From the NCBI RefSeq assembly GCF_012290005.1, contig NZ_JAAXMS010000005.1:310001-374000 (forward strand): a DNA stretch of 64,000 nucleotides, given 5' to 3'. The DNA comes from Crateriforma spongiae. GTDB lineage: Bacteria > Planctomycetota > Planctomycetia > Pirellulales > Pirellulaceae. Both the position numbers and the translations under genes were made by a program. Below, piece after piece: positions 1 to 64,000 of this stretch (position 1 is the stretch's first letter; the number at the start of each line of letters is the position of its first letter). Below the pieces are notes generated by a model. That model was not told the DNA's origin and made no database searches. It saw only the letters and a list, made by a program, of their open reading frames with translations.

Positions 1-114
1 AGTCGGGGTTCGCACGAAACGACTCGGCGACGAAACGGGCGGGGTAATCTATCTTTACGGCGCCGCAAACGTGCCATCGATGCACCCGAAACTTCCCAGC
101 GACTGATCCGTCGT

Positions 115-1983
115 GTGTGTTTCGGTATCGGCCCGTACCCTTCCCGATCCTGGCCCAGCGAATTGTCTGAATACTGGAACTATCTGCTTGATGCGGTGCG
201 ACGGCCCCGCGAACAGCTGACTCGTGGCCAGCACCAGGTCCGCTATGCGTGGGATCTGGCGGTCCATTGCGGCCGGCAATTGAACCGGCACCGCGCCGAG
301 GGCATGGCGGCGGAGTTGACGTACCGCACGATCTTTTCGTTGATCCCGGTCGTCGTGCTGGGGCTGGTCATGTTCCGCGTCTTTGGCGGATTGGAAGACG
401 TGCAGAACCGCGTCGAGAATCAGCTGTACTCGTTTTTCGGCGTCCCCGAAATTCCGGAAGACTATATCCAGCGACCGGTCGGCGACACGGATCCCGACAT
501 TGGCGACCAAGAATCGGATCGCACCAAAGTCGACAATCAGGAAGCCGCCGATCAGGAAACCGTTGACGCCACGTTGCTGCCCGGCGAGGAATTGGTCGAC
601 GTCGATCCGACGGACGATCCGATCGATCCAGCGGCCACGGTTGCCGATGACGTCCAGTTGCCTCCCAAGACCGACCTGATCGATGGCGATTCCGCCGCCA
701 ATGGCGATGTCGACGAATCAGATTCGGAAAAGACACTTGGCGAAAAGGATGACCCCGACGATCCGCCGGTGGCCCAGTCCGATGATGAAGCCAGGCCAAA
801 GTCGGGTGATGGCGCCCGGATTGCGGATTCCACGGACCGCGTGGTAACCGAATCGGATCTGACCAACGATTCCACCGCAGACGACGAATCGGTGGACGGC
901 AACGCGGATCCGGCGGACGAAACCGCCGAGCGTGAAACAGCGTTGCGGACACGTGCCAGCATTCGCAAGACGCTTCACGAGGTGACCAGCAAGATTGCGA
1001 CGGTTGATTTCGCTTCGGTCGGCGTGTTCGGTTTGTTGTTGTTTGTTTATGCGGCCATCGCGTTGGCTGACTCGGTCGAACACTTGTTCAATCGCATCTA
1101 TGACGCACCCAGCAAACGCCCGATCCATATCCGCGTTGCGATCCATTGGTCGATCATCACTTTGGGCAGCGGGCTGTTGGCGATGAGCCTGTATCTATCA
1201 GGCCAATTGATCGCGTGGGTGGGCAACGTCGATTGGGTCGGCGGCAGTGCGGGGCTGGCCGCGGTGGTGTTGAATCACCTGTTGTCGATGCTGGCCAGTT
1301 GGGTGTTGATGTTCTTGCTGTACGCACTGATGCCCAATACGCACGTATCGGTCCGGGCGGCAGCGGCCGGGGCGGCGGTCAGCGCGTTGATGTGGGAAGC
1401 GGCCAAGTTCGGCTTTCGTGTCTATGTCGCCAAAGCGGTTCCCTATTCGGCCCTGTACGGATCGTTGGGGCTGATTCCATTGTTCCTGTTTTGGATCTAT
1501 GTCACGTGGTTGATCGTCTTGTTCGGGCTGATCCTGACTTACACGCTACAGATGCTGAACGGTCGTCCTCTCAGTCGTGATGATCGCGAGCGAGACGAAC
1601 TGCCCGCCGGTGATCCGGATTGGATGCTGCCGATCATGACCGAGGTCGCCGCGGCGTTTCAGGACGGGCGTGTCGTCGGGCGGCAGGAGCTGGCGGATCG
1701 GCTGGGCTTGTCCAGTCGTGTGGTCCGCGAGATGGAACAGTGGCTGGTCGAAGGCGGCATGCTGCGACACGTCAGCGGCGGCGCGGGCGAAGACATGGCG
1801 CTGACGTTGGCCAAGCCGGCGGAAAAAATTCCGATCGCCCAAATCTTGGATTTGGCGCACGAGCACCGTCCGACCAGCAACCATCCGGCCTGGAAAACCC
1901 TGGCCAATCTGAAGCGAGCCGAGCGAACGGCGGCGGGCGACAAGAAACTTGTCGATCTTTTGACCTTTTCGCTCAAGTCCTGA
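115..1983 (+). CDS. YihY/BrkB-family membrane protein with an acidic insertion
   Basis: Inner-membrane protein of the YihY/UPF0761 (BrkB) family, whose biochemical role is unsettled. It has 622 residues, against about 300-450 usual for the family. The first conserved membrane segment is near residues 70-92 (FSLIPVVVLGLVMF). The remaining hydrophobic segments lie at about 300-475 and include the family-typical stretch ending in LYGSLGLIPLFLFWIYVTW. Between them, residues 121-275 form a low-complexity Asp/Glu/Ser/Pro-rich insertion with no hydrophobic segment. The C-terminus (about 503-565) looks like a winged-helix domain (RQELADRLGLSSRVVREM), as in other long YihY proteins. The start is a GTG without a clear ribosome-binding site, so the N-terminus is uncertain. 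Family assignment is firm, function is not. Confidence 0.85.
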   Translation: MCFGIGPYPSRSWPSELSEYWNYLLDAVRRPREQLTRGQHQVRYAWDLAVHCGRQLNRHRAEGMAAELTYRTIFSLIPVVVLGLVMFRVFGGLEDVQNRVENQLYSFFGVPEIPEDYIQRPVGDTDPDIGDQESDRTKVDNQEAADQETVDATLLPGEELVDVDPTDDPIDPAATVADDVQLPPKTDLIDGDSAANGDVDESDSEKTLGEKDDPDDPPVAQSDDEARPKSGDGARIADSTDRVVTESDLTNDSTADDESVDGNADPADETAERETALRTRASIRKTLHEVTSKIATVDFASVGVFGLLLFVYAAIALADSVEHLFNRIYDAPSKRPIHIRVAIHWSIITLGSGLLAMSLYLSGQLIAWVGNVDWVGGSAGLAAVVLNHLLSMLASWVLMFLLYALMPNTHVSVRAAAAGAAVSALMWEAAKFGFRVYVAKAVPYSALYGSLGLIPLFLFWIYVTWLIVLFGLILTYTLQMLNGRPLSRDDRERDELPAGDPDWMLPIMTEVAAAFQDGRVVGRQELADRLGLSSRVVREMEQWLVEGGMLRHVSGGAGEDMALTLAKPAEKIPIAQILDLAHEHRPTSNHPAWKTLANLKRAERTAAGDKKLVDLLTFSLKS

Positions 1984-2037
1984 ATTTGGTACGGGAAACT
2001 CCGCAGGACCACGAACCCTCGCAAAGGAATGCGAACG

Positions 2038-4848
2038 ATGAAACGCTTTGGCGTTCAGATTGCTGCCGGTGCCACCACGATTCTTCTGGGGGCGCTCGCC
2101 GCTGCTCAGGCCCAGAAAGATTCCAGCGGAACCAACGAATCCGATTGGGATGTTCCCGAACAAACGGAAATGCGGGCGCCGACCACCGCGATCGCGATGG
2201 CCGATTTGCAGCCGATCGATGGACCGGCCAAGACGGATGCCGCGTCGGATACCGGTGCCGCGGGACCGTCACCATGGTCCGGTGGCAACGTCATGCAAGT
2301 CGCGCATAACGAACCGGTCGACCCCGCGCCGCAAGACGGCGGTAACGCATCTCCGGCGGGCTTCGACGTTTCGTTTGATCCCGCGGGTGCGGAAATTGCC
2401 GAAACCCCGGCGGCGGATGTCCAGGACGCCGCTCGGTCGCTGGCCCAAGGTGCCGCGTCGATGTTCTCGGTCAGCCCGCCGACCTTTGCCGATGCCGATA
2501 CCGATCCCCAGGCATCTGCCGCGTCCGACTTGGCCGCCGAAGCGACGCCATCGGCCGCCGAAGCATTCAGCCAGCCCGCGGCTGAAGATTTCCCCGAGCC
2601 ACCGGCCGGCGGATTTCCCGAACCTGCCGCCGGCAGCGGTTTGCAAATGCCGACCCTTGGTGATTTCCAGCCGGCCGAGGTCGCCGAATCACCGGGCGAT
2701 TTGATGCCCGAACCTGCCGCCGCGTCGATGGCCGCTGGCGATGCCACGCCCGTTCCCGAACCCTTAGAAATGGCGGCACCCCCGACGGCCGATCCGGCCC
2801 CGGCAGGCGACATCGCGGCCGATGCGTCCGCGTACGGTTCGTTCGCACCCGCCGGTGATTTTGCTGACCCGCAATCAGTGCCTCCGTCCAACGGTCTTCG
2901 CGAAGCCGCCGCCGACGCCAGCCAGCTGCAACCTCCGCCCGCCATGGCCGCCACATCCCCGGATGCCGCTCCTCAAGAAGCCGCACCCGGGCCGCAGGCT
3001 TTCGCCGCACAACCCCAAGCATTCGCCGACGCCGCGGCGGGATCGTTTGCGGATGCTTCGGCGACGGCTTCACCGGAACCGTCGGCTCCGTCGCCAGCGG
3101 GCAATGGGCTGATGCAGTCTGAACCACCGACCTTTGCCCAGCAAACGCCTGCCCAGCAAACGCCTGCCCAACCTTCGTCGGCTGCCGCCGCCTATGACGC
3201 GGCGACTGCGGCAAGCCAGTCCGATTCCTACGCGGCAAACGCCGGTGGCGCGGCCGTGGGATTTGGTGCCAACAATGCGGCGCCGACATCCTATGACTTG
3301 CCGACCCAATCACCGAACATGTCGGCACCGCCGACGCAGAATCCCGGAAACGGTTACGGCATGCCCGCATCGGCACAAATGCGGAACCAAAACCCGCCGA
3401 CCGCTGGCGGATTCAACGCGTCGTCGCTGCCGACCGATTCCGCGCAAGTTGCCGCCGGCACACCGGGCGACCGCCGCTTTGATGGCGTGCAGACGCCCAG
3501 CGTTGTGATCCATAAACGGGCACCCGCCGAAGTCCGCGTCGGCCAGCCGGCATCGTTTTCCATCACCGTGCGAAACGTCGGTTCGGTCGAAGCCTTGGAC
3601 GTTCGCGTTCACGATCAAGTCCCACAAGGGATGGAACTGGTCGACGCGATGCCCGGCCCCACGATGTCCGGCGACGGTCGGCTGTTGTGGCAATTGGGCA
3701 GCCTGGAACCGGGCGGCGAGCAAACGATCACCCTGCAATTGATGCCGCGACAAGAAGGCGAACTGGGCAGCGTGGCCCGCGTCACTTTCGAAGCCGCCGC
3801 ATCGGTACGCACTCGCAGCACACGTCCGCAATTGGAAATCGTCCAACGGGCGCCCCAACAGGTCTTGATCGGCCAACAAGTCGAAATCGAACTGGAGGTC
3901 AGCAACCCGGGATCCGGTGCCGCCGAGAACATCATCATCCAAGAAGACGTTCCCGAACAACTTCAGCACCGAAACGGTCGCCAGTTGGACAACCGAATTG
4001 GCGTGCTGCAGCCCGGCGAAACTCGTCGCGAATTGTTGCGAATGACCGCCGTCAAACCCGGCATGGTTCGCAACCTGGTTCGTGTCCGGGGGGACAACGG
4101 GTTGGAGGCCCAGCATGCGGTCGATCTGCAAGTCATTGCCCCGCAATTGCAAGTCGCGTTGAACGGTCCAAAATTGCGGTTCCTGGAACGCCAAGCGACC
4201 TACAACATTCGTTTGGCCAACGCGGGAACCGCCGACGCGCATAACGTCCAACTGGTCGCCCAGTTGGATCGCGGGTTCCAGTTCGTCAGCACGATCAACC
4301 AGGGACAATACGACCCCAACCGCCACGCGGTGATCTGGTCATTGGCCCAGTTGCCCGCCGGCGAAGAAGGCGAAATCGAATTGACGCTGTTGCCGATCGA
4401 AGAAGGCGAACAAGCGTTACGGTTGGAAGCCGCCAGTGACCTTTCCGAAGCCGTCGTGGAACAGTCGGTCGTGTCGGTCCAGTCGCTGGCCGAACTGACC
4501 TTCCAAATCGCCGATACCGCCGATCCGATCGAACAGGCGGGTGAAACCACCTATGAAATCCGCGTCACCAACACGGGATCACGCGACGACGCCAACGTTC
4601 AAGTCCAGTTACAAATCCCACGCGGCATGCAGTTGATCGCCGCCGAGGGCGACGCGCAAAGCGACAACAACGGGAACGTTTTCTTCAACAAAATCCCGCG
4701 TCTGGACGCCGGTCAGGAACAGGTTTACCGCGTCAAAGTGCGTGGGCTGCAAGCCGGGCGTCACTTGATCAAAGCGATCGTGGTTAGCGACCAATCCAGC
4801 GTGCCGGTCACCAAGGAAGAAAGCACGATGGTGTACGCCGATCGCTAG
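2038..4848 (+). CDS. Secreted DUF11-repeat surface protein
   Basis: Probable exported structural or adhesive protein of 936 residues. A signal peptide (MKRFGVQIAAGATTILLGAL) is followed by about 450 residues of Ala/Pro-rich low complexity, including a tandem QTPAQ duplication encoded near 3139-3168. Four DUF11-like beta-sandwich repeats follow, beginning near residues 485, 605, 726 and 840, each with phrases such as PASFSITVRNVGSVEALDVRVHD cut to the family pattern (V-x-N-x-G). An AAGGA at 2024-2028 lies 9 nt before the ATG at 2038 but directly abuts an ATG at 2029, so 2038 is preferred. The gene follows the YihY gene by 54 bp and may be co-transcribed with it. DUF11 repeats are common in planctomycete surface proteins; the ligand is unknown. 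Confidence 0.85.
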   Translation: MKRFGVQIAAGATTILLGALAAAQAQKDSSGTNESDWDVPEQTEMRAPTTAIAMADLQPIDGPAKTDAASDTGAAGPSPWSGGNVMQVAHNEPVDPAPQDGGNASPAGFDVSFDPAGAEIAETPAADVQDAARSLAQGAASMFSVSPPTFADADTDPQASAASDLAAEATPSAAEAFSQPAAEDFPEPPAGGFPEPAAGSGLQMPTLGDFQPAEVAESPGDLMPEPAAASMAAGDATPVPEPLEMAAPPTADPAPAGDIAADASAYGSFAPAGDFADPQSVPPSNGLREAAADASQLQPPPAMAATSPDAAPQEAAPGPQAFAAQPQAFADAAAGSFADASATASPEPSAPSPAGNGLMQSEPPTFAQQTPAQQTPAQPSSAAAAYDAATAASQSDSYAANAGGAAVGFGANNAAPTSYDLPTQSPNMSAPPTQNPGNGYGMPASAQMRNQNPPTAGGFNASSLPTDSAQVAAGTPGDRRFDGVQTPSVVIHKRAPAEVRVGQPASFSITVRNVGSVEALDVRVHDQVPQGMELVDAMPGPTMSGDGRLLWQLGSLEPGGEQTITLQLMPRQEGELGSVARVTFEAAASVRTRSTRPQLEIVQRAPQQVLIGQQVEIELEVSNPGSGAAENIIIQEDVPEQLQHRNGRQLDNRIGVLQPGETRRELLRMTAVKPGMVRNLVRVRGDNGLEAQHAVDLQVIAPQLQVALNGPKLRFLERQATYNIRLANAGTADAHNVQLVAQLDRGFQFVSTINQGQYDPNRHAVIWSLAQLPAGEEGEIELTLLPIEEGEQALRLEAASDLSEAVVEQSVVSVQSLAELTFQIADTADPIEQAGETTYEIRVTNTGSRDDANVQVQLQIPRGMQLIAAEGDAQSDNNGNVFFNKIPRLDAGQEQVYRVKVRGLQAGRHLIKAIVVSDQSSVPVTKEESTMVYADR

Positions 4849-4866
4849 CATGCGTCGCGGCAGTGT

Positions 4867-6027
4867 CTATTTCACCAAACGCGGGCGAACCCAACGCAGC
4901 AGATCGCCCGCGTCGCCGTCTCCCATGTCGTCGACAAGTAACTGCACCCGAGACACGTCGGCGGTCGGCACGTCGAATCCGACCGCCGATGAATCGGTCA
5001 GCTCTTGTTCCCAGACGGGCTGGCCGTCACACAGGATCTTTGCTTTCACACGTCCGCCGCGAAGAACTTGCTGGTGACGTCGCACGGTTCCCACCAATCG
5101 GCTGACATCCGGATCGACGCGGTATTCCAGCGACGACTGGGCAGGGATCAACAGGTCTTGGTCCTGGTCAACCGCCGGACCCAACCAAGCGTCCAACGCT
5201 GCGGTCACGTCCGCTGATGACGATTCTGGCAAGCTGGAACCGAAACGACGCTGGGCCGGTTCCAAAGTCGCCAATAACGTGCTGCCGCCGGCCCAATCGA
5301 TGCGTTTCAGTTGGTCGATGGGAAAACGATGGCTGGTGCCGGACCCTAAATCCAACGATAGTTGATCGTCGCCGTCGTCCAGTCGAACCGAACGAACCAG
5401 CCAAGTTGAACCATAGGCGTCGACAACGCGAATCGGTGCCGACGTCGGTTCCGGTTCGGCGGATCCGCCCAGAATGATGCCTTCCAGCTTTTCGACCGGC
5501 GCGTCGACTTCGGATCCGTCCAGATCAATTTTCACCGCCGCCGGACTGATCGACAAAACGATGCCGCGGATCGAATCGATCTGGTCGCCTTCACGACGTA
5601 CGGCGATAAGGTCACCGCGACCTTCGCTTTCAAACAGCCCCAACCATTTCGGATCCGTTCCCGGCGATGCACGGCGAAAGCGGATGGATCGGACATCGGT
5701 CAGCGGGATCCGAACGTCATCCTGGCGTCGCGGCTGAATCACCAACTGATCGTCGTCGGTGCTGACCTGTTGTGCTGCGATCTCCGACCCGTTGCGAAGC
5801 GTGACTCGGATGGTCGGCCCGGTTCGCGATTCGGTTTGCACCGGGACCAGCGATTCCACGTCATCCACCGCGACGGCACCACCCGGATCCAAGTTCACTT
5901 CCACCACGCCGATCGACAGCAAGGTTCCCGTGCGCGTGCCGCCGTCACTGGTGCCGAGCGTTACCTCCGTCGCCGGAGCCGTCAGAAACGAGGTGCAAAC
6001 GAACAGCAGACAAGCAATCAAACGCAT
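4867..6027 (-). CDS. Secreted protein with C-terminal NPCBM-like domain
   Basis: Exported protein of 386 residues with a hydrophobic signal peptide (MRLIACLLFVCTSFLTAPA). The middle holds short beta-rich repeats of the type found in planctomycete proteins that echo Sm-like or NPCBM partners (LDDGDDQLSLDLGSG). The last ~90 residues (SSLEYRVDPDVSRLVGTV to the end) resemble the NPCBM module, a putative carbohydrate-binding fold. The ATG at 6027 was chosen because it starts at the signal peptide; a GTG at 6042 would add five residues. It converges on the DUF11 gene with only 18 bp between the stops. No enzymatic motif is visible, so the role is likely binding rather than catalysis. Confidence 0.7.
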   Translation of the reverse strand: MRLIACLLFVCTSFLTAPATEVTLGTSDGGTRTGTLLSIGVVEVNLDPGGAVAVDDVESLVPVQTESRTGPTIRVTLRNGSEIAAQQVSTDDDQLVIQPRRQDDVRIPLTDVRSIRFRRASPGTDPKWLGLFESEGRGDLIAVRREGDQIDSIRGIVLSISPAAVKIDLDGSEVDAPVEKLEGIILGGSAEPEPTSAPIRVVDAYGSTWLVRSVRLDDGDDQLSLDLGSGTSHRFPIDQLKRIDWAGGSTLLATLEPAQRRFGSSLPESSSADVTAALDAWLGPAVDQDQDLLIPAQSSLEYRVDPDVSRLVGTVRRHQQVLRGGRVKAKILCDGQPVWEQELTDSSAVGFDVPTADVSRVQLLVDDMGDGDAGDLLRWVRPRLVK

Positions 6028-6224
6028 GGGCACGGTCAACACGATCGGTCATTGGGCACGGACGGTGCGGGGCGACACCGAACCCGAATGGATCCGGCGG
6101 CCCACCATCAAGAATCTCGCGTTTCATTGGACGTCGGACGCAGCGGATTCGCAAGCCACACGCCGGATCGTTCGATCGCCCGTCGACGTTCCACGTATCA
6201 CGGGGGATTCGCGGACAGCGTGAC

Positions 6225-9200
6225 CTACTGGGACATCAATTCGCTGATCAGTCGGTGCATTTCTGTTCGGCGTTTGGTGTAGTCGGCGGCGTCCAGTTGC
6301 CGGGCGGCGTCGTCGACCACCGGTCCGGTTTGACGAAGCGATTTCAGAAATCGTTTGGCCCGATCGACCGTGGCCTTCTTGTCCGGTCCGGCTCGTTCGA
6401 TGGCATGTTCCAGCGTGACGACATAGCGATGGTCGGTAACGCCTTCACGAAGGTTTTCCCAGTCCAGAGTGCTCAGCATCTGAGGGCGACTGGGATGCGG
6501 GGCCGCCAGGGCAAAAAATGGAGCGATGCGATCGCCTTCGCGGACGCCGACCATCGCATCCTGGTCACCCCAGTAATACGTCCAGTGCATTTGCGAGTGC
6601 ACCGGGGTTTGCCACAGCCAGTATCCGTTGACCAGCCGCGCGTATTCCGGCGTGATGCTGGTGCGGATGATGTTGTAATAAGCGAACGGCACATCCCCGC
6701 TTGCGTCGATGCGTTGGTGAAGCTGATCGTAGGAATGGTTTTCTTCGGATGACCACAGATCCAAATTGCGTCCATGAAAAAACGGGACATCAACCAACGG
6801 TTCGACGCGATCCCACTTTTCAACGTCTCGCGGATCAAAGGTCAGGCCGATCGGATTGTCCGTGTATTGCCGCACGATCTTGGCCGTGTAAATCCAAGGT
6901 TCCAGACGCTGGCCGATGAAGACTTCGTCGCTCCAGAACAGCACCAAACTGTTTGCGGGCAAACCGAATTGCTTTTCCAAGTCCGCAACCGCGGCGACGC
7001 CCCGCTGAACCGCTTCGCGAAACTCCGTTTCTTTGGCTTTCAACGATTCGATATCGATGGCGTGACGGTCCAGGAATTCCACGCCCAGAACCTGAGCCAA
7101 TTGTTCCACCGAGAACTTGATCGAATAAGGCGGCTTCATTCCGTATTGCTGCTGCAGTCGCAGCGACTGTTCGGCCGCCCTGGTTACCGGATTGCCATCG
7201 GAACCAAATGAAATCCCGGCCCAGTAGTGCATGGTGGTCGCTTGGTGATCGGCCATGTCCTGCATGACGACCGATTCCCATTGCGGCCCCGCTTGGAAAA
7301 GCGATCCCTTGGAGATGTTCAGAAAAGCGCCGGCGCGTTTATCAGGCGATCGCAGTTCAAAATCACCGACACGCAGCGAAACGGGCAACGTCGCGACCGA
7401 TTGATCGGCGGAACGAAGCGTCAATTGGCCGGTGTATGTTCCCGCCGGTGCGTCGGCAGGAAGATCGATCGTGCCCACCAACAAACGAAGTTGTCCAGAC
7501 GACAGCGTCGCCGGTGGTTCGTCCCACAGGAAACGCCACACAAACACGGCGTCGTCTTTGGGACCCTGGTAATGCACGGGCTGAAGCATCCGCTGGACCC
7601 ACCGCACGGAGACGTCGGCTGGACCGATCACCGAATCGTTGGATTTCAATTCGGAAAGCTGGACCGACGGCGATGCCAACTCTTGATGAACAAGCGCGGA
7701 TACCGCGAACGCTTTGGTTTCGCCCCTGGCCGCGATCAATTCCATCGAAGTGATCTGCGGCGAAGGCTGATCCATGGCGGGCGGTTCGGTCAGGCTTGCC
7801 GACAACCATTGTGCAGCCCGGGCTTGATGCGGCTGCGGCATGTCGAACGCAACGCGGAACGGATCGCGGCGCTCGATTTGAATCGGCGCGATGTTTTCAA
7901 AATCACGTTTCACCGAAACGTCGCCCTGCAATGGTTCGTGCAACGGCGATAGGACGGCGAACCGGTGCGTCCCGATCGCCACGTCTTCGAAACGAAAAAC
8001 GCCGTCGGCGTTGGTGCGTTCGATCCGTCCCATGGCATTGATCGGAATGCCCGCCAGCGGTTTTCCGGTCGTGTCCAGAACCGTTCCTTTGACCGTCGAT
8101 AGCATGTCAGCGGCGGCTGATGACGGATCGACGAAGCGAAACCAACCGAATCGATCGGGGTGATGGAAATCACCACCGGTGTACGACCAAGCGTTCCAGT
8201 TGCGGGTTCCGGGGACTTCGGCGCGGCACACGTTGGCGGCCCAAGTCGAACTTTGCAGTGGCTTTGCCGCGCCCAAAGCATCCAATGGGATTGCCGCTTC
8301 GACGGTCCAGTAATCAAAGTCGATGTGTCCGGCGATTTCGACGTCGCTGGGAACCCACGGGACTTCGTTGTCACGCCCGTTCCATTTCCGTGTGACCAGC
8401 CCACCCTTGGGATTCATGGTGATCTGAAAGTACGTGCCGGATGCGGGATCAGGCTGCAGGAACAGGTCGATGCAATCATGGTTGTGGATCGACAGATCGT
8501 TTCGCCGGTCCGATCCATGACGGTGCGATTCTTGACCCGTTTCGACCGCGCGGGCAAAGAAGTAGATCGCATCGGCATCGCGGGTGACTTGGAAAGTCGT
8601 CGTCGGAGATGATTTGCCGCCGTCGATGCTTCGAACCAGCGACAGGGGACGGACGGACTGCCAACCGGCGTCATCGGATCGGCCGTCGATCGTCAGTGGA
8701 CCGCTTTTCGGGCGGATGCCGATTTGTGGTCGTGCTTTGTCGACCGTCGGTGATGACAGGGCGACCCATTGGGTGGTCGGTTCGGTGGGTTCGCTTTGAC
8801 CCCGTGCGGTGTCGTTGTAAAACGCGGCGCCATCAAAAGCGATCGTTCCCTGGTCGTACAAAAAGACCGACAGATTGACGCGATCCACGTTGCTGTTGGG
8901 GTTCACCGTGAAGGTGTAGGTCGCCGATGTCCAAGCGTCCGTGTTGGTCGATTTGTCACGCGTGTCGTGATAGACGTAGTACTTTCCGTCCGGATCATTC
9001 ACCGTCGCGTTGCCGTCGACGTCGTGAAAGATGACACGCAGTGAGGGCGTCGTACGGCTGGGTTCCATCGCAACCAATTGGCGGCGATAGCTGATTTGGA
9101 AACGGTAAGTGCAACCGCGATAGACCTTGATGCTGCGGCGTGGGCTGAAGGAAATCGTTTGCGACTGATCGCTTCGGATCTGCACGTGTTGCTGGCCGTC

Positions 9201-9473
9201 CAACGAATCTTGTCGGATCCATTGATAGTCTTCGTACGGTTCGAATTCCCATTGGTTTTTTGCCACTTGGTGGGAAACTTTGGGTGGCGTCCACTGGTCC
9301 CAGCCGTTTTCAAAGCTGGGATTCGCAATCAGGTTTTCCGTTTGCTGCAACGCTTCGACGGGAAGCTTCGACAAATCGGGTTGATCCGCTAATGCGAGAG
9401 CCGGGAAGTAAAACAGAAGCCAGCCGATGCATACCGAAATGGATTGTCGGCGCCGGTCATCAAGTCGTCGCAT
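6225..9473 (-). CDS. Secreted DUF4091 (GH123-like) protein with carbohydrate-binding modules
   Basis: Large exported protein of 1082 residues. After a signal peptide ending near ALALA come an N-terminal CBM4/9-like domain (LIANPSFENGWDQW) and a CBM9-like DOMON-type domain (about 240-450; LTIDGRSDDAGWQ). A carboxypeptidase-regulatory-like beta domain (VKGTVLDTTGKPLAGIPINA) follows. The C-terminal half ends in the DUF4091 signature (WENLREGVTDHRYV). DUF4091 is related to GH123 N-acetylgalactosaminidases, so a role in glycan breakdown is plausible but the substrate is unknown. The ATG at 9473 was chosen for its signal peptide; an upstream ATG at 9545 would add 24 Pro/Ser-rich residues and neither has a clear ribosome-binding site. 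Confidence 0.8.
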   Translation of the reverse strand: MRRLDDRRRQSISVCIGWLLFYFPALALADQPDLSKLPVEALQQTENLIANPSFENGWDQWTPPKVSHQVAKNQWEFEPYEDYQWIRQDSLDGQQHVQIRSDQSQTISFSPRRSIKVYRGCTYRFQISYRRQLVAMEPSRTTPSLRVIFHDVDGNATVNDPDGKYYVYHDTRDKSTNTDAWTSATYTFTVNPNSNVDRVNLSVFLYDQGTIAFDGAAFYNDTARGQSEPTEPTTQWVALSSPTVDKARPQIGIRPKSGPLTIDGRSDDAGWQSVRPLSLVRSIDGGKSSPTTTFQVTRDADAIYFFARAVETGQESHRHGSDRRNDLSIHNHDCIDLFLQPDPASGTYFQITMNPKGGLVTRKWNGRDNEVPWVPSDVEIAGHIDFDYWTVEAAIPLDALGAAKPLQSSTWAANVCRAEVPGTRNWNAWSYTGGDFHHPDRFGWFRFVDPSSAAADMLSTVKGTVLDTTGKPLAGIPINAMGRIERTNADGVFRFEDVAIGTHRFAVLSPLHEPLQGDVSVKRDFENIAPIQIERRDPFRVAFDMPQPHQARAAQWLSASLTEPPAMDQPSPQITSMELIAARGETKAFAVSALVHQELASPSVQLSELKSNDSVIGPADVSVRWVQRMLQPVHYQGPKDDAVFVWRFLWDEPPATLSSGQLRLLVGTIDLPADAPAGTYTGQLTLRSADQSVATLPVSLRVGDFELRSPDKRAGAFLNISKGSLFQAGPQWESVVMQDMADHQATTMHYWAGISFGSDGNPVTRAAEQSLRLQQQYGMKPPYSIKFSVEQLAQVLGVEFLDRHAIDIESLKAKETEFREAVQRGVAAVADLEKQFGLPANSLVLFWSDEVFIGQRLEPWIYTAKIVRQYTDNPIGLTFDPRDVEKWDRVEPLVDVPFFHGRNLDLWSSEENHSYDQLHQRIDASGDVPFAYYNIIRTSITPEYARLVNGYWLWQTPVHSQMHWTYYWGDQDAMVGVREGDRIAPFFALAAPHPSRPQMLSTLDWENLREGVTDHRYVVTLEHAIERAGPDKKATVDRAKRFLKSLRQTGPVVDDAARQLDAADYTKRRTEMHRLISELMSQ

Positions 9474-9614
9474 GATGGGAGCGTTGGGAGTCGAAGGGGA
9501 GGGGGATTGGGGCGGGGACGGTGCCAACGTTTGATCGGTTGGCATCCGCGTCAGCGCATTCTATGCCCACACGTGATGTCCATGGTGGCGGTCATTGCGA
9601 CCCACCGGCGCACG

Positions 9615-9649
9615 AAAAAACGCCGACCAGCGTTGTGCTGATCGGCGTT
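9615..9649 (-). terminator. Rho-independent terminator of the VWA gene
   Basis: On the minus strand an 11-bp stem with one mismatch (arms 9637-9647 and 9621-9631, loop of 5 nt) is followed by six T residues (9620-9615). It lies 36 nt beyond the stop of the VWA protein gene and before the start of the DUF4091 gene. This is the clearest intrinsic terminator in the window. Confidence 0.8.
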
Positions 9650-9684
9650 GAATAAGAGTCGGCTGGATGTTTCAGCGGTGAACG

Positions 9685-12600
9685 TTACAGCAAACCGCCG
9701 CCGGCACCGCCCGCACCACCAAAGCCGCCGGCTGCGCCGCCGCCCGTGTTGCCACCACCGGTGGCCCCGTCTTCGCCGGTGACGAAGTTGAACGTGTTGA
9801 CTTCGCCGATCTGCGTGAAGAACGGTGACGGGGTGACACGAACGTAACGTCGATCGGCCGAAACCACCGCGGTTGCAAACATCATCGCACCGGTGGGTAG
9901 CGTCGTGATTTCCGGACGGAAACCGACGGCGCCACGATTACCAAAGCCCAAACGCGGGTCGACAAAGTTGCCACCCGTGCCGCCCAACAGTGCGGCATCG
10001 CTGAGGAACTGTTGCAAAGCGTTCTGGTCGATGCCGCCGGCAAACTGCCCCAGGACGTCGTTGCGGATATCGCGTTGGACATCGTTCAGGTGGGCCAATT
10101 GGGCATCGGCGATTTCTTCCTGACGTTTGCCATTCTTCAGTTCAAACGTGATCAGGGCATCCTTTTCGGTCAGCGGAATCGCTTTCTGAATCAGGTTTTG
10201 TTCCGGACGTCCGACATCGGTCAGGACTTCCACGTTCACGTGACCGGTGGAAACGTTGCCCCAGACCCGACGCAGTAACAAGCGATACTTACCGCTGAAG
10301 CCTTCCGGACAAATGTAAGTTTCCGAAACGGAGCCTTCGGAATCTTCGCCATGTCCGGCGAACGAATCACCCAGCAAGGTTCCGCCGGCGGCAGTCGCGG
10401 GCGTTTCCAGCGAGCAGATCGTTCCGGCGGGTTCTTCCACGGCGATGTCGACATCGGCGTCACCCGTCCACGAAACGCGGACGATGACGTCGTGGGACGA
10501 TGCCAGTTGCAACGATTCGTTGAACTTGTCGGCGTCGTCCTTCTGGCCATTCTCGATCAGTTCGTTGTACGTCGCACGAGCCAGCAGTCGGGCTTCTTCG
10601 ACGATCGATTCGTACTTCTTCGGCCAAGCCTGGGACAGGATACCTTCGCACGCCCAAGCGATACCGTCTTGCGAATTCAGGTGTTTGGCCAATCGCAGCC
10701 CCATCACGTACGGCTCGCGACGATAGCGGTCGACGTCGGAAACCTTTTGGCAAAGTTGCAACGCGGCTTCGTGACAATCGGCGGCTTCCAATCGGGCCGC
10801 GACGTGCAAGACGTCTTCGGGAGATTCGGCGAAGTCGACCGCCGACAAATAAGCACGTTCAATGTCCGACTTGGCGGCCCCGGTGGCTTCCAAGGCGATC
10901 GCGTAGGCCTGGTACATCCATGGTTGGACGTGACCGGATCGGATCGCCGCGGAAATGATCACGCGGACTTCGCCGAAGTGCTGCATGGCCAACGAATCGT
11001 CGCCTCGCTTGACGGCCGAACCGGCTTTGACACTCAGTTCGCCCACGCTGGCTTGAACGCGAGCGTCCAGTTGGCGAATCAACTCGGGCGAAGCTTCTTC
11101 GAATCGTGCGAACAAAGCGTTCCACGCGTCGGATCGGCTTTGGCCTTCGGCGACTTTCAATCGGATCGGGCCCAGATCGATCTTGCGAGTCTTAGTCTCG
11201 GATTTGGGCGCCGCGGTGGTGGACTTTTGGCCCAGGCCGGCGTTGTCTGGAACGGCCATCATGCCGCCCATGCCGCCGCCCATCATGCCGCCGCCCATCA
11301 TGCCGCCGCCCATGCCGCCACCCATCATGCCGCCGCCCATGCCGCCGCCCATCATGCCGCCACCCATGCCGCCGCCCATCATGCCGCCGCCCATCATGCC
11401 GCCGCCCATGTTCATGATCGGCACGACAAGGTCACCCATCGGATAGACCTTTTGGATGTCTTCGTCGGCGTCGACGGTGGTGATCTTCAGGACTTCGTCC
11501 TTGATGGTGTATGCCAGGTCTTCTTCGGAAAGCATCAAACGCAATGCCGAACGCAGGCTGACGTTGTCGATTTGGAAGCTGATCGGGGTGTCGCTGGACA
11601 GCCCCAGTTCCTCCAACGCACGTCGGTCGATCACGACGGGAATGTCGTGTTGACGAGAAATTTCTTCGCGGACTTGGTCCAGCGGGGTTTCGATGAAATC
11701 GAAGCTGGACTGTTCGTCCAATTTCTGTTCGATGCGACGTTCCGCATCGCTGTCGCTGACCAGTTCAACGCTGCTGTAACGGTCCAGACGTCGACGCGAC
11801 ATGCGTTTCCAAGTTTCCGCATCGGGGTACAAGACGGGCGGTTCGCCGGTGAACGGAATGTTGGCTTCCAACACGGCGGAGAACACGTCGACGTAGTTTC
11901 GTTGACGCAGTTCGTTGATCCGGCGGTCGCGGTCATACACCTGCAACATCAACGGCAGGTCGGTGAAATGACGCCCGGCCACGCTGTCACGCGTGATCGT
12001 GTCGCCGGCCAGTTCGGCGAACGCCAAGCTGACTTCGCCGTCGGCTTCTTGGTACCGACCTTCGTCGATCAAGTCGTTCAGTTGACGTGCCAACGCCTTC
12101 AGCTTCGCTTCTTCGCGATAGGTTTGTTGCAACATCGACGTCGTGGCGGCCGATGCGGCCAAACGGGCTTCGATCGATGCCTGTTGTTCGGCGTACTCGG
12201 CTTCGCGTCCGCTGGCCAAACGAATCGCCGTACGAACCTTGCCCACCAATTCCTGACGCAGCTCCGGTGCAACGTCCGGTGTGGATTCCACGCGAGCCAG
12301 CAGACTCTTCAGCGAACCCGCGACGCCGATCGGGTTTTCGATCAAACGACGACGGGCCTCGGCAAGTTGCGCGTTGACCTCTGCACGCAGACGGCCTTCG
12401 TTGGCCGTTTGCATCGCGTCAAATCGGCTGAGCAGATCGCCGCCGGATTCGACGATTTCGTCGTCGCCGACCGGGTTGTCAAAGAATTGGTCACCGATGA
12501 CCGGCGCGGGTGAGGCAGCAGGTGGTGCCGGTGCCGGTGCCGGTGCCGCAGGAGCAGGAGCGGCGACCGGTGGTGCCGGTGCGGGGGCCGCAGGAGCGGG

Positions 12601-14031
12601 GGCCGGGGCGGCAGCCGCTGGTTCGGGCTGGACCGGTGCAGCGGCGGGTTCGGGTTGTGCCGGTGCGTCGGTGGGTTCGCCGAAAAGGTCTTCGGCACCC
12701 GCATCGGGAGCGCCGAACAGATCGTCGCCGCCTTCGGGGGATCCGAATAGGTCATCGAAACCGGAACCTTCGTTCTGGACAATCAGCCGGTTGCCCGTCG
12801 CGGTGACCTTCTCGATCGCTTTGGCTTTGCTGTTGTTCGGGTCGACCTGCAGAGCCTTTTCGGCAACCACGCGGGCGCCACGTTGATCGCCCTTTTGCAG
12901 AGCCATCGATCCGGCTTTGGCCAATGCTTCGGCGCGAGCGCTCATGGACTTGGCCGCCTGACGCAACATCATCGATCCCGACGTTGGCAACAGCAGACCG
13001 CCGTCCTTTTCGGCCATCTGAACCAATCCGGGCAAGAACGCGAAATCGGGGTGGTCCGATTCGGTGGTGGCGTCAAATTCGATTCGCACTTTGGCGTTGG
13101 TCGTTTCGCCGGTCAATTGCACGCGGCCGTCGGCGGCTGCGGTTTGCGAACGGCCCAACAGGATCGCATCACGGTCCAACCGCAGCGGCGGCAAGCGGTC
13201 ACCGTGAATCGTGCTCATACCGGAAAGCAATTCCGCGTCGCTGATCCAAATCGGCGATTGGATGGCCGACGATGCGACGGCGGCACCGATCGAATCGGCG
13301 GGGTGTTGTTCGGAAACGACGCCCAAAACGCCACCGGTGTGGTTGGCCAGGATGGCCAGTGTTTCGACATTGACCGTGGGGCCGATGACCACGCTGTGAA
13401 CGCTGATGTGATCGCCACGCAGCGCGTCGACCAGCCGGCCGAACCGTTGTGCGTTGTAGGTCGAATCCATCGAAGCTCCGTCACCGACATAGATGATGCT
13501 GCGGGTGGACGACGCGTCACGGCCCGCCAACGCGGCACGTGCCTTGTCCAACGCGGCGACCAGGTTGGTGTTGCCCATCGGCAATCGTTCGTTCAACCGA
13601 TCCAACGCCGCTTGGGTATCGTCATCGGCCGCGGTGGCGAAGTGATCGCTGAGATCCACGGTGTTGACGTCGGTCGCGTAAACCTTGACTTGATCGCTGC
13701 CGCGAAGCTTGGCCAGAATTTGGTCGACCGCTTGCATCGTGTCGGAGCGGAATCCGCCGACTTGGCTGGCCGATGTGTCGACCAACACGACCACGTCGGC
13801 AGCCGATTTGGTCGCCGCGGCCAACAGTTCGTCGCTGGCGTCGGGCAGGATCGAAGCGGCAAAGTAGCCTTCGCCCGCGTCATCGGCGTACCGGACGATC
13901 CGGAATTCCGCGTCACCGACAAAGGAAACGTCGTCGCCGGCCGCCGCCGGTCGGGACACGCCCAGGAGAATCGTCAGGGCCAGTGCCCCGGCGAACGATC
14001 CGCCCAAGAGTGATTTCAACGTGAATGCCAT
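9685..14031 (-). CDS. Giant VWA / STN-domain exoprotein with Gly-Met repeat
   Basis: Exported 1448-residue protein of unknown role. A signal peptide is followed by a von Willebrand A domain with a good metal-adhesion site: DTSAS (about residue 90), GNTNL, and VGDGAS. A short TPR-like stretch, an Ala/Pro-rich linker, a helical region and an STN/secretin-like domain follow (FDFIETPLDQVREEISRQHD to LSEEDLAYTIKDEVLKI). Next is a run of GGGM/MGGG units (about 873-924), then a helical/TPR-like region and a beta-rich C-terminus ending in a Gly-rich tail. The ATG at 14031 has GGAG 9 nt upstream and beats the TTG at 14037. The mixture suggests a cell-surface or periplasmic assembly protein, but this is inference. 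Confidence 0.75.
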   Translation of the reverse strand: MAFTLKSLLGGSFAGALALTILLGVSRPAAAGDDVSFVGDAEFRIVRYADDAGEGYFAASILPDASDELLAAATKSAADVVVLVDTSASQVGGFRSDTMQAVDQILAKLRGSDQVKVYATDVNTVDLSDHFATAADDDTQAALDRLNERLPMGNTNLVAALDKARAALAGRDASSTRSIIYVGDGASMDSTYNAQRFGRLVDALRGDHISVHSVVIGPTVNVETLAILANHTGGVLGVVSEQHPADSIGAAVASSAIQSPIWISDAELLSGMSTIHGDRLPPLRLDRDAILLGRSQTAAADGRVQLTGETTNAKVRIEFDATTESDHPDFAFLPGLVQMAEKDGGLLLPTSGSMMLRQAAKSMSARAEALAKAGSMALQKGDQRGARVVAEKALQVDPNNSKAKAIEKVTATGNRLIVQNEGSGFDDLFGSPEGGDDLFGAPDAGAEDLFGEPTDAPAQPEPAAAPVQPEPAAAAPAPAPAAPAPAPPVAAPAPAAPAPAPAPPAASPAPVIGDQFFDNPVGDDEIVESGGDLLSRFDAMQTANEGRLRAEVNAQLAEARRRLIENPIGVAGSLKSLLARVESTPDVAPELRQELVGKVRTAIRLASGREAEYAEQQASIEARLAASAATTSMLQQTYREEAKLKALARQLNDLIDEGRYQEADGEVSLAFAELAGDTITRDSVAGRHFTDLPLMLQVYDRDRRINELRQRNYVDVFSAVLEANIPFTGEPPVLYPDAETWKRMSRRRLDRYSSVELVSDSDAERRIEQKLDEQSSFDFIETPLDQVREEISRQHDIPVVIDRRALEELGLSSDTPISFQIDNVSLRSALRLMLSEEDLAYTIKDEVLKITTVDADEDIQKVYPMGDLVVPIMNMGGGMMGGGMMGGGMGGGMMGGGMGGGMMGGGMGGGMMGGGMMGGGMGGMMAVPDNAGLGQKSTTAAPKSETKTRKIDLGPIRLKVAEGQSRSDAWNALFARFEEASPELIRQLDARVQASVGELSVKAGSAVKRGDDSLAMQHFGEVRVIISAAIRSGHVQPWMYQAYAIALEATGAAKSDIERAYLSAVDFAESPEDVLHVAARLEAADCHEAALQLCQKVSDVDRYRREPYVMGLRLAKHLNSQDGIAWACEGILSQAWPKKYESIVEEARLLARATYNELIENGQKDDADKFNESLQLASSHDVIVRVSWTGDADVDIAVEEPAGTICSLETPATAAGGTLLGDSFAGHGEDSEGSVSETYICPEGFSGKYRLLLRRVWGNVSTGHVNVEVLTDVGRPEQNLIQKAIPLTEKDALITFELKNGKRQEEIADAQLAHLNDVQRDIRNDVLGQFAGGIDQNALQQFLSDAALLGGTGGNFVDPRLGFGNRGAVGFRPEITTLPTGAMMFATAVVSADRRYVRVTPSPFFTQIGEVNTFNFVTGEDGATGGGNTGGGAAGGFGGAGGAGGGLL
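11258..11412 (-). repeat. In-frame GGGM tandem repeat inside the VWA gene
   Basis: A short tandem DNA repeat built from 12- and 15-base units (GGCGGCATG-type on the minus strand) encodes about 52 residues of only Gly and Met. The irregular alternation of units suggests expansion and contraction by slippage, always in multiples of three. Composition is close to the GGM tail of GroEL1 in this same window. Confidence 0.85.
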
Positions 14032-14472
14032 CTTCAATTGCTCCGCGTGTTGAAAAGAGACGCCGCCGCGTCACGAACGTTGAGGGGTGGGGAGTAGCCA
14101 GGTGGAATTGCGAACCCGAGCGGGCGAAAAAACGATCGCCGAAGCCATCGGATCTTCCGCACTGGGGCTGACAATTCAGGGTTTCACCGTCGATTTTATT
14201 TGCGGCCCGATTCTTTCTCCAAGGAAATCCGGGCCAATCCGGTCGAGATCGAGTGGGTGGGGCCGGTTGTAGGTGTTGCAAGATGCAACACTTGCCGCAT
14301 TTCGCTGCAGCAACCAGCCGCCGATCCGCCGATTCGGCCGGCGGCGTGATAGAAGATGCGACCCGCGTGCCGAAAACGGGGCCCAGTGTCGCCTTTCGCC
14401 CGGCGAAGGTTTCGCCGCACCAGCTTGCGCAGCACCCGCCCGCGTCGCCCAGCCGACTCAGAACCGGCCGAC
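14032..14472. other. Intergenic region upstream of the VWA gene
   Basis: No convincing gene in 440 bp; open frames here have no recognisable domain. It holds a perfect 19-bp inverted repeat (separate entry) and should contain the promoter of the VWA gene, which I could not place. Confidence 0.5.
14273..14291. repeat. Perfect 8-3-8 inverted repeat, possible operator
   Basis: GTGTTGCA-AGA-TGCAACAC, flanked by one more wobble and one A-T pair. It lies about 240 bp upstream of the VWA gene start and 182 bp downstream of the polyprenyl synthase stop. No T-tract follows on either strand, so an intrinsic terminator is unlikely; an operator or RNA hairpin are both possible. Confidence 0.4.
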
Positions 14473-14481
14473 TCAGAACCG
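14452..14481. repeat. 15-bp tandem duplication across a stop codon
   Basis: Two exact copies of GCCGACTCAGAACCG sit head to tail. On the minus strand they read Arg-Phe-stop twice in the same frame, so the end of the polyprenyl synthase gene carries a second in-frame stop 15 nt beyond the first. Confidence 0.8.
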
Positions 14482-15549
14482 GCGTTGGACCGCAAATCGG
14501 GCGATCTGCACCAGCGAATCCGAAACGGAGGACGCCTGCACACTGTGAACCGCTTCGATCGCCTGGTCACGGAATCGACTGGCGACCTGACGCGTGTATT
14601 CGGCGGCATCACCGGACATGAGATCGTCGCGAATCCCGTCGAATCGTTGCTCTGGCGGACCGGAAAGTACGGCCTGCAATCGTTCTCGATCCACCGGTTC
14701 GGCTTGTTGCAGCATGCGGATGACCGGCAGCGTCAGTTTGCCTTGCTGCAGATCCGTCCCCAAGGTCTTGCCGACCGTCGCATCATCGCCCCACAGGTCC
14801 AAATAGTCGTCGGCGATCTGAAACGCCATCCCGACCGCTTCGCCGTACCGGGCCATCGCGTCGACCGCATCGTCATCGGCACCCGAAAGGCGAGCGCCCA
14901 GTTGTGTCGCGACCCGGCAAAGCTCCGCGGTCTTGCCCTGGATCATGTCAAAATAGGCATCTTCATCAATCTGCAGCCAGTCGCGGCCCAAAACTTGACG
15001 CAATTCGCCTTCGCACACCAACCGTGACGCCTCGCCGATCCACTGACAGGCTTCGATCGATCCGATTTCCGCGGCCAATCGGAAACTTTGCGAAAACAGA
15101 TAATCACCGAACAGGATGCTGACGTGGTCGTTCCAGCGGGCGTTCACGGTGGGAACACGCCGCCGGACAGTGGCCTCATCCAACACGTCGTCGTGGATCA
15201 GCGTCGCCGTATGAATCATCTCGATCACGACCGCCATCCGCAGATGGGCGTCGGTCAGCGGGCCGAAATTCAGACCCGACAACAGCAACATCGCCGGCCG
15301 CAATCGTTTGCCACCCAACTGCGTACCGTGGCACAACAGCGGGTTCATTGATTCGTAGGGGCTTTGCAACTGACGCGTCAGCAGGTCTTCGACTTGCTGC
15401 ATCGGCTGGCGAATCGGGCGGTAAACCTGACCCAACAGTTGTTTCAAGCGAGCGTCACCGTTACCGGCGGCTCCCGCATGGGCAACGTCGGAACCATTCA
15501 CGTTGTGCAGAGTGACAGGGGCAGCGTCCACGGGCTTTGGATCCGGCAT
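14473..15549 (-). CDS. Polyprenyl diphosphate synthase
   Basis: Trans-isoprenyl diphosphate synthase (IspB/HepT class) that condenses isopentenyl diphosphate onto an allylic diphosphate, probably for the quinone side chain. It has 358 residues, close to the family length of about 320-350. Visible motifs are GGKRLRP, the first Asp-rich motif HDDVLDEATVRR and the second Asp-rich motif FQIADDYLDLWG, followed by GKTLGTDLQQGKLTLPVI. Residues before about 40 are variable; the ATG at 15549 is preferred, an upstream TTG at 15606 being less likely. Chain length cannot be set from sequence by eye, so no gene symbol is given. Confidence 0.93.
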   Translation of the reverse strand: MPDPKPVDAAPVTLHNVNGSDVAHAGAAGNGDARLKQLLGQVYRPIRQPMQQVEDLLTRQLQSPYESMNPLLCHGTQLGGKRLRPAMLLLSGLNFGPLTDAHLRMAVVIEMIHTATLIHDDVLDEATVRRRVPTVNARWNDHVSILFGDYLFSQSFRLAAEIGSIEACQWIGEASRLVCEGELRQVLGRDWLQIDEDAYFDMIQGKTAELCRVATQLGARLSGADDDAVDAMARYGEAVGMAFQIADDYLDLWGDDATVGKTLGTDLQQGKLTLPVIRMLQQAEPVDRERLQAVLSGPPEQRFDGIRDDLMSGDAAEYTRQVASRFRDQAIEAVHSVQASSVSDSLVQIARFAVQRRF

Positions 15550-15796
15550 CAGTCGTTGAAGCGGACGCAATCTGGGCCGTCCGCAGGTACCTGAACGATC
15601 AAACAATCTCTCAACCGAAATCCGATCCCGACGGCAACCGACAGGATTCGCAGCGGCTGAGAGGTGTCAGGTCGCCCCCGACACATCACCAATGATGCGT
15701 ATTGCACCGAATGTGAAGAGAATTCGCTAGGCCAGTGGAAGAATTAGTGTGATCACGGTCACTGCGGGGCGGCCAGAAGCCCTGCCGGCCCCCAAA

Positions 15797-16105
15797 GCCG
15801 CCACATCGTCGCCTTTCGCTCCGCGAAATTAGCGCAGCCTCGGTCACCGGCGCGCGCCCTCCCCTCGCTAAGGCTCGACCCTCCCGGCGGGAGGGTGAAA
15901 AGAAGACGGCAATCCTATTGCTTCGTTGATCCGTGTTCTGGCGCCAGTTGCCTGCCGCCACAAAGTCGCCTTTCGCTCCGCCGAAAGTAGCGCAACTGCC
16001 CTCCCGGCGGGAGGGTGAAAAGAAGACGGCAATCCTATTGCTTCGTTAATCCGTGTTTTGGCGCCAGATGCCTGCCGCCACAGAGCCGCATTTCGCGACG
16101 AGAAA
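15797..16105. repeat. Palindromic repeat family, two copies plus a fragment
   Basis: About two and a fraction copies of a non-coding unit. Each starts near GTCGCCTTTCGCTCCGC and contains the palindrome ACCCTCCCGGCGGGAGGGT (or its shorter start), then AAAGAAGACGGCAATCC and a TTCGTTGATCCGTG-type segment. The second copy lacks the CCTCGCTAAGG insert of the first. The same family recurs at 17187-17800 and 24510-24690. The open frames across it are by-products of the repeat. The rest of 15550-16251 shows nothing recognisable. Confidence 0.85.
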
Positions 16106-16251
16106 GCGGGGCAAACCACCGTGTGCAGCCGGATTTTGTCTGAACGGATGACAAGTCTCACGCCAATCAGATCAACCGTAAGACTTGTCCAGACAGGCCA
16201 TCAAAGCACAGACCTTTTCAACAGGAAGCAACCGCCAAAAACCTACGGCGT

Positions 16252-16986
16252 TTACTGCAACTGCTTCACCGCGGCGACCACTTCGGCAGGTTCCGCTCGC
16301 TTCTTGTAATCAGCATCCAGAAACGCGTAGGTGATCTTGCCGTCGGTATCGATGACGTAGGTGGCGGACAATGGCAATTCCATCGCGTCGTTGCCGTTGT
16401 ACTTCGCAAGTTCCAGCTTGTCCCGATAAATCGGTACGATCACGTCGGGCAGCTGAAAAAGGATCCCGAACTTTTTGGCTAATTCGTTGTTGGCATCGTG
16501 CAAGACGAGCATGTCCAGATCGTTGGCTTCCGCGGTTTCTTTGGCTTTCTCTGGCAACTCCGGCGTTAGCACCACAAGCTTCGCACCAGCACCTTCGATG
16601 GCACTCAGTTGCTTCTGCATCGCTCGCAATTGCAGGTTGCAATAGGGGCACCATCCGCCGCGATACCACATCAAAATGACCGGATGGTTTTGCCAAACCT
16701 CGCTTAGCGTGACCGACTGATCGTCCCAGCCTTTCAACGTCGCATCGGCTGCGCTGTCACCTACCTGTTTTGCCGACTGTTCGATGCCAGTCGCGCGAAC
16801 GCTTTCAATTCCCGCTTGAAAGGATTCAAGGACTTCGGCCGGAAATCGTTTCGATGCGTCGTCTGCCGTTTTTTGCAACTGCACGGACAACGCGGTGGGA
16901 TCGTCGGCAGAAACGTGAGAAACCATGGCGGAAGATCCTATAACGGTTGAAAATAAAACAGCGCAAAGCGAAACGCGAAGAGTCAT
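16252..16986 (-). CDS. Secreted peroxiredoxin-like (AhpC/TSA) protein
   Basis: Thioredoxin-fold peroxiredoxin-like protein of 244 residues, probably exported and reducing peroxides or disulfides outside the cytoplasm. A signal peptide (MTLRVSLCAVLFSTVIGSSA) is followed by a ~65-residue helical region and the AhpC/TSA domain from about residue 80. The active-site motif is WYRGGWCPYCNLQL, with a CxxC in place of the TxxC of typical peroxiredoxins. This is characteristic of the peroxiredoxin-like family. The ATG at 16986 matches the signal peptide; a GTG at 17034 would add 16 residues. It lies downstream of the chaperone cluster on the same strand but is separated from it by the repeat array. 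Confidence 0.85.
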   Translation of the reverse strand: MTLRVSLCAVLFSTVIGSSAMVSHVSADDPTALSVQLQKTADDASKRFPAEVLESFQAGIESVRATGIEQSAKQVGDSAADATLKGWDDQSVTLSEVWQNHPVILMWYRGGWCPYCNLQLRAMQKQLSAIEGAGAKLVVLTPELPEKAKETAEANDLDMLVLHDANNELAKKFGILFQLPDVIVPIYRDKLELAKYNGNDAMELPLSATYVIDTDGKITYAFLDADYKKRAEPAEVVAAVKQLQ

Positions 16987-17186
16987 CGATGGTCGAACCG
17001 AACAGTGGAAAACGGGTGCTTGCTTCAGTGACAAACACTCAATGACTGCTTCGAAGCAGTTCCCGCCATGTCAGTTGCCCGCGCCGGACGCAGAAGCCTT
17101 TGGTACCTGTGTGGCGATCCACTTTCCAGCATGTTGCTCAACAAACACAAAACAGGTCATGGCACCGGAGATGGCTGGTGAATCAA

Positions 17187-17800
17187 CGTCGCCTTTCGCT
17201 CCGCGAAAGAGGCGCAACTGCCCTCCCCTCGCTAAGGCTCGACCCTCCCGGCGGGAGGGTGAAAGGAAGACGGCGATCCAAACTTCGTTGACCAGCGTGA
17301 AGATGGACGTCTCGTTCGAAGGCCAACAGATAGACAGATGCCCGCCGCCACAACGTCGCCTTTCGCTCCGCGAAAGAGGCGCGACTGCCCTCCCCTCGCT
17401 AAGGCTCGACCCTCCCGGCGGGAGGGTGAAAGGAAGACGGCGATCCAAACTTCGTTGACCAGCGTGAAGATGGACGTCTCGTTCGAAGGCCAATAGATCG
17501 ACAGATGCCCGCCGCCACAACGTCGCCTTTCGCTCCGCGAAAGTAGCGCAACTGCCCTCCCCTCGCTAAGGCTCGACCCTCCCGGCGGGAGGGTGAAAGG
17601 AAGACGGCGATTCAGACTTCGTCGGCCAGCATGAAGATGGACGTCTCGTTCGAAGGCCAACAGATAGACAGATGCCCGCCGCCACAACGTCGCCTTTCGC
17701 TCCGCGAAAGTAGCGCAACTGCCGCTCCCTTCGCTTTGCCTCGACCCTCCCGGCGGGAGGGTGAAGAACGGAAGACGATTCAGTCTTCGTTAACCAGTGT
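17187..17800. repeat. Exact 167-bp tandem repeat array
   Basis: Copies of CGTCGCCTTTCGCTCCGCG start at 17187, 17354, 17521 and 17688, giving a period of exactly 167 bp three times. The fourth copy is partial and diverged. Each unit has two potential hairpins: CTTTCGC-TCC-GCGAAAG and ACCCTCCC-GGC-GGGAGGGT. A unit-specific tail (GATGGACGTCTCGTTCGAAG) follows, which the copies at 15.8 kb lack. No T-tract follows the stems. The array lies between the last chaperone-cluster gene and the peroxiredoxin-like gene. The 200 bp before it (16987-17186) shows no gene. Confidence 0.93.
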
Positions 17801-17855
17801 TGTGGCGAAATACGTCGACCCGCGGCTAGCCTCGCACGGCACCGGCTGCGAAGCC

Positions 17856-18149
17856 TCAGTCCGACTTTTTGGACTTGGCCGAAGTCTTCGACTTGGTTTT
17901 CGACTTCGAATCAGACTTGCTGTCCGACGACTTCTTGTCCGCTGCGGCACCTTTTTTATAGCTGTCGCTTCGATAGTCGGTTTCGTAGAACCCGCTGCCC
18001 TTGAACATGATTGCCGCACCGCTGCCGAACAGTCGACGCAGCTTTGACTTGCCACATTCGGGGCACTTCTTCTTCACCGGATCATTGATGCCCTGGAACA
18101 ACTCCATTTCGTGACCACAGGCATCGCACTCATAGTCATAGGTGGGCAT
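17856..18149 (-). CDS. FmdB-family zinc-ribbon protein
   Basis: Small putative regulatory protein of 97 residues. The N-terminal 45 residues are a FmdB/CxxC zinc ribbon with CDAC and CPEC pairs (MPTYDYECDACGHEMEL, then KKKCPECGKSKLRRLFG). The tail after residue 65 is a Lys/Ser/Asp low-complexity stretch. GAGG lies 8 nt before the ATG. It is the last gene of the chaperone cluster, 55 bp after grpE, so it is probably co-expressed with it. The FmdB family is known mainly from putative regulators; its target is unknown. Confidence 0.9.
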   Translation of the reverse strand: MPTYDYECDACGHEMELFQGINDPVKKKCPECGKSKLRRLFGSGAAIMFKGSGFYETDYRSDSYKKGAAADKKSSDSKSDSKSKTKSKTSAKSKKSD

Positions 18150-18204
18150 GGCCGTAACCTCAAAGAATGTTTTGACAAATGAAAGTGGATTGGATTTTGA
18201 CGTG

Positions 18205-18798
18205 CTACTGAGCTGATCCGCTGCTGACGATCACCTGTGCCGGACGCAGCACACGGTCGTGCATTTGCCATCCGCTGACCGCCACGTGCATGACCATGCC
18301 GCTTTCAACGTCGTCGCTGGGCATTTGCGAAATGGCTTCGTGATAGTTTGGATCAAACGCTTCGCCGTCGGCCGGGATTTCTTTGATCGCGTACTTGGCA
18401 AACGTGTCGTCCAGTTGCTTGGCAACCATTTGAACGCCATCGCGCAGGCCCTGGACCGACTCGGTACCCTCGGCCGCTTCGATGGCACGCATCAAGTTGT
18501 CGCGGACTTGCAACAAGTCGGTCACCATTGGAACACCGGCGTACTTCAAATCGTCTTCGAACGACTTGCGCATCCGTTTGCGAAAGTTTTCCGCTTCGGC
18601 CTGTGCCTGCAACGCCTTGCGATTGGCTTCTTCCACCTCGCCGCGCAAGCGTTCCATTTCCTCGTCCCGTGTTTCGGGCTGGGGGGCGCTGGTGGCGTCG
18701 TCAGATGCGTGTGCGGCGTCGGTTTCGGCGTTCAAATCCAATTCGTCTTCGACGGGTTGGCGATCGGCGGTGTCACTGGATTCGATATCACTGGTCAT
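18205..18798 (-). CDS. grpE: Nucleotide exchange factor GrpE
   Basis: Cytoplasmic co-chaperone that exchanges ADP for ATP on DnaK. It has 197 residues. An acidic, disordered N-terminus is followed by the long coiled coil (about 55-110; RLRGEVEEANRKALQAQAEAENFRKRM) and the beta domain with the GrpE signature around FDPNYHEAISQMPSDDVESG and the C-terminal VLRPAQVIVS. The ATG at 18798 is chosen; a TTG-ATG pair six residues upstream is possible and no strong ribosome-binding site distinguishes them. It lies 147 bp after dnaJ in the chaperone cluster. DnaK itself is not in this window. Confidence 0.95.
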   Translation of the reverse strand: MTSDIESSDTADRQPVEDELDLNAETDAAHASDDATSAPQPETRDEEMERLRGEVEEANRKALQAQAEAENFRKRMRKSFEDDLKYAGVPMVTDLLQVRDNLMRAIEAAEGTESVQGLRDGVQMVAKQLDDTFAKYAIKEIPADGEAFDPNYHEAISQMPSDDVESGMVMHVAVSGWQMHDRVLRPAQVIVSSGSAQ

Positions 18799-18945
18799 GG
18801 TTCGATCCGGCATCAAGGTCGGATGGACAAAGGATGGTTCAACAGGAACGGTTTTGGTATCGACGATACACTGGTCGATCGGCCACGGTGGATTGCCGCC
18901 GGTTTGTGACAGGCATTTGCACCGGAGCCGGCGTGGTTGGTTCGC

Positions 18946-20100
18946 TTAGCCGGATTTGCTCGCGGCTGTTTCAGCATCAGGATCAAAAAACTGCTTCAGC
19001 TTGTCCAGAAAACTGGTCCGCTGGGGCAGCACCGATTCGTGATCCAGATCGGCAAGTTGGCGAAGCAGCGTTTGTTGTTCGGATGAAAGTTTCTTGGGGA
19101 CTTCCACAAAGACTTGGACCAACAGGTCGCCGGGGCGTCCGCCCCGTGGATCGGCGACGCCTTCGCCTTTGACGGTAAAGACTTCGCCGTTTTGGGTGCC
19201 CGCCGGCACGGTCAACTGGTGCGGTCCGTCCAACGTCGGGACCTCGATGTTTGCCCCCAGCGCCGCTTGGCTGTAGCTGATCGGCATCTGCAGGACCAGG
19301 TGGTTGCCTTCGCGTTGAAACAAATCGTGTGGCTGGACGGTGATGAAACAATAGCAATCACCGTTGGGGCCGCCGTCCGGGCTGGCTTCGCCTTCGTTGG
19401 ACAATCGCACCCGCATGCCGTCGTCGACACCGGGCGGAATCTCCACGGCCAATTCGGCGCGTTCGTTTTGCTGGCCGCTGCCCCGGCAATCTTTGCACGG
19501 TTCGCTGATTTGTTGACCGCGGCCCTGACAGGTCGGGCAGGTCGTTTGGACCCGCAGGATGCCCGCGGACTGGATGACTTGTCCGCGACCGCCACAGGTG
19601 TTGCAGGTGACCGGTTGGCTGCCGGGAGCGGCGCCGTCGCCGCCGCATGTTTTGCAGGGCACTCGGCGGCGAAAGGAGACATTCTTCTTGACGCCGCGGG
19701 CGGCTTCTTCCAACGTCAGCGTGACGTCACAGCGGATGTCGGCGCCGCGTCGGCGTCGTCGTCCGCCGCCGCGCCCGCGGTTGCCAAACAAATCGCCGAA
19801 CATGCCGCCACCGAACATGTCGCCAAAGGCTTCGAAGATGTCTTCGACGTCGGTGAACTGATGGGCGGCACCCTCAACGCCCGCGTGACCATACTGGTCG
19901 TAGCGGGCGCGTTTGTCCGCGTCGCTCAAGACCTCATAGGCCTCGGTCGCTTCTTTGAATTTCTCGACCGCGTCTTCGCTGTCACGGTTGCTGTCAGGGT
20001 GGTATTTGATCGCAAGTTTTCGGTACGCGCGATCAATCTCCTGCTTGGTCGCGGTCCGCTCGACCCGAAGCACTTCGTAATAGCAGGTCTTTTCGGCCAT
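18946..20100 (-). CDS. dnaJ: Chaperone DnaJ
   Basis: Class I Hsp40 co-chaperone that delivers substrates to DnaK and stimulates its ATPase. It has 384 residues. The J domain (1-70) has the HPD motif (KYHPDS). The Gly-rich region follows (about 85-110, GGGMFGDLFG), with an Arg-rich patch. Four zinc-finger repeats of the CxxCxGxG type come next (CKTCGGDG, CNTCGGRG, CPTCQGRG, CKDCRGSG), then the two C-terminal beta domains. The start at 20100 (MAEKTCYYEVL) fits the J-domain start; extension to 20124 would add eight unrelated residues. It sits 149 bp after groEL2 and 147 bp before grpE. Confidence 0.96.
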   Translation of the reverse strand: MAEKTCYYEVLRVERTATKQEIDRAYRKLAIKYHPDSNRDSEDAVEKFKEATEAYEVLSDADKRARYDQYGHAGVEGAAHQFTDVEDIFEAFGDMFGGGMFGDLFGNRGRGGGRRRRRGADIRCDVTLTLEEAARGVKKNVSFRRRVPCKTCGGDGAAPGSQPVTCNTCGGRGQVIQSAGILRVQTTCPTCQGRGQQISEPCKDCRGSGQQNERAELAVEIPPGVDDGMRVRLSNEGEASPDGGPNGDCYCFITVQPHDLFQREGNHLVLQMPISYSQAALGANIEVPTLDGPHQLTVPAGTQNGEVFTVKGEGVADPRGGRPGDLLVQVFVEVPKKLSSEQQTLLRQLADLDHESVLPQRTSFLDKLKQFFDPDAETAASKSG

Positions 20101-20127
20101 GAGATACTGCTGCTTATTTCGCAAACA

Positions 20128-20206
20128 GGGCCGCGAACCGGTGCGGGTTCACGGCCCATGAAAGATGGTTCATCCGTTGTTCACCGGCGGTCGACGTGTC
20201 GACCGC
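20128..20206 (-). promoter_or_regulatory. Two GC-rich hairpins in the groEL2-dnaJ spacer
   Basis: Hairpin one at 20128-20157 has a 12-bp stem with one mismatch (GGGCCGCGAACC against GGGTTCACGGCCC). Hairpin two at 20187-20206 has a 9-bp stem (GCGGTCGAC / GTCGACCGC) with a GT loop. Neither is followed by a T-tract in the transcribed direction, so mRNA processing or stability is more likely than termination. Confidence 0.5.
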
Positions 20207-20249
20207 GCGGTGTTACGGTCCCAACAAGGGGCGATTGGCGTGACCTGAC

Positions 20250-21869
20250 TTAGGACACAACGCCTTCGACCGGGACCTTGTCCTTGTCTTCTTGGTCGTA
20301 ATCGGTGACCAAAGCTTCGGTCGTCAGCAACAATCCGGCGATGCTGCCGGCGTTGGTCAACGCGGTCCGCACAACCTTGACCGGGTCGATCACGCCGGCC
20401 TTGACCATGTCGGTGTACTCACCGGTGTAAGCGTTGAAGCCGGTGTTGACGTCCTTTTGGCTGACTTCGTCGACCACGACGCTGCCGTCGATTCCGCCGT
20501 TGTCGGCGATTTGACGCATCGGCGCGTCCAACGCGTTCAAGACAATGTCGACGCCGATTTTTTCGTCGCCGCGAGCCTTCTTCTTGGCCGCTTCGACCGC
20601 TTCGCGGCAACGCACCAGGGCGACACCGCCACCGGGCAGAATGCCTTCTTCGATCGCCGCACGGGTTGCGTGCAGTGCGTCTTCCAAGCGAGCCTTGGTT
20701 TGCTTCATTTCGGCTTCGGTTTCCGCACCGACGCTGATCACAGCAACGCCACCGGAAAGCTTGGCCAAACGCTCTTGGAACTTTTCCTTGTCGTAATCGC
20801 TGTCGGTCTGTTCGATCTGTGCGCGGATCTGTGCGACACGCTTGTCGATGTCTTCACGCTTGCCGGCACCTTCGACGATGGTCGTGTGACCCTTGTCGAC
20901 GGTGACTTTCTTGGCGCGACCCAGTTGATCCAACGTGACGTTTTCCAGTTGGATGCCCAGGTCTTCGCTGATCAGCGTTCCACCGGTCAACGTCGCGATG
21001 TCGCCCAGCATGGCCTTGCGACGGTCGCCGAATCCTGGTGCCTTGACGGCACAGACGTTCAAAGTTCCACGCAGCTTGTTGACGACCAACAACGTCAGTG
21101 CTTCGGCGTCGACGTCTTCGGCGATGATCAACAGCGGTTGGCCCGACTGTGCGGTCTTTTCCAACAGCGGTACCAAGTCGCGGATGTTGCTGATCTTCTT
21201 TTCGTACAGCAGCACCAACGCATTTTCCAAACCGGCTTCCATCGTGCCCGGGTCGGTGATGAAGTAGGGCGAAATGTAGCCCTTGTCGAACTGCATCCCG
21301 TCGACGTAATCGACTTCGGTGGTGCGCGACTTGCCTTCTTCGACGGTGATCACGCCGTCCTTGCCGACGCGTTCCAGGGCATCGGCCAGCAGGTTGCCGA
21401 TTTCCGGATCGTTGTTGGCGGAAATCGCACCGACGTGAGCGACTTCTTCTTTGCCGCTGACCGGTCGACCCAACTCGTGCAGTTGATCGCAAGCGGCTTG
21501 GACGCCACGATCGATACCGCGACGGATGGCGGTCGGGTTGCTGCCGGCCACGATGTTTCGCAGACCTTCCTTGAAGATCGCGCGAGCCAACACGGTTGCG
21601 GTCGTCGTGCCGTCGCCGGCCAAGTCGCTGGTCTTTTGCGCGACTTCGATGACCAGTTTGGCACCCATGTTTTCGAACCGGTCTTCCAGTTCGATTTCCT
21701 TGGCCACGGTGACGCCGTCCTTGGTGACGGTCGGACCGCCGAACGATTTGTCAACGATCACGTTACGGCCGGTCGGGCCCATGGTCGTCGCGACGGCTTT
21801 GGCAAGTTTGTCGACGCCGGCCAGCATTCGGGCCCGTGCGTGATCGTCGAACAAAAGTTGTTTTGCCAC
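20250..21869 (-). CDS. groEL: Chaperonin GroEL, second copy, without GGM tail
   Basis: Hsp60 chaperonin subunit of 539 residues that forms ATP-driven folding rings with GroES. The ATP-binding motif [11 protein letters not shown] and the catalytic-Asp region ([12 protein letters not shown]) are intact. The C-terminus ends in [11 protein letters not shown] and lacks the Gly-Gly-Met tail that usually projects into the cavity. The start is GTG, not ATG, with AAGGAACC upstream. It follows groES by 119 bp. The missing tail and the presence of groEL1 nearby suggest a specialised substrate range, which is inference. Confidence 0.96.
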
Positions 21870-21936
21870 GATTGAGGTTCCTTGGTGAAGTGTTTGGATT
21901 GCGATGGAAATTGAAAGGTTGGATCGCCCGGTCGAC

Positions 21937-21957
21937 GGCCGCCGATGCCCGGCGGCC
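21937..21957 (-). promoter_or_regulatory. Hairpin in the groES-groEL2 spacer
   Basis: Perfect 7-bp GC stem GGCCGCC / GGCGGCC with a 7-nt loop, placed between groES and groEL2. No T-tract follows. Confidence 0.45.
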
Positions 21958-21988
21958 TAATGACGATTGCGAGGCCGATCCGGCCGGA

Positions 21989-22294
21989 TCACAGAACCTT
22001 GGCCAAGATGTCGTTTTCGCGAAGGATCTTCATTTCGCGACCGTCGACTTCGATGTCACTGCCGCCGTACTTGCCGTAAATCACGGTGTCGCCAACGGCC
22101 ACGCTGACTTCGCCACGGGCGCCGCTGTCCAACAACTTGCCGGGGCCGACCGCGACGACGGTGCCACGTTGCGGCTTTTCTTTGGCCGAATCGGGCAGAA
22201 CGATGCCGCCGGCGGTGGTTTCTTCCGCTTCGCTGGGCTCGACAACGACGCGGTCATCCAAGGGACGCAGGTTGATTTTGGTGCTGGTTGCCAT
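21989..22294 (-). CDS. groES: Co-chaperonin GroES
   Basis: Lid of the chaperonin chamber, 101 residues, normal length. Conserved phrases are [12 protein letters not shown] near the start, the mobile loop [19 protein letters not shown], and [26 protein letters not shown] at the end. It begins with ATG. It is placed between two groEL genes, so it could serve both. Confidence 0.97.
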
Positions 22295-22357
22295 CGGGAA
22301 ATTCCTATCGATTGATTTGTAAGTTTGGATTGATTGGTTGTCTGGTTTTCCGTGGGG

Positions 22358-22420
22358 CCCGCGGCGATCGATTTCGCCGCGGGATCAAAGGTGGGTTCAG
22401 GGCGGATCACCGAAGTGATC
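22358..22420 (-). promoter_or_regulatory. Two hairpins in the groEL1-groES spacer
   Basis: In transcription order, the first (22405-22420) reads GATCAC-TTCG-GTGATC, a 6-bp stem closed by the very stable C(UUCG)G tetraloop, starting 9 nt beyond the groEL1 stop. The second (22358-22383) is a perfect 10-bp stem CCCGCGGCGA / TCGCCGCGGG with a 6-nt loop. No T-tract follows either. They could protect groEL1 mRNA from 3' decay or tune read-through into groES. Confidence 0.55.
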
Positions 22421-22429
22421 ACCGACGGC

Positions 22430-24504
<2,075 letters not shown>

Positions 24505-24509
24505 CCGCG

Positions 24510-24690
24510 CCCTCCCCTCGCCTAGGCTCGACCCTCCCGGAGGGAGGGTGAAGAGTTGCCGGCGTTTGCAGCCGGTGCCGGACTTGCGGGCTGCGAGTCG
24601 CAAAACGTCGCCTTTCGCTCTGCGAGAGTAGCGTTGGGTTCTCCCCACACTTGGGCTCGACCCTCCCGGAGGGAGGGTGAAAAGAAGCCG
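24510..24690. repeat. Two further copies of the palindromic repeat family
   Basis: A short copy (24510-24555) and a longer one (24605-24690) share the CGTCGCCTTTCGCTC start and the palindrome ACCCTCCC-GGA-GGGAGGGT followed by GAA. The loop base differs from the 15.8 and 17 kb copies (GGA for GGC), and the first hairpin is degraded (CTCTGCGAGAG). They sit between the chaperone cluster and glgX. Confidence 0.8.
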
Positions 24691-24712
24691 GCCCGTCCGG
24701 CCGCGTCCGCCT

Positions 24713-26806
24713 TTATGACAGCTGTGCCGTATGGCTGACGTAGACCTTCAGCGAGTGACAGGGCATCGGGATCATGCGATTGGTCGGCGCGATCGGTCCG
24801 TCAACGTTCGGGAAGATATCGCCAGGCGAATCCGCTGCGGTGTCGACGAACAGGTTCCACTGCACGCCGCGGCTGATCTCCGGCAAGTGGAATTCGCGAT
24901 CGTCACCGGTGCTGTTGAACATCATGATCAGGTCGCGACCGATCCCCTCGGGGTCCGCGATTCGAGACGGAGCACTGACGTACGCCATCATCGCTAGTTC
25001 ATGTTGCCCCCAATCCAACGGGTTGCCCTTGCCGTTGTACCAAGACACGTCCGGGATGCTGCGGCCGTCGACCGGATGTCCGGTCAAGAAATCGCGACGA
25101 CGCACGGTCGGTTGTTCGCGGCGGAACTGAATCAGACCGCTGACGAAACGCAACAAGTCGTCATTTCGTTCGACCAACCGCCAATCGAACCAACTGACAT
25201 CATTGTCTTGGCAATACGCATTGTTGTTGCCCTTTTGAGTCCGTCGGATTTCGTCGCCGCTGACCAACATCGGCACGCCCTGGCTTAACAACAGCGTGGT
25301 CAGCATGTTGCGAATCTGGCGTGCACGAATCGTCACGACACCTTTGCGACGCGTCGGGCCTTCGATGCCATAGTTGTCGCTGATGTTGTGGTTGTCACCG
25401 TCCCGGTTGTCTTCGCCGTTGGCGTCGTTGTGCTTGTCCTTGTAGGTCACCAAGTCATTCATGGTGAACCCGTCGTGACTGGTCACCAAGTTGATGCTGC
25501 AGAACGGCGGCCGACCGGCATGTTGGTACAAGTCGCTGCTGCCGGCCAATCGCGTCGCCAAGGCGCCCAGCGTACCACCATCGCCACGCCAGAAACCACG
25601 AACGTCGTCACGGAAACGACCATTCCATTCGGCCCAGCGGTGGTTGCCGAAACTGCCGACCTGATAAGCCCCGGCGGCATCCCAAGCTTCGGCAATGATC
25701 TTCGTGTCCGCCAGCATCGGATCTTCGGCGATCAGTTCGACCATCGGCGGATTGGGGATCAAGTTGCCGTGCCGGTCACGCGACAAGATGCTGGCCAAGT
25801 CGAAACGGAATCCGTCGACGTGGTAGTTGTGCACCCAGTGACGCAAGCAGTGAAAGATCATCTCGCGAACGACCGGGTGGTTTCCGTTGACCGTGTTGCC
25901 GCATCCGCTGTAGTTACAGTAATGCTGGCCTTCGCTCAGGATGTAATAGACTTGGTTTTCCAAGCCCTTGAACGACAACACGGGGCCGTTTTCGTTGCCT
26001 TCGCAGGTGTGGTTGAACACCACGTCCAAGATGACTTCGATCCCGGCTTCGTGCAGGGCTTTGACCATCTGCTTGAATTCATTGACTTGGGCACCCGGGG
26101 TTCCATCGTGGGCGTAACCACGGTGCGGTGCGAAGAAGGCCATCGGGTCATAGCCCCAGTAGTTGGGCCGCTTCAGCTTGTTGCCCCAAATGTCACGAAT
26201 CGGGAACTCATGGACCGGCATCAGTTCGACGGCCGTGATGCCCAGTGATTTCAGGTACGGGATCTTTTCAATCACGCCCAAGTAAGTGCCGGGGCATTTG
26301 ACCTTGGCGGTGCGGCTGCGGGTGAATCCGCGGACGTGCATTTCATAGATGACCGTTTCGGACATCTCGTGACGCAAGTGCCGGTCGCCTTCCCAGTCAA
26401 AGCGTTCGTCGACGACGACACACTTGGGCGGACGGATCACGCCGTCCTTGGACTTTTGAAAGGTCCCCGCCAACGCACCGGCAAACGGGTCGATCAAACG
26501 TGCCGAAGCGTCGAATCGTTGACCGTTGGCCGGATCAAACGGGCCGCTGGCTTGAAGGTGGTAAAGCTGTCCAGCTTCCAGACCCGGAACGTTCAGACTC
26601 CAAATGTCACCCCAACGATCGGTATCGCGGTCGAAGTCGATGATTTCAGCCGGTTCGCGGTCGTTGACCTTGTTGTACAGCAGCAACCGCATCTCGGTCG
26701 CCGATCGGCTGAACACCGAAAACTTGACTCCCTTTTCCGTCAGGTGAGCCCCATAAGGTGCTTGGTAGGTGAACTGCAGGTCGGGACAAGGCTGTCGCAT
26801 GAGCAT
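24713..26806 (-). CDS. glgX: Glycogen debranching enzyme GlgX
   Basis: Cytoplasmic isoamylase-type GH13 enzyme that hydrolyses alpha-1,6 branches of glycogen during breakdown. It has 697 residues, within the GlgX range. An N-terminal CBM48 domain (about 1-130) is followed by the GH13 barrel. Catalytic residues are visible in VDGFRFDLASIL (nucleophile Asp), KIIAEAWDAAG (acid/base Glu) and LVTSHDGFTMND (third acid), plus the conserved VIYEMHVRGFT and SGDEIRRTQKGNNNAYCQDN. The ATG at 26806 has GGAG 10 nt upstream and is preferred over upstream starts at 26827 and 26863, which lack one. It is a stand-alone gene; no other glycogen gene lies nearby. Confidence 0.94.
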   Translation of the reverse strand: MLMRQPCPDLQFTYQAPYGAHLTEKGVKFSVFSRSATEMRLLLYNKVNDREPAEIIDFDRDTDRWGDIWSLNVPGLEAGQLYHLQASGPFDPANGQRFDASARLIDPFAGALAGTFQKSKDGVIRPPKCVVVDERFDWEGDRHLRHEMSETVIYEMHVRGFTRSRTAKVKCPGTYLGVIEKIPYLKSLGITAVELMPVHEFPIRDIWGNKLKRPNYWGYDPMAFFAPHRGYAHDGTPGAQVNEFKQMVKALHEAGIEVILDVVFNHTCEGNENGPVLSFKGLENQVYYILSEGQHYCNYSGCGNTVNGNHPVVREMIFHCLRHWVHNYHVDGFRFDLASILSRDRHGNLIPNPPMVELIAEDPMLADTKIIAEAWDAAGAYQVGSFGNHRWAEWNGRFRDDVRGFWRGDGGTLGALATRLAGSSDLYQHAGRPPFCSINLVTSHDGFTMNDLVTYKDKHNDANGEDNRDGDNHNISDNYGIEGPTRRKGVVTIRARQIRNMLTTLLLSQGVPMLVSGDEIRRTQKGNNNAYCQDNDVSWFDWRLVERNDDLLRFVSGLIQFRREQPTVRRRDFLTGHPVDGRSIPDVSWYNGKGNPLDWGQHELAMMAYVSAPSRIADPEGIGRDLIMMFNSTGDDREFHLPEISRGVQWNLFVDTAADSPGDIFPNVDGPIAPTNRMIPMPCHSLKVYVSHTAQLS

Positions 26807-27771
26807 GTTGCGGTTTCTCCGATACATATCGCAATCCGCACGCCCCGACGCATCGGGAATCATTCCCCGGGCCGACGGCGACGTGCTGTTTCAGTGGTCA
26901 ATCGAAACCTACCACTGCCTAATGGACCGGGCGAAAATGGGCGGCCGGCCGCAGGCTTTTTGTCGGTGGCCCATGAAGCGCAAATCGAATGCGAAAACGT
27001 CGTCGGTCGGCAAAAGATCTTCGAACAGGTCGACTTTGCCGATCGATGCGACGGTGTCGCTTTCGCATCATGAACTTCAGTGGTCAACGGTGGTTTCGGT
27101 CAATCGATGGTTGGTGCGGGTGAGCGAAGAAACCTCCCTCGAGATTGGACGGAAAGACAAAGCGGTCGGGCATTGCGGTGTCGCCAGGCGCCGGCCCGGG
27201 AAGCACAGACCATTCCAAGCCCACCGGCGACAGAGCCATCAGCGGCTGACGCAAAGCGGAACATTGGATACTGCACGCCTGGATGGCACGCGGTGACAGG
27301 TCGATGCCCTGCATCGCAGCATAGCAACCGTGGATTCACCCCCGAAGACCCGGCCGTTCCGCTCCGTCACGGGTCCCTCACCATGGTCAGAATCGTCAAA
27401 AGTCCCCGGCCCACGCCAGCGGTACTGCCCGATCCAGGGGCAAGGTCGCTGGATCCGCCCCAACTGACGTGCACCACCTGTTATTGCCGCCCTGCACACG
27501 CCATGCTGTTGCCAGCGGCCAGGCCTTCGGTGCAAAGTATGCGGCCGCCAGCGGAAAGATGCGGCGCAATCAGAAATTTTGGATCCACCAAATTTTCGGT
27601 CCTCCGGCCGAATTTTTCCGGTCCAAACCGATGTCGCTCCGGCGCGATGCCGCGTTCCGTCATGATTGCTGCGGCCGCCGCCCAATCCACCCGATCGCTG
27701 TTGCCCCAGTTTTGTGGCCGCCGTCAGGGCCCCCTTTGTGTCAGTCACGTCAAAGAATCCGAATCCGTCCC
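26807..27771. other. Gene-free region between glgX and purM
   Basis: About 965 bp between two divergent genes with no frame showing a recognisable domain. A 7-bp arm pair (27179-27185 / 27226-27232, TGTCGCC / GGCGACA) encloses a GC-rich loop. An AT-rich imperfect inverted repeat (27573-27597, arms GAAATTTTGG / CCAAATTTTC) lies about 175 bp before purM and may mark its promoter region. No tRNA, tmRNA or RNase P RNA signature was seen. Confidence 0.45.
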
Positions 27772-28830
27772 ATGGCCGCCACCTATAAAGACGCCGGCGT
27801 CGACCTGGATGTCTACGCCGAATCGATGAGCCGATTACCGCGGCTGATGCACCGCACGTTTTCGCCCCGAGTCATCCCCAGCGACGGCGGATTCGCCGGT
27901 CTGTTCCGTCTGGACTTTGCCGGACGATTGTTCGCACGCAATTATTCGGATCCCGTTTTGGTCAGCGGCACCGATGGCGTGGGCACCAAGCTGAAAATCG
28001 CTCAAACGACCGGCCGCCACGATACCGTCGGCATCGATCTGGTCGGCATGTGCGTCAATGATCTGTTGTGCACTGGTGCGGAACCTCTGTTCTTTCTGGA
28101 CTACGTCGCGATGGGACGCGACGACCCCGCACGGCTGGAACAGATCGTCCAAGGCATCAGCGACGGATGTGTCGCCGGCGACATGGCACTGCTGGGCGGT
28201 GAAACCGCGATCATGCCCGACATGTACGGCGACGACGACTACGACTTGGCCGGTTTTGCGGTTGGCGTGGTCGAACGGAAACGATTGATCGATGGCCACA
28301 CCGTCACTGCGGGCGACGTGGTCTTGGGGGTCGCATCGTCCGGGCTGCACAGCAACGGTTTTTCGCTGGTCCGCAAAGTCATCAAAGACGCGGGCCTGGA
28401 TTGGGACGCCAGCCCCGGCGGCTTGGATGGCCAGACGCTGGCCGATGCCTGTTTGACGCCGACACGTATCTATACGCCCGCCATTCGTGCGATCCAGTCC
28501 CAGTATCGGGTCAAGCAAGTTCTGCATGCGATCGCCCACATCACCGGCGGCGGGATCGAAGAAAACTTGGACCGCGTCTTGCCGTCCAACGTCGACGCCG
28601 TGATCGATGCCAAAGCCTGGCCGGTACCACCGGTGTTCCAATGGCTGCAGCAAACCGGCAAAGTGGACACGTCCGAAATGCGTCGCGTCTTTAACATGGG
28701 CATCGGAATGGCATTGGTGGTCAGCGATTTCTATGCGTCCAGCATCGCCAACCGCTTGAACGAAACGGGATTCGAAACCCACACGATCGGCCGTATCCAA
28801 GACGGTACCGGCAAAGTCGTCTACGCCTAG
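27772..28830 (+). CDS. purM: Phosphoribosylformylglycinamidine cyclo-ligase
   Basis: AIR synthetase, the ATP-dependent fifth step of purine synthesis (FGAM to AIR), cytoplasmic. It has 352 residues, normal for PurM. Visible are the N-terminal [13 protein letters not shown], the substrate loop [63 protein letters not shown] and the C-terminal [10 protein letters not shown] and MGIGMALVV. The ATG at 27772 matches the family N-terminus exactly; the frame is open for 303 nt upstream but that part has no homology-like content. It is a single-gene unit. Confidence 0.97.
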
Positions 28831-29012
28831 GTTTCCGCAAACCTTAGGTGTCAGTCGCTGGATCTCCGGTGCAAGAATATGTATGCGGATCAGGCGGCGC
28901 TGCGTGTCCGCGTGTTCATCTGTCCTGGTCGTGTCGACGGGAACGGATCACTTATGATTGGTGGGTCCGTCGAAGGATTCCCCGATACAGCCCCACCTTA
29001 CCGATTGATCCC

Positions 29013-29924
29013 ATGACGAAATCTCTTCGATTCCCCGCGTTGTGTTTGGTCTTTTTCTCGTTGGCGCTTGCACTATTTTCCTGTGCCGCCATCGCCGAAG
29101 AAACCCGGCAGTCCGCCACCGGCGACGACCCGAGCGATCTGCGGGTGATGACGTTCAACATTCGCTACAACAACCCCAAAGACGGCGCCGATGCGTGGCC
29201 CAAGCGTATCGACATGGTGGCCGATCGAATTCGCCAGTCCTCCGATGTGGTCGGTCTGCAGGAAGCTCGCCAGGAACAGATTCAAGACCTTGCCGGGCGT
29301 CTGGACGAATACCAATGGTTCGGTGTCGGCCGCGACGACGGTAAGCAGGGTGGCGAGTTTTGTCCGATCTTTTATCGTGCCGATCGGTTGAAATTGTTGG
29401 AAACGAAAGTCGCTTGGTTGTCGGATACCCCGGATGTCCCCGGCAGCAAAAGTTGGGATGCGGCGATCACGCGACTGATGACCATGGTCAAGTTTCGCGA
29501 TCAAAAATCGGGCGGCGTGTTTTGGATGATCAACACCCACTTTGATCATCGTGGACCGCAGTCGCGTATCCAAAGCGCGAAAATCATTCGCACGACCGCA
29601 CAGCAGTTCGCCGCAGATTACCCGGTCGTCGTCACCGGCGATTTCAACTGTCAGCCCGACAGTCAGCCGTACAAGATCATCACCGATGAAGATGACGCAA
29701 CACGATTGGCCGATGCACGGACCATCACTCAAACGCCGCACCAAGGGCCCGATTCGACATGGTCGGGTTTTCGTAAGGTGGAAGATGGACGACGAATCGA
29801 TTTCGTTTTCGTCACGTCCGATGTTCAAGTCCGTCGTCACGTCACGTTTGGCGACCAAGTCGGTGGCCGTTTCCCATCGGACCACTTGCCGGTGGTCGCC
29901 GCCATTCGTTTCGCGCCGCGCTGA
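29013..29924 (+). CDS. Secreted endonuclease/exonuclease/phosphatase-family protein
   Basis: Exported metal-dependent phosphodiesterase/phosphatase-fold protein of 303 residues. The signal peptide (MTKSLRFPALCLVFFSLALA) includes a possible lipobox-like FSCAA. Motifs of the EEP fold are MTFNIRYNN (start), VVGLQEAR (metal-binding Glu), MINTHFDHRG, VVTGDFNCQPDS and the final SDHLPVVA (catalytic His). Substrate could be a nucleic acid, phospholipid or sugar phosphate and is not set by the sequence. The ATG at 29013 was chosen because it opens the signal peptide. Confidence 0.88.
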   Translation: MTKSLRFPALCLVFFSLALALFSCAAIAEETRQSATGDDPSDLRVMTFNIRYNNPKDGADAWPKRIDMVADRIRQSSDVVGLQEARQEQIQDLAGRLDEYQWFGVGRDDGKQGGEFCPIFYRADRLKLLETKVAWLSDTPDVPGSKSWDAAITRLMTMVKFRDQKSGGVFWMINTHFDHRGPQSRIQSAKIIRTTAQQFAADYPVVVTGDFNCQPDSQPYKIITDEDDATRLADARTITQTPHQGPDSTWSGFRKVEDGRRIDFVFVTSDVQVRRHVTFGDQVGGRFPSDHLPVVAAIRFAPR

Positions 29925-29995
29925 CACGGTTCGCTTCCATCGATCTGGCGATCTTCGTTCACCATTGATGCCGATCTCGGTAAAGGAACACTCGG

Positions 29996-31462
29996 TTGAG
30001 CGACTTTCTTTTGCATGCTTCGACGTGGGCCGTCGTCACACACGTGACCGTGGTGGCCGCTTTGTCGGTTCGCGTGATCATGAATCGGCCCGCGACCGGC
30101 GTGGCGTTGTCTTGGATTCTGTTGATCTTGGCCACGCCCGTGTTCGGTTCGGCGTTGTACCTCATGGTCGGTGAACGACGCATCGGACGTCGGCGTCGTG
30201 CCGGATTTCAAGGCTTGCGGGAAAACTATCGTCGCGTCGCGGAAACCGCTGCCGTGGAAGGCCTGACGAACATCCGTTGGGACGATCACACGCCGGGGCT
30301 GCGTGGGATGGACCAGATCGGTCGTCGGCTGGTCGGATTCCCGACCGTGCGGGGCAGCCGTCATCGCCTGTTCAGCAAGACGGATGAAATCCTGCTAGCG
30401 ATCGCTCGCGATGTCGATCAAGCGGAATTCAGCGTGCTGATGGAGTTCTACATCTGGCATCCTGGCGGTTTGGCCGACGAAGTCCTGGAAGCTCTGATCC
30501 GCGCGGCCGGTCGTGGCGTCCACTGTTGCGTGTTGATCGACGCCTTGGGGGCTCGGCCTTGGTGGAAAACGGACCAGCCCCAGCGTTTGCGTGACGCCGG
30601 CGTTCAGTTGCATGCCGCCCTGCCCGTCGGACTGTTTCGAACCTTCGTCGGCCGTACCGATTTGCGACTGCATCGCAAAATTGTGGTGGTTGACGGTCAT
30701 ATCGCCTGGACCGGCAGCATGAACCTTGTCGACCCGCGTTTCTTCAAGCAAGACGCCGGCGTCGGTCAGTGGGTGGATTCGATGGCCCGCTTGGAAGGTT
30801 CCGCCGTCGCCCTGTTGGCCGCGGTGTTCATCGGCGATTGGAATTTGGAATCCGGGACGCCATTGGCCGAACTTGTCGAACGTGCCAAATTGCGATTGAT
30901 CGAACCGGACGGGCCTTCGGATCTGCAAGTGATCCCGTCGGGGCCCGGCCAATCGGGCGATGCCCAGTTGCAAATGATCTTGACGCTGTTGAATACCGCA
31001 CGAGAAGAAATCGTGCTGACGACGCCGTACTTGGTTCCCGACGAATCGCTGTTGCGGGCGATGAACGGGGCTTCGGCCCGCGGTGTGACGGTGCGATTGA
31101 TCGTGCCGGAAAAAGTCGACTCGTTTTTGACGCGTTACGCCAGCCGGTCTTATTTCCAAGACTTGTTGGACCACGACATCGAAGTCTATCTGTATCGTGA
31201 TGGCTTGCTGCACACCAAAGCGATCACCGTGGATGGCCAACACGCGATGTTCGGAACGGTGAATCTGGACATGCGCAGTTTCTGGTTGAATTACGAAGTC
31301 GCGTTGTACATTTACGATTCGAATTTCGCGGCGGAAATCCGTCAGCTACAGCAAACCTATCTGGATGATTCCGATCGTTTGGATCCGGAACAATTTGCAC
31401 AACGTAGTTTCAAAGAACGTTTCTTGGAAAATTCGCTTCGCCTGGCCAGCCCGCTGCTTTGA
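29996..31462 (+). CDS. cls: Cardiolipin synthase (phospholipase D family)
   Basis: Membrane enzyme that makes cardiolipin from two phosphatidylglycerol molecules. It has 488 residues. Two N-terminal membrane segments (about 5-28 and 35-57) are followed by two PLD domains with HKD motifs: LHRKIVVVDGHIAWTGSMN (about 220) and LHTKAITVDGQHAMFGTVN (about 403). The start is TTG, supported by AAGGA 8 nt upstream (29983-29987) and by the position of the first membrane segment. It lies 71 bp after the EEP gene and 99 bp before tex, on the same strand. Confidence 0.93.
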   Translation: MSDFLLHASTWAVVTHVTVVAALSVRVIMNRPATGVALSWILLILATPVFGSALYLMVGERRIGRRRRAGFQGLRENYRRVAETAAVEGLTNIRWDDHTPGLRGMDQIGRRLVGFPTVRGSRHRLFSKTDEILLAIARDVDQAEFSVLMEFYIWHPGGLADEVLEALIRAAGRGVHCCVLIDALGARPWWKTDQPQRLRDAGVQLHAALPVGLFRTFVGRTDLRLHRKIVVVDGHIAWTGSMNLVDPRFFKQDAGVGQWVDSMARLEGSAVALLAAVFIGDWNLESGTPLAELVERAKLRLIEPDGPSDLQVIPSGPGQSGDAQLQMILTLLNTAREEIVLTTPYLVPDESLLRAMNGASARGVTVRLIVPEKVDSFLTRYASRSYFQDLLDHDIEVYLYRDGLLHTKAITVDGQHAMFGTVNLDMRSFWLNYEVALYIYDSNFAAEIRQLQQTYLDDSDRLDPEQFAQRSFKERFLENSLRLASPLL

Positions 31463-31561
31463 AACCGGAATTTGCGATTGGCACCGCATCGGTTCGGTCG
31501 CTATCCCATTGGCTGGATTTCACTGTGATGTTCGTCGTCCACTTGTATCACCGGTCGCCCC

Positions 31562-33697
31562 ATGCAATCGATTGCCCGTGAATTGAATCTTCCCGAACAC
31601 CAGGTCGTTGCGGTGATCGAGTTGTTGGAAGAAGGCAACACGATTCCTTTTATCGCCAGGTATCGCAAAGAAGCCACCGGCGGTCTGGACGAAATCGCTT
31701 TGCGTGCGATCGAAGACGCCTTGGAACGACACAACGCCCTGCAGGCTCGCAAGGCGACGGTGCTGAAGACGATCGATGAACAGGGCGCACTGACCGCTGA
31801 ACTCAGAAAACAAATCGAACAGTGCACCGACATGCGTGCGCTCGAAGCGTTGTATCTGCCTTACAAACCCAAACGGCGTACACGCGCGACGATTGCTCGG
31901 GAAAAAGGTCTGCAACCGCTGGCCGATTTGCTGTTGAAGCAAACGCGGTTGCCCAAGTCGAAATCGCAAGTCCTGCAAGACTTCGTTGACGCCCAACGCG
32001 ATGTGCCCGATGCCGATGCAGCGTTGGCAGGCGCGCTGGACATCGTCGCCGAACAGTGGAGCGAAGATGCGTCGGTCCGCCAATGGATGGTGGAAAAGGG
32101 GACCAAGTACGGACAGATCACTTCGGCAGTGAAACGCGGCAAGAAGGACGAGGCCGAAAAGTACGAAGCGTATTTGGATCGATCGGAATCAGCTGCCCGA
32201 ATCCCGGGGCACCGATTGCTGGCGATGTTGCGTGGCGAAGCCGAAGGCGTGCTGCGGATCGGTTTGCAGATGGAGGACGATCGTGCGATTGCGCACCTCC
32301 GGTCGACATTCCTGCGGAACCGTTCGTTCGAGTTTGCGGCCGAGTTGGCCGATGCCGCCGAAGATTGTTTTGTGCGGTTGTTGCAGCCTGCGACTCAGTC
32401 CACTGTCTTGCAAATGCTGAAGGAAAAAGCCGACCAGGAAGCGATCGAAGTCTTCGGCAAAAACCTGAACGAACTGCTGATGGCGCCACCCGCCGGCCCG
32501 CGTGTGACCATCGGTATCGATCCGGGGTTCCGCACCGGTTGTAAAGTTGCGGTGGTCGATGGGACCGGAAAGTTCCTGGAAAACACGACGATCTATCCGA
32601 CACCGCCGAAGTCGGACACCGCGGGCGCGGAAGCGAAACTTCTGGGATTGATCCGGAAACACAGTGTCGAACTGATCGCGATCGGCAACGGCACCGCCTC
32701 ACGCGAAACCGATGCGTTCGTCGGACAACTGATTCGCGATCACAAACTGTCGGTGACCAAAGTCATGGTCAGTGAATCGGGCGCGTCGATCTATTCGGCC
32801 AGCGAATTGGCGGGCAAAGAGTTTCCCGATTTGGATGTCACCGTCCGCGGTGCGATCAGCATTGCCCGACGTCTGCAAGACCCGCTGGCTGAACTGGTCA
32901 AGACGGATCCCAAATCGATCGGGGTCGGCCAGTACCAACACGATGTCAACCAAACGCAATTGCGAAAGTGTTTGGACCGTACGGTCGAAAGCTGTGTGAA
33001 TCGCGTCGGCGTGGACTTGAACATGGCCAGTGTTCCGTTGTTGTCACGTGTCGCGGGCATCGGTCCCAAGTTGGCCGAGAACATCGTTCAGTATCGAAAC
33101 GACAACGGGCGATTTTCTAACCGCAAAGAACTGGTTCAGGTCCCGAAGTTGGGCAAAAAGGCGTTCCAGCAAGCCGCCGGGTTCCTGCGCATCCGTGGTG
33201 GCGATGAACCGCTGGATAATTCTGCCGTGCACCCGGAAAGCTATCCGGTCGTCGGACGTATGGCGCGTGAGTTGAAGGCTGATCTGAACAGTCTGGTCGG
33301 CAACGCGACGCTGAGCCAAAAATTGCAACCCGAGTCATTTGTCGATGATCGCTTTGGTATTCCCACCATTCGTGACATCATCGCGGAGTTGGGCAAACCC
33401 GGACGCGATCCGCGTAGTGAGTTCAAGGTTGCACGATTCGATGATGCGGTGCAATCGATGGATGACCTGCGCGAAGGCATGGTGCTGGAAGGCGTCATCA
33501 CGAATGTCACCCACTTCGGCGCTTTCATCGATCTTGGTGTGCATCAGGACGGCTTGATTCACATTTCTCAATTGGCCAATCAGTTCGTCGATGATCCATC
33601 CGACGTGGTTTCGGTCGGCGATGTTGTCAGAGTCAAAGTGTTGGAGGTGGATTTGGATCGCAAACGCATCGCGGTTTCCAAGAAGGCACTTGGCTAG
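31562..33697 (+). CDS. tex: Tex-family RNA-binding transcription accessory protein
   Basis: Conserved cytoplasmic nucleic-acid-binding protein of 711 residues, slightly shorter than many Tex proteins (about 720-780). Order: helical N-terminal domain (EGNTIPFIARYRKEATGGLDE), YqgF/RNase H-like domain (ITIGIDPGFRTGCKVAVVD-type, about 318-450), helix-hairpin-helix region (VAGIGPKLAENIVQYR; VPKLGKKAFQQAAGFLRI) and a C-terminal S1 domain (EGVITNVTHFGAFIDLGVHQ). Tex is known for roles in transcription-related processes and stress tolerance. Confidence 0.96.
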   Translation: MQSIARELNLPEHQVVAVIELLEEGNTIPFIARYRKEATGGLDEIALRAIEDALERHNALQARKATVLKTIDEQGALTAELRKQIEQCTDMRALEALYLPYKPKRRTRATIAREKGLQPLADLLLKQTRLPKSKSQVLQDFVDAQRDVPDADAALAGALDIVAEQWSEDASVRQWMVEKGTKYGQITSAVKRGKKDEAEKYEAYLDRSESAARIPGHRLLAMLRGEAEGVLRIGLQMEDDRAIAHLRSTFLRNRSFEFAAELADAAEDCFVRLLQPATQSTVLQMLKEKADQEAIEVFGKNLNELLMAPPAGPRVTIGIDPGFRTGCKVAVVDGTGKFLENTTIYPTPPKSDTAGAEAKLLGLIRKHSVELIAIGNGTASRETDAFVGQLIRDHKLSVTKVMVSESGASIYSASELAGKEFPDLDVTVRGAISIARRLQDPLAELVKTDPKSIGVGQYQHDVNQTQLRKCLDRTVESCVNRVGVDLNMASVPLLSRVAGIGPKLAENIVQYRNDNGRFSNRKELVQVPKLGKKAFQQAAGFLRIRGGDEPLDNSAVHPESYPVVGRMARELKADLNSLVGNATLSQKLQPESFVDDRFGIPTIRDIIAELGKPGRDPRSEFKVARFDDAVQSMDDLREGMVLEGVITNVTHFGAFIDLGVHQDGLIHISQLANQFVDDPSDVVSVGDVVRVKVLEVDLDRKRIAVSKKALG

Positions 33698-33707
33698 CGA
33701 ATCACAG

Positions 33708-33735
33708 CGCCGAAACAGTTTGGGTCATTTCGGCG
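33708..33735. terminator. Hairpin between convergent tex and cytochrome genes
   Basis: Perfect 8-bp stem CGCCGAAA / TTTCGGCG with a 12-nt loop. One arm begins 11 nt after the tex stop; the other overlaps the last codons of the opposing cytochrome gene. No T-tract follows, so termination in both directions is a guess from its position. Confidence 0.35.
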
Positions 33736-34567
33736 GTTCTTGCCCGTTGTATTCGCCCATGCGATCGGGGCTGGGCAAGTGTTCTTCTAAGATGAACTTC
33801 GGTCGCGAATGCGAATTGATATACGCCGCGACGTCCAGCGATTGCTGTTCGGTTAAATAGGGATCATCCAAAGGCATCGCCACCTTCAACCACGATGCCA
33901 GTTTCGCGTTCCGTGCCAGACCCGCGCCGTCGTTGTACGATTCGTCGCCCCAAACCGGCGGACCGTCGTCGCCGCCTTCGCCCGCCTCGCCGTGACAGTA
34001 CGCGCAATGATCGGCGTACAGTGTTTCACCACGTTCCCGATCCGCGGCCGACGGATCAATCGTTAGTGGCTGGACATGATTCGGCCCCAGCGGTCGCGAT
34101 GGATTCATCGCCATCGTTTCACCTTTTGACAGCCAAGTGATGTAGGTCGTGATGGCGACCGACACCTCGCTGCCGTTGGGCGGCCGAGTCCCATTCATGC
34201 TGCGCATGAAGCAGTTCAATGCACGATCTTCCAAAGTGATCACACGCTGTTCTCGCGGAGACCACGCCGGATAGGCCGTCGCGACGTTCAAAAATGAGGC
34301 CGCCTTGGGATGTGTTCCGCCGTCCAAGTGACACGATCGGCACGCCAAAGCGTTTCCGACGAAAGGTTTGGACAACGGGTGCGTGTCTGTTTCGTTGACG
34401 ATTTTTTGCCCCAACCGGATGACGTCGCCCAACGGACCCTGCGGCATGGAATGCTCCGGAATTTCCGTCTGCTTTGGCGATTCAGCCCAGGTGGACCAAG
34501 CGTACAGGCAGGGAATCAAAGCGACCGCGGCGATCAAAGACCTCCACCGAGTCAAATTCGTTTTCAT
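33725..34567 (-). CDS. TsdA-like dihaem cytochrome c
   Basis: Exported c-type cytochrome of 280 residues with two haem-binding motifs, CRSCH (about 80) and CAYCH (about 188). The segment from SKPFVGNALACRSCHLDGGT through REQRVITLEDRALNCFMRSMNG follows the pattern of thiosulfate dehydrogenase TsdA and its relatives, so a periplasmic electron-transfer role in sulfur chemistry is plausible. The signal peptide is MKTNLTRWRSLIAAVALIPC. The frame is open upstream as far as 35206, across the divergent sulfatase start, but only the ATG at 34567 gives a signal peptide. It is divergent from the sulfatase gene with about 306 bp between. Whether it oxidises thiosulfate cannot be told from sequence. Confidence 0.85.
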   Translation of the reverse strand: MKTNLTRWRSLIAAVALIPCLYAWSTWAESPKQTEIPEHSMPQGPLGDVIRLGQKIVNETDTHPLSKPFVGNALACRSCHLDGGTHPKAASFLNVATAYPAWSPREQRVITLEDRALNCFMRSMNGTRPPNGSEVSVAITTYITWLSKGETMAMNPSRPLGPNHVQPLTIDPSAADRERGETLYADHCAYCHGEAGEGGDDGPPVWGDESYNDGAGLARNAKLASWLKVAMPLDDPYLTEQQSLDVAAYINSHSRPKFILEEHLPSPDRMGEYNGQEPPK

Positions 34568-34873
34568 ATCGCAGCTCAAACCGGATTGAAGATTTTTCAA
34601 GCAAGGGTGCCCACCGTCGCGAGCCGGACCGGATGGCATTCCGGACGTTCTCAAGTTCATGGAATGTCCAAAGGTTGGGTTCATTCGCCCGTTGGCATGC
34701 GAATTCGAAGGACTCGTGGCTTTATCGTTCATTCCCGACCGGATTTCTGCGATCCGACATGCCTCGTCGCGTCGTGCCTCCGCGAACACGACGTCCAATG
34801 CAGCGATTAACATTCTGGGTGCTGCATCCCTTCTTTCCCGCGATCCCTCATTCCGGACCCCTTCGGAAACGAT
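34568..34873. other. Divergent intergenic region, cytochrome/sulfatase
   Basis: 306 bp with no convincing gene. It must hold the promoters of both divergent genes; no inverted repeat or clear promoter box stood out by eye. Confidence 0.4.
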
Positions 34874-36454
34874 ATGAACCGACTTTGTTTTTCGTTGCTT
34901 TTCATCGGTGTTGCCGTTGCGTCGTCTTCCGTGGCACCGAATCGGGTGGCTGCCGACGTGGCGCCGGTTCCCAAGACGATCGTTCCCAAGCGGATGGAAG
35001 ACGTAACGCCGCGTAACGTCGTGTTCATCCTTTCCGATGATCATCGATACGATGCGATGAGCTTTATGGGGCATCCGTTGGCGAAAACCCCACACATGGA
35101 TGCGATGGCAAAGAACGGCGTGCATCTGAAGAACGCGTTCGTGACCACTTCGCTGTGTTCGCCAAGCCGTGCGTCGATTCTGACCGGGTTGTACACGTTT
35201 CGGCACCGCGTGATCGACAACCAGCGTGCCGTTCCCGATGGCACCGTGTTCTTTCCGCAGTATCTACAGAAAGCCGGATATCAAACCGGTTTCATCGGCA
35301 AGTGGCACATGGGAAGTGCCAACGATGACCCACGCCCCGGTTTCGATTATTGGTTCAGCTTCAAAGGACAGGGTCAGTACTATCCACCAGGACCGAACTA
35401 TACGATCAACGAAAACGGCAAACGTGTTCCCCAGGACGGTTACATCACCACCGTTCTGACCGACAAGGCGGTGAACTTTATTAAAGACAACGCCGACGCA
35501 GATCAGCCGTTCTTTCTGTACTTGTCGCATAAGGCGGTGCACGGTCCATTCACGCCCGAACCGAAATACAAGAGCAGCTTGGCGGAATTGCCGTTCACTT
35601 TGCCATCGTCGTCCGCGTTGCTGTCGGACAACTTGCGAAACCGCCCACGTTGGTTATTGGACCAACGCAACAGCTGGCACGGGATGGATTTTCCACTGCA
35701 CACCGGCAGTCCGGTGGAGGCGTTTTACAAAAGTTATTGTGAAGCACTGCGGTCGGTCGACGACAGCATCGGTGCGGTGATGCAGCAGCTGAAAGACCTG
35801 GGCATCCATGACGAAACCCTGGTCATTTACATGGGCGACAACGGTTACATGTTTGGCGAACACGGGTTGATCGACAAACGCGTCGCCTATGAAACGTCCA
35901 GCCGCGTTCCCATGCTGATGCAGTGTCCGGAAATTCTGCCCGCCGGCACGGTGGTCGACGAAGTGGTCGCCAACATCGACATCGCGCCGACGGTGATGCA
36001 GGCGATGGGCCTGGAGAAACCTTCCTACATGGACGGCCAGAGCTTTCTGCCTTTGGCGTTGGGCCAGGACGTTCCCTGGCGAGACTACTTTCTGTACGTC
36101 TACTACTGGGAACAAAACTATCCGCAAACGCCGACCCACTTTTCGTTGCGCGGCGACCAATACAAGTACACGACCTACTACGGTCTTTGGGACACCGATG
36201 AATTGTTTGACATCCAAGCGGATCCGATGGAGCAAAACAACTTGATCTATGATCCCCAGTACGCGGACGTCAAGCAGCAGATGCAAACACGCTTGTACGA
36301 CATGATGGACGATCTGGGTGGCATGGAAATTCCGCTGAACCCGCCGCGTGGTCGCCAGCAAAACAAGCGGCTTCGTAAACGCGGTGGCGTCAAGTCAGCT
36401 GATTTTCCCGAAGCGATGATTGTCGACGAACCGCTTCGCAAAGAATTGAAATAG
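34874..36454 (+). CDS. Type I sulfatase, exported
   Basis: Arylsulfatase-family enzyme of 526 residues that hydrolyses sulfate esters, probably on a sulfated polysaccharide. A signal peptide (MNRLCFSLLFIGVAVASSSV) is followed by VVFILSDDHRYDAMSFMGHP, where DD binds calcium, and the activation motif LCSPSRASILTG. Cys95 of that motif would become formylglycine. GKWHMG, SHKAVHGPF and MGDNGYMFGEHG complete the active-site set. Closest in feel to the N-acetylglucosamine-6-sulfatase-like subgroup, but the substrate is not certain. A maturase gene is not in the window. It is followed after 103 bp by the PVC haem protein gene on the same strand. Confidence 0.93.
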   Translation: MNRLCFSLLFIGVAVASSSVAPNRVAADVAPVPKTIVPKRMEDVTPRNVVFILSDDHRYDAMSFMGHPLAKTPHMDAMAKNGVHLKNAFVTTSLCSPSRASILTGLYTFRHRVIDNQRAVPDGTVFFPQYLQKAGYQTGFIGKWHMGSANDDPRPGFDYWFSFKGQGQYYPPGPNYTINENGKRVPQDGYITTVLTDKAVNFIKDNADADQPFFLYLSHKAVHGPFTPEPKYKSSLAELPFTLPSSSALLSDNLRNRPRWLLDQRNSWHGMDFPLHTGSPVEAFYKSYCEALRSVDDSIGAVMQQLKDLGIHDETLVIYMGDNGYMFGEHGLIDKRVAYETSSRVPMLMQCPEILPAGTVVDEVVANIDIAPTVMQAMGLEKPSYMDGQSFLPLALGQDVPWRDYFLYVYYWEQNYPQTPTHFSLRGDQYKYTTYYGLWDTDELFDIQADPMEQNNLIYDPQYADVKQQMQTRLYDMMDDLGGMEIPLNPPRGRQQNKRLRKRGGVKSADFPEAMIVDEPLRKELK

Positions 36455-36557
36455 CGGTCCATCGCCGTTGCCCAAGGCATCCACGTATCGCTGTGTGACC
36501 CTCCTTCGTCCGTGGCCACCGATCCGCTTTTCATCCTTTCACCCCACGGTTTGCTTG

Positions 36558-39077
36558 ATGAATTGGAACCGATTCTTTGGTGCCGCCGTGCGTGGCAGCG
36601 TCGTCGTATTGACGGTCACGTTTCTGGTCAGCGACCTGGCGGCGGAAGAAAACGCGATCTGGGGTTCGGACGAACCGACCCGTTTTGATCTGAAGATTCA
36701 TCACCCCAGCATTGATGAAGTGACTCTGTTCGCTTCGCATCCACAGATTGTCACACCGGTGGGAATCGCTGTTGCGCCCGACGGTCGTGTTTTTGTTCAA
36801 GAGAACCATACGCACAAACGCGAAACAAAGTACAAGGGGCCCGACAAGGATCGGATTTTGGTGTTCGAAGACACCGATTCGGACGGTATCGCCGATAAGC
36901 GTTCGGTTTTCTATGAAGGCCACACTTTCAGCACCGATTTGCTGTTCGGTCCCGACGGCCACTTGTATGTCAGCACGCGATGGTTCATCGGCCGCTTCCC
37001 CAACGCAGCCAGCAAAGCAACAGCCGACGGGGAACCGGAGAAGTTGGTCGTCTGCGAAACTGATGGCAATTACCCGCACAACGGCGTCGGCGGGCTGGCG
37101 ATCGATCCGGCCAAGCCCGATTGGTTGGCGTTCGGATTCGGCGAAAACTTGGGCGCCGATTACCGATTCGTCGGTTCGGATGGGACGGAGCTTTCCGGGG
37201 GTGCCGAGGGCGGATCGACTTACCGATGTCGGACCGATGGCAGCCAACTGACACGCTTGTCGACCGGGCATTGGAACGCCTTTGGCATGGCGTACGACTT
37301 GAAAGGCAATCTGTTTTCAACCGACAACGATCCCAATGCGACTCCGCCCAATCGCTTGTTGCATGTCATTCCCGGTGCCGACTTTGGTTACGAATACCGG
37401 TATGGTCGTTCCGGGCGACATCCACTGGTTTGTTGGTACGGCGAGAACCCCGGAACGCTGGGCATGATCGGGGCATTGGGGGAAGCTGCTTGTGGACTGA
37501 TTTCTTTTGGTCCGGGACAATTGCTCAGTGCCTCGTGGACCGATAATCGCGTCGATCTGCATGGTTTGACGACCAAGGGGGAATCTTTCGTCGCCTCACG
37601 CGAACCATTTCTAAGCGGTCCAGATGATTTTCGGCCGGTGCATTTTGCCTATTCGCCGGACCGGACGGAGTTGTATTTCACCGACTGGGTCAAGATCTCG
37701 TATCCCGTTCACGGACATGGTCGAATTTGGCGTGTGAAGTTGAAGCAACCCGTGGATTTGGATGCACGCCCACGCGACGACGGTTCCAGACTTTCGTTCG
37801 ATGAAGCGATGGGACGGCTGGGCAGCGACGATCCGTATGCTCAAACCCGAGCGATTGCATCGTTGGTGTCGACGCCCGATTTGCTTGATCCGATGGGGTG
37901 GCAGCATTTCGAAAGTGCAACCGCCAAGGCGAACTATGCGGTGGCCCTGAAGCGGATCGACAACGGCCGGGGACGTCAGGGACGCTTCATCGAAGCGATA
38001 CCATCACTTTTGAACGACCCGGATTCGGAGGTCCGATTTATCGGCATCAAATGGATCGCCGACGAAGGCCTGGACCAGTACCGGTCGGATTTGCAACGCA
38101 CGCTTCAACGCGGCGATCTGCGGCCTCGTGATCTGCGATCGATCGTGGCGGCGTTGGCCGCGATTAGCGAAGGCGACGGGAAAGAGTTTTCACCGGATCA
38201 AACGTTGTTGGATTTAGCCGTCGATCCGCAAAAGCCAGCTTCGCTACGATCCCTAGCCCTGCGAAACATCCGCGCGGATCATCCCGGGATGACTGTGAAG
38301 GTCTTGGCAACGCTTGTTCAATCGGATGTGACCGCAGTCCAACGTGAAGCAGTTCGTTCGCTGGCACTGCATCCGAAACCGGATCGCGCGAAAGTGCTTG
38401 CGGACGTTGCCGCAGACGATTCCATCGATTCGGTCACCCGAGCTGATGCGATTGCCGGGCTGGTGGATGCGGCGGGCTTCGACAAACTGTTGCAACGATT
38501 GACCAAGGATGCGGATGCCGCGGTATCGGCCGAAGCGAAACGGACATTGGTCGCCAAAGGTCTGGCAGAGCGCAAACTTGATCCCAAGCCGAGCGTTGAC
38601 GACTTGTCCGGGTGGCAAGCCTTGGTCGATACCGCTGCTGGTCAAGGGAACATCGCCGTAGGACGCCGTTTGTTTTTCCACCCGTCTTTGGGCGGGTGCT
38701 ACAAGTGCCATGCGATGAATGGCCGCGGCAATCAAATCGGTCCGGACCTTTCAACCATTCATCGTCAAAGCGATATTGATCGGGATTGGCTGTTGAAACA
38801 CATCGTCAATCCCAACGCGGAAATGGCACCGTATTATCGCCCGCAACAATTGTTGACGCTGGACGGTGAAATATTGACCGGGTTGGTCGTCGGCCGCGAA
38901 GGCCAGAAACAAGCCTATGTTGGAAACGATGGCGTCATCTTCTACGTCGACAAAAATGACATTGAAGAACGTCGTGAATTGATGTCGTCCATCATGCCCA
39001 GCGGCCTTTTGGACACAATGACCGCCCACGAGATCCGTGATTTGATCGCCTACCTATTGTCAGGTGACGAAAGCTGA
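36558..39077 (+). CDS. PVC-type haem-binding CxxCH protein
   Basis: Large exported protein of 839 residues of a family confined mostly to Planctomycetes and Verrucomicrobia. A signal peptide is followed by a beta-propeller dehydrogenase-like domain (about 50-400; VTPVGIAVAPDGRVFVQE, GVGGLAIDPAKPDW, DPNATPPNRLLHVIPGADFG). A HEAT-repeat region (about 430-680) and a C-terminal cytochrome-like domain with CYKCH (Cys714) follow. The family is assumed to oxidise sugars or alcohols outside the cytoplasm, with electrons leaving through the haem; the substrate is unknown. The ATG at 36558 was chosen for its signal peptide. It is placed between a sulfatase and a Tat-exported dehydrogenase, which fits glycan catabolism. 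Confidence 0.9.
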   Translation: MNWNRFFGAAVRGSVVVLTVTFLVSDLAAEENAIWGSDEPTRFDLKIHHPSIDEVTLFASHPQIVTPVGIAVAPDGRVFVQENHTHKRETKYKGPDKDRILVFEDTDSDGIADKRSVFYEGHTFSTDLLFGPDGHLYVSTRWFIGRFPNAASKATADGEPEKLVVCETDGNYPHNGVGGLAIDPAKPDWLAFGFGENLGADYRFVGSDGTELSGGAEGGSTYRCRTDGSQLTRLSTGHWNAFGMAYDLKGNLFSTDNDPNATPPNRLLHVIPGADFGYEYRYGRSGRHPLVCWYGENPGTLGMIGALGEAACGLISFGPGQLLSASWTDNRVDLHGLTTKGESFVASREPFLSGPDDFRPVHFAYSPDRTELYFTDWVKISYPVHGHGRIWRVKLKQPVDLDARPRDDGSRLSFDEAMGRLGSDDPYAQTRAIASLVSTPDLLDPMGWQHFESATAKANYAVALKRIDNGRGRQGRFIEAIPSLLNDPDSEVRFIGIKWIADEGLDQYRSDLQRTLQRGDLRPRDLRSIVAALAAISEGDGKEFSPDQTLLDLAVDPQKPASLRSLALRNIRADHPGMTVKVLATLVQSDVTAVQREAVRSLALHPKPDRAKVLADVAADDSIDSVTRADAIAGLVDAAGFDKLLQRLTKDADAAVSAEAKRTLVAKGLAERKLDPKPSVDDLSGWQALVDTAAGQGNIAVGRRLFFHPSLGGCYKCHAMNGRGNQIGPDLSTIHRQSDIDRDWLLKHIVNPNAEMAPYYRPQQLLTLDGEILTGLVVGREGQKQAYVGNDGVIFYVDKNDIEERRELMSSIMPSGLLDTMTAHEIRDLIAYLLSGDES

Positions 39078-39196
39078 CCGGCGCGCCGCGGCGGTACAGG
39101 TGGCCTGACGACCCAACAACACTGGGGCTGACTCTTGCCTGCCGGTCGTGCCGCCCGCAAGTTTTGGCCCATCCGCATTTAAGAAAAGGTTTTCGG

Positions 39197-40525
39197 ATGA
39201 CCGCCAAATGCAACCACGGTCGTAGCCGACGAAGTTTCATCAAGCGGGCGGCCACGACGGCATCAGCGGCTTTCGCCGTTCCCACCATCATTCCGCGGCA
39301 CGTGTTGGCATCGGATTCATCACCCGGTGCCAATGATCGAATCAATGTGGGCATCATTGGCATGGGCATGCGGGGCGATCAATTGACCCGCAACATTCCG
39401 AATTCCGGACGTGTCGTGGCGATTTGTGACGCGGATCTTCGCAAAACCGAGGAAGTGACAAAGAGGAATCAAGCCGATTGGCGGGTCTATCAAGACTATC
39501 GCAAACTGATTGACCAGAAAGACATCGACGCGGTGATGGTGGCGACCGTCGATCACCATCACGTGTTGGCCAGCATCCTTGCATGCCAAGCCGGAAAAGA
39601 CGTCTATTGCGAAAAGCCCCTGTCGTTGTATCTGCGCGAAGGCCGTGCCTTGGTTGATGCGGCACGTCAATACGATCGAGTTGTTCAGACGGGTACCCAA
39701 CAGCGAACGATGGAAATGAACCAGTTCGCGTGCGAGTTTGTCCGTGACGGTGGGATCGGTGACATCCGAGCCGTTGAATGCGTCAACTTTCGAGGCCCCA
39801 ATCCTTATCCCGCCAAAGGGTTGCCCGCCGAACCGATTCCCCAAGGCGTCAACTGGGATCTATGGCAGGGACAAGCTCCGGTGCATCCATTTCATCACGA
39901 ATTGTTTCAGCACTGGACCGTCAAGAATGGACGCTGGTGGGGCAACTGGCGTGACTATGCCAATTCGCAGGTCACCGGCATGGGCGCCCATGCCTATGAC
40001 ATGGTGCAGTACGCTTTGGGAACCGATCAAACCGGTCCTGTCGAATTCTGGCCGGTGGATGAAGGCCCGCAAGCACGCGTGGATTTTCGTTATGCCAACG
40101 GAGTTCATGTGCGACTGAGCTTTCCAGACAAAGAACCACGACGTGGGCCTCAGTTGGGTGCCGTGTTCACCGGTTCGAAATGCAAGATGGAAATCAATCG
40201 CAACAAGTACACCACCAACCCACCAGATTTCGTGTCCGATCCGCCGGATCCGGAACTAGCGGCGAAATGGGAAGGCGACGACTTGATCGCACGCGGCCAT
40301 GTCGACAACTGGTTTGATTGTATCCGTTCACGTGAAAAGCCCAATGCGGATGTGGAAATCGGACACCGCACGGCCTCGATCAGCCACCTGATCGTCATCA
40401 CTCGCATGCTGGGACGGCGTTTGCAATGGGACCCCGAAACGGAAACATTTCCCAACGATGACGAAGCCAACGCGTTGCTGGATCGTCCTCGTCGAAACGG
40501 TTGGGAATTGCCCGAAATCGGTTGA
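39197..40525 (+). CDS. Tat-exported Gfo/Idh/MocA oxidoreductase
   Basis: NAD(P)-dependent sugar-type oxidoreductase of 442 residues. The N-terminus has a Tat signal (SRRSFIKRAATTASAAFAV), so the folded, cofactor-loaded enzyme is probably exported. The Rossmann motif is VGIIGMGMRGDQ and the family active-site motif is CEKPLSLYLREGRALVDAA. The C-terminal domain carries WGNWRDYANSQVTGMGAHAYDMVQYALG with the usual His. AAGG lies 7 nt before the ATG at 39197. Substrate unknown; in planctomycetes these enzymes are greatly expanded and often sit next to sulfatases and PVC cytochromes, as here. Confidence 0.92.
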   Translation: MTAKCNHGRSRRSFIKRAATTASAAFAVPTIIPRHVLASDSSPGANDRINVGIIGMGMRGDQLTRNIPNSGRVVAICDADLRKTEEVTKRNQADWRVYQDYRKLIDQKDIDAVMVATVDHHHVLASILACQAGKDVYCEKPLSLYLREGRALVDAARQYDRVVQTGTQQRTMEMNQFACEFVRDGGIGDIRAVECVNFRGPNPYPAKGLPAEPIPQGVNWDLWQGQAPVHPFHHELFQHWTVKNGRWWGNWRDYANSQVTGMGAHAYDMVQYALGTDQTGPVEFWPVDEGPQARVDFRYANGVHVRLSFPDKEPRRGPQLGAVFTGSKCKMEINRNKYTTNPPDFVSDPPDPELAAKWEGDDLIARGHVDNWFDCIRSREKPNADVEIGHRTASISHLIVITRMLGRRLQWDPETETFPNDDEANALLDRPRRNGWELPEIG

Positions 40526-40549
40526 CCAAGATCGATCCGGCGAACCGCA

Positions 40550-40810
40550 TCAATTCGGTTCGTCCCGGTCGACGGGAAAGACCTGGCGAAGTGCCCGATG
40601 CTGCGACATGGAAATCGGCAACATGCATCCGTGTCGTGATCCTTCGGGCAAACGATACTTGTCCCAATCCTTGTGATGCGTGTCGCCGAAAACCGGCACC
40701 CACGGGCCATACAATTCGGGCGACGGTTTTGATCGGGAATGAATGACCCGCCGACGCAATAAGGATTTGGCGTTTTCGTTGATACAATGGGGCAAACGCA
40801 CGCCGATCAA
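40550..40810 (-). CDS. Small coupled protein, unknown
   Basis: Possible gene of 86 codons starting with TTG that overlaps the stop of the GH5-like gene (TTGA), which would allow translational coupling. An in-frame GTG three codons on is another start. Codon use resembles neighbouring genes (TTG for Leu, CGT, GAA, AAC). No domain is recognised; the middle has a stretch rich in Trp, Tyr, Pro and His (LYGPWVPVFGDTHHKDWDKY). No signal peptide or membrane segment. It could be a real small protein, the fragment of a longer gene or chance. Low confidence. Confidence 0.35.
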   Translation of the reverse strand: MIGVRLPHCINENAKSLLRRRVIHSRSKPSPELYGPWVPVFGDTHHKDWDKYRLPEGSRHGCMLPISMSQHRALRQVFPVDRDEPN

Positions 40811-42099
40811 TCGGTTTGCAATCTCGGGCCGGTCAGTTTCTTGAAAATCTGAATCTCTTGGGCGTCAAACGGCGTTCCATCAGCACGCAACAAATCGTGG
40901 AACCACAACTCCGGTTCCGGAAAGGCTTCGCCGGGGGCCACCACGTTGCCGCTGCGTCGTTCGGCAACCAAGTCTTTGCCTTTGCGGCTTTCCCAAGGCC
41001 AAATCGTTCCTGATTTGCCGGAGACGAATCCCCAATTGACCGCGCCGACATGGTGCTTCTTCAGAACCGGCAAGCAGTCTTGGACCGTGCTTCCACGAGT
41101 CCGTGCTAGCCACTCGGTGATGATCACAGGACGCCCGTCTTGCTTGTAGTCCAGAATCAATTCCTCCAGTTCCACCGGAGGGCTGTAACTGTGGATGGAA
41201 TGGATGTCAGCATTGGCACGATTGATTGCGATATTCCCCGCTCCGACGCTGCCGGCCGAATTGCTGGTGATCGGTTGCGATGGATTGACTTCGCGTGCCC
41301 ACACCCAAGACTGGTGGACCAAGCGTTTGGATCGATCTCCCATGCTGGTTTTCGAGCCCTTTTGTTTGGCCATGTCTCCCGATTCGCCTTTGCCGCGACC
41401 CGGTTCGTTGTACAGTTCCCAGAACAACACGCGGTCGTCATTGGCAAAGCGTCGCATTGTGCCTTGGACGTAACCACGCAGACGTGCGTCTTCATCGACG
41501 GTTGCATTGCCCTCAGCAAACCTGACCGCCAGATCACGCGCCGGACAGTTTCGCCAACCCGAATTGTGGTAACGCCTAACTGGCAACGGCTGCGGTCCCA
41601 GTTCGGGATTCGGAAAGTGACAGTCGTCAAAGAAGACGAAGAATGGCCGAATTTGGTGCTTTGCGCAGATGTCCAAGAACTGGTCCATGCGTCCGTAGAA
41701 GCCATCTTCGTCATCGGCCCAGACCAAGTCATGTAGGTAGACCCGCAGGGTATTCATGCCGATGTCTTCGGCCCAACCGAGTTCTTTGTCGATCTGTTCC
41801 GGATCAAACGTCGACGACTGCCACATGTCGATTTGATTGATCGCCGTCGCGGGATAATAGTTGCATCCGACCAACCAAGGTTGTTTCGCATACCATGCGT
41901 TGGCCCGCCCGACGGTCCAGCGACCATCGACCGGCGGAAATTCTTTCAGGATTTCTTCTGTTGGCCGCTGCCGTTTCTTGTTCGCTGATCTCTTGCGGAT
42001 TGAATTGTCGGGTTTGGTATTTCCCTGCTGTGCAACGCAAACGGGATGCAACAACAGTGCGGTGGCCAAAACTGGCAACAACAGCTTTGCGGGGTTCAT
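40807..42099 (-). CDS. Secreted GH5-like (clan GH-A) glycoside hydrolase
   Basis: Exported TIM-barrel hydrolase of 430 residues. Signal peptide MNPAKLLLPVLATALLLHPV, then a basic linker (KRSANKKRQRP) and the catalytic domain from about residue 60. Putative acid/base is the Glu in FWELYNEPG and the nucleophile the Glu in PVIITEWLAR, in the order and spacing of clan GH-A. WLVGCNYYPATAINQIDMW and TLRVYLHDLVW resemble GH5-type cellulase/mannanase-like proteins of Bacteroidota and Planctomycetes. Substrate not determined. It runs towards the Gfo/Idh/MocA gene and away from the URO-D gene. Confidence 0.85.
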   Translation of the reverse strand: MNPAKLLLPVLATALLLHPVCVAQQGNTKPDNSIRKRSANKKRQRPTEEILKEFPPVDGRWTVGRANAWYAKQPWLVGCNYYPATAINQIDMWQSSTFDPEQIDKELGWAEDIGMNTLRVYLHDLVWADDEDGFYGRMDQFLDICAKHQIRPFFVFFDDCHFPNPELGPQPLPVRRYHNSGWRNCPARDLAVRFAEGNATVDEDARLRGYVQGTMRRFANDDRVLFWELYNEPGRGKGESGDMAKQKGSKTSMGDRSKRLVHQSWVWAREVNPSQPITSNSAGSVGAGNIAINRANADIHSIHSYSPPVELEELILDYKQDGRPVIITEWLARTRGSTVQDCLPVLKKHHVGAVNWGFVSGKSGTIWPWESRKGKDLVAERRSGNVVAPGEAFPEPELWFHDLLRADGTPFDAQEIQIFKKLTGPRLQTD

Positions 42100-42561
42100 T
42101 GAAAATTCGTCGGTCGAAAGCTTCGGCGGGCAGGAAATCGGATTGCAGAGTCCAGCAACACAATATCCATACGTCGCTGTCGCCGAATCCTATTCACAAG
42201 AATGCGACCGAGAACCGCCGAGGCTCGGTCTCGCTTCACCATCGAGCCAACTTCACGATCCACAAGGCGACCGGCAAACCATCTGGTGTTCAATACACTG
42301 GACAAAGACTTGGGGGGCGTTGCCGAAAGAGGAATTTGGCCGGGGCGATTCATCGGTGGATGGCTTGGTGCGACATGTCGTCCTGATCCGGTCAAAACTC
42401 TCGCGAATCTGTCTTGGGCGGCCACCGAAGCAATCATGCGCCGCGACAATAGACGCAACGGTTGGTTGACCTACCCACTCGATCGCTGATCGTCGGGGGC
42501 TTGATCGCTGATCGTTGGGAGACGGGGACCGAGATTCGCATGGGGGCGCACTGGTAGCACC
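42100..42561. other. Intergenic region upstream of the URO-D gene
   Basis: 462 bp between divergent genes with no convincing coding content. The only structure is a pair of near-identical 17-bp direct repeats (42481-42519; separate entry). Confidence 0.45.
42481..42519. repeat. 17-bp direct repeat pair upstream of the URO-D gene
   Basis: GATCGCTGATCGTCGGG (42481-42497) and GATCGCTGATCGTTGGG (42503-42519) differ at one base and are 22 bp apart start to start, about two helical turns. They end 42 bp before the gene start, a fitting place for a regulator-binding site. Confidence 0.45.
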
Positions 42562-43974
42562 ATGAACGATGACACTTATGCAGAAAGACTGCAGCGTTAT
42601 CGCGTCGCGATGGCCAACGGCACGCCGGACCGCATCCCGATCCGGCCGTTCGTCGCCGAGGCGACGGCAACGATTGCCGGCATGACGTGCCAAGACGTGA
42701 CGCAAGATTATGAAAAGGCTTTCGAAGCGGTTCGTGTCGCGGCAAAGAAATTTGGGTGGGACGCGGTCGTTCCAAACATGGTCTACGTCTGGGGGCTGAT
42801 TCCCCAGTTGATGGGAACACGATACTTGGCCATTCCGGGTGTCGGTTTGGATGCGAACAACTGTTTTCAGTACAAAGAACCGCCGGAAGATCAGGCGTGG
42901 ATGCGGAGCGACGAATACCAGGCATTAGCTGCCGACCCGACCGGCTTTCTGCTGGAAACGTGGATGCCTCGGACACAGTCTCGCGTCTGCGGGCCGGGTC
43001 AGTCCAATACCACGGAGAATAATCTGGCTTGGTTGAAGGGCGGAATGGCGGTCATGCAATACTTCAACGCGCTGGGACAAGCGGTTCAGCAACTGCGCGT
43101 CGAGTGTCAAACACCTGCTGCGATTTGCGGGATCTTGAAGAGTCCCTTTGACATCATTGCCGACAAGTTTCGTGGTTATCTGGGGATGACATACGATTTG
43201 TTCGAACGCCCGGCCGAAGTCATGGCGGCTGTTGAAGCGTTGATGCCGCATATGCTGGAAGTGGCGAAGGCGTCGGCGGACCCCGATCGTGTGTTGCCCG
43301 TCACGATCTGGATGCACCGCGGTTGCGTGCCACTGATCAACCAAGACCAGTTTGATCGATTCTATTGGCCGACACTGAAGCCGATCATTGAAGAACTGTG
43401 GGCCGATGGGCATCAAACCCTGTTCTATGCCGAAGGCAAATGGCATCACCATTGGGATGCGTTTTTAGAATTGCCCGCCGGCAGCATCATCGTCCACTGT
43501 GATCAAGACGATGTGTTTGAAGCCAAGAAAAAACTGGGACATAAGTTCGCCATTAGCGGCGGGATCCCCAATCGGTTGCTCAGCTTTGCGGACGCCGACG
43601 ACGTCCGCCGGTTTTGTAAAAAAGTGATCGCCGAGGTCGCCGTCGATGGTGGCTACATTGCCGACGCGGGTGCGATCATGCAGAACGACACGAGTATCGA
43701 GAATCTGAGGGTCATGACCGAGACCTTCCGTGATTTCGGGACCTATTCACAGTCCTCGGGCAGCATGCCGGTCGAATCGAGCATCGCAAAGCCTGCCAAC
43801 GGGCGATACGTGGGTGACGAGTCCGATCGTCCCGCCGGCGTTGTCCAACCATGGGCAGCCGTTCGACAAGATTGGCCGGAAATGACCGGTGACGAATCCG
43901 TTGTCCGGTCGTCTTGGCAAGGGATCGACGCTTGGGCTTACGCCTTCCTGTGGCACATGGTCGTGTCGTTCTAA
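42562..43974 (+). CDS. URO-D family protein (uroporphyrinogen decarboxylase-like)
   Basis: TIM-barrel protein of 470 residues in the uroporphyrinogen decarboxylase/methyltransferase superfamily. It is well over the ~350 residues of HemE, and the HemE arginine motifs are not obvious (the start reads NGTPDRIPIRPFVAEATA). It belongs with the large planctomycete group of URO-D-like proteins, some of which are corrinoid methyltransferase components, so a methyl-transfer role is a guess. The middle has AEGKWHHHWDAFLELPAGSIIVH, and GGIPNRLLSFADADDVRRFCK fits the family fold. Its stop codon is in frame with the NmrA-like remnant that starts 12 bp later. Confidence 0.8.
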   Translation: MNDDTYAERLQRYRVAMANGTPDRIPIRPFVAEATATIAGMTCQDVTQDYEKAFEAVRVAAKKFGWDAVVPNMVYVWGLIPQLMGTRYLAIPGVGLDANNCFQYKEPPEDQAWMRSDEYQALAADPTGFLLETWMPRTQSRVCGPGQSNTTENNLAWLKGGMAVMQYFNALGQAVQQLRVECQTPAAICGILKSPFDIIADKFRGYLGMTYDLFERPAEVMAAVEALMPHMLEVAKASADPDRVLPVTIWMHRGCVPLINQDQFDRFYWPTLKPIIEELWADGHQTLFYAEGKWHHHWDAFLELPAGSIIVHCDQDDVFEAKKKLGHKFAISGGIPNRLLSFADADDVRRFCKKVIAEVAVDGGYIADAGAIMQNDTSIENLRVMTETFRDFGTYSQSSGSMPVESSIAKPANGRYVGDESDRPAGVVQPWAAVRQDWPEMTGDESVVRSSWQGIDAWAYAFLWHMVVSF

Positions 43975-43986
43975 ATCGATGCTCGG

Positions 43987-44301
43987 ATGCTTACGGAATC
44001 CAAACACGACGGCCAAACTTATAACCTGCACGGCCAAGCGATCACCCAGCAACAGTTGGCCGACTATCTGAACGCTGCCTTTGGAACGAACCTGAGCTAC
44101 CGAGCGATGTCCGTGGATGAGTATCGCAAGGACCGTGTCGACGAACTGGGGGAATTCTTAGGGAACATCATCGCGGGGATCTATGAAGGCATCCGCAATG
44201 GAGCGGTCGACAATCCCAGCGATTTCCTGGCGGCTGCCGGTCGCGAACACCAGACTTGGCAGACCTACTTTGACCAACTGAAAACCCACGCGGTCACCTG
44301 A
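43987..44301 (+). pseudogene. C-terminal remnant of an NmrA-like NAD(P)H oxidoreductase
   Basis: 104 residues that match the C-terminal third of NmrA-family SDR proteins (about 290 residues when whole), including YNLHGQAITQQQLADYLN, YRAMSVDEYRKDRV and NPSDFLAAAGREHQTW. The Rossmann-fold N-terminus with the nucleotide-binding motif is absent, and the sequence directly upstream is the end of the URO-D gene. The reading frame is the same as that of URO-D, separated by its TAA and four codons. It is best read as a 5'-truncated gene left by a deletion. A short expressed protein cannot be excluded. Confidence 0.75.
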
Positions 44302-44417
44302 TCCCGCCAACACAATCCGGGAAAGTATCCCAAGCTTGATCTCGCGATGGCTGCGCAGGAGAGCGACGATGACCGAAAGGTGCATCGAATCAATGGGGGA
44401 AATCAACCGCCCCTACT

Positions 44418-45869
44418 TTGCACGAAGTCCGGCTGTTCGATGGTTTCAAAGAAAAGCCGTACTTGACCGACCGTCGCACGACTCCTTTCACCTTCGCTTT
44501 CCCCTATTACTCACCAGGACAACCTCTGTTATTGGCAACCATCGTCTTCCTGGCAGCATTGCAGCCGATCATCGTTCTTGGCGCCGGTGATGCCGCAGCG
44601 CGATTGACTGCGCAAGGCAAGCAATTCGAAGAGCGTATTTTCAAGATCGCCGATAACGCTTACACGGCAGTCGGCTACAGCGTTTCGAACGTGTCGATGA
44701 TTGTCGGTGACGACGGGGTGGTGATCATTGATACGGGCATGACTCTGGATGATGCCGGTCGTATCGCCGAGGAATTCCGAAAGATCACGGACCTGCCCGT
44801 CAAAGCGATCATCTTCACCTACGCGCACGGCGATCATACCGGCGGTGCAGCCGCATTTCTTGGGGAATCGCGACCTCAGATTTGGGCTCACGAGAATTTC
44901 GGCAGTGAGGCACGCGGTTGGCTCAGTGGCGACTTGACGGTGCAAAAGATGCGAGGTGCTCGGCAGGCCGGCTTTCGGCTGCCACCGGATCAACGAATCA
45001 ATAACGGCGTGGCACCGGTGCGATACCCCAAGCGTGGCGGTGCGGTGTTCTCGTCCGATGACAAGACCAGCCCGACGCATTTTCTGCGAGGGGATCAACA
45101 ATCATTGAACATCGCTGGGATCCAACTTGAATTGGTCTCGTCGCCCGGTGAAACGAATGACCAGTTATTCGTCTGGTATCCGGCCGCAAAAGCACTGTTC
45201 GCTGGTGACAATTTCTATCGCTCGTTCCCCAACCTGTATGCCATTCGTGGGGCTCCCAATCGCAGTGTGCGTCTATGGGCCGACAGCTTACAAAAGTTGG
45301 CGGATCATCAGGCCCAAGCTCTTGTCGGTGGTCATACCAACCCGGTGCTTGGTGCACAAAAGGTTTAAGAGGTGCTGTCGGACTATCACAACGCGTTGCG
45401 GTTCATTCATGACAAGACCGTCGAAGGGATGAACCGGGGAATGACACCGGATCAGCTGGTCGAATACGTTCAGCTGCCCGAGGACTTGGCCGGAAAAGAC
45501 TACCTGCAACCGTTTTATGGACATCCCGAATGGGGAATCCGCAGTGTGTTCAACGGATATGTGGGGTGGTTTGACGGTAATGCGACCCATTTGTTTCCGT
45601 TGTCACCGAAGTCGGAAGCTCAGCGGGTCGCCGATCTGGCCGGCGGACCGGACCAATTGACCGCCAAGGCGCACGAGGCCGTTGCGTCAGGCGATGCCCA
45701 GTGGGCCGCGCAGTTGGCCGATCATTTGTTAGCGATCGAACCCAACGATCGGGAAGCCAAGCAAATCAAAGCCCAAGCGTTGACGCAATTAGCCCAAGAC
45801 ATGGTCAATGCGACAGCCCGGAATTATTACCTGACGGTCGCTGCGGAATTGCGGGGCGATTTGAAATAA
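44418..45869 (+). pseudogene. Alkylsulfatase gene interrupted by one in-frame TAA
   Basis: Metallo-beta-lactamase-fold alkyl/aryl sulfatase of the SdsA1/BDS1 type. Residues 1-316 hold the MBL domain with YAHGDHTGGAAAF and VSSPGETNDQLFVWYP ... LFAGDNFYRSFPNL. The stop at 45366-45368 is followed in the same frame by EVLSDYHNALRFIHDKTVEGMNRG and the alkylsulfatase dimerisation domain to 45869. Read through, the protein would be about 483 residues. The C-terminal SCP2-like domain of long SdsA1 proteins is missing. The 5' end is also doubtful: the only upstream start in frame is a TTG, while a well-placed ATG at 44369 (after AGGAG) is in another frame. Nonsense mutation, read-through and sequencing error are all possible. 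Confidence 0.8.
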
Positions 45870-45972
45870 GTCCGATCGACCTAAACTTGACGGTATCGGC
45901 TTGCCGGTCGGTGCCCTACCCCGTCACGTGGCGGCGATCAGAGCACGCCGCGGGCGATTGATCGATGTCGAA

Positions 45973-46254
45973 TCAATCGACTCGCTTGGTGATTTCGATC
46001 AGGTGGTACCCGAACTGTGTCTTCACGGGGCCGTGAATCTTGTTCAGCTCGCCGGTGAACACGACGTCGTCAAATTCCTTCACCATTTGACCGCGGCTGA
46101 AGGTCCCCAGTTCGCCGCCGGACTTTCCGGACGGGCAAGCCGAGAATTCTGCGGCGATGGCGCCGAAGTCTTTCCCGCCTTCGATCTGTTCCTTCAAGTC
46201 CTGACATGCGTCTTCGGTTTCAACCAGGATGTGACGTGCGCTGGCGGTTGCCAT
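45973..46254 (-). CDS. ppiC: Parvulin-type peptidyl-prolyl isomerase
   Basis: Small cytoplasmic cis-trans prolyl isomerase of 93 residues, the size of PpiC (parvulin). Conserved positions are the N-terminal ASARHILVETED (active-site His), CPSGKSGGELGTFSRGQMVKEFDD and the closing VKTQFGYHLIEITKR. There is no signal peptide or chaperone arm. The ATG at 46254 fits the family N-terminus; the upstream open frame to 46653 has no similarity. It stands alone between the broken alkylsulfatase and the DUF3472 gene. Confidence 0.94.
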   Translation of the reverse strand: MATASARHILVETEDACQDLKEQIEGGKDFGAIAAEFSACPSGKSGGELGTFSRGQMVKEFDDVVFTGELNKIHGPVKTQFGYHLIEITKRVD

Positions 46255-46518
46255 GGTGGTCTCGCTTTGATGGGGGTTTGGGGCGTCAATGGACAACACA
46301 ACAATGATTTTGTCGGTCCAATTGGTTGCCCATCGTGTCCGGATATGTGGCCGAAGAAAACCCCATCGGCGGCGCGGCCAGCGAACTGACGTGCGGCGGC
46401 CGGTTGTGTCCCATCGACTTTTTCTTGGGGGGCGACGGCCCGTTGTCTGTTCAAACGCCGGATTTTCGTCGATTTTGAACGGCTGTCCTGTCCTTCCGAT
46501 CAAACGAAAAAGACTGCT

Positions 46519-47811
46519 ATGCATTTTCGATTCATCGCTTCCTTGCTTCTGCCGATGATTGCCACCAACGCGATCGGAGTATCGATCGTTCATGCAAAAC
46601 AGTGGCAGGTTCCCGTGGCGGGGAACGCGTTTCTCGCCAATCCGAACACTCATGACCGGTCATTGCGACGTGATGGGCGTTTGATCATGCGTGATCCCGG
46701 CGAAACCTATTCGGTATTTTTTCACGTCAGTTCCGAAGTCCAACTGAAGCTGTCGATCGATGGGCGTACGCTTGGCGACAACAGCACGATTGGGGTGACG
46801 ATCGGTGACCGTATGCTGGACTGTGATTTGGTGGCAAGTCCCAAATCGTCGGCGGCCATTGGAACGGTTCGGGCACCGTCGGGTTACCTGCGTGTCGATT
46901 TGCAATTGACCGATGGTTCGGATCCGGCCCAGATCGAGCAATTGATTGTCGAAGCCGCCAGCGATGATTTGCAATTGGACTTTGTCAAGAACAACGACGG
47001 CAACATGTTTTACTGGGGACGCCGTGGTCCGTCGGTTCACCTTGCGTATCGGATTCCGCGAAACGTTGACCTGAAGTACGCCTACAGCGAAATCACGGTT
47101 CCGGTTGGCCAAGATCCCATCGGCTCGTATTTCATGACCAATGGATTCGGCGAAGGCTACTTCGGCATCCAGGTGAACAGCGAATCTGAACGACGAGTCT
47201 TGTTTTCGGTCTGGAGTCCCTTTCGTACCGATGATCCCAGCGAAATCCCGAAGGAAGATCGCGTGGTGACGCTTTCCAAGGGAACCGGTGTGATTGCGAG
47301 GGACTTCGGGAACGAAGGATCGGGTGGCCAAAGCTTTCTACGCTACGAATGGAAAGCCGGTCGAACGTATCAATTCTTGACCGAAGTGATGCCCGACGGT
47401 TCCGGCAATACGCGATACACGTCGTGGTTCGGCGACAAGGACACGAAGGAATGGAAACTGATCGCAAGTTTCCAACGGCCGAAGACCGACAAGCACCTTT
47501 CGGGATTCCATTCGTTCCTAGAAAACTTCTCGCCGGCGCTCGGCCATGTTCAGCGATCAGCCCAATACGGCAATCAATGGGTCTGTGATACCCAAGGCAA
47601 CTGGCACGAAGTCACCGCCGCGAAGTTCACCGGAGACAACACGGCACGTGGACGACACCGATTAGATTTCGCCGGCGGCAGTGACGGCGAAGTCTTCTAT
47701 CTAAAAAACGGTGGCTTCTTTTCGGATGCCGTCGAACTAGATCAAAGGTTCCAGCGGCAGTCCACGGCCCACCTTCAACCCGACATCGACTGGAAAAATT
47801 TGCCGCGATAG
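46519..47811 (+). CDS. Secreted DUF5077/DUF3472 protein
   Basis: Exported protein of 430 residues. Signal peptide MHFRFIASLLLPMIATNA, then a DUF5077-type beta domain (about 28-150; VPVAGNAFLANPNTH) and a DUF3472 domain (about 155-380; SVHLAYRIPRNVDLKYAYSE, GYFGIQVNSESERRVLFSVW, WKAGRTYQFLTEVMPDGSGNTRYTSW). This architecture is widespread in polysaccharide-degrading Bacteroidota and Planctomycetes, but no enzymatic activity is known. It probably binds or modifies a glycan. It converges with the arabinofuranosidase-like gene. Confidence 0.87.
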   Translation: MHFRFIASLLLPMIATNAIGVSIVHAKQWQVPVAGNAFLANPNTHDRSLRRDGRLIMRDPGETYSVFFHVSSEVQLKLSIDGRTLGDNSTIGVTIGDRMLDCDLVASPKSSAAIGTVRAPSGYLRVDLQLTDGSDPAQIEQLIVEAASDDLQLDFVKNNDGNMFYWGRRGPSVHLAYRIPRNVDLKYAYSEITVPVGQDPIGSYFMTNGFGEGYFGIQVNSESERRVLFSVWSPFRTDDPSEIPKEDRVVTLSKGTGVIARDFGNEGSGGQSFLRYEWKAGRTYQFLTEVMPDGSGNTRYTSWFGDKDTKEWKLIASFQRPKTDKHLSGFHSFLENFSPALGHVQRSAQYGNQWVCDTQGNWHEVTAAKFTGDNTARGRHRLDFAGGSDGEVFYLKNGGFFSDAVELDQRFQRQSTAHLQPDIDWKNLPR

Positions 47812-47901
47812 TCGACGAAAACGGAAAGGCCATGGGTTCGTTCAGGCAATGAAAATATTGTTCTTGGCGACGAGGCCAATTTACCGTGAAGACACGCTTG
47901 G

Positions 47902-50328
47902 TCATCTTGGAATGACGAGTCCGATTACCGAGTTGGCCGGCACCAGGATCGGTTGATCCGGGGCGTAGTGAAAGTCGAAACGATACGGCTGGATCAAGGT
48001 CGGGTCATGCTCGTTGCCGATCAGCGGATGGCCCGCGGTCATCATCAGGCATTCCGCTCGGCGATTCGCGATGCCCGGCAAGCCCAATTGAAGCGACTGC
48101 CATGATGCCGATTCGCGGCTGATCAAAACCACGCCATAACTGTCTGGACGCTGAAAGACAACCGCCTTCACGCCGTCACTTTGCTCGTTGTTCACGGCCA
48201 AACGTGACTCGCCCCGGCACCATGCGTAAATGCAATGCATCGCATGTTCCGGCCGACCGTAAAACGCAGCATCAGGATCGGCTGTGGTCGGTCCCACGAT
48301 CTGGGAGAACCAGTATCCGTTGTACAGACACCATTTGTTGGCACCCACCACCAAAGGTGATTCGATCAGCGTACGCCACATGTCGGCAACCAAAACGGGT
48401 GACGTCACCGAGGTCATGAATTCTCGGTCCTTTGTGTTGCCCATTCCGAATTCGCTGATGATCGTCGGCAACGTGTGTCCCAACTGCTCCTGCATGATGC
48501 GTTCGACATCGTACAGCAGCGCGGGGATCCTATCGGCGCTTCGAGTGGCTGGACTGAACTGGTCCGGTCGAGCCTCCATCGCGCTCTTGGCAAGCTGAAA
48601 TCGCGGAGAATGATAAATGTGAAATTGAAAGGCGTCGGCGTAACGTCCGGCCTGTGCCAAAACGGTGGCGTTCCACTCAGGTTGGCTGTATCCATTCATC
48701 ACAACCGTGATGGACGGATCGCGTTCCTTCATCGCTCGAACGTACTTCGGAAAGGCTTTGGCATATTCATCGGCCGTGCAGGACCCCGTCGGATCGGGAC
48801 CATACGATTCGTTCCCGACCTCCCAGTACTTCACGCCGTACGGCTCGGGATGCCCGTTCTGGGCTCTCAGGCGGCCAAACGATGTGTCCACGGACCCGTT
48901 GCAGTACTCAACCCAATCCGCCGCCAATTGGACACGATCCGGCGCTGTCTTCAGGTAGGAAAACACGTAAGGATGGCGGACACCTTTGGGATGTTCGTTC
49001 GGGTCAATCCGTTGCGGATGATCTTTGCAGAAGGCCGTGGTGATGATCGGCGTGATGGATTCCCGCTGACAAAATTGCAGGAACTCGTCGACACCAAATC
49101 GTGCGATTCCTCGCCCGGTGCCGTCGTGATAGTTCAGAATTTCCCCGCGTGTTTCCAACGGGCCGACCGTGTCTTTCCAATTGAAAATGTCGGCGTTGCA
49201 TCCGCCTGGATACCGCAGAAACGTGATTCCCATCGGCCGAAAAAGATCCAGGAAAGGCTGGCGAAAGTTCCCCTGTCGCGAATCGTAAATCTCGTTGAAG
49301 TTCTGTGTGTTGACGTTGTTGCCGAATACCAAGGGTGCGACCGCGAATGTCTTTGACGCATCTGCAGTCAACGTCACCTGGGATGAAACATCGGCGCCGT
49401 TGATGATCTGCGATGTCCGTTCCCGCAAACAAGCGATCTCCAACACACGGTCGTTCAACGCTTGGTCCGAAAGGCGGGACAGGCCGGTGTGCAATTGATC
49501 GGCACGGGTGTCAAACGCGGTGGCCAAATTGGAAGCGAAGTCATCGAGACCGGGGGGACTCGGCCCAGACGACTCGGATGCTCCTGCCAACAGAACCTGT
49601 CTTGCGTCCGCGTTCCAATACTGTTTGGGGACATAAAGATCGTCCTTCATCAGTTGAACGGTTCCACCGGGCAGACGTTTCACTGTCAATGAATCTGCCG
49701 TCAGCGATTCGAAGGCGCGGCGTTGCTGCTCGGCCAAAAACCGCTCCAGTGATGCTTGATCGCGAAAACGCGGATCCACACGAATTGTAAGATCCGCCCA
49801 CGATGCTTTGCCGGAACAGGCTTGCATTCCAATGGATACCGCGGCCCATTCCAAATCCTCTGGCATGTTGACGACGTAGCGATGCCGTTGCCAATCGAAG
49901 GTGCCGAAGAAGTCGCTGAACTCGGTTCCGGAGTATTCCGGTTTGTTGGCACCCTTGGCCTTCCAACTCAGCATGGCTTTGGCGTTGTAGTAGTGTTCTC
50001 GCCCGGTGACCACTTTGTCAGCTTTTCGCCAAACGTCGATCAGAACAGCCTTTCCGGCGACCCGATCGATTGGCAACCGACGCGTAAAAGTGCGGGTGAC
50101 TCCGGCATCGATCGTCATGCTGATCGCCGGATTGCCGTTGGGACCCGTCACGCTGGTGACATGTGCTTTGTCATTGCGTACGCCCTGCCATGCGGGCAAC
50201 GTCGGATCTTCGAAGGTCTCGCGCAGGATGACTTCGCCCGGGCCCGATTCAGCCTGAGCCACTGCGCCAAATCGAATGAAAGCCACCAACGACAACAATG
50301 CAAAACACGAAACGAATCTGGGACGCAT
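47902..50328 (-). CDS. Secreted alpha-L-arabinofuranosidase-like (GH51-type) protein
   Basis: Exported clan GH-A hydrolase of 808 residues. Signal peptide, then a beta-sandwich module (about 30-190, possible CBM), a helical linker and a catalytic barrel (about 305-700) with a C-terminal beta domain. The putative acid/base is the Glu in VKYWEVGNESYGPDPT and the nucleophile the Glu in TIISEFGMG. FGNNVNTQNFNEIY and ITFLRYPGGCNADIFNW are typical of arabinofuranosidases. AAAGGAA lies close upstream of the ATG at 50328. It lies 202 bp downstream of the lyase-GH97 gene on the same strand, so the two may form an operon for one polysaccharide. Confidence 0.83.
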   Translation of the reverse strand: MRPRFVSCFALLSLVAFIRFGAVAQAESGPGEVILRETFEDPTLPAWQGVRNDKAHVTSVTGPNGNPAISMTIDAGVTRTFTRRLPIDRVAGKAVLIDVWRKADKVVTGREHYYNAKAMLSWKAKGANKPEYSGTEFSDFFGTFDWQRHRYVVNMPEDLEWAAVSIGMQACSGKASWADLTIRVDPRFRDQASLERFLAEQQRRAFESLTADSLTVKRLPGGTVQLMKDDLYVPKQYWNADARQVLLAGASESSGPSPPGLDDFASNLATAFDTRADQLHTGLSRLSDQALNDRVLEIACLRERTSQIINGADVSSQVTLTADASKTFAVAPLVFGNNVNTQNFNEIYDSRQGNFRQPFLDLFRPMGITFLRYPGGCNADIFNWKDTVGPLETRGEILNYHDGTGRGIARFGVDEFLQFCQRESITPIITTAFCKDHPQRIDPNEHPKGVRHPYVFSYLKTAPDRVQLAADWVEYCNGSVDTSFGRLRAQNGHPEPYGVKYWEVGNESYGPDPTGSCTADEYAKAFPKYVRAMKERDPSITVVMNGYSQPEWNATVLAQAGRYADAFQFHIYHSPRFQLAKSAMEARPDQFSPATRSADRIPALLYDVERIMQEQLGHTLPTIISEFGMGNTKDREFMTSVTSPVLVADMWRTLIESPLVVGANKWCLYNGYWFSQIVGPTTADPDAAFYGRPEHAMHCIYAWCRGESRLAVNNEQSDGVKAVVFQRPDSYGVVLISRESASWQSLQLGLPGIANRRAECLMMTAGHPLIGNEHDPTLIQPYRFDFHYAPDQPILVPANSVIGLVIPR

Positions 50329-50530
50329 GTTGGGGATTCCTTTGATGCTGGACGATGGCACCGCAGTGGTGTGTGAACCCATGCACTTCGGTCACCAGGC
50401 ATCGTACCTCCGGTCCTGCTCGTTCAGCGATGCGTCAACTTGATGCAGGCAGCATCGTGGAGTGAGGCAGTGGATCGATGGCCTCACAGACTCTGACGCG
50501 GTAGCCAATCCCTCGACTGTTGTCGGCCTC

Positions 50531-53500
50531 CTACGGCCGGTTGGTCGGGAAAATCCAGACCGCATGACCGCTGCCCTGGCTGATGGTCGCGTTGATCACG
50601 TCGTCGGCGGTGACATTTCGTGTATGAATCGACACCTTCAGCTTGTCGCGTGGATCTTCGGCGAAAATCTTCGCGGTGTAGTCGCCGGTATCCAAAAAGT
50701 CCAAAGGAATTTCCTGTTGTGTCGCTTCGTCCACGATCGTTCCCACGAACCATTGATCACCACTGCGGCGGGCGACCGTCATGGATTCGCCCACCACGCC
50801 ATGGATGACTTTGGAATCATCCCAAGTGGTCGGCATCGCTTTCCAAAATTCCAGCTCCGGAAACGACCGACCCGCATAACGATCGGCCTGGTCGTACCAG
50901 TGCAGGTATTGAAGCGGACTGTAAAAGACCACGCCCAGCGCCAGTTGGAACGAACGGCTGACCACGCGATTGTCCAAGTAGCACGGCGTGTAATCGCCGG
51001 CACCGGCGATCATCCGAGCAAAGGATGTGGTCAAGACGTTTTGTGGCGGATTGCGACGACTCGCTCGTTCTTCGTTTCCCAAAATGCCTTCGACGGTCAG
51101 CAAATGCGGGTAGGTGCGTTCGATGCCCGTCAGACGAAAATTGTCGTGAATGTCCACGACCAATTCATATTCCGCCGCCTTTCTAATACAGGCAAACAGA
51201 AAACGCATGTCTGATTGGCTGCGCCAATCGACGAATCCCATTTTGACTCCGGATAGACCCCATTGCCGGTAAGTCCGGAACGTATTGTCCAAGTCATATC
51301 TGGCCATCGCGATCTTGTTGATGTAACAGATAACGCCGATTCCGTGCTCGTCGGCGTATCGGATCGCTTCCGGCATATCGATTTCATCAATGACCGTCAC
51401 GGGATTCGATTTGGCGTCACGTTCCGGACCGTACCATCCGGCGTCAAAGTGAACGTACTGGTAATTGTTCGCGGCGGCGTAATCGACAATTGCTTTGGCG
51501 CCGGCAGTCGTCAGGCTGCTGCGCCAGACCTTGCCGGGCTTGATCCATGAAGTATCCTCCAACGCGCACGGCGGCGACAGATTTTGCAGCAGGTAGTGAT
51601 TTTCGACCAACGTCCCCGGTTGTTCGGAAACCATCACGACCCGCCATGGTGTCGACAAAGGCAATGATGCGGAAACCGTTCCGTGGCGGAAACGGCTGAT
51701 CAGACGGTTCGGCCCATTTCGATCCAACGACAGCGGGGCGTAGTTTTCCAGATCGCCTGCTTCAGCGATGGCCACAAAGTGCGCGTCGGTTTCGACCAAC
51801 AAAGGACGGATGCCATGGTCGCCCATTTCCGATAGACGGACTTTGCTGTATTCCGCTTGGGGATAATCGTCCCAATAGACAAAGTGATCTTCAGTGAACT
51901 GAAACTCTGTGTTTTCCGATTCGATCTTCAGTTCCGTCTTGCCATCATGATCCGGAATCACATAACGAAACGCGACGCCTTCGTCATAAGCACGAAAGAG
52001 AAGTGTCAAACGCCGTGGAATTTGGCTGTTATAGTCCTGGTCTGAGTCATCTGACTGGGATGATCGCAAGTGAACGATGCACTCATTGAAGGCATCGGGG
52101 TAATGACTCTTGGATCCAACCACAGGTTCCCAACTGGATTGTTGGCTTTTGGTTTCGGTACCTTCAACGATGTAGGGTGGTCGGAGATGTCCGCCGCCGA
52201 TCTCAAGCCCCAGCTGTGAGTTCGACAAGACGGTTTGGCCTTTGTAGGTGACTTGGTACTGTGGCGTTCCCGAAATCAAAGAAAAGTGGATCGCGTGGTT
52301 TTGCGATGGCGACATCACAACGATCGAATCATCCCCTGGGTTCGCCGCTTGCCCGGAAAACATCAACGTCTCCATGGCGGACGACTGATGACGTCGACGC
52401 CTACGTTCGCGTCGTTGCGGCGATTCTTCGCGATCACGGTCGACGCCCGCGCGGCTATCCGGACGGGACTGTGTCAGGAAGTCTTGTCGAAGCTTGATTG
52501 CGGCCATCCGCGTGTACGGTGCATTCAGACCCAAACGGCCCTCGTAGTGATTCAGGACCTTTTCGTACATCGGTCTCAATCGTCCACGACTGTCATCGGA
52601 GATGGACTTGTAGTGATAACGACCCTCGAAGCTTCGGTAGGGTTCGTACGGGACATCAAAACCCAGGTTGTACTTTGCCGTGTATTCAAATCCGGCCAAC
52701 AATCGATGGTCTAACGCCGCATACAAGTCGATGTCTTGATTCCAAGCGATTTCTGCGGTGCAGGCAAGGAAGTCCAAGCCCATCTGGGTGTGCGCTTGGT
52801 CACGCCCGCTTTCCTGGCACTGGCCCGAGGGTTTGAAGTAGTTTCCAATCGCGCCGTTGCCGTCGCCGGACAGAAAATAGTTTACCCCACGATCAAACAT
52901 GGCTTGATCATCCAGATACACGCCCATCGCCAACATGGTTTGCATCATGGATGCGTCCCAATTGCCGTTGGCTGAGGGATAGAAGTCTTTGATGATTGGG
53001 TAAAACACTTCACGCAGCATGCGGGCAAAGCGATCTTGGTCGGATGGTGACCAATCGTCCCAGGTGTGCTTCAGCAATTCCGCCGCATTGCAAAACTCAT
53101 AGCCCTCCATCCCGATCAGCAAACGCGCGTCATGGTTGGACACGGATCGCAGCGTGCTGGACCACGCATTCAAAATTTCCGCGGACTTTTCGGCATGGCC
53201 CCGATTGTCGGTCAATACCCACAGGACGGCGTGGCGATAGGCGGCACTTGCGTCATTACTGAAATCGGATGAACCGATGTTCGGTCGGTTATACGGCCCA
53301 CGTTCGACATGGGCATGTGGTGTGGGGTTCCAATTCAAATCGGCATACCGCGACGACCGCACGTCTTTCCACGCGTCTGCCCAAGGCTGATGGCCGGAAG
53401 CCAGTTTTGCTTTGACGAAAGCAATGTCATCAGCCGTGTGGCTGATTCCAGGGTGTTGGAATTCCGCATGTGACCAGGGACTCGCTGTCAAAGTGAAGCA

Positions 53501-53536
53501 AGTGATTGCGAAAAAGATGGGTAGGCAACGAGTCAT
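50531..53536 (-). CDS. Alginate-lyase-type / GH97 bifunctional enzyme
   Basis: Exported protein of 1001 residues with two catalytic-type modules. Residues 25-350 resemble the alginate lyase (alpha/alpha toroid, PL38-like) fold: FQHPGISHTADDIAFVKAKL, NGNWDASMMQTMLAMGVY and QESGRDQAHTQMGLDFLAC. A 40-50 residue Arg-rich linker (RRERRRRRHQSS) follows. From about residue 403 a complete GH97 enzyme begins: N-terminal beta-sandwich, barrel (YQYVHFDAGWYGPERD; SGVKMGFVDWRSQSD; LLTVEGILGNEE) and C-terminal beta domain. In retaining GH97 enzymes the position after VK-x is the Asp nucleophile; here it is Gly (VKMGF), as in inverting SusB-like members, which suggests an inverting alpha-glycosidase. The joint is in one uninterrupted frame. 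Confidence 0.82.
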   Translation of the reverse strand: MTRCLPIFFAITCFTLTASPWSHAEFQHPGISHTADDIAFVKAKLASGHQPWADAWKDVRSSRYADLNWNPTPHAHVERGPYNRPNIGSSDFSNDASAAYRHAVLWVLTDNRGHAEKSAEILNAWSSTLRSVSNHDARLLIGMEGYEFCNAAELLKHTWDDWSPSDQDRFARMLREVFYPIIKDFYPSANGNWDASMMQTMLAMGVYLDDQAMFDRGVNYFLSGDGNGAIGNYFKPSGQCQESGRDQAHTQMGLDFLACTAEIAWNQDIDLYAALDHRLLAGFEYTAKYNLGFDVPYEPYRSFEGRYHYKSISDDSRGRLRPMYEKVLNHYEGRLGLNAPYTRMAAIKLRQDFLTQSRPDSRAGVDRDREESPQRRERRRRRHQSSAMETLMFSGQAANPGDDSIVVMSPSQNHAIHFSLISGTPQYQVTYKGQTVLSNSQLGLEIGGGHLRPPYIVEGTETKSQQSSWEPVVGSKSHYPDAFNECIVHLRSSQSDDSDQDYNSQIPRRLTLLFRAYDEGVAFRYVIPDHDGKTELKIESENTEFQFTEDHFVYWDDYPQAEYSKVRLSEMGDHGIRPLLVETDAHFVAIAEAGDLENYAPLSLDRNGPNRLISRFRHGTVSASLPLSTPWRVVMVSEQPGTLVENHYLLQNLSPPCALEDTSWIKPGKVWRSSLTTAGAKAIVDYAAANNYQYVHFDAGWYGPERDAKSNPVTVIDEIDMPEAIRYADEHGIGVICYINKIAMARYDLDNTFRTYRQWGLSGVKMGFVDWRSQSDMRFLFACIRKAAEYELVVDIHDNFRLTGIERTYPHLLTVEGILGNEERASRRNPPQNVLTTSFARMIAGAGDYTPCYLDNRVVSRSFQLALGVVFYSPLQYLHWYDQADRYAGRSFPELEFWKAMPTTWDDSKVIHGVVGESMTVARRSGDQWFVGTIVDEATQQEIPLDFLDTGDYTAKIFAEDPRDKLKVSIHTRNVTADDVINATISQGSGHAVWIFPTNRP

Positions 53537-53766
53537 TGATCTGGCGTCTGAACAGGCGTCAAAAGTCTGCGGTTGGCTTCTGCGAAAGCAATCCGCCCGG
53601 CTGGATGTACGAATGATCAAGTCGTGATAGATCACCCAGGACGCGACCGATGGATGATGATTTGATCGTCGGCGACGATTCTAGCTGGCCGTATGTCGTG
53701 ATGGGACCTTCACGCTGACCATCGCACGAAAACCGACAAATCACCGCAGCACTTGGGCTGTCGCAA

Positions 53767-54297
53767 CTACAATTCCGTCTGCAGCAGCTTTGCAAACAGC
53801 ACATGAAGCAACTGTTGTTTTCGTATCGAGTTGCTCGGCAACTGTTGCCGGACTTCGTCAACGGTCATCCAACGATGATCGGCAACCTCCGCCGGATTGC
53901 AAACGATTGGCGTATCTTCGGACACCTTGATTAGCGCCCCGTAATAGGCTTTGCCTTGCATTGGACGGACGGAAAATTCGACATCGCGACTGCCTTCACG
54001 TTCGGGAATGGCCTTGCGACCCAGCCAGACCGATCGGCGGAAATGCAACTGTCGTTTGCCAATGCCTAGTTCCACGTCCATGCACTGCGCTGTTGCCTGC
54101 TCGACGGACACGTTTGGCGGAATACCCTCTTGCGGTGGCATCCATGCGCCTCGTCCGGCCGCGGGCTTGACCATAAGAAAAACATCCCGCTGAAGCGACT
54201 GGATCAGGCAGATGACCACGGGGCGATAACCCAACAACCGCTCACGTGTCGGGCGGTCGTAGGCCAGTTTTCCGGCCACCTTGATCCAATCAAGCAT
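53767..54297 (-). CDS. Nudix-fold protein with degraded catalytic box
   Basis: Cytoplasmic protein of 176 residues with Nudix-like beginning and end (VICLIQSLQRDVFLMVKP; VADHRWMTVDEVRQQLP). In the Nudix box, PQEGIPPNVSVEQATAQCMDVELGI (read as two parts), the RE pair is QC and only one of the later Glu residues remains. Most metal ligands of a hydrolase are therefore missing, so it may bind a nucleotide or sugar without hydrolysing it. AAGGA lies 5 nt before the ATG at 54297, which is why that start is preferred over 54360. Confidence 0.7.
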   Translation of the reverse strand: MLDWIKVAGKLAYDRPTRERLLGYRPVVICLIQSLQRDVFLMVKPAAGRGAWMPPQEGIPPNVSVEQATAQCMDVELGIGKRQLHFRRSVWLGRKAIPEREGSRDVEFSVRPMQGKAYYGALIKVSEDTPIVCNPAEVADHRWMTVDEVRQQLPSNSIRKQQLLHVLFAKLLQTEL

Positions 54298-54422
54298 CAC
54301 TTTCCTTTCCGGGAATTTTCCGCGGGTCTTCCGCATCGCGTTGGGAATCGTAGTTTGGAAAAGCATTCGATCGTAATAGGTCACTCAGCGGCCGCAGACG
54401 CCCGGGCATTGACGCCCGAGGA

Positions 54423-55346
54423 TCAATGGACCCAGTGAAACTTCTTTGCCGACAAGACGGATTCACCGTCCCATCGATAGGCCACGAGTTTTCCACCTTT
54501 GGCCACGCTGTAATCTGTGCAAACCACGTTTGACGCCAACGGCGTCGGCGTGCCGGTCAACCAGTAATGCCCCACGAAGACAGGCGGTGCATCGGGCCGG
54601 TATCCATCTTGATTTTTGAGGACGCCCGGGGCGATGGCGATGTCTGGAACGTCGTCCGATCCTAGATGATAGCCACGATAGGTTCGGCCGTTGGCGGCTT
54701 CGTACCATTTCACTCGGACCGTGTCTCGCGGATGCCCGGACTTGTCCCGGATCTGTTGTCCAGGTGGCATTCTGATTTCTGGTCCCTTCAACACGTCTTC
54801 GATAGCGGCGTGTCGATCACTGCCGGTTTGCATGGCATCGAAGAAAAATTCCGCGGTGAATCTTCCGCGTGTTTGCAACGACCGCCGAATTTCGTCGATC
54901 TGGTCATCTTGCCAAGCTGCATGCACCACTCGGACCCCGTTCTGTTCGATGGCGACGGGCAGCGTCCGGAACCATGCGACCGCGTCGGCCAATTCACTGT
55001 TGGACAATTGGTCCAATGTGGCTTGGTGTTGCTTCTGATTCTTTCTCGAATGTTCACGGAACCACCGATCCTTGGTGCCAGGAACGGCCGTGTGAAATGC
55101 GACGGCATTGAATTCGTGATTGCCCATCACCACGACCGCATCACCGGCATCGACCATCGTGCGAACGATTCGAATCGCATTGGCAATTTCGGGTCCACGA
55201 TCAATCAAATCGCCGACGAACAACGCTTGCCGATCCGGATGACGAAAACCATGACCGTGAGGATGATACCCGAGATCCAGCAACAACATCCGCAACGCAT
55301 CGGCGTGCCCATGGATGTCACCGATGATGTCAAAGTGCTGTGGCAC
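54423..55346 (-). CDS. PPP-type metallophosphoesterase
   Basis: Cytoplasmic phosphatase of 307 residues in the calcineurin-like superfamily (PrpE/PPP-type). The metal-binding motifs are GDIHGHADAL at the N-terminus, GDLIDRGPEI and GNHEFNAVAF, followed by late His ligands in FVGHYWLTG. It starts with GTG and an AGGA about 10 nt upstream. Candidate substrates are phosphoproteins or dinucleoside polyphosphates; the sequence does not decide. It is upstream of the Nudix-like gene on the same strand, with 125 bp between. Confidence 0.88.
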   Translation of the reverse strand: MPQHFDIIGDIHGHADALRMLLLDLGYHPHGHGFRHPDRQALFVGDLIDRGPEIANAIRIVRTMVDAGDAVVVMGNHEFNAVAFHTAVPGTKDRWFREHSRKNQKQHQATLDQLSNSELADAVAWFRTLPVAIEQNGVRVVHAAWQDDQIDEIRRSLQTRGRFTAEFFFDAMQTGSDRHAAIEDVLKGPEIRMPPGQQIRDKSGHPRDTVRVKWYEAANGRTYRGYHLGSDDVPDIAIAPGVLKNQDGYRPDAPPVFVGHYWLTGTPTPLASNVVCTDYSVAKGGKLVAYRWDGESVLSAKKFHWVH

Positions 55347-55910
55347 CGAAAGTCCATCCTAAGTTTAATTCGGGGTCACGTCTTCGGATTCGCTTGTCGC
55401 TCCGCCCCATTCCGAAACGAACTTGTCGCGAAAGGGAAAAGGCCTGAACGCCGGGGGGCAAATCGGCGATTCATCCACCGCCGTTAACAATCGCGGAACA
55501 ACCCGATTCGCCAAGCGGCGGCGCAGCATACTTGAAAACATACGGCGCCTCGAGACGATCCCAGGATCCAGAGGGACCGTTGGGTGGAGGCGGCATGGTG
55601 GGCACGCCCGGGCGAATCGTGCCCGATCGAGTGCCGCGCGCGGTGGACGTCTTCTGTGCACATACTGACATTCCTGTTTCGCCACCTGTTCGCCGCTGGG
55701 CAATCGGTTCGCCCGCGACGCCCAGCGCCAGCACGATCCGGCCCGGATCAACGCATGGATTGGCATGGGGGGATTCTGGCACAGCGCTTGCAAAACAACA
55801 ACGCTTGCAAACCAGTGATTGCCGTCCCCAAAACCGAATCCGACGACAAACCATCCTTCACCGTCCTATCCCAACCCATCGCCTCTTATCCCAGCACTTG
55901 AGCCAAACGT
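55347..55910. other. Divergent intergenic region, phosphatase/AcuI-like
   Basis: 564 bp without a convincing gene. Several frames are open here (for example minus strand 55471-55854), but they are Pro/Gly/Arg-rich and carry no recognisable domain. No repeat or clear promoter was identified. Confidence 0.4.
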
Positions 55911-56903
55911 ATGACATTCAAAGCAGTGGTCGTTGAAAAATCAGGTGACGAAAGCGTCGACGTGTCCGTGCAAGATCTGACCGAAGATCAGTTACCCGAA
56001 GGCGACGTGACGGTCGCGGTCCAATACACGACGGTGAACTATAAAGACGGACTCTGTTTGCGACCGAAAAACGGCTTGGTGCGTCAATACCCGCACGTGC
56101 CGGGTGTGGACTTTGCCGGAACCGTCGAGGCGTCCAGCGATTCGCGATACAAACCCGGCGATCAAGTGGTCCTAACGGGGTGGCGCGTCGGTGAAATCCA
56201 CTGGGGGGGATTTTCGCAAAAGGCTCGCGTCAATGCGGATTGGCTGGTGCCCTTGCCCGATGGTTTGTCGACCAAGCAAGCCATGGCCGTGGGCACCGCC
56301 GGCATGGCGGCCATGCTGGCCGTGATCGCCTTGGAAGACCACGGTCTGAAGCCGGATCAGGGCGATGTCTTGGTCACCGGTGCCGCCGGCGGCGTTGGGT
56401 CCATTGCGACAACGATTTTGGGCCATCTGGGATACGGAGTTGCCGCGGTGACGGGCCGACCGGAAACCGCCGACTATCTGAAGTCACTGGGGGCAAAACG
56501 TATCGTCGAACGCAGCGAATTGGACCACGTGACCAAGCGACCGTTGGAATCCGAAACTTGGGCCGGTTGTGTCGACGCGGTCGGTGGTGAAATGTTGGCC
56601 CGCATCTTGGGGCAGATGAAATACGGCGCGTCAGTCGCCGCGGTCGGGCTAGCCGGTGGCGCGAAGCTGCCTGCCAGCGTGATTCCGTTCTTGCTTCGCG
56701 GTGTCAACTTGTTGGGAATCGACAGTGTGATGCAACCATTTGATGCTCGCGTTCGTGCTTGGCAACGGATCGCAACAGACCTACCCATGGACAAGGTGGA
56801 AACGACTATCCGGCTGGCAACTTTGGCGGATGTTCCCCAGTTGGGCGAAGACATTCTTGACGGACAAGTCAAAGGACGGGTCGTGGTCGATGTGAATGCT
56901 TAG
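55911..56903 (+). CDS. AcuI/YhdH-type acrylyl-CoA reductase (MDR family)
   Basis: Cytoplasmic NADPH-dependent medium-chain reductase of 330 residues. AcuI-type enzymes reduce acrylyl-CoA to propionyl-CoA, for example in DMSP or 3-hydroxypropionate metabolism. Markers are TTVNYKDGLCL, VPGVDFAGTVEAS, GWRVGEIHWGGFSQKARV, the nucleotide-binding VLVTGAAGGVGSIAT, and GSVAAVGLAGG-like phrases near 240. There are no zinc ligands, as expected for this branch. No other acrylate or propionyl-CoA gene is visible nearby, so the pathway is not confirmed. Its TAG stop overlaps the TAA stop of the opposing flavoprotein gene (56900-56903). Confidence 0.92.
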   Translation: MTFKAVVVEKSGDESVDVSVQDLTEDQLPEGDVTVAVQYTTVNYKDGLCLRPKNGLVRQYPHVPGVDFAGTVEASSDSRYKPGDQVVLTGWRVGEIHWGGFSQKARVNADWLVPLPDGLSTKQAMAVGTAGMAAMLAVIALEDHGLKPDQGDVLVTGAAGGVGSIATTILGHLGYGVAAVTGRPETADYLKSLGAKRIVERSELDHVTKRPLESETWAGCVDAVGGEMLARILGQMKYGASVAAVGLAGGAKLPASVIPFLLRGVNLLGIDSVMQPFDARVRAWQRIATDLPMDKVETTIRLATLADVPQLGEDILDGQVKGRVVVDVNA

Positions 56904-58471
56904 CGTTGCCTGCATGATTCCGCCGGCCCACAGTCGTCTTCTTGCTCGCATAAATCGAGAGAACAGACACCGGTGGCCGGCAGAACCAGTTCGACGTTTC
57001 GGGCCGCTTCGCGGTCACCGGAAAGTTCGGCGACGATCGATCGGACCTGTTCATAGCCGGTCACCAGCAAGAAAGTCGGCGCCCGCCCATAACTTTTCAT
57101 TCCCGCCAAATAAAAACCCGACTCGGGATGTCGCAGTTCGGCGGCACCGTGCGGCGGCACCGATCCACAGTGATGGTGATTGGGATCGATCAGGGGGCCC
57201 AGCGTTTTGGTGGCTTCGGTGGCCGGATCGAATTCCAGACGCAGTTCGCGAAGCATCGCCAAGTCGGGGCGCGCACCGGACGCCACGATGATCTCATCCA
57301 CTTCGATTCGCGATCGACCATCGACGTCGATGATTTCCAGGCCACTTTCGCGGCGATGCAATGCCACGACGGACAGGCCGGTCAACAAAGTCACATTTCC
57401 TTGGTCCACGGCTTCTTTGGCAAGCGTTCCCAACTGACCACGTGCAGCGATTTCGTCGTCCGATCCGCCGCCCCACAACTTGGCCGGATTTCGACGACGA
57501 ATGCCCCAAGCAATCTGTGTCGCCGGGAAATCATCAGCCAGTTTCAACAGATGCAAAACATTGCCGGTCGCGGAGTGTCCGGAACCGACGACAAGCACCC
57601 GTTTGCCGGCATACCGATCGCGATCTCCACCCAAGATATCGGGCATTCCATATTGAATGCGGTCTTGTGCCTGCTGTTCGCCGTCGGCCGGAATGCCGCC
57701 GGAACCCAGCGGATTCGGGTTCGTCCATGTCCCCGACGCATCGACCACCGCTCGAGCACGAAAACGTTTGGGACCGTCGGGACTGTCGACCACGATCAAG
57801 AACGGTGCCTCGTCGCGTCGGCCGTCTTTCATCAGATCGTGGCCTTCACGTGAGACCGAGATGACTTTGTGATTCAGCTTGATCTTCGCCGCGATGTCCG
57901 GGACCTTGGAAAGCGGATCCAAATAGCCGTCAATCAATTCCCCGGCAAAGGGGACGCGGTCGGCATCCGGCTCGGACCAATCGCCTTGTCGTTCCAACAG
58001 TCGGCGGCCTGCGGGGGCAATCAAATAGGACCAGGGAGTGAACAGTCGGACATGCCGCCAACCTGACATGCTGGCTGCCACTCGTGGGCCGGCTTCCAGC
58101 ACAAGAAAATCTTGCTGGTACTGCACCAAATTGGCGGCCGCGGCAAGTCCCACCGGCCCGGCACCGATCACAACGATCGGAAGTGATTGATTGACATTGC
58201 AAAGTGGTTTCGACAACTCGGGGTCGGGTTTGTGAACTTCGGGTTTGCAAACACTGGGACTTGCGACGCCGCGGCTGGTCGAATCACTACAACATGATGT
58301 CGTCGGCAAGACGGAGAGTGGTTTTGGCTGTTCGGGTTTGTTTGCATCTGACCCGCAGCAGCCACTCGGTGATGCGTGAAGATCGTCGGGGTACGTCGCG
58401 GGAGTCGCCGGGCATTTTGAATCGGTCGCGGCGTTTCGCTGGGAAAGATCGGTATCGTCCGGTCGGATCAT
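56900..58471 (-). CDS. FAD-dependent oxidoreductase with vicinal-cysteine N-terminus
   Basis: Two-dinucleotide-domain flavoprotein of 523 residues, similar in layout to flavin-containing monooxygenases and arsenic-associated flavoproteins. FAD site VVIGAGPVGLAAAANL (about 100), NAD(P) site VLVVGSGHSATGNVLHL (about 260), and the C-terminal GFYLAGMKSYGRAPTFLLVTGYEQVRSI. The first 95 residues are disordered and contain two Cys-Cys pairs (GCCGSD and SCCSDS) plus several single Cys, and the C-terminus has CSLDLCEQEDDCGPAESC. These clusters suggest binding of a thiophilic metal(loid) such as arsenite. No ars gene is in the window, so that link is inference. Confidence 0.8.
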   Translation of the reverse strand: MIRPDDTDLSQRNAATDSKCPATPATYPDDLHASPSGCCGSDANKPEQPKPLSVLPTTSCCSDSTSRGVASPSVCKPEVHKPDPELSKPLCNVNQSLPIVVIGAGPVGLAAAANLVQYQQDFLVLEAGPRVAASMSGWRHVRLFTPWSYLIAPAGRRLLERQGDWSEPDADRVPFAGELIDGYLDPLSKVPDIAAKIKLNHKVISVSREGHDLMKDGRRDEAPFLIVVDSPDGPKRFRARAVVDASGTWTNPNPLGSGGIPADGEQQAQDRIQYGMPDILGGDRDRYAGKRVLVVGSGHSATGNVLHLLKLADDFPATQIAWGIRRRNPAKLWGGGSDDEIAARGQLGTLAKEAVDQGNVTLLTGLSVVALHRRESGLEIIDVDGRSRIEVDEIIVASGARPDLAMLRELRLEFDPATEATKTLGPLIDPNHHHCGSVPPHGAAELRHPESGFYLAGMKSYGRAPTFLLVTGYEQVRSIVAELSGDREAARNVELVLPATGVCSLDLCEQEDDCGPAESCRQR

Positions 58472-58729
58472 TGTCGTGTCTATCGTTTCGAAGTTTCTTT
58501 CAACTTCTTCTACCTAAGCAGAACAGCACCCAATTCCGGTAGCGGTACATCCACTCTCCCCCGAAAAGCGTCCGAAAGAAACGCTGACTGAGGGTGCCAG
58601 CACAGGCGGGGCGTTTCAAGATCGCTTGCCAATGATCAGGACCGATTGGCCCTCGAAGCTCGAATGCAAAGACGGACGCAACGCAGCACGCCGACACAAC
58701 GCAGTATTCGAAACGGCTCAATCGCTACG

Positions 58730-60325
58730 TCAGGGACGTCCGCTCTGGTAAAGCGATTGAATTTCTGCCTGCGATAACGCAGCGTCGAACAGGGTCAACT
58801 CGTCGATTTTGCCGTTGAAGTTGCGGATCTTTTGAGGGCTGTACTCCATCGGCGTACCCCAGTTTCCGATCTCGGTTTCCCCGAAACGCAGCTTGAAGTT
58901 CTCCGTTTGGATCGGCGATGATCCGACACGGCTTCCGTTGATAAAGTGGCTCACCTTCCGAGCCCGACTGTCGTACACCGTGGCCAAGTGCGTCCAGCGT
59001 CCCAGGTGCTTGATGTTAAGAATCGGTTTCGAGTCGTAGGCGACGTGGCCATCGGGAGTTTTGACACCCAACAGCAGCCGTCCATCGTTACGCATTTGCC
59101 AGTGCGCTTCACCAACTTCATAGCCGTTGGTCAGCATCAAGGCGATGAAAGGACGGTCGAGGCCGTCGATTCGGACCCATGCCGAGTAAGTCAGGGAATC
59201 GTATTGGCCAGGAATCTGCAAACGAATTCGGTCACCGGGGTGCTTGAATTCCAATGCGTCCTTGCCGGGCCAGCGACCTTCGGTCCAGCGGCAACCGATG
59301 ATTGCACCATCACGCTTTCCACGTTGGGCAAGATGGCTTTGCAACATGCGCCCCGATGGCTCTTCTTTGGCAAAGCCATAATGCAGGATCACTCTTGGGT
59401 CATTCGACTTCTGCGATTGGCCAACCTGCCATTGCCTCAGTCGAGCGGCGTCTCGCATGCCTGATAGTTCGGAAAGCTTTGAGGTGGAAACAAAGTCGAC
59501 CGCAGCATCCTGCGACTGAACAATCTCGCCGTCGGCCTCAATGACAGCGCTCTCGTTTTCGCCAAATTCCAATCGCGTTGCCAAAGCACGATGCGTGCCC
59601 GACTTGTACAGTTCAACCTTGCCGTCGAATACATGAACCGATGCACTGCCATCGCTGGCCACATCCATTCCAAACTCCGTGCCCAGATCCACAAGCTCCA
59701 CTTTGGGCGAAAGCACGGTGAATCCCTCCGCTTGCGGTGGAACACGAGCCCGCAGTCGTCCACGATGACAAATTAGACGGTCGGCACTGATAAATTCCAA
59801 CTCCGCCGGGCCTTCCACCACCAGCACCGCTCCGCGATAGAATTCAAGTTGAATGAGCCCTGATTCCAACGTGACCCTGCCGGGCGAAACACTGGATCCC
59901 ATGGCCAGTTGGATTTGACCGGACCAACGCGCGTCGTAACTTTGCGTGACGACGGCAACGCCTTCGTCCAGCAGTTCAGTGGCAAGCGACTCGGCTGGCC
60001 TGTCCGGATCGCCGGGCCAAAACACGATCAACAGAATTGTGGCACAAACCGCCAGCGCCATCGCAACAGCTGGCCGATTCCATGGATTGGTTGGTTTCTG
60101 GGCAAGTTTAGGCGAAGCGAAAGGTATTGCAGCCGAACTGCCGGACGGAGCGTCATCGCTAAGCATCGCGGTCAATTGCATCAGCTCCGCGAATCGTCGA
60201 CGCGCCCCGGGTTTGGAATCCAACAAGTGCTGCAATTCAGCGGACTGATCATTCGATAGATCGTCTTCGCGGAGCGATCCGACAAGTTCATCGAATCGAT
60301 TCCAATCACCAGTGGACTGACTCAT
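58730..60325 (-). CDS. FecR-LamG membrane anti-sigma-type protein
   Basis: Predicted single-span membrane regulator of 531 residues. A cytoplasmic N-terminus resembles anti-sigma domains (about 1-75; LLDSKPGARRRFAELMQL), then a membrane segment (about 86-103; VAMALAVCATILLIVFW), a FecR domain (about 125-260; VELVDLGTEFGMDVASDGSASVHVFDGKVEL) and a LamG/concanavalin-like domain (about 335-525). Its start overlaps the stop of the ECF sigma factor gene by four bases (ATGA), which points to coupled translation. The external LamG part may bind a glycan and relay a signal to the sigma factor; this is inference from architecture. Confidence 0.87.
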   Translation of the reverse strand: MSQSTGDWNRFDELVGSLREDDLSNDQSAELQHLLDSKPGARRRFAELMQLTAMLSDDAPSGSSAAIPFASPKLAQKPTNPWNRPAVAMALAVCATILLIVFWPGDPDRPAESLATELLDEGVAVVTQSYDARWSGQIQLAMGSSVSPGRVTLESGLIQLEFYRGAVLVVEGPAELEFISADRLICHRGRLRARVPPQAEGFTVLSPKVELVDLGTEFGMDVASDGSASVHVFDGKVELYKSGTHRALATRLEFGENESAVIEADGEIVQSQDAAVDFVSTSKLSELSGMRDAARLRQWQVGQSQKSNDPRVILHYGFAKEEPSGRMLQSHLAQRGKRDGAIIGCRWTEGRWPGKDALEFKHPGDRIRLQIPGQYDSLTYSAWVRIDGLDRPFIALMLTNGYEVGEAHWQMRNDGRLLLGVKTPDGHVAYDSKPILNIKHLGRWTHLATVYDSRARKVSHFINGSRVGSSPIQTENFKLRFGETEIGNWGTPMEYSPQKIRNFNGKIDELTLFDAALSQAEIQSLYQSGRP

Positions 60326-60858
60326 TGCACGCCCTCGGTTCGAAGTGTTTCATTGATGCAATCAAGTAGCATCGATTGAATTCGATTCAGCCTCTTGTAG
60401 ATCGCGACTCGGCTACGTCCAAGTTGATCGGCAATGGATGTAACGCTTTGCGCCATCTCAAATCTCGCGGTCAGCAACTCGCGTCCCGACGGATCGACCT
60501 TTTGCAGGCAACGCTGCATCGCATCGTGTCTTGCATCGGCCTCACAGCTGACCGCGACCGCTTCGTCGGCCAGCAACGAGAATTGCTGATCGTCCAGCGG
60601 AAGTGGCACAGACTTTTGTTTTCGTCTCCAGTTCAATATTGTCAATCGAGAAACGGCCATTCCCCACGCGGCGAAATCGGTGCCGCGTTCAAATTTGTCA
60701 AACTTTTGCCACAGCAATGCGCTGACATCCTGAAGAATGTCTTCGGCAGCAGCACGGTCGTGGACCAGCGTAAGAATGAATCCATAGATGCGCCGCTGGT
60801 TGGCAACCAACAGGCGAGAGAACACTTGGACCGTTTCGTCATCGCTTTCTGAGTTCAT
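60322..60858 (-). CDS. ECF sigma factor, Rhodopirellula/Verrucomicrobium subfamily
   Basis: RNA polymerase sigma factor of 178 residues. Region 2 is RRIYGFILTLVHDRAAAEDILQDVSALLW plus the promoter -10 reading segment KFERGTDFAAWGMAVSRLTILNWRRK. Region 4 is the C-terminal helix-turn-helix (SVTSIADQLGRSRVAIYKRLNRI). It fits the planctomycete subfamily typed by this region 2. It is followed, with an ATGA overlap, by the FecR-LamG gene. It probably controls genes for external substrates; target promoters cannot be named from this window. Confidence 0.92.
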   Translation of the reverse strand: MNSESDDETVQVFSRLLVANQRRIYGFILTLVHDRAAAEDILQDVSALLWQKFDKFERGTDFAAWGMAVSRLTILNWRRKQKSVPLPLDDQQFSLLADEAVAVSCEADARHDAMQRCLQKVDPSGRELLTARFEMAQSVTSIADQLGRSRVAIYKRLNRIQSMLLDCINETLRTEGVQ

Positions 60859-61059
60859 CGTTCTTTGGACTTTTCGATTCTTCCGATTTCACTGTCCGAA
60901 GCATTCCGTGGTGTGCCAGGGATCCTGATAGGGCAGTGCCAGACTTTCGGTAACGATCGACGTCAGACGCTGGTAGTGCTGTGATTCCCTGGCTCTGGCC
61001 GGCGTAAGACCACAATGCCTGCGGTTGCGTGTCAAATGCGTCCGAGTGAGTAGACGTAC

Positions 61060-63612
61060 TTAATCGTTTGTGATGTTGGCCGCGTTAAACGTCATCGCCG
61101 TTCCGCTTGATTCCTGGTTCTTTTCTCCGGTCGCGACGATCCGAAGCACGTGATAGTCCTGCTTCAGGTCTTGTCGTTCGTAACCTGTAACGTCGAACCG
61201 ATCACGTTCGCTGTAAAGGTCAAACTGTCCCTGCGGTTTGCCATCCAGTTCGATGTCAACGATTCCCAAGTCAGCACTCTGCACGCATTTGTACTCGACC
61301 CCCGTGCCGTAAAAATGGATCTCGATGGCGTAACCGGGGGTGGCGCGGAACTTGTAGTACGACGCCAGATATGCATGCGGACTCTTGATCTTCTGGAAAA
61401 GGTTTGGCGTTCTTGCAAAGATCACGTCGCCCACTTCCGCGTCGTACGCGTCGTAGCGTTTCATCTCTTCCGGCGTACCAAACGTCAGCGGGATCTCTTT
61501 CCCGTTCGGATCGCGCAGCATCAGCAACGGCACTTTCGGCAGTCGCTGAATCGTTCGCAAGACATTGCTCCAGGATCGACCATCATCGGTCGAACGATAG
61601 ATGCCATCGACAGTCGGGGCGAAGAACACAGAATCGTCGCCGTCACCGCTCGAGAACGCCGGACCGCTATACAGCCATTTCCCTCTCAGACCAAAGTGGC
61701 TCCACGTTCTGCCGGCGTCTTGGGATCGGAATACGCCTTCGCCAAAGGTGGATGCGAACAGAGTTTGGTCGTCGGCATAGCGCGGCGAGAAGGTCAGGTT
61801 GTCGATGTACTTGCCGTCAAGTCCCAGTTTGGTCGGCTCGAACGTTTGCCCCTCGTCGACCGATCGGTGTAACCGTCCGCCGGCGTCCATGGAATAGACC
61901 AATCCGTCTTCATCAAAGTCGGGCGAGACGAACAGTTTCTGTGATCCGATTGGTGAAACCTGTGTCCACGATTCGCCGGCGTCTTGGGATCGAAAGATGC
62001 CCTGTGCCGTGGCAGCGAAAACCAGCTTTTGTTTTGATCCCCGCGGTGTGAACGCAAATCGATTGATGTAATTATTGCTTTTCCCGATCGAAAGCTGCGA
62101 AAGTTTTTTGGTCTTGTCGTTGAATCTCCAAACGTGCTTTTCCGGTACACCTAGAATCCGTCGCGGTACTGAGAAAAGAAAGATCAGCCCATCGTCGGCA
62201 AAATCGGGTGAAACGCCCATTTTGCGATACAGCACCGGCTTGCCAATCACTTTGGCCGTATCGGCCTGCACGACGTGCGACCATGACCGGCCAGCATCCG
62301 CGGACCGATAGAGCCCGGTGGCGATGTCCAGGACAAAGATCGTCTTGTCGACTTCGTAGTTCGGCGACAGTTCCATGCCGTTGGCGAAAGCGGATGTGAT
62401 GCCGATATTGGCGCTGCTCCATGTCATTCCGTTGTCGTGCGAGCGATAGATCCCGCCGTTGTACGTCGCAGCAAAGACGTCACGTGACGGTTCCCCCGGT
62501 GCGGGATAGACGAAGTATCCCCACTTCGGGTTCCAAACGTTGATGTGCCGCCAAAACTTTCCGCTGTCCGTCGTCTTGTACACCCCAGTCGTCTTGCCCA
62601 GAAAGATCGTCTTGTCATTTCGGTAGTTTGGCGAAAAAGCGATCTGATTGATCAGGATGTTCACATGATGAACCCAACGACTCAGCCCGTTGGAACGCAC
62701 CGTCCATTCGTCGCCACCGTTCTGTGAAAGGAAGACGAATCCTTTCGCCGTTCCACACGCGATGGTTTGGTCGTCGGAAAAATCAGGCGACATTTTCAGC
62801 TTGCAGACGAAATCGTCTTTGCGCGAAAAGACTTGGGTCCACGTCTGGCATTGGTCGACCGAGCTGTGGACCGTTCCGTCCTTCAACGCAATCAGCGCGG
62901 TATGACCGTCTGCGGACACATCAAAATCGGTGATCACTTTCGACGCGAAAAGATCCCCCACTGAATCCCATTCGCCTCGATCCGTGTCCAACACGTGGAC
63001 CGTTCCCGTCCGGTAGTCGACCAGATCCATCCCGTTCTTTCGTTTGGGTGTCTCGTAGAACACCTGGTGGACGAACAATCGATCTCCGACACGCTGCAGT
63101 TTTCCAAAGGTGACGTCTGATGGGGAAACGTCGTTTTGGTGCGGATAACCGTCCACCGACTGCAAGCCGTCCGGCCCGATTCGGTGCAACCCGTTTCGTG
63201 TCAGCACGTAGATGCTGGTTTCGTCGTTTGCAAAGCAGATCGACAAGACTTGTTCGTCAGCGAAGTCTTTCTGTTTTTCCCAGTTTCGACCGCGATCGAC
63301 GGACTTGTAGTAGCCTTGGTGAGTCACCATGTAGACGATGCCATCCGTCGAGAAATTTGGCGAGAACGTGTGGCCAGTGACCAGCGTCTGCTGCATCCCC
63401 GCGTGGGATTCTGAAAACGTTTCGCCAAAATTGGACGACATCAAATGTGCTTCACCGAATTGCGTCGATGAGGCGAAAACCAACCCGTCGTTTTGGAACG
63501 TGGGGCTGACGTCTAGCGAATAGATGATGTCATGCGGCACATGCGCCTGGCAGGTCACTGCAAGAAAGTGGGCAGCAAAGGCCACAAAAGTCGCGAGGCA
63601 ACGTCGATTCAT
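61060..63612 (-). CDS. Secreted BNR-repeat (sialidase-like propeller) protein
   Basis: Exported protein of 850 residues. Signal peptide MNRRCLATFVAFAAHFLAVT, then many BNR-type repeats (for example YYKSVDRGRNWEKQKD, GVYKTTDSGKFWRHI, GIYRSHDNGMTWSSAN, GIFRSQDAGESWTQVS, GVFRSQDAGRTWSHFG, GIYRSTDDGRSWSNVL). These build one or two beta-propellers like those of sialidases, Vps10 and YCF48 proteins. The last ~100 residues (YKFRATPGYAIEIHFYG to the end) form a beta-sandwich that may bind carbohydrate. No complete sialidase catalytic set was recognised, so binding or another activity is likely. The ATG at 63612 lies in a 17-bp tandem duplication. Confidence 0.82.
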   Translation of the reverse strand: MNRRCLATFVAFAAHFLAVTCQAHVPHDIIYSLDVSPTFQNDGLVFASSTQFGEAHLMSSNFGETFSESHAGMQQTLVTGHTFSPNFSTDGIVYMVTHQGYYKSVDRGRNWEKQKDFADEQVLSICFANDETSIYVLTRNGLHRIGPDGLQSVDGYPHQNDVSPSDVTFGKLQRVGDRLFVHQVFYETPKRKNGMDLVDYRTGTVHVLDTDRGEWDSVGDLFASKVITDFDVSADGHTALIALKDGTVHSSVDQCQTWTQVFSRKDDFVCKLKMSPDFSDDQTIACGTAKGFVFLSQNGGDEWTVRSNGLSRWVHHVNILINQIAFSPNYRNDKTIFLGKTTGVYKTTDSGKFWRHINVWNPKWGYFVYPAPGEPSRDVFAATYNGGIYRSHDNGMTWSSANIGITSAFANGMELSPNYEVDKTIFVLDIATGLYRSADAGRSWSHVVQADTAKVIGKPVLYRKMGVSPDFADDGLIFLFSVPRRILGVPEKHVWRFNDKTKKLSQLSIGKSNNYINRFAFTPRGSKQKLVFAATAQGIFRSQDAGESWTQVSPIGSQKLFVSPDFDEDGLVYSMDAGGRLHRSVDEGQTFEPTKLGLDGKYIDNLTFSPRYADDQTLFASTFGEGVFRSQDAGRTWSHFGLRGKWLYSGPAFSSGDGDDSVFFAPTVDGIYRSTDDGRSWSNVLRTIQRLPKVPLLMLRDPNGKEIPLTFGTPEEMKRYDAYDAEVGDVIFARTPNLFQKIKSPHAYLASYYKFRATPGYAIEIHFYGTGVEYKCVQSADLGIVDIELDGKPQGQFDLYSERDRFDVTGYERQDLKQDYHVLRIVATGEKNQESSGTAMTFNAANITND

Positions 63613-63635
63613 GATGGGCGTCGATTCATGATGGG
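63602..63635. repeat. 17-bp tandem duplication at the start of the BNR gene
   Basis: CGTCGATTCATGATGGG occurs twice, head to tail. The first copy contains the gene's start codon; the second gives an extra ATG on the minus strand that is out of frame and stops after six codons. Confidence 0.8.
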
Positions 63636-64000
63636 CAAGGAGCGTCGGGTAAAGTTCTGGTTTCAAGCTGGAAATGTCGTCAACCTGCGATTTGTAAACC
63701 AGGTGATCGGTCCTATCGCGTGTCCAAGCCAATCTTGGAGCCTTTGGAAACGTCCCATGATGTTCGCATCCGCCGCCCATCGGAATCCTGACTGGCCCGT
63801 TCCGGATCTGCTGGGCCGGCAAGTTCAGAAAGAGGTTTCGAATTCCCACCTCCGATCGGCAAACGATCGCTTCGCTACGGCACCACAATTGCGATTGCCT
63901 GGTTCGTTCGCCCGAATCTTGGCACCGGCCATGCGACGATTCGTCAGTCAGTCGCCGGAACCCAATTTCGTGCTGGTCCTGTACTGTTGACGTCCGTTGT
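63636..64000. other. End of window, no gene recognised
   Basis: The BNR frame is open upstream to 63888 but that part has no signal peptide or domain. Nothing else in these 365 bp could be supported as a gene or RNA. Confidence 0.4.

Follow-up and report, generated by a model that had tools for sequence, protein, structure and literature searches.

An alginate-lyase-type domain and a GH97 protein with the residue signature of subfamily 97e joined in one reading frame of Crateriforma spongiae

In the stretch of 64,000 nucleotides of Crateriforma spongiae DNA analysed here (hereafter the window), an open reading frame (ORF) of the minus strand runs from an ATG at position 53536 to a stop codon at 50531 and encodes a protein of 1001 aa without internal stop (Table 1). 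An alternative GTG start lies 99 bases upstream of the ATG and would give 1034 aa; the ATG puts a stretch resembling a signal peptide, as judged by eye, at the N-terminus of the protein, and hydrophobic leaders likewise open the aligned relatives. The leader is followed by an Alginate_lyase domain (PF05426, aa 89-289, E 1.8e-19, 70.7 bits against a cut-off of 22.2) and by the three domains of a full GH97 protein, all four Pfam matches exceeding the curated cut-offs. The AlphaFold2 model of the whole protein, built from 30 aligned rows (pLDDT 85.7), exhibits two confident parts separated by aa 356-401 at pLDDT below 50, and how the halves are placed with respect to each other is uncertain (pTM 0.63); modelled alone from 16 rows, the lyase half reaches a pLDDT of 86.9. 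The single uninterrupted frame, the signal peptide, the alginate-lyase-type toroid domain and the complete three-domain GH97 moiety put forward by an earlier, sequence-only reading of this DNA, which named no strand, are all recovered on the minus strand, the signal peptide by eye and the toroid as a prediction, and the architecture supports its view that a lyase and a glycosidase would be exported on one chain. Their acting at once on one substrate, also proposed there, is a conjecture.

Table 1. Features of the fusion ORF and of its surroundings, in positions of the window
Feature	Positions	Strand	Remarks
Fusion ORF, 1001 aa	50531..53536	-	stop codon included; same ORF in G001
Signal-peptide-like N-terminus, aa 1-24	53465..53536	-	judged by eye
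Lyase half, predicted (alpha/alpha) toroid, aa 25-355	52472..53464	-	Pfam and predicted model
Arg-rich low-confidence stretch with TLM motif, aa 356-401	52334..52471	-	lyase C-terminal tail, in a linker role here
GH97_N (PF14508), aa 407-656	51569..52318	-	Pfam, E 8.8e-50
Glu592, place of metal ligand Glu194 of SusB	51761..51763	-	
GH97 catalytic domain, Glyco_hydro_97 (PF10566), aa 668-902	50831..51535	-	Pfam, E 2.9e-50
Asn740, place of inverting base Glu439 of SusB	51317..51319	-	
KMGF, aa 765-768; Gly767 where retaining GH97s have the Asp nucleophile	51233..51244	-	
HD, aa 797-798; Asp798 at the place of Glu508	51143..51148	-	
Glu816 (place of Glu526, metal ligand) and Glu822 (place of Glu532, metal ligand, proposed acid)	51071..51091	-	
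GH97_C (PF14509), aa 904-995	50552..50827	-	Pfam, E 9.7e-22
Alpha-L-arabinofuranosidase-type gene (Pfam ASD1_dom)	47902..50382	-	next downstream; same order in G001
Gene for a DUF5077 and DUF3472 protein	46519..47811	+	next to the arabinofuranosidase-type gene, in G001 too
Sigma-70-type factor gene	60322..60858	-	
Gene for a FecR and LamG-like domain protein	58730..60325	-	follows the sigma-70-type factor gene

In another genome of the genus (G001), the same ORF occurs with the same frame and junction, at 88% identity over 1001 aa. Between these two sequences, dN/dS amounts to 0.08 for the lyase half and to 0.18, 0.06 and 0.13 for the N-terminal, catalytic and C-terminal domains of the GH97 half, respectively; both halves are under purifying selection. 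Across aa 353-406 the ratio is 0.47, and the 24 codons of the signal peptide have a ratio of 3.1 at a dS of only 0.06 and with very few changes. A second leader is absent from the junction in the window's genus, and the stand-alone GH97 relatives carry their own. An assembly join or a sequencing frameshift between two adjacent genes, the objection that the earlier reading had raised against its own proposal, finds a point in its favour in a genome (G424, locus L037) whose two genes keep this order and frame and are separated by 87 bases, with stops in between, so that a lost stop alone would suffice to give a fused frame. An artefact is nonetheless rejected as extremely improbable because the ORF is shared by a second species at this level of identity and both halves are under purifying selection, with the tail conserved as well and the leader between the halves gone.

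Regarding the lyase half, the best Foldseek matches of its model are alginate lyases, namely 3nfv (E 1.1e-5, TM about 0.5) and 1qaz (TM 0.65 by target length), and a second structure comparison gives Z 28.2 for 4nei (PL17), 27.2 for 4f10 (PL5) and 26.9 for 3nnb, titled alginate lyase, from Bacteroides ovatus; altogether, the PL17, PL5 and B. ovatus alginate lyases and the GAG lyases stand at Z 26-28 with 10-14% identity to the lyase half. Such matches of a predicted model fix the fold of this half, neither its family nor its substrate. At the sequence level, the 12 PDB sequences matched by the whole protein with phmmer are all GH97s, with no solved lyase among them, a lyase profile run against the PDB retrieves 3nfv only (E 0.0028 for the whole sequence, 0.08 for the best stretch, none being significant alone) and the Bacteroides finegoldii lyase used as query returns two ribosomal chance matches only. 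A bridge alignment of 12 lyases exhibits conserved NW, QE..R.Q and D..Y positions, from which no base of the PL5 type could be named and no catalytic residue mapped.

The Arg-rich stretch, considered as a linker in the earlier reading, is actually the C-terminal tail of the lyase and may be sensitive to proteases. In 34 of 38 lyase ORFs, a TLM-like motif, searched with a loose pattern, comes soon after the domain, and tails with at least 8 Arg among their first 50 residues belong to 11 of the 38, six of which are stand-alone lyases that stop soon after the motif and thus end alike. Most stand-alone lyases of the family end in a short TLM[FY]-type motif preceded by a stretch that is often rich in Arg. 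In the window protein, the fusion point falls just beyond the TLM-type motif, that is at the end of the stand-alone lyases, as seen by comparing SGQSADDSVNEK-stop in one of them (L050) with SGQAANPGDDSIVV in the window. Besides, 12 of the 38 ORFs run on for more than 200 residues beyond the domain, and because of such long continuations, one of them into GH28, the lyase family is a repeated fusion partner. The ORF with the GH28 domain encodes 870 aa (L108, 6273-8882, minus strand), and another lyase (L038, 9759-12017, plus strand) has 378 further residues at its C-terminus, to which Pfam assigns no name, and lies beside a GH97 gene with the 97e signature.

As for the origin of the fusion, loss of the stop from the lyase gene, and of the start region and the signal peptide from the GH97 gene, would have produced one exported chain. 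In the lyase trees, the window and G001 sequences group with the stand-alone lyase of L050, which comes from a different family of the class (97/93 and 96/92 support). In a GH97 tree of 45 rows, the same pair belongs to a starred clade of nine, its neighbours being stand-alone GH97s, mostly from its own family or from Rhodopirellula/Stieleria loci and each with a leader; a tree of 16 rows does not resolve this region. Another fusion, found in a Verrucomicrobiales MAG (G423, locus L034), falls outside the clade of nine and is placed elsewhere than the window pair in the lyase tree as well as in the 45-row GH97 tree. A common origin of the two fusions is disfavoured by AU tests against a single clade (p 0.045 for GH97 and 0.037 for the lyase, which are optimistic values as the group was named after the first trees had been seen), and the fusion of the Verrucomicrobiales MAG probably formed separately. 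At the junction of the latter (contig C431), AAGGAGG-CACA-ATG, of which AAGGAGG resembles a Shine-Dalgarno sequence, and then a GH97 leader are found between the halves, all in frame. This is an intermediate-looking state, with the stop lost and the start signals of the second gene kept, and since these signals remain, the locus may yield a GH97 protein on its own besides the fused one.

Whole-protein searches were run on genome sets that overlap. Among 60 genomes, the window's own (G000) and 59 relatives, 19 of the 60 give any match and two hold the fusion, G000 and G001. The same two hold it among 397 genomes of the class, 55 of which give a match at E 1e-40; G000 is the sole fused genome among 392 of its phylum, and G423 the sole one among 387 genomes from the phylum to which the Verrucomicrobiales MAG belongs, no more than two candidates having been scored per genome in the class set and in both phylum sets. 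Scanning 84,980 species genomes with a pattern gave 14 loci, where both halves share one frame in L034 only and form separate neighbouring genes in L037, L038 and L043. When G020 and G424, one genome reached twice with the same coordinates, are counted once, 18 distinct genomes hold both gene types: three with the fusion (G000, G001 and G423), four with the two genes within 5 kb (G020, G425, G429 and G053) and 11 with the genes farther apart or on other contigs. These co-location counts are descriptive, part of the genomes having been reached through resemblance to the query. The pairing is not obligatory, since the genes are apart in 11 of the 18 genomes and neither gene was found in most genomes searched. 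That homologues would always be separate genes, the other objection considered by the sequence-only reading, is contradicted by three fused species, though most homologues are indeed separate genes. In plasmid records, the lyase is found in 19 and GH97 in 75; among the best 60 of these 75, both occur together in three, all within the five best GH97 matches (chance figure of 3e-4, chosen after seeing the list). The Halomontanus and Sphingobium plasmid records hold a GH97 with the Gly/Asp signature, without a listed lyase.

The modelled GH97 half is matched by GH97 structures (8wg1 with E 9.6e-48 and TM 0.79 by target length), and the SusB numbering was carried onto the alignment with 8wg0 by residue spacing, counted by hand. 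On this basis, the Glu residues serving SusB as metal ligands and acid (194, 526 and 532) are kept as Glu592, Glu816 and Glu822, with Lys765, Gly767 and His797 at positions 467, 469 and 507. In the portions of Gloster et al. (2008, PMC2670981) drawn upon here, inverting GH97s are marked by HHET, HE and K(T/S)GY and retaining ones by (K/M)(I/V)DF and HG; SusB is an inverting enzyme in which Glu439 is the base and Glu508 a ligand of the metal, and the loss of Glu439 costs this enzyme 250,000-fold on DNP-Glc. In the window protein, Asn740 and Asp798 replace Glu439 of HHET and Glu508 of HE, the marks of the inverting subfamily 97a, and KMGF replaces the (K/M)(I/V)DF motif with the Asp nucleophile of the retaining subfamilies 97b-d. 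Membership in the orthodox inverting as well as in the orthodox retaining GH97s is rejected on these residues.

Subfamily 97e is defined in the consulted part of Naumoff (2005, PMC1249566) by a Gly at beta-4 together with an Asp at beta-5, and one member from Bacteroides thetaiotaomicron (97E1_BACTH) and one from Rhodopirellula baltica (97E1_RHOBA) are mentioned there; Gly767 and Asp798 correspond to this pair of residues. The GH97 half carries the residue signature of 97e, the named members being compared by description only. Nearly this signature is seen in six outliers in the consulted portions of Gloster et al. (2008, PMC2670981), with KXG(Y/F), HD in most of them, Gln at position 194 and no Glu439; devoid of base and nucleophile, they are there considered as inactive or using another apparatus, and assignable to neither mechanism. 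From these partial accounts, we infer by signature that the outliers and 97e are the same group, again with the named 97e members compared by description only. Among 71 distinct GH97s, a biased set gathered by similarity to the window (72 rows, one of them a copy), Gly and Asp are each found in 66 and Asn at the place of Glu439 in 63, with Glu194 kept in 69, Glu526 in all 71 and Glu532 in 68. A GH97 of B. finegoldii with the same signature is 37% identical to the GH97 half. Neither family library gives an experimental function for this half, the best NCBIfam model, that of a retaining alpha-galactosidase, scoring 219.9 bits where its cut-off is 800. Of separate interest, a second GH97 paralogue occurs in G000 (C4:72357-73226, L003) and in G001 (L030) with the Gly/Asp signature and no Glu at the proposed acid place, where the alignment is uncertain (Ser in one alignment, Gln in another).

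The Gly of VKMGF had been read earlier as a sign of inversion, which does not follow, as Gly comes along with HHET and HE in inverting GH97s and with Asn740 and Asp798 here; an inverting route through Asp798 is possible, though not implied by this Gly. That the GH97 half would invert in the orthodox manner of SusB, as then proposed, agrees with Gly767 at the nucleophile place and with the closest solved structures, 8wg0 and 8wg1, which are of FjGH97 and SusB-like with HHET, but is quite improbable given the replacement of Glu439 by Asn740 and of Glu508 by Asp798. Retention with Asp798 as nucleophile, suggested for 97e in the pages of Naumoff (2005, PMC1249566) referred to above, accords with the Asp found there in 66 of the 71 distinct collected sequences; the like suggestion for 97a failed, SusB being an inverting enzyme according to the same excerpts of PMC2670981, and this route is regarded as unlikely. 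The GH97 half could also be catalytically dead and act as a sugar-binding partner of the lyase, as the excerpts of Gloster et al. (PMC2670981) allow for inactive outliers; against this highly doubtful option stand the dN/dS of 0.06 in the catalytic domain, the metal and acid positions, which are preserved in almost every row, and a single residue constellation kept across phyla at about 35-42% identity. As a judgement rather than a result, inversion with a water held by Asn740 and Asp798, the latter as base, is tentatively chosen with a confidence a little below even, and some other catalytic apparatus, by judgement too, is conceivable though rather unlikely. The GH97 half would use a metal bound by Glu592, Asp798, Glu816 and Glu822, with Glu822 as the acid.

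Next to the fusion ORF, the arabinofuranosidase-type gene is possibly co-transcribed with it; promoter and terminator scans performed no better than on shuffles. The order of the fusion, the arabinofuranosidase-type gene and the opposite-strand DUF3472-type gene recurs in G001, where the neighbours were recognised by their beginnings and not by Pfam. No SusC/D pair, sulfatase or GH88 was found among the scanned genes of the window neighbourhood, where glycosidase-type genes are present. GH88 enzymes act on unsaturated uronyl ends, in keeping with a lyase in the same locus. In Bacteroidota, a Hymenobacter locus comprises SusC/D, a lyase-domain protein, two GH97, a lyase, GH88 and a beta-L-arabinofuranosidase-domain gene, a Fibrella locus comprises SusC/D, a lyase protein of 1609 aa, a beta-L-arabinofuranosidase-domain gene, GH97, GH28, heparinase II/III, GH97, an esterase and GH88, and a B. 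finegoldii locus comprises a lyase, GH28, GH78, mannonate dehydratase, GH97, GH127, heparinase II/III and a second lyase; the Asn/Gly/Asp signature is found in all five GH97 genes of these three loci. Around the fusion of L034 lie three sulfatases, GH28 and a sialate-type esterase, and the stand-alone lyases of L106 and L107 adjoin sulfatases, in the latter case together with GH95 and GH43. Because GH88, GH28 and GH127 share the Bacteroidota loci and sulfatases flank the Verrucomicrobial fusion, the substrate is, by analogy, probably a uronate-containing polysaccharide; with no SusC/D, sulfatase or GH88 in the window neighbourhood, this view is borrowed from distant loci. A uronate-containing substrate, where the sequence-only reading implied a mixed polysaccharide, is supported by gene context only.

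Taken as a whole, the gene fusion is genuine and lineage-specific, and in its probable explanation the lyase half would cut a uronate-containing chain by beta-elimination and the tethered GH97 half would take an alpha-linked sugar off that polymer or off its fragments. The fusion is a rare new architecture of known families, with a GH97 half of unexplained catalytic type. No paper joining glycoside hydrolase family 97, fusion and alginate lyase was found, an unreported database entry being possible, and no characterised 97e member was met in the literature searched. By itself, the fusion is a modest curiosity since lyase-hydrolase chains such as CelAly exist; the main question it raises is how 97e enzymes work. 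GH97s with neither mechanism are a puzzle noted in 2005 and 2008, in the consulted parts of PMC1249566 and PMC2670981, to which a natural lyase fusion, together with GH88 in related loci, brings a concrete substrate class and a handle on the 97e mechanism. A bolder and rather doubtful proposal is that 97e would be a third catalytic class of GH97 that dispenses with the Glu439 base as well as with the Asp nucleophile and processes what this lyase family releases, the two enzymes forming a conserved module of Planctomycetota, Verrucomicrobiota and Bacteroidota welded at least twice.

Compared with known systems, the alginate lyases of PL5, PL17 and PL38 and the toroid GAG lyases share the Pfam Alginate_lyase domain and the predicted toroid with the lyase half, the likeness to the solved ones (PL5, PL17 and GAG lyases) remaining, at such low identity, at the level of the fold. 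On the GH97 side, the inverting SusB/BtGH97a and FjGH97 have the three-domain fold, the metal ligands and the acid in common with the window protein, from which their HHET base and HE motif are absent, whereas the retaining alpha-galactosidase BtGH97b/BT1871 (3a24) is alike in fold and has an Asp nucleophile in place of the Gly. Subfamily 97e and the six outliers of Gloster et al., as described in the excerpts used, have Gly at beta-4, Asp (HD) at beta-5 and no Glu439, as in the window protein; in these descriptions, the sole difference is the Gln of the six outliers at the place of Glu194, where the window has Glu592. Finally, CelAly from Aquimarina, a natural bifunctional enzyme (GH5-PL31), likewise combines a glycoside hydrolase and a lyase on one chain, but from other families and with activities demonstrated on cellulose and alginate, according to the part of its description considered here (PMC13235733).
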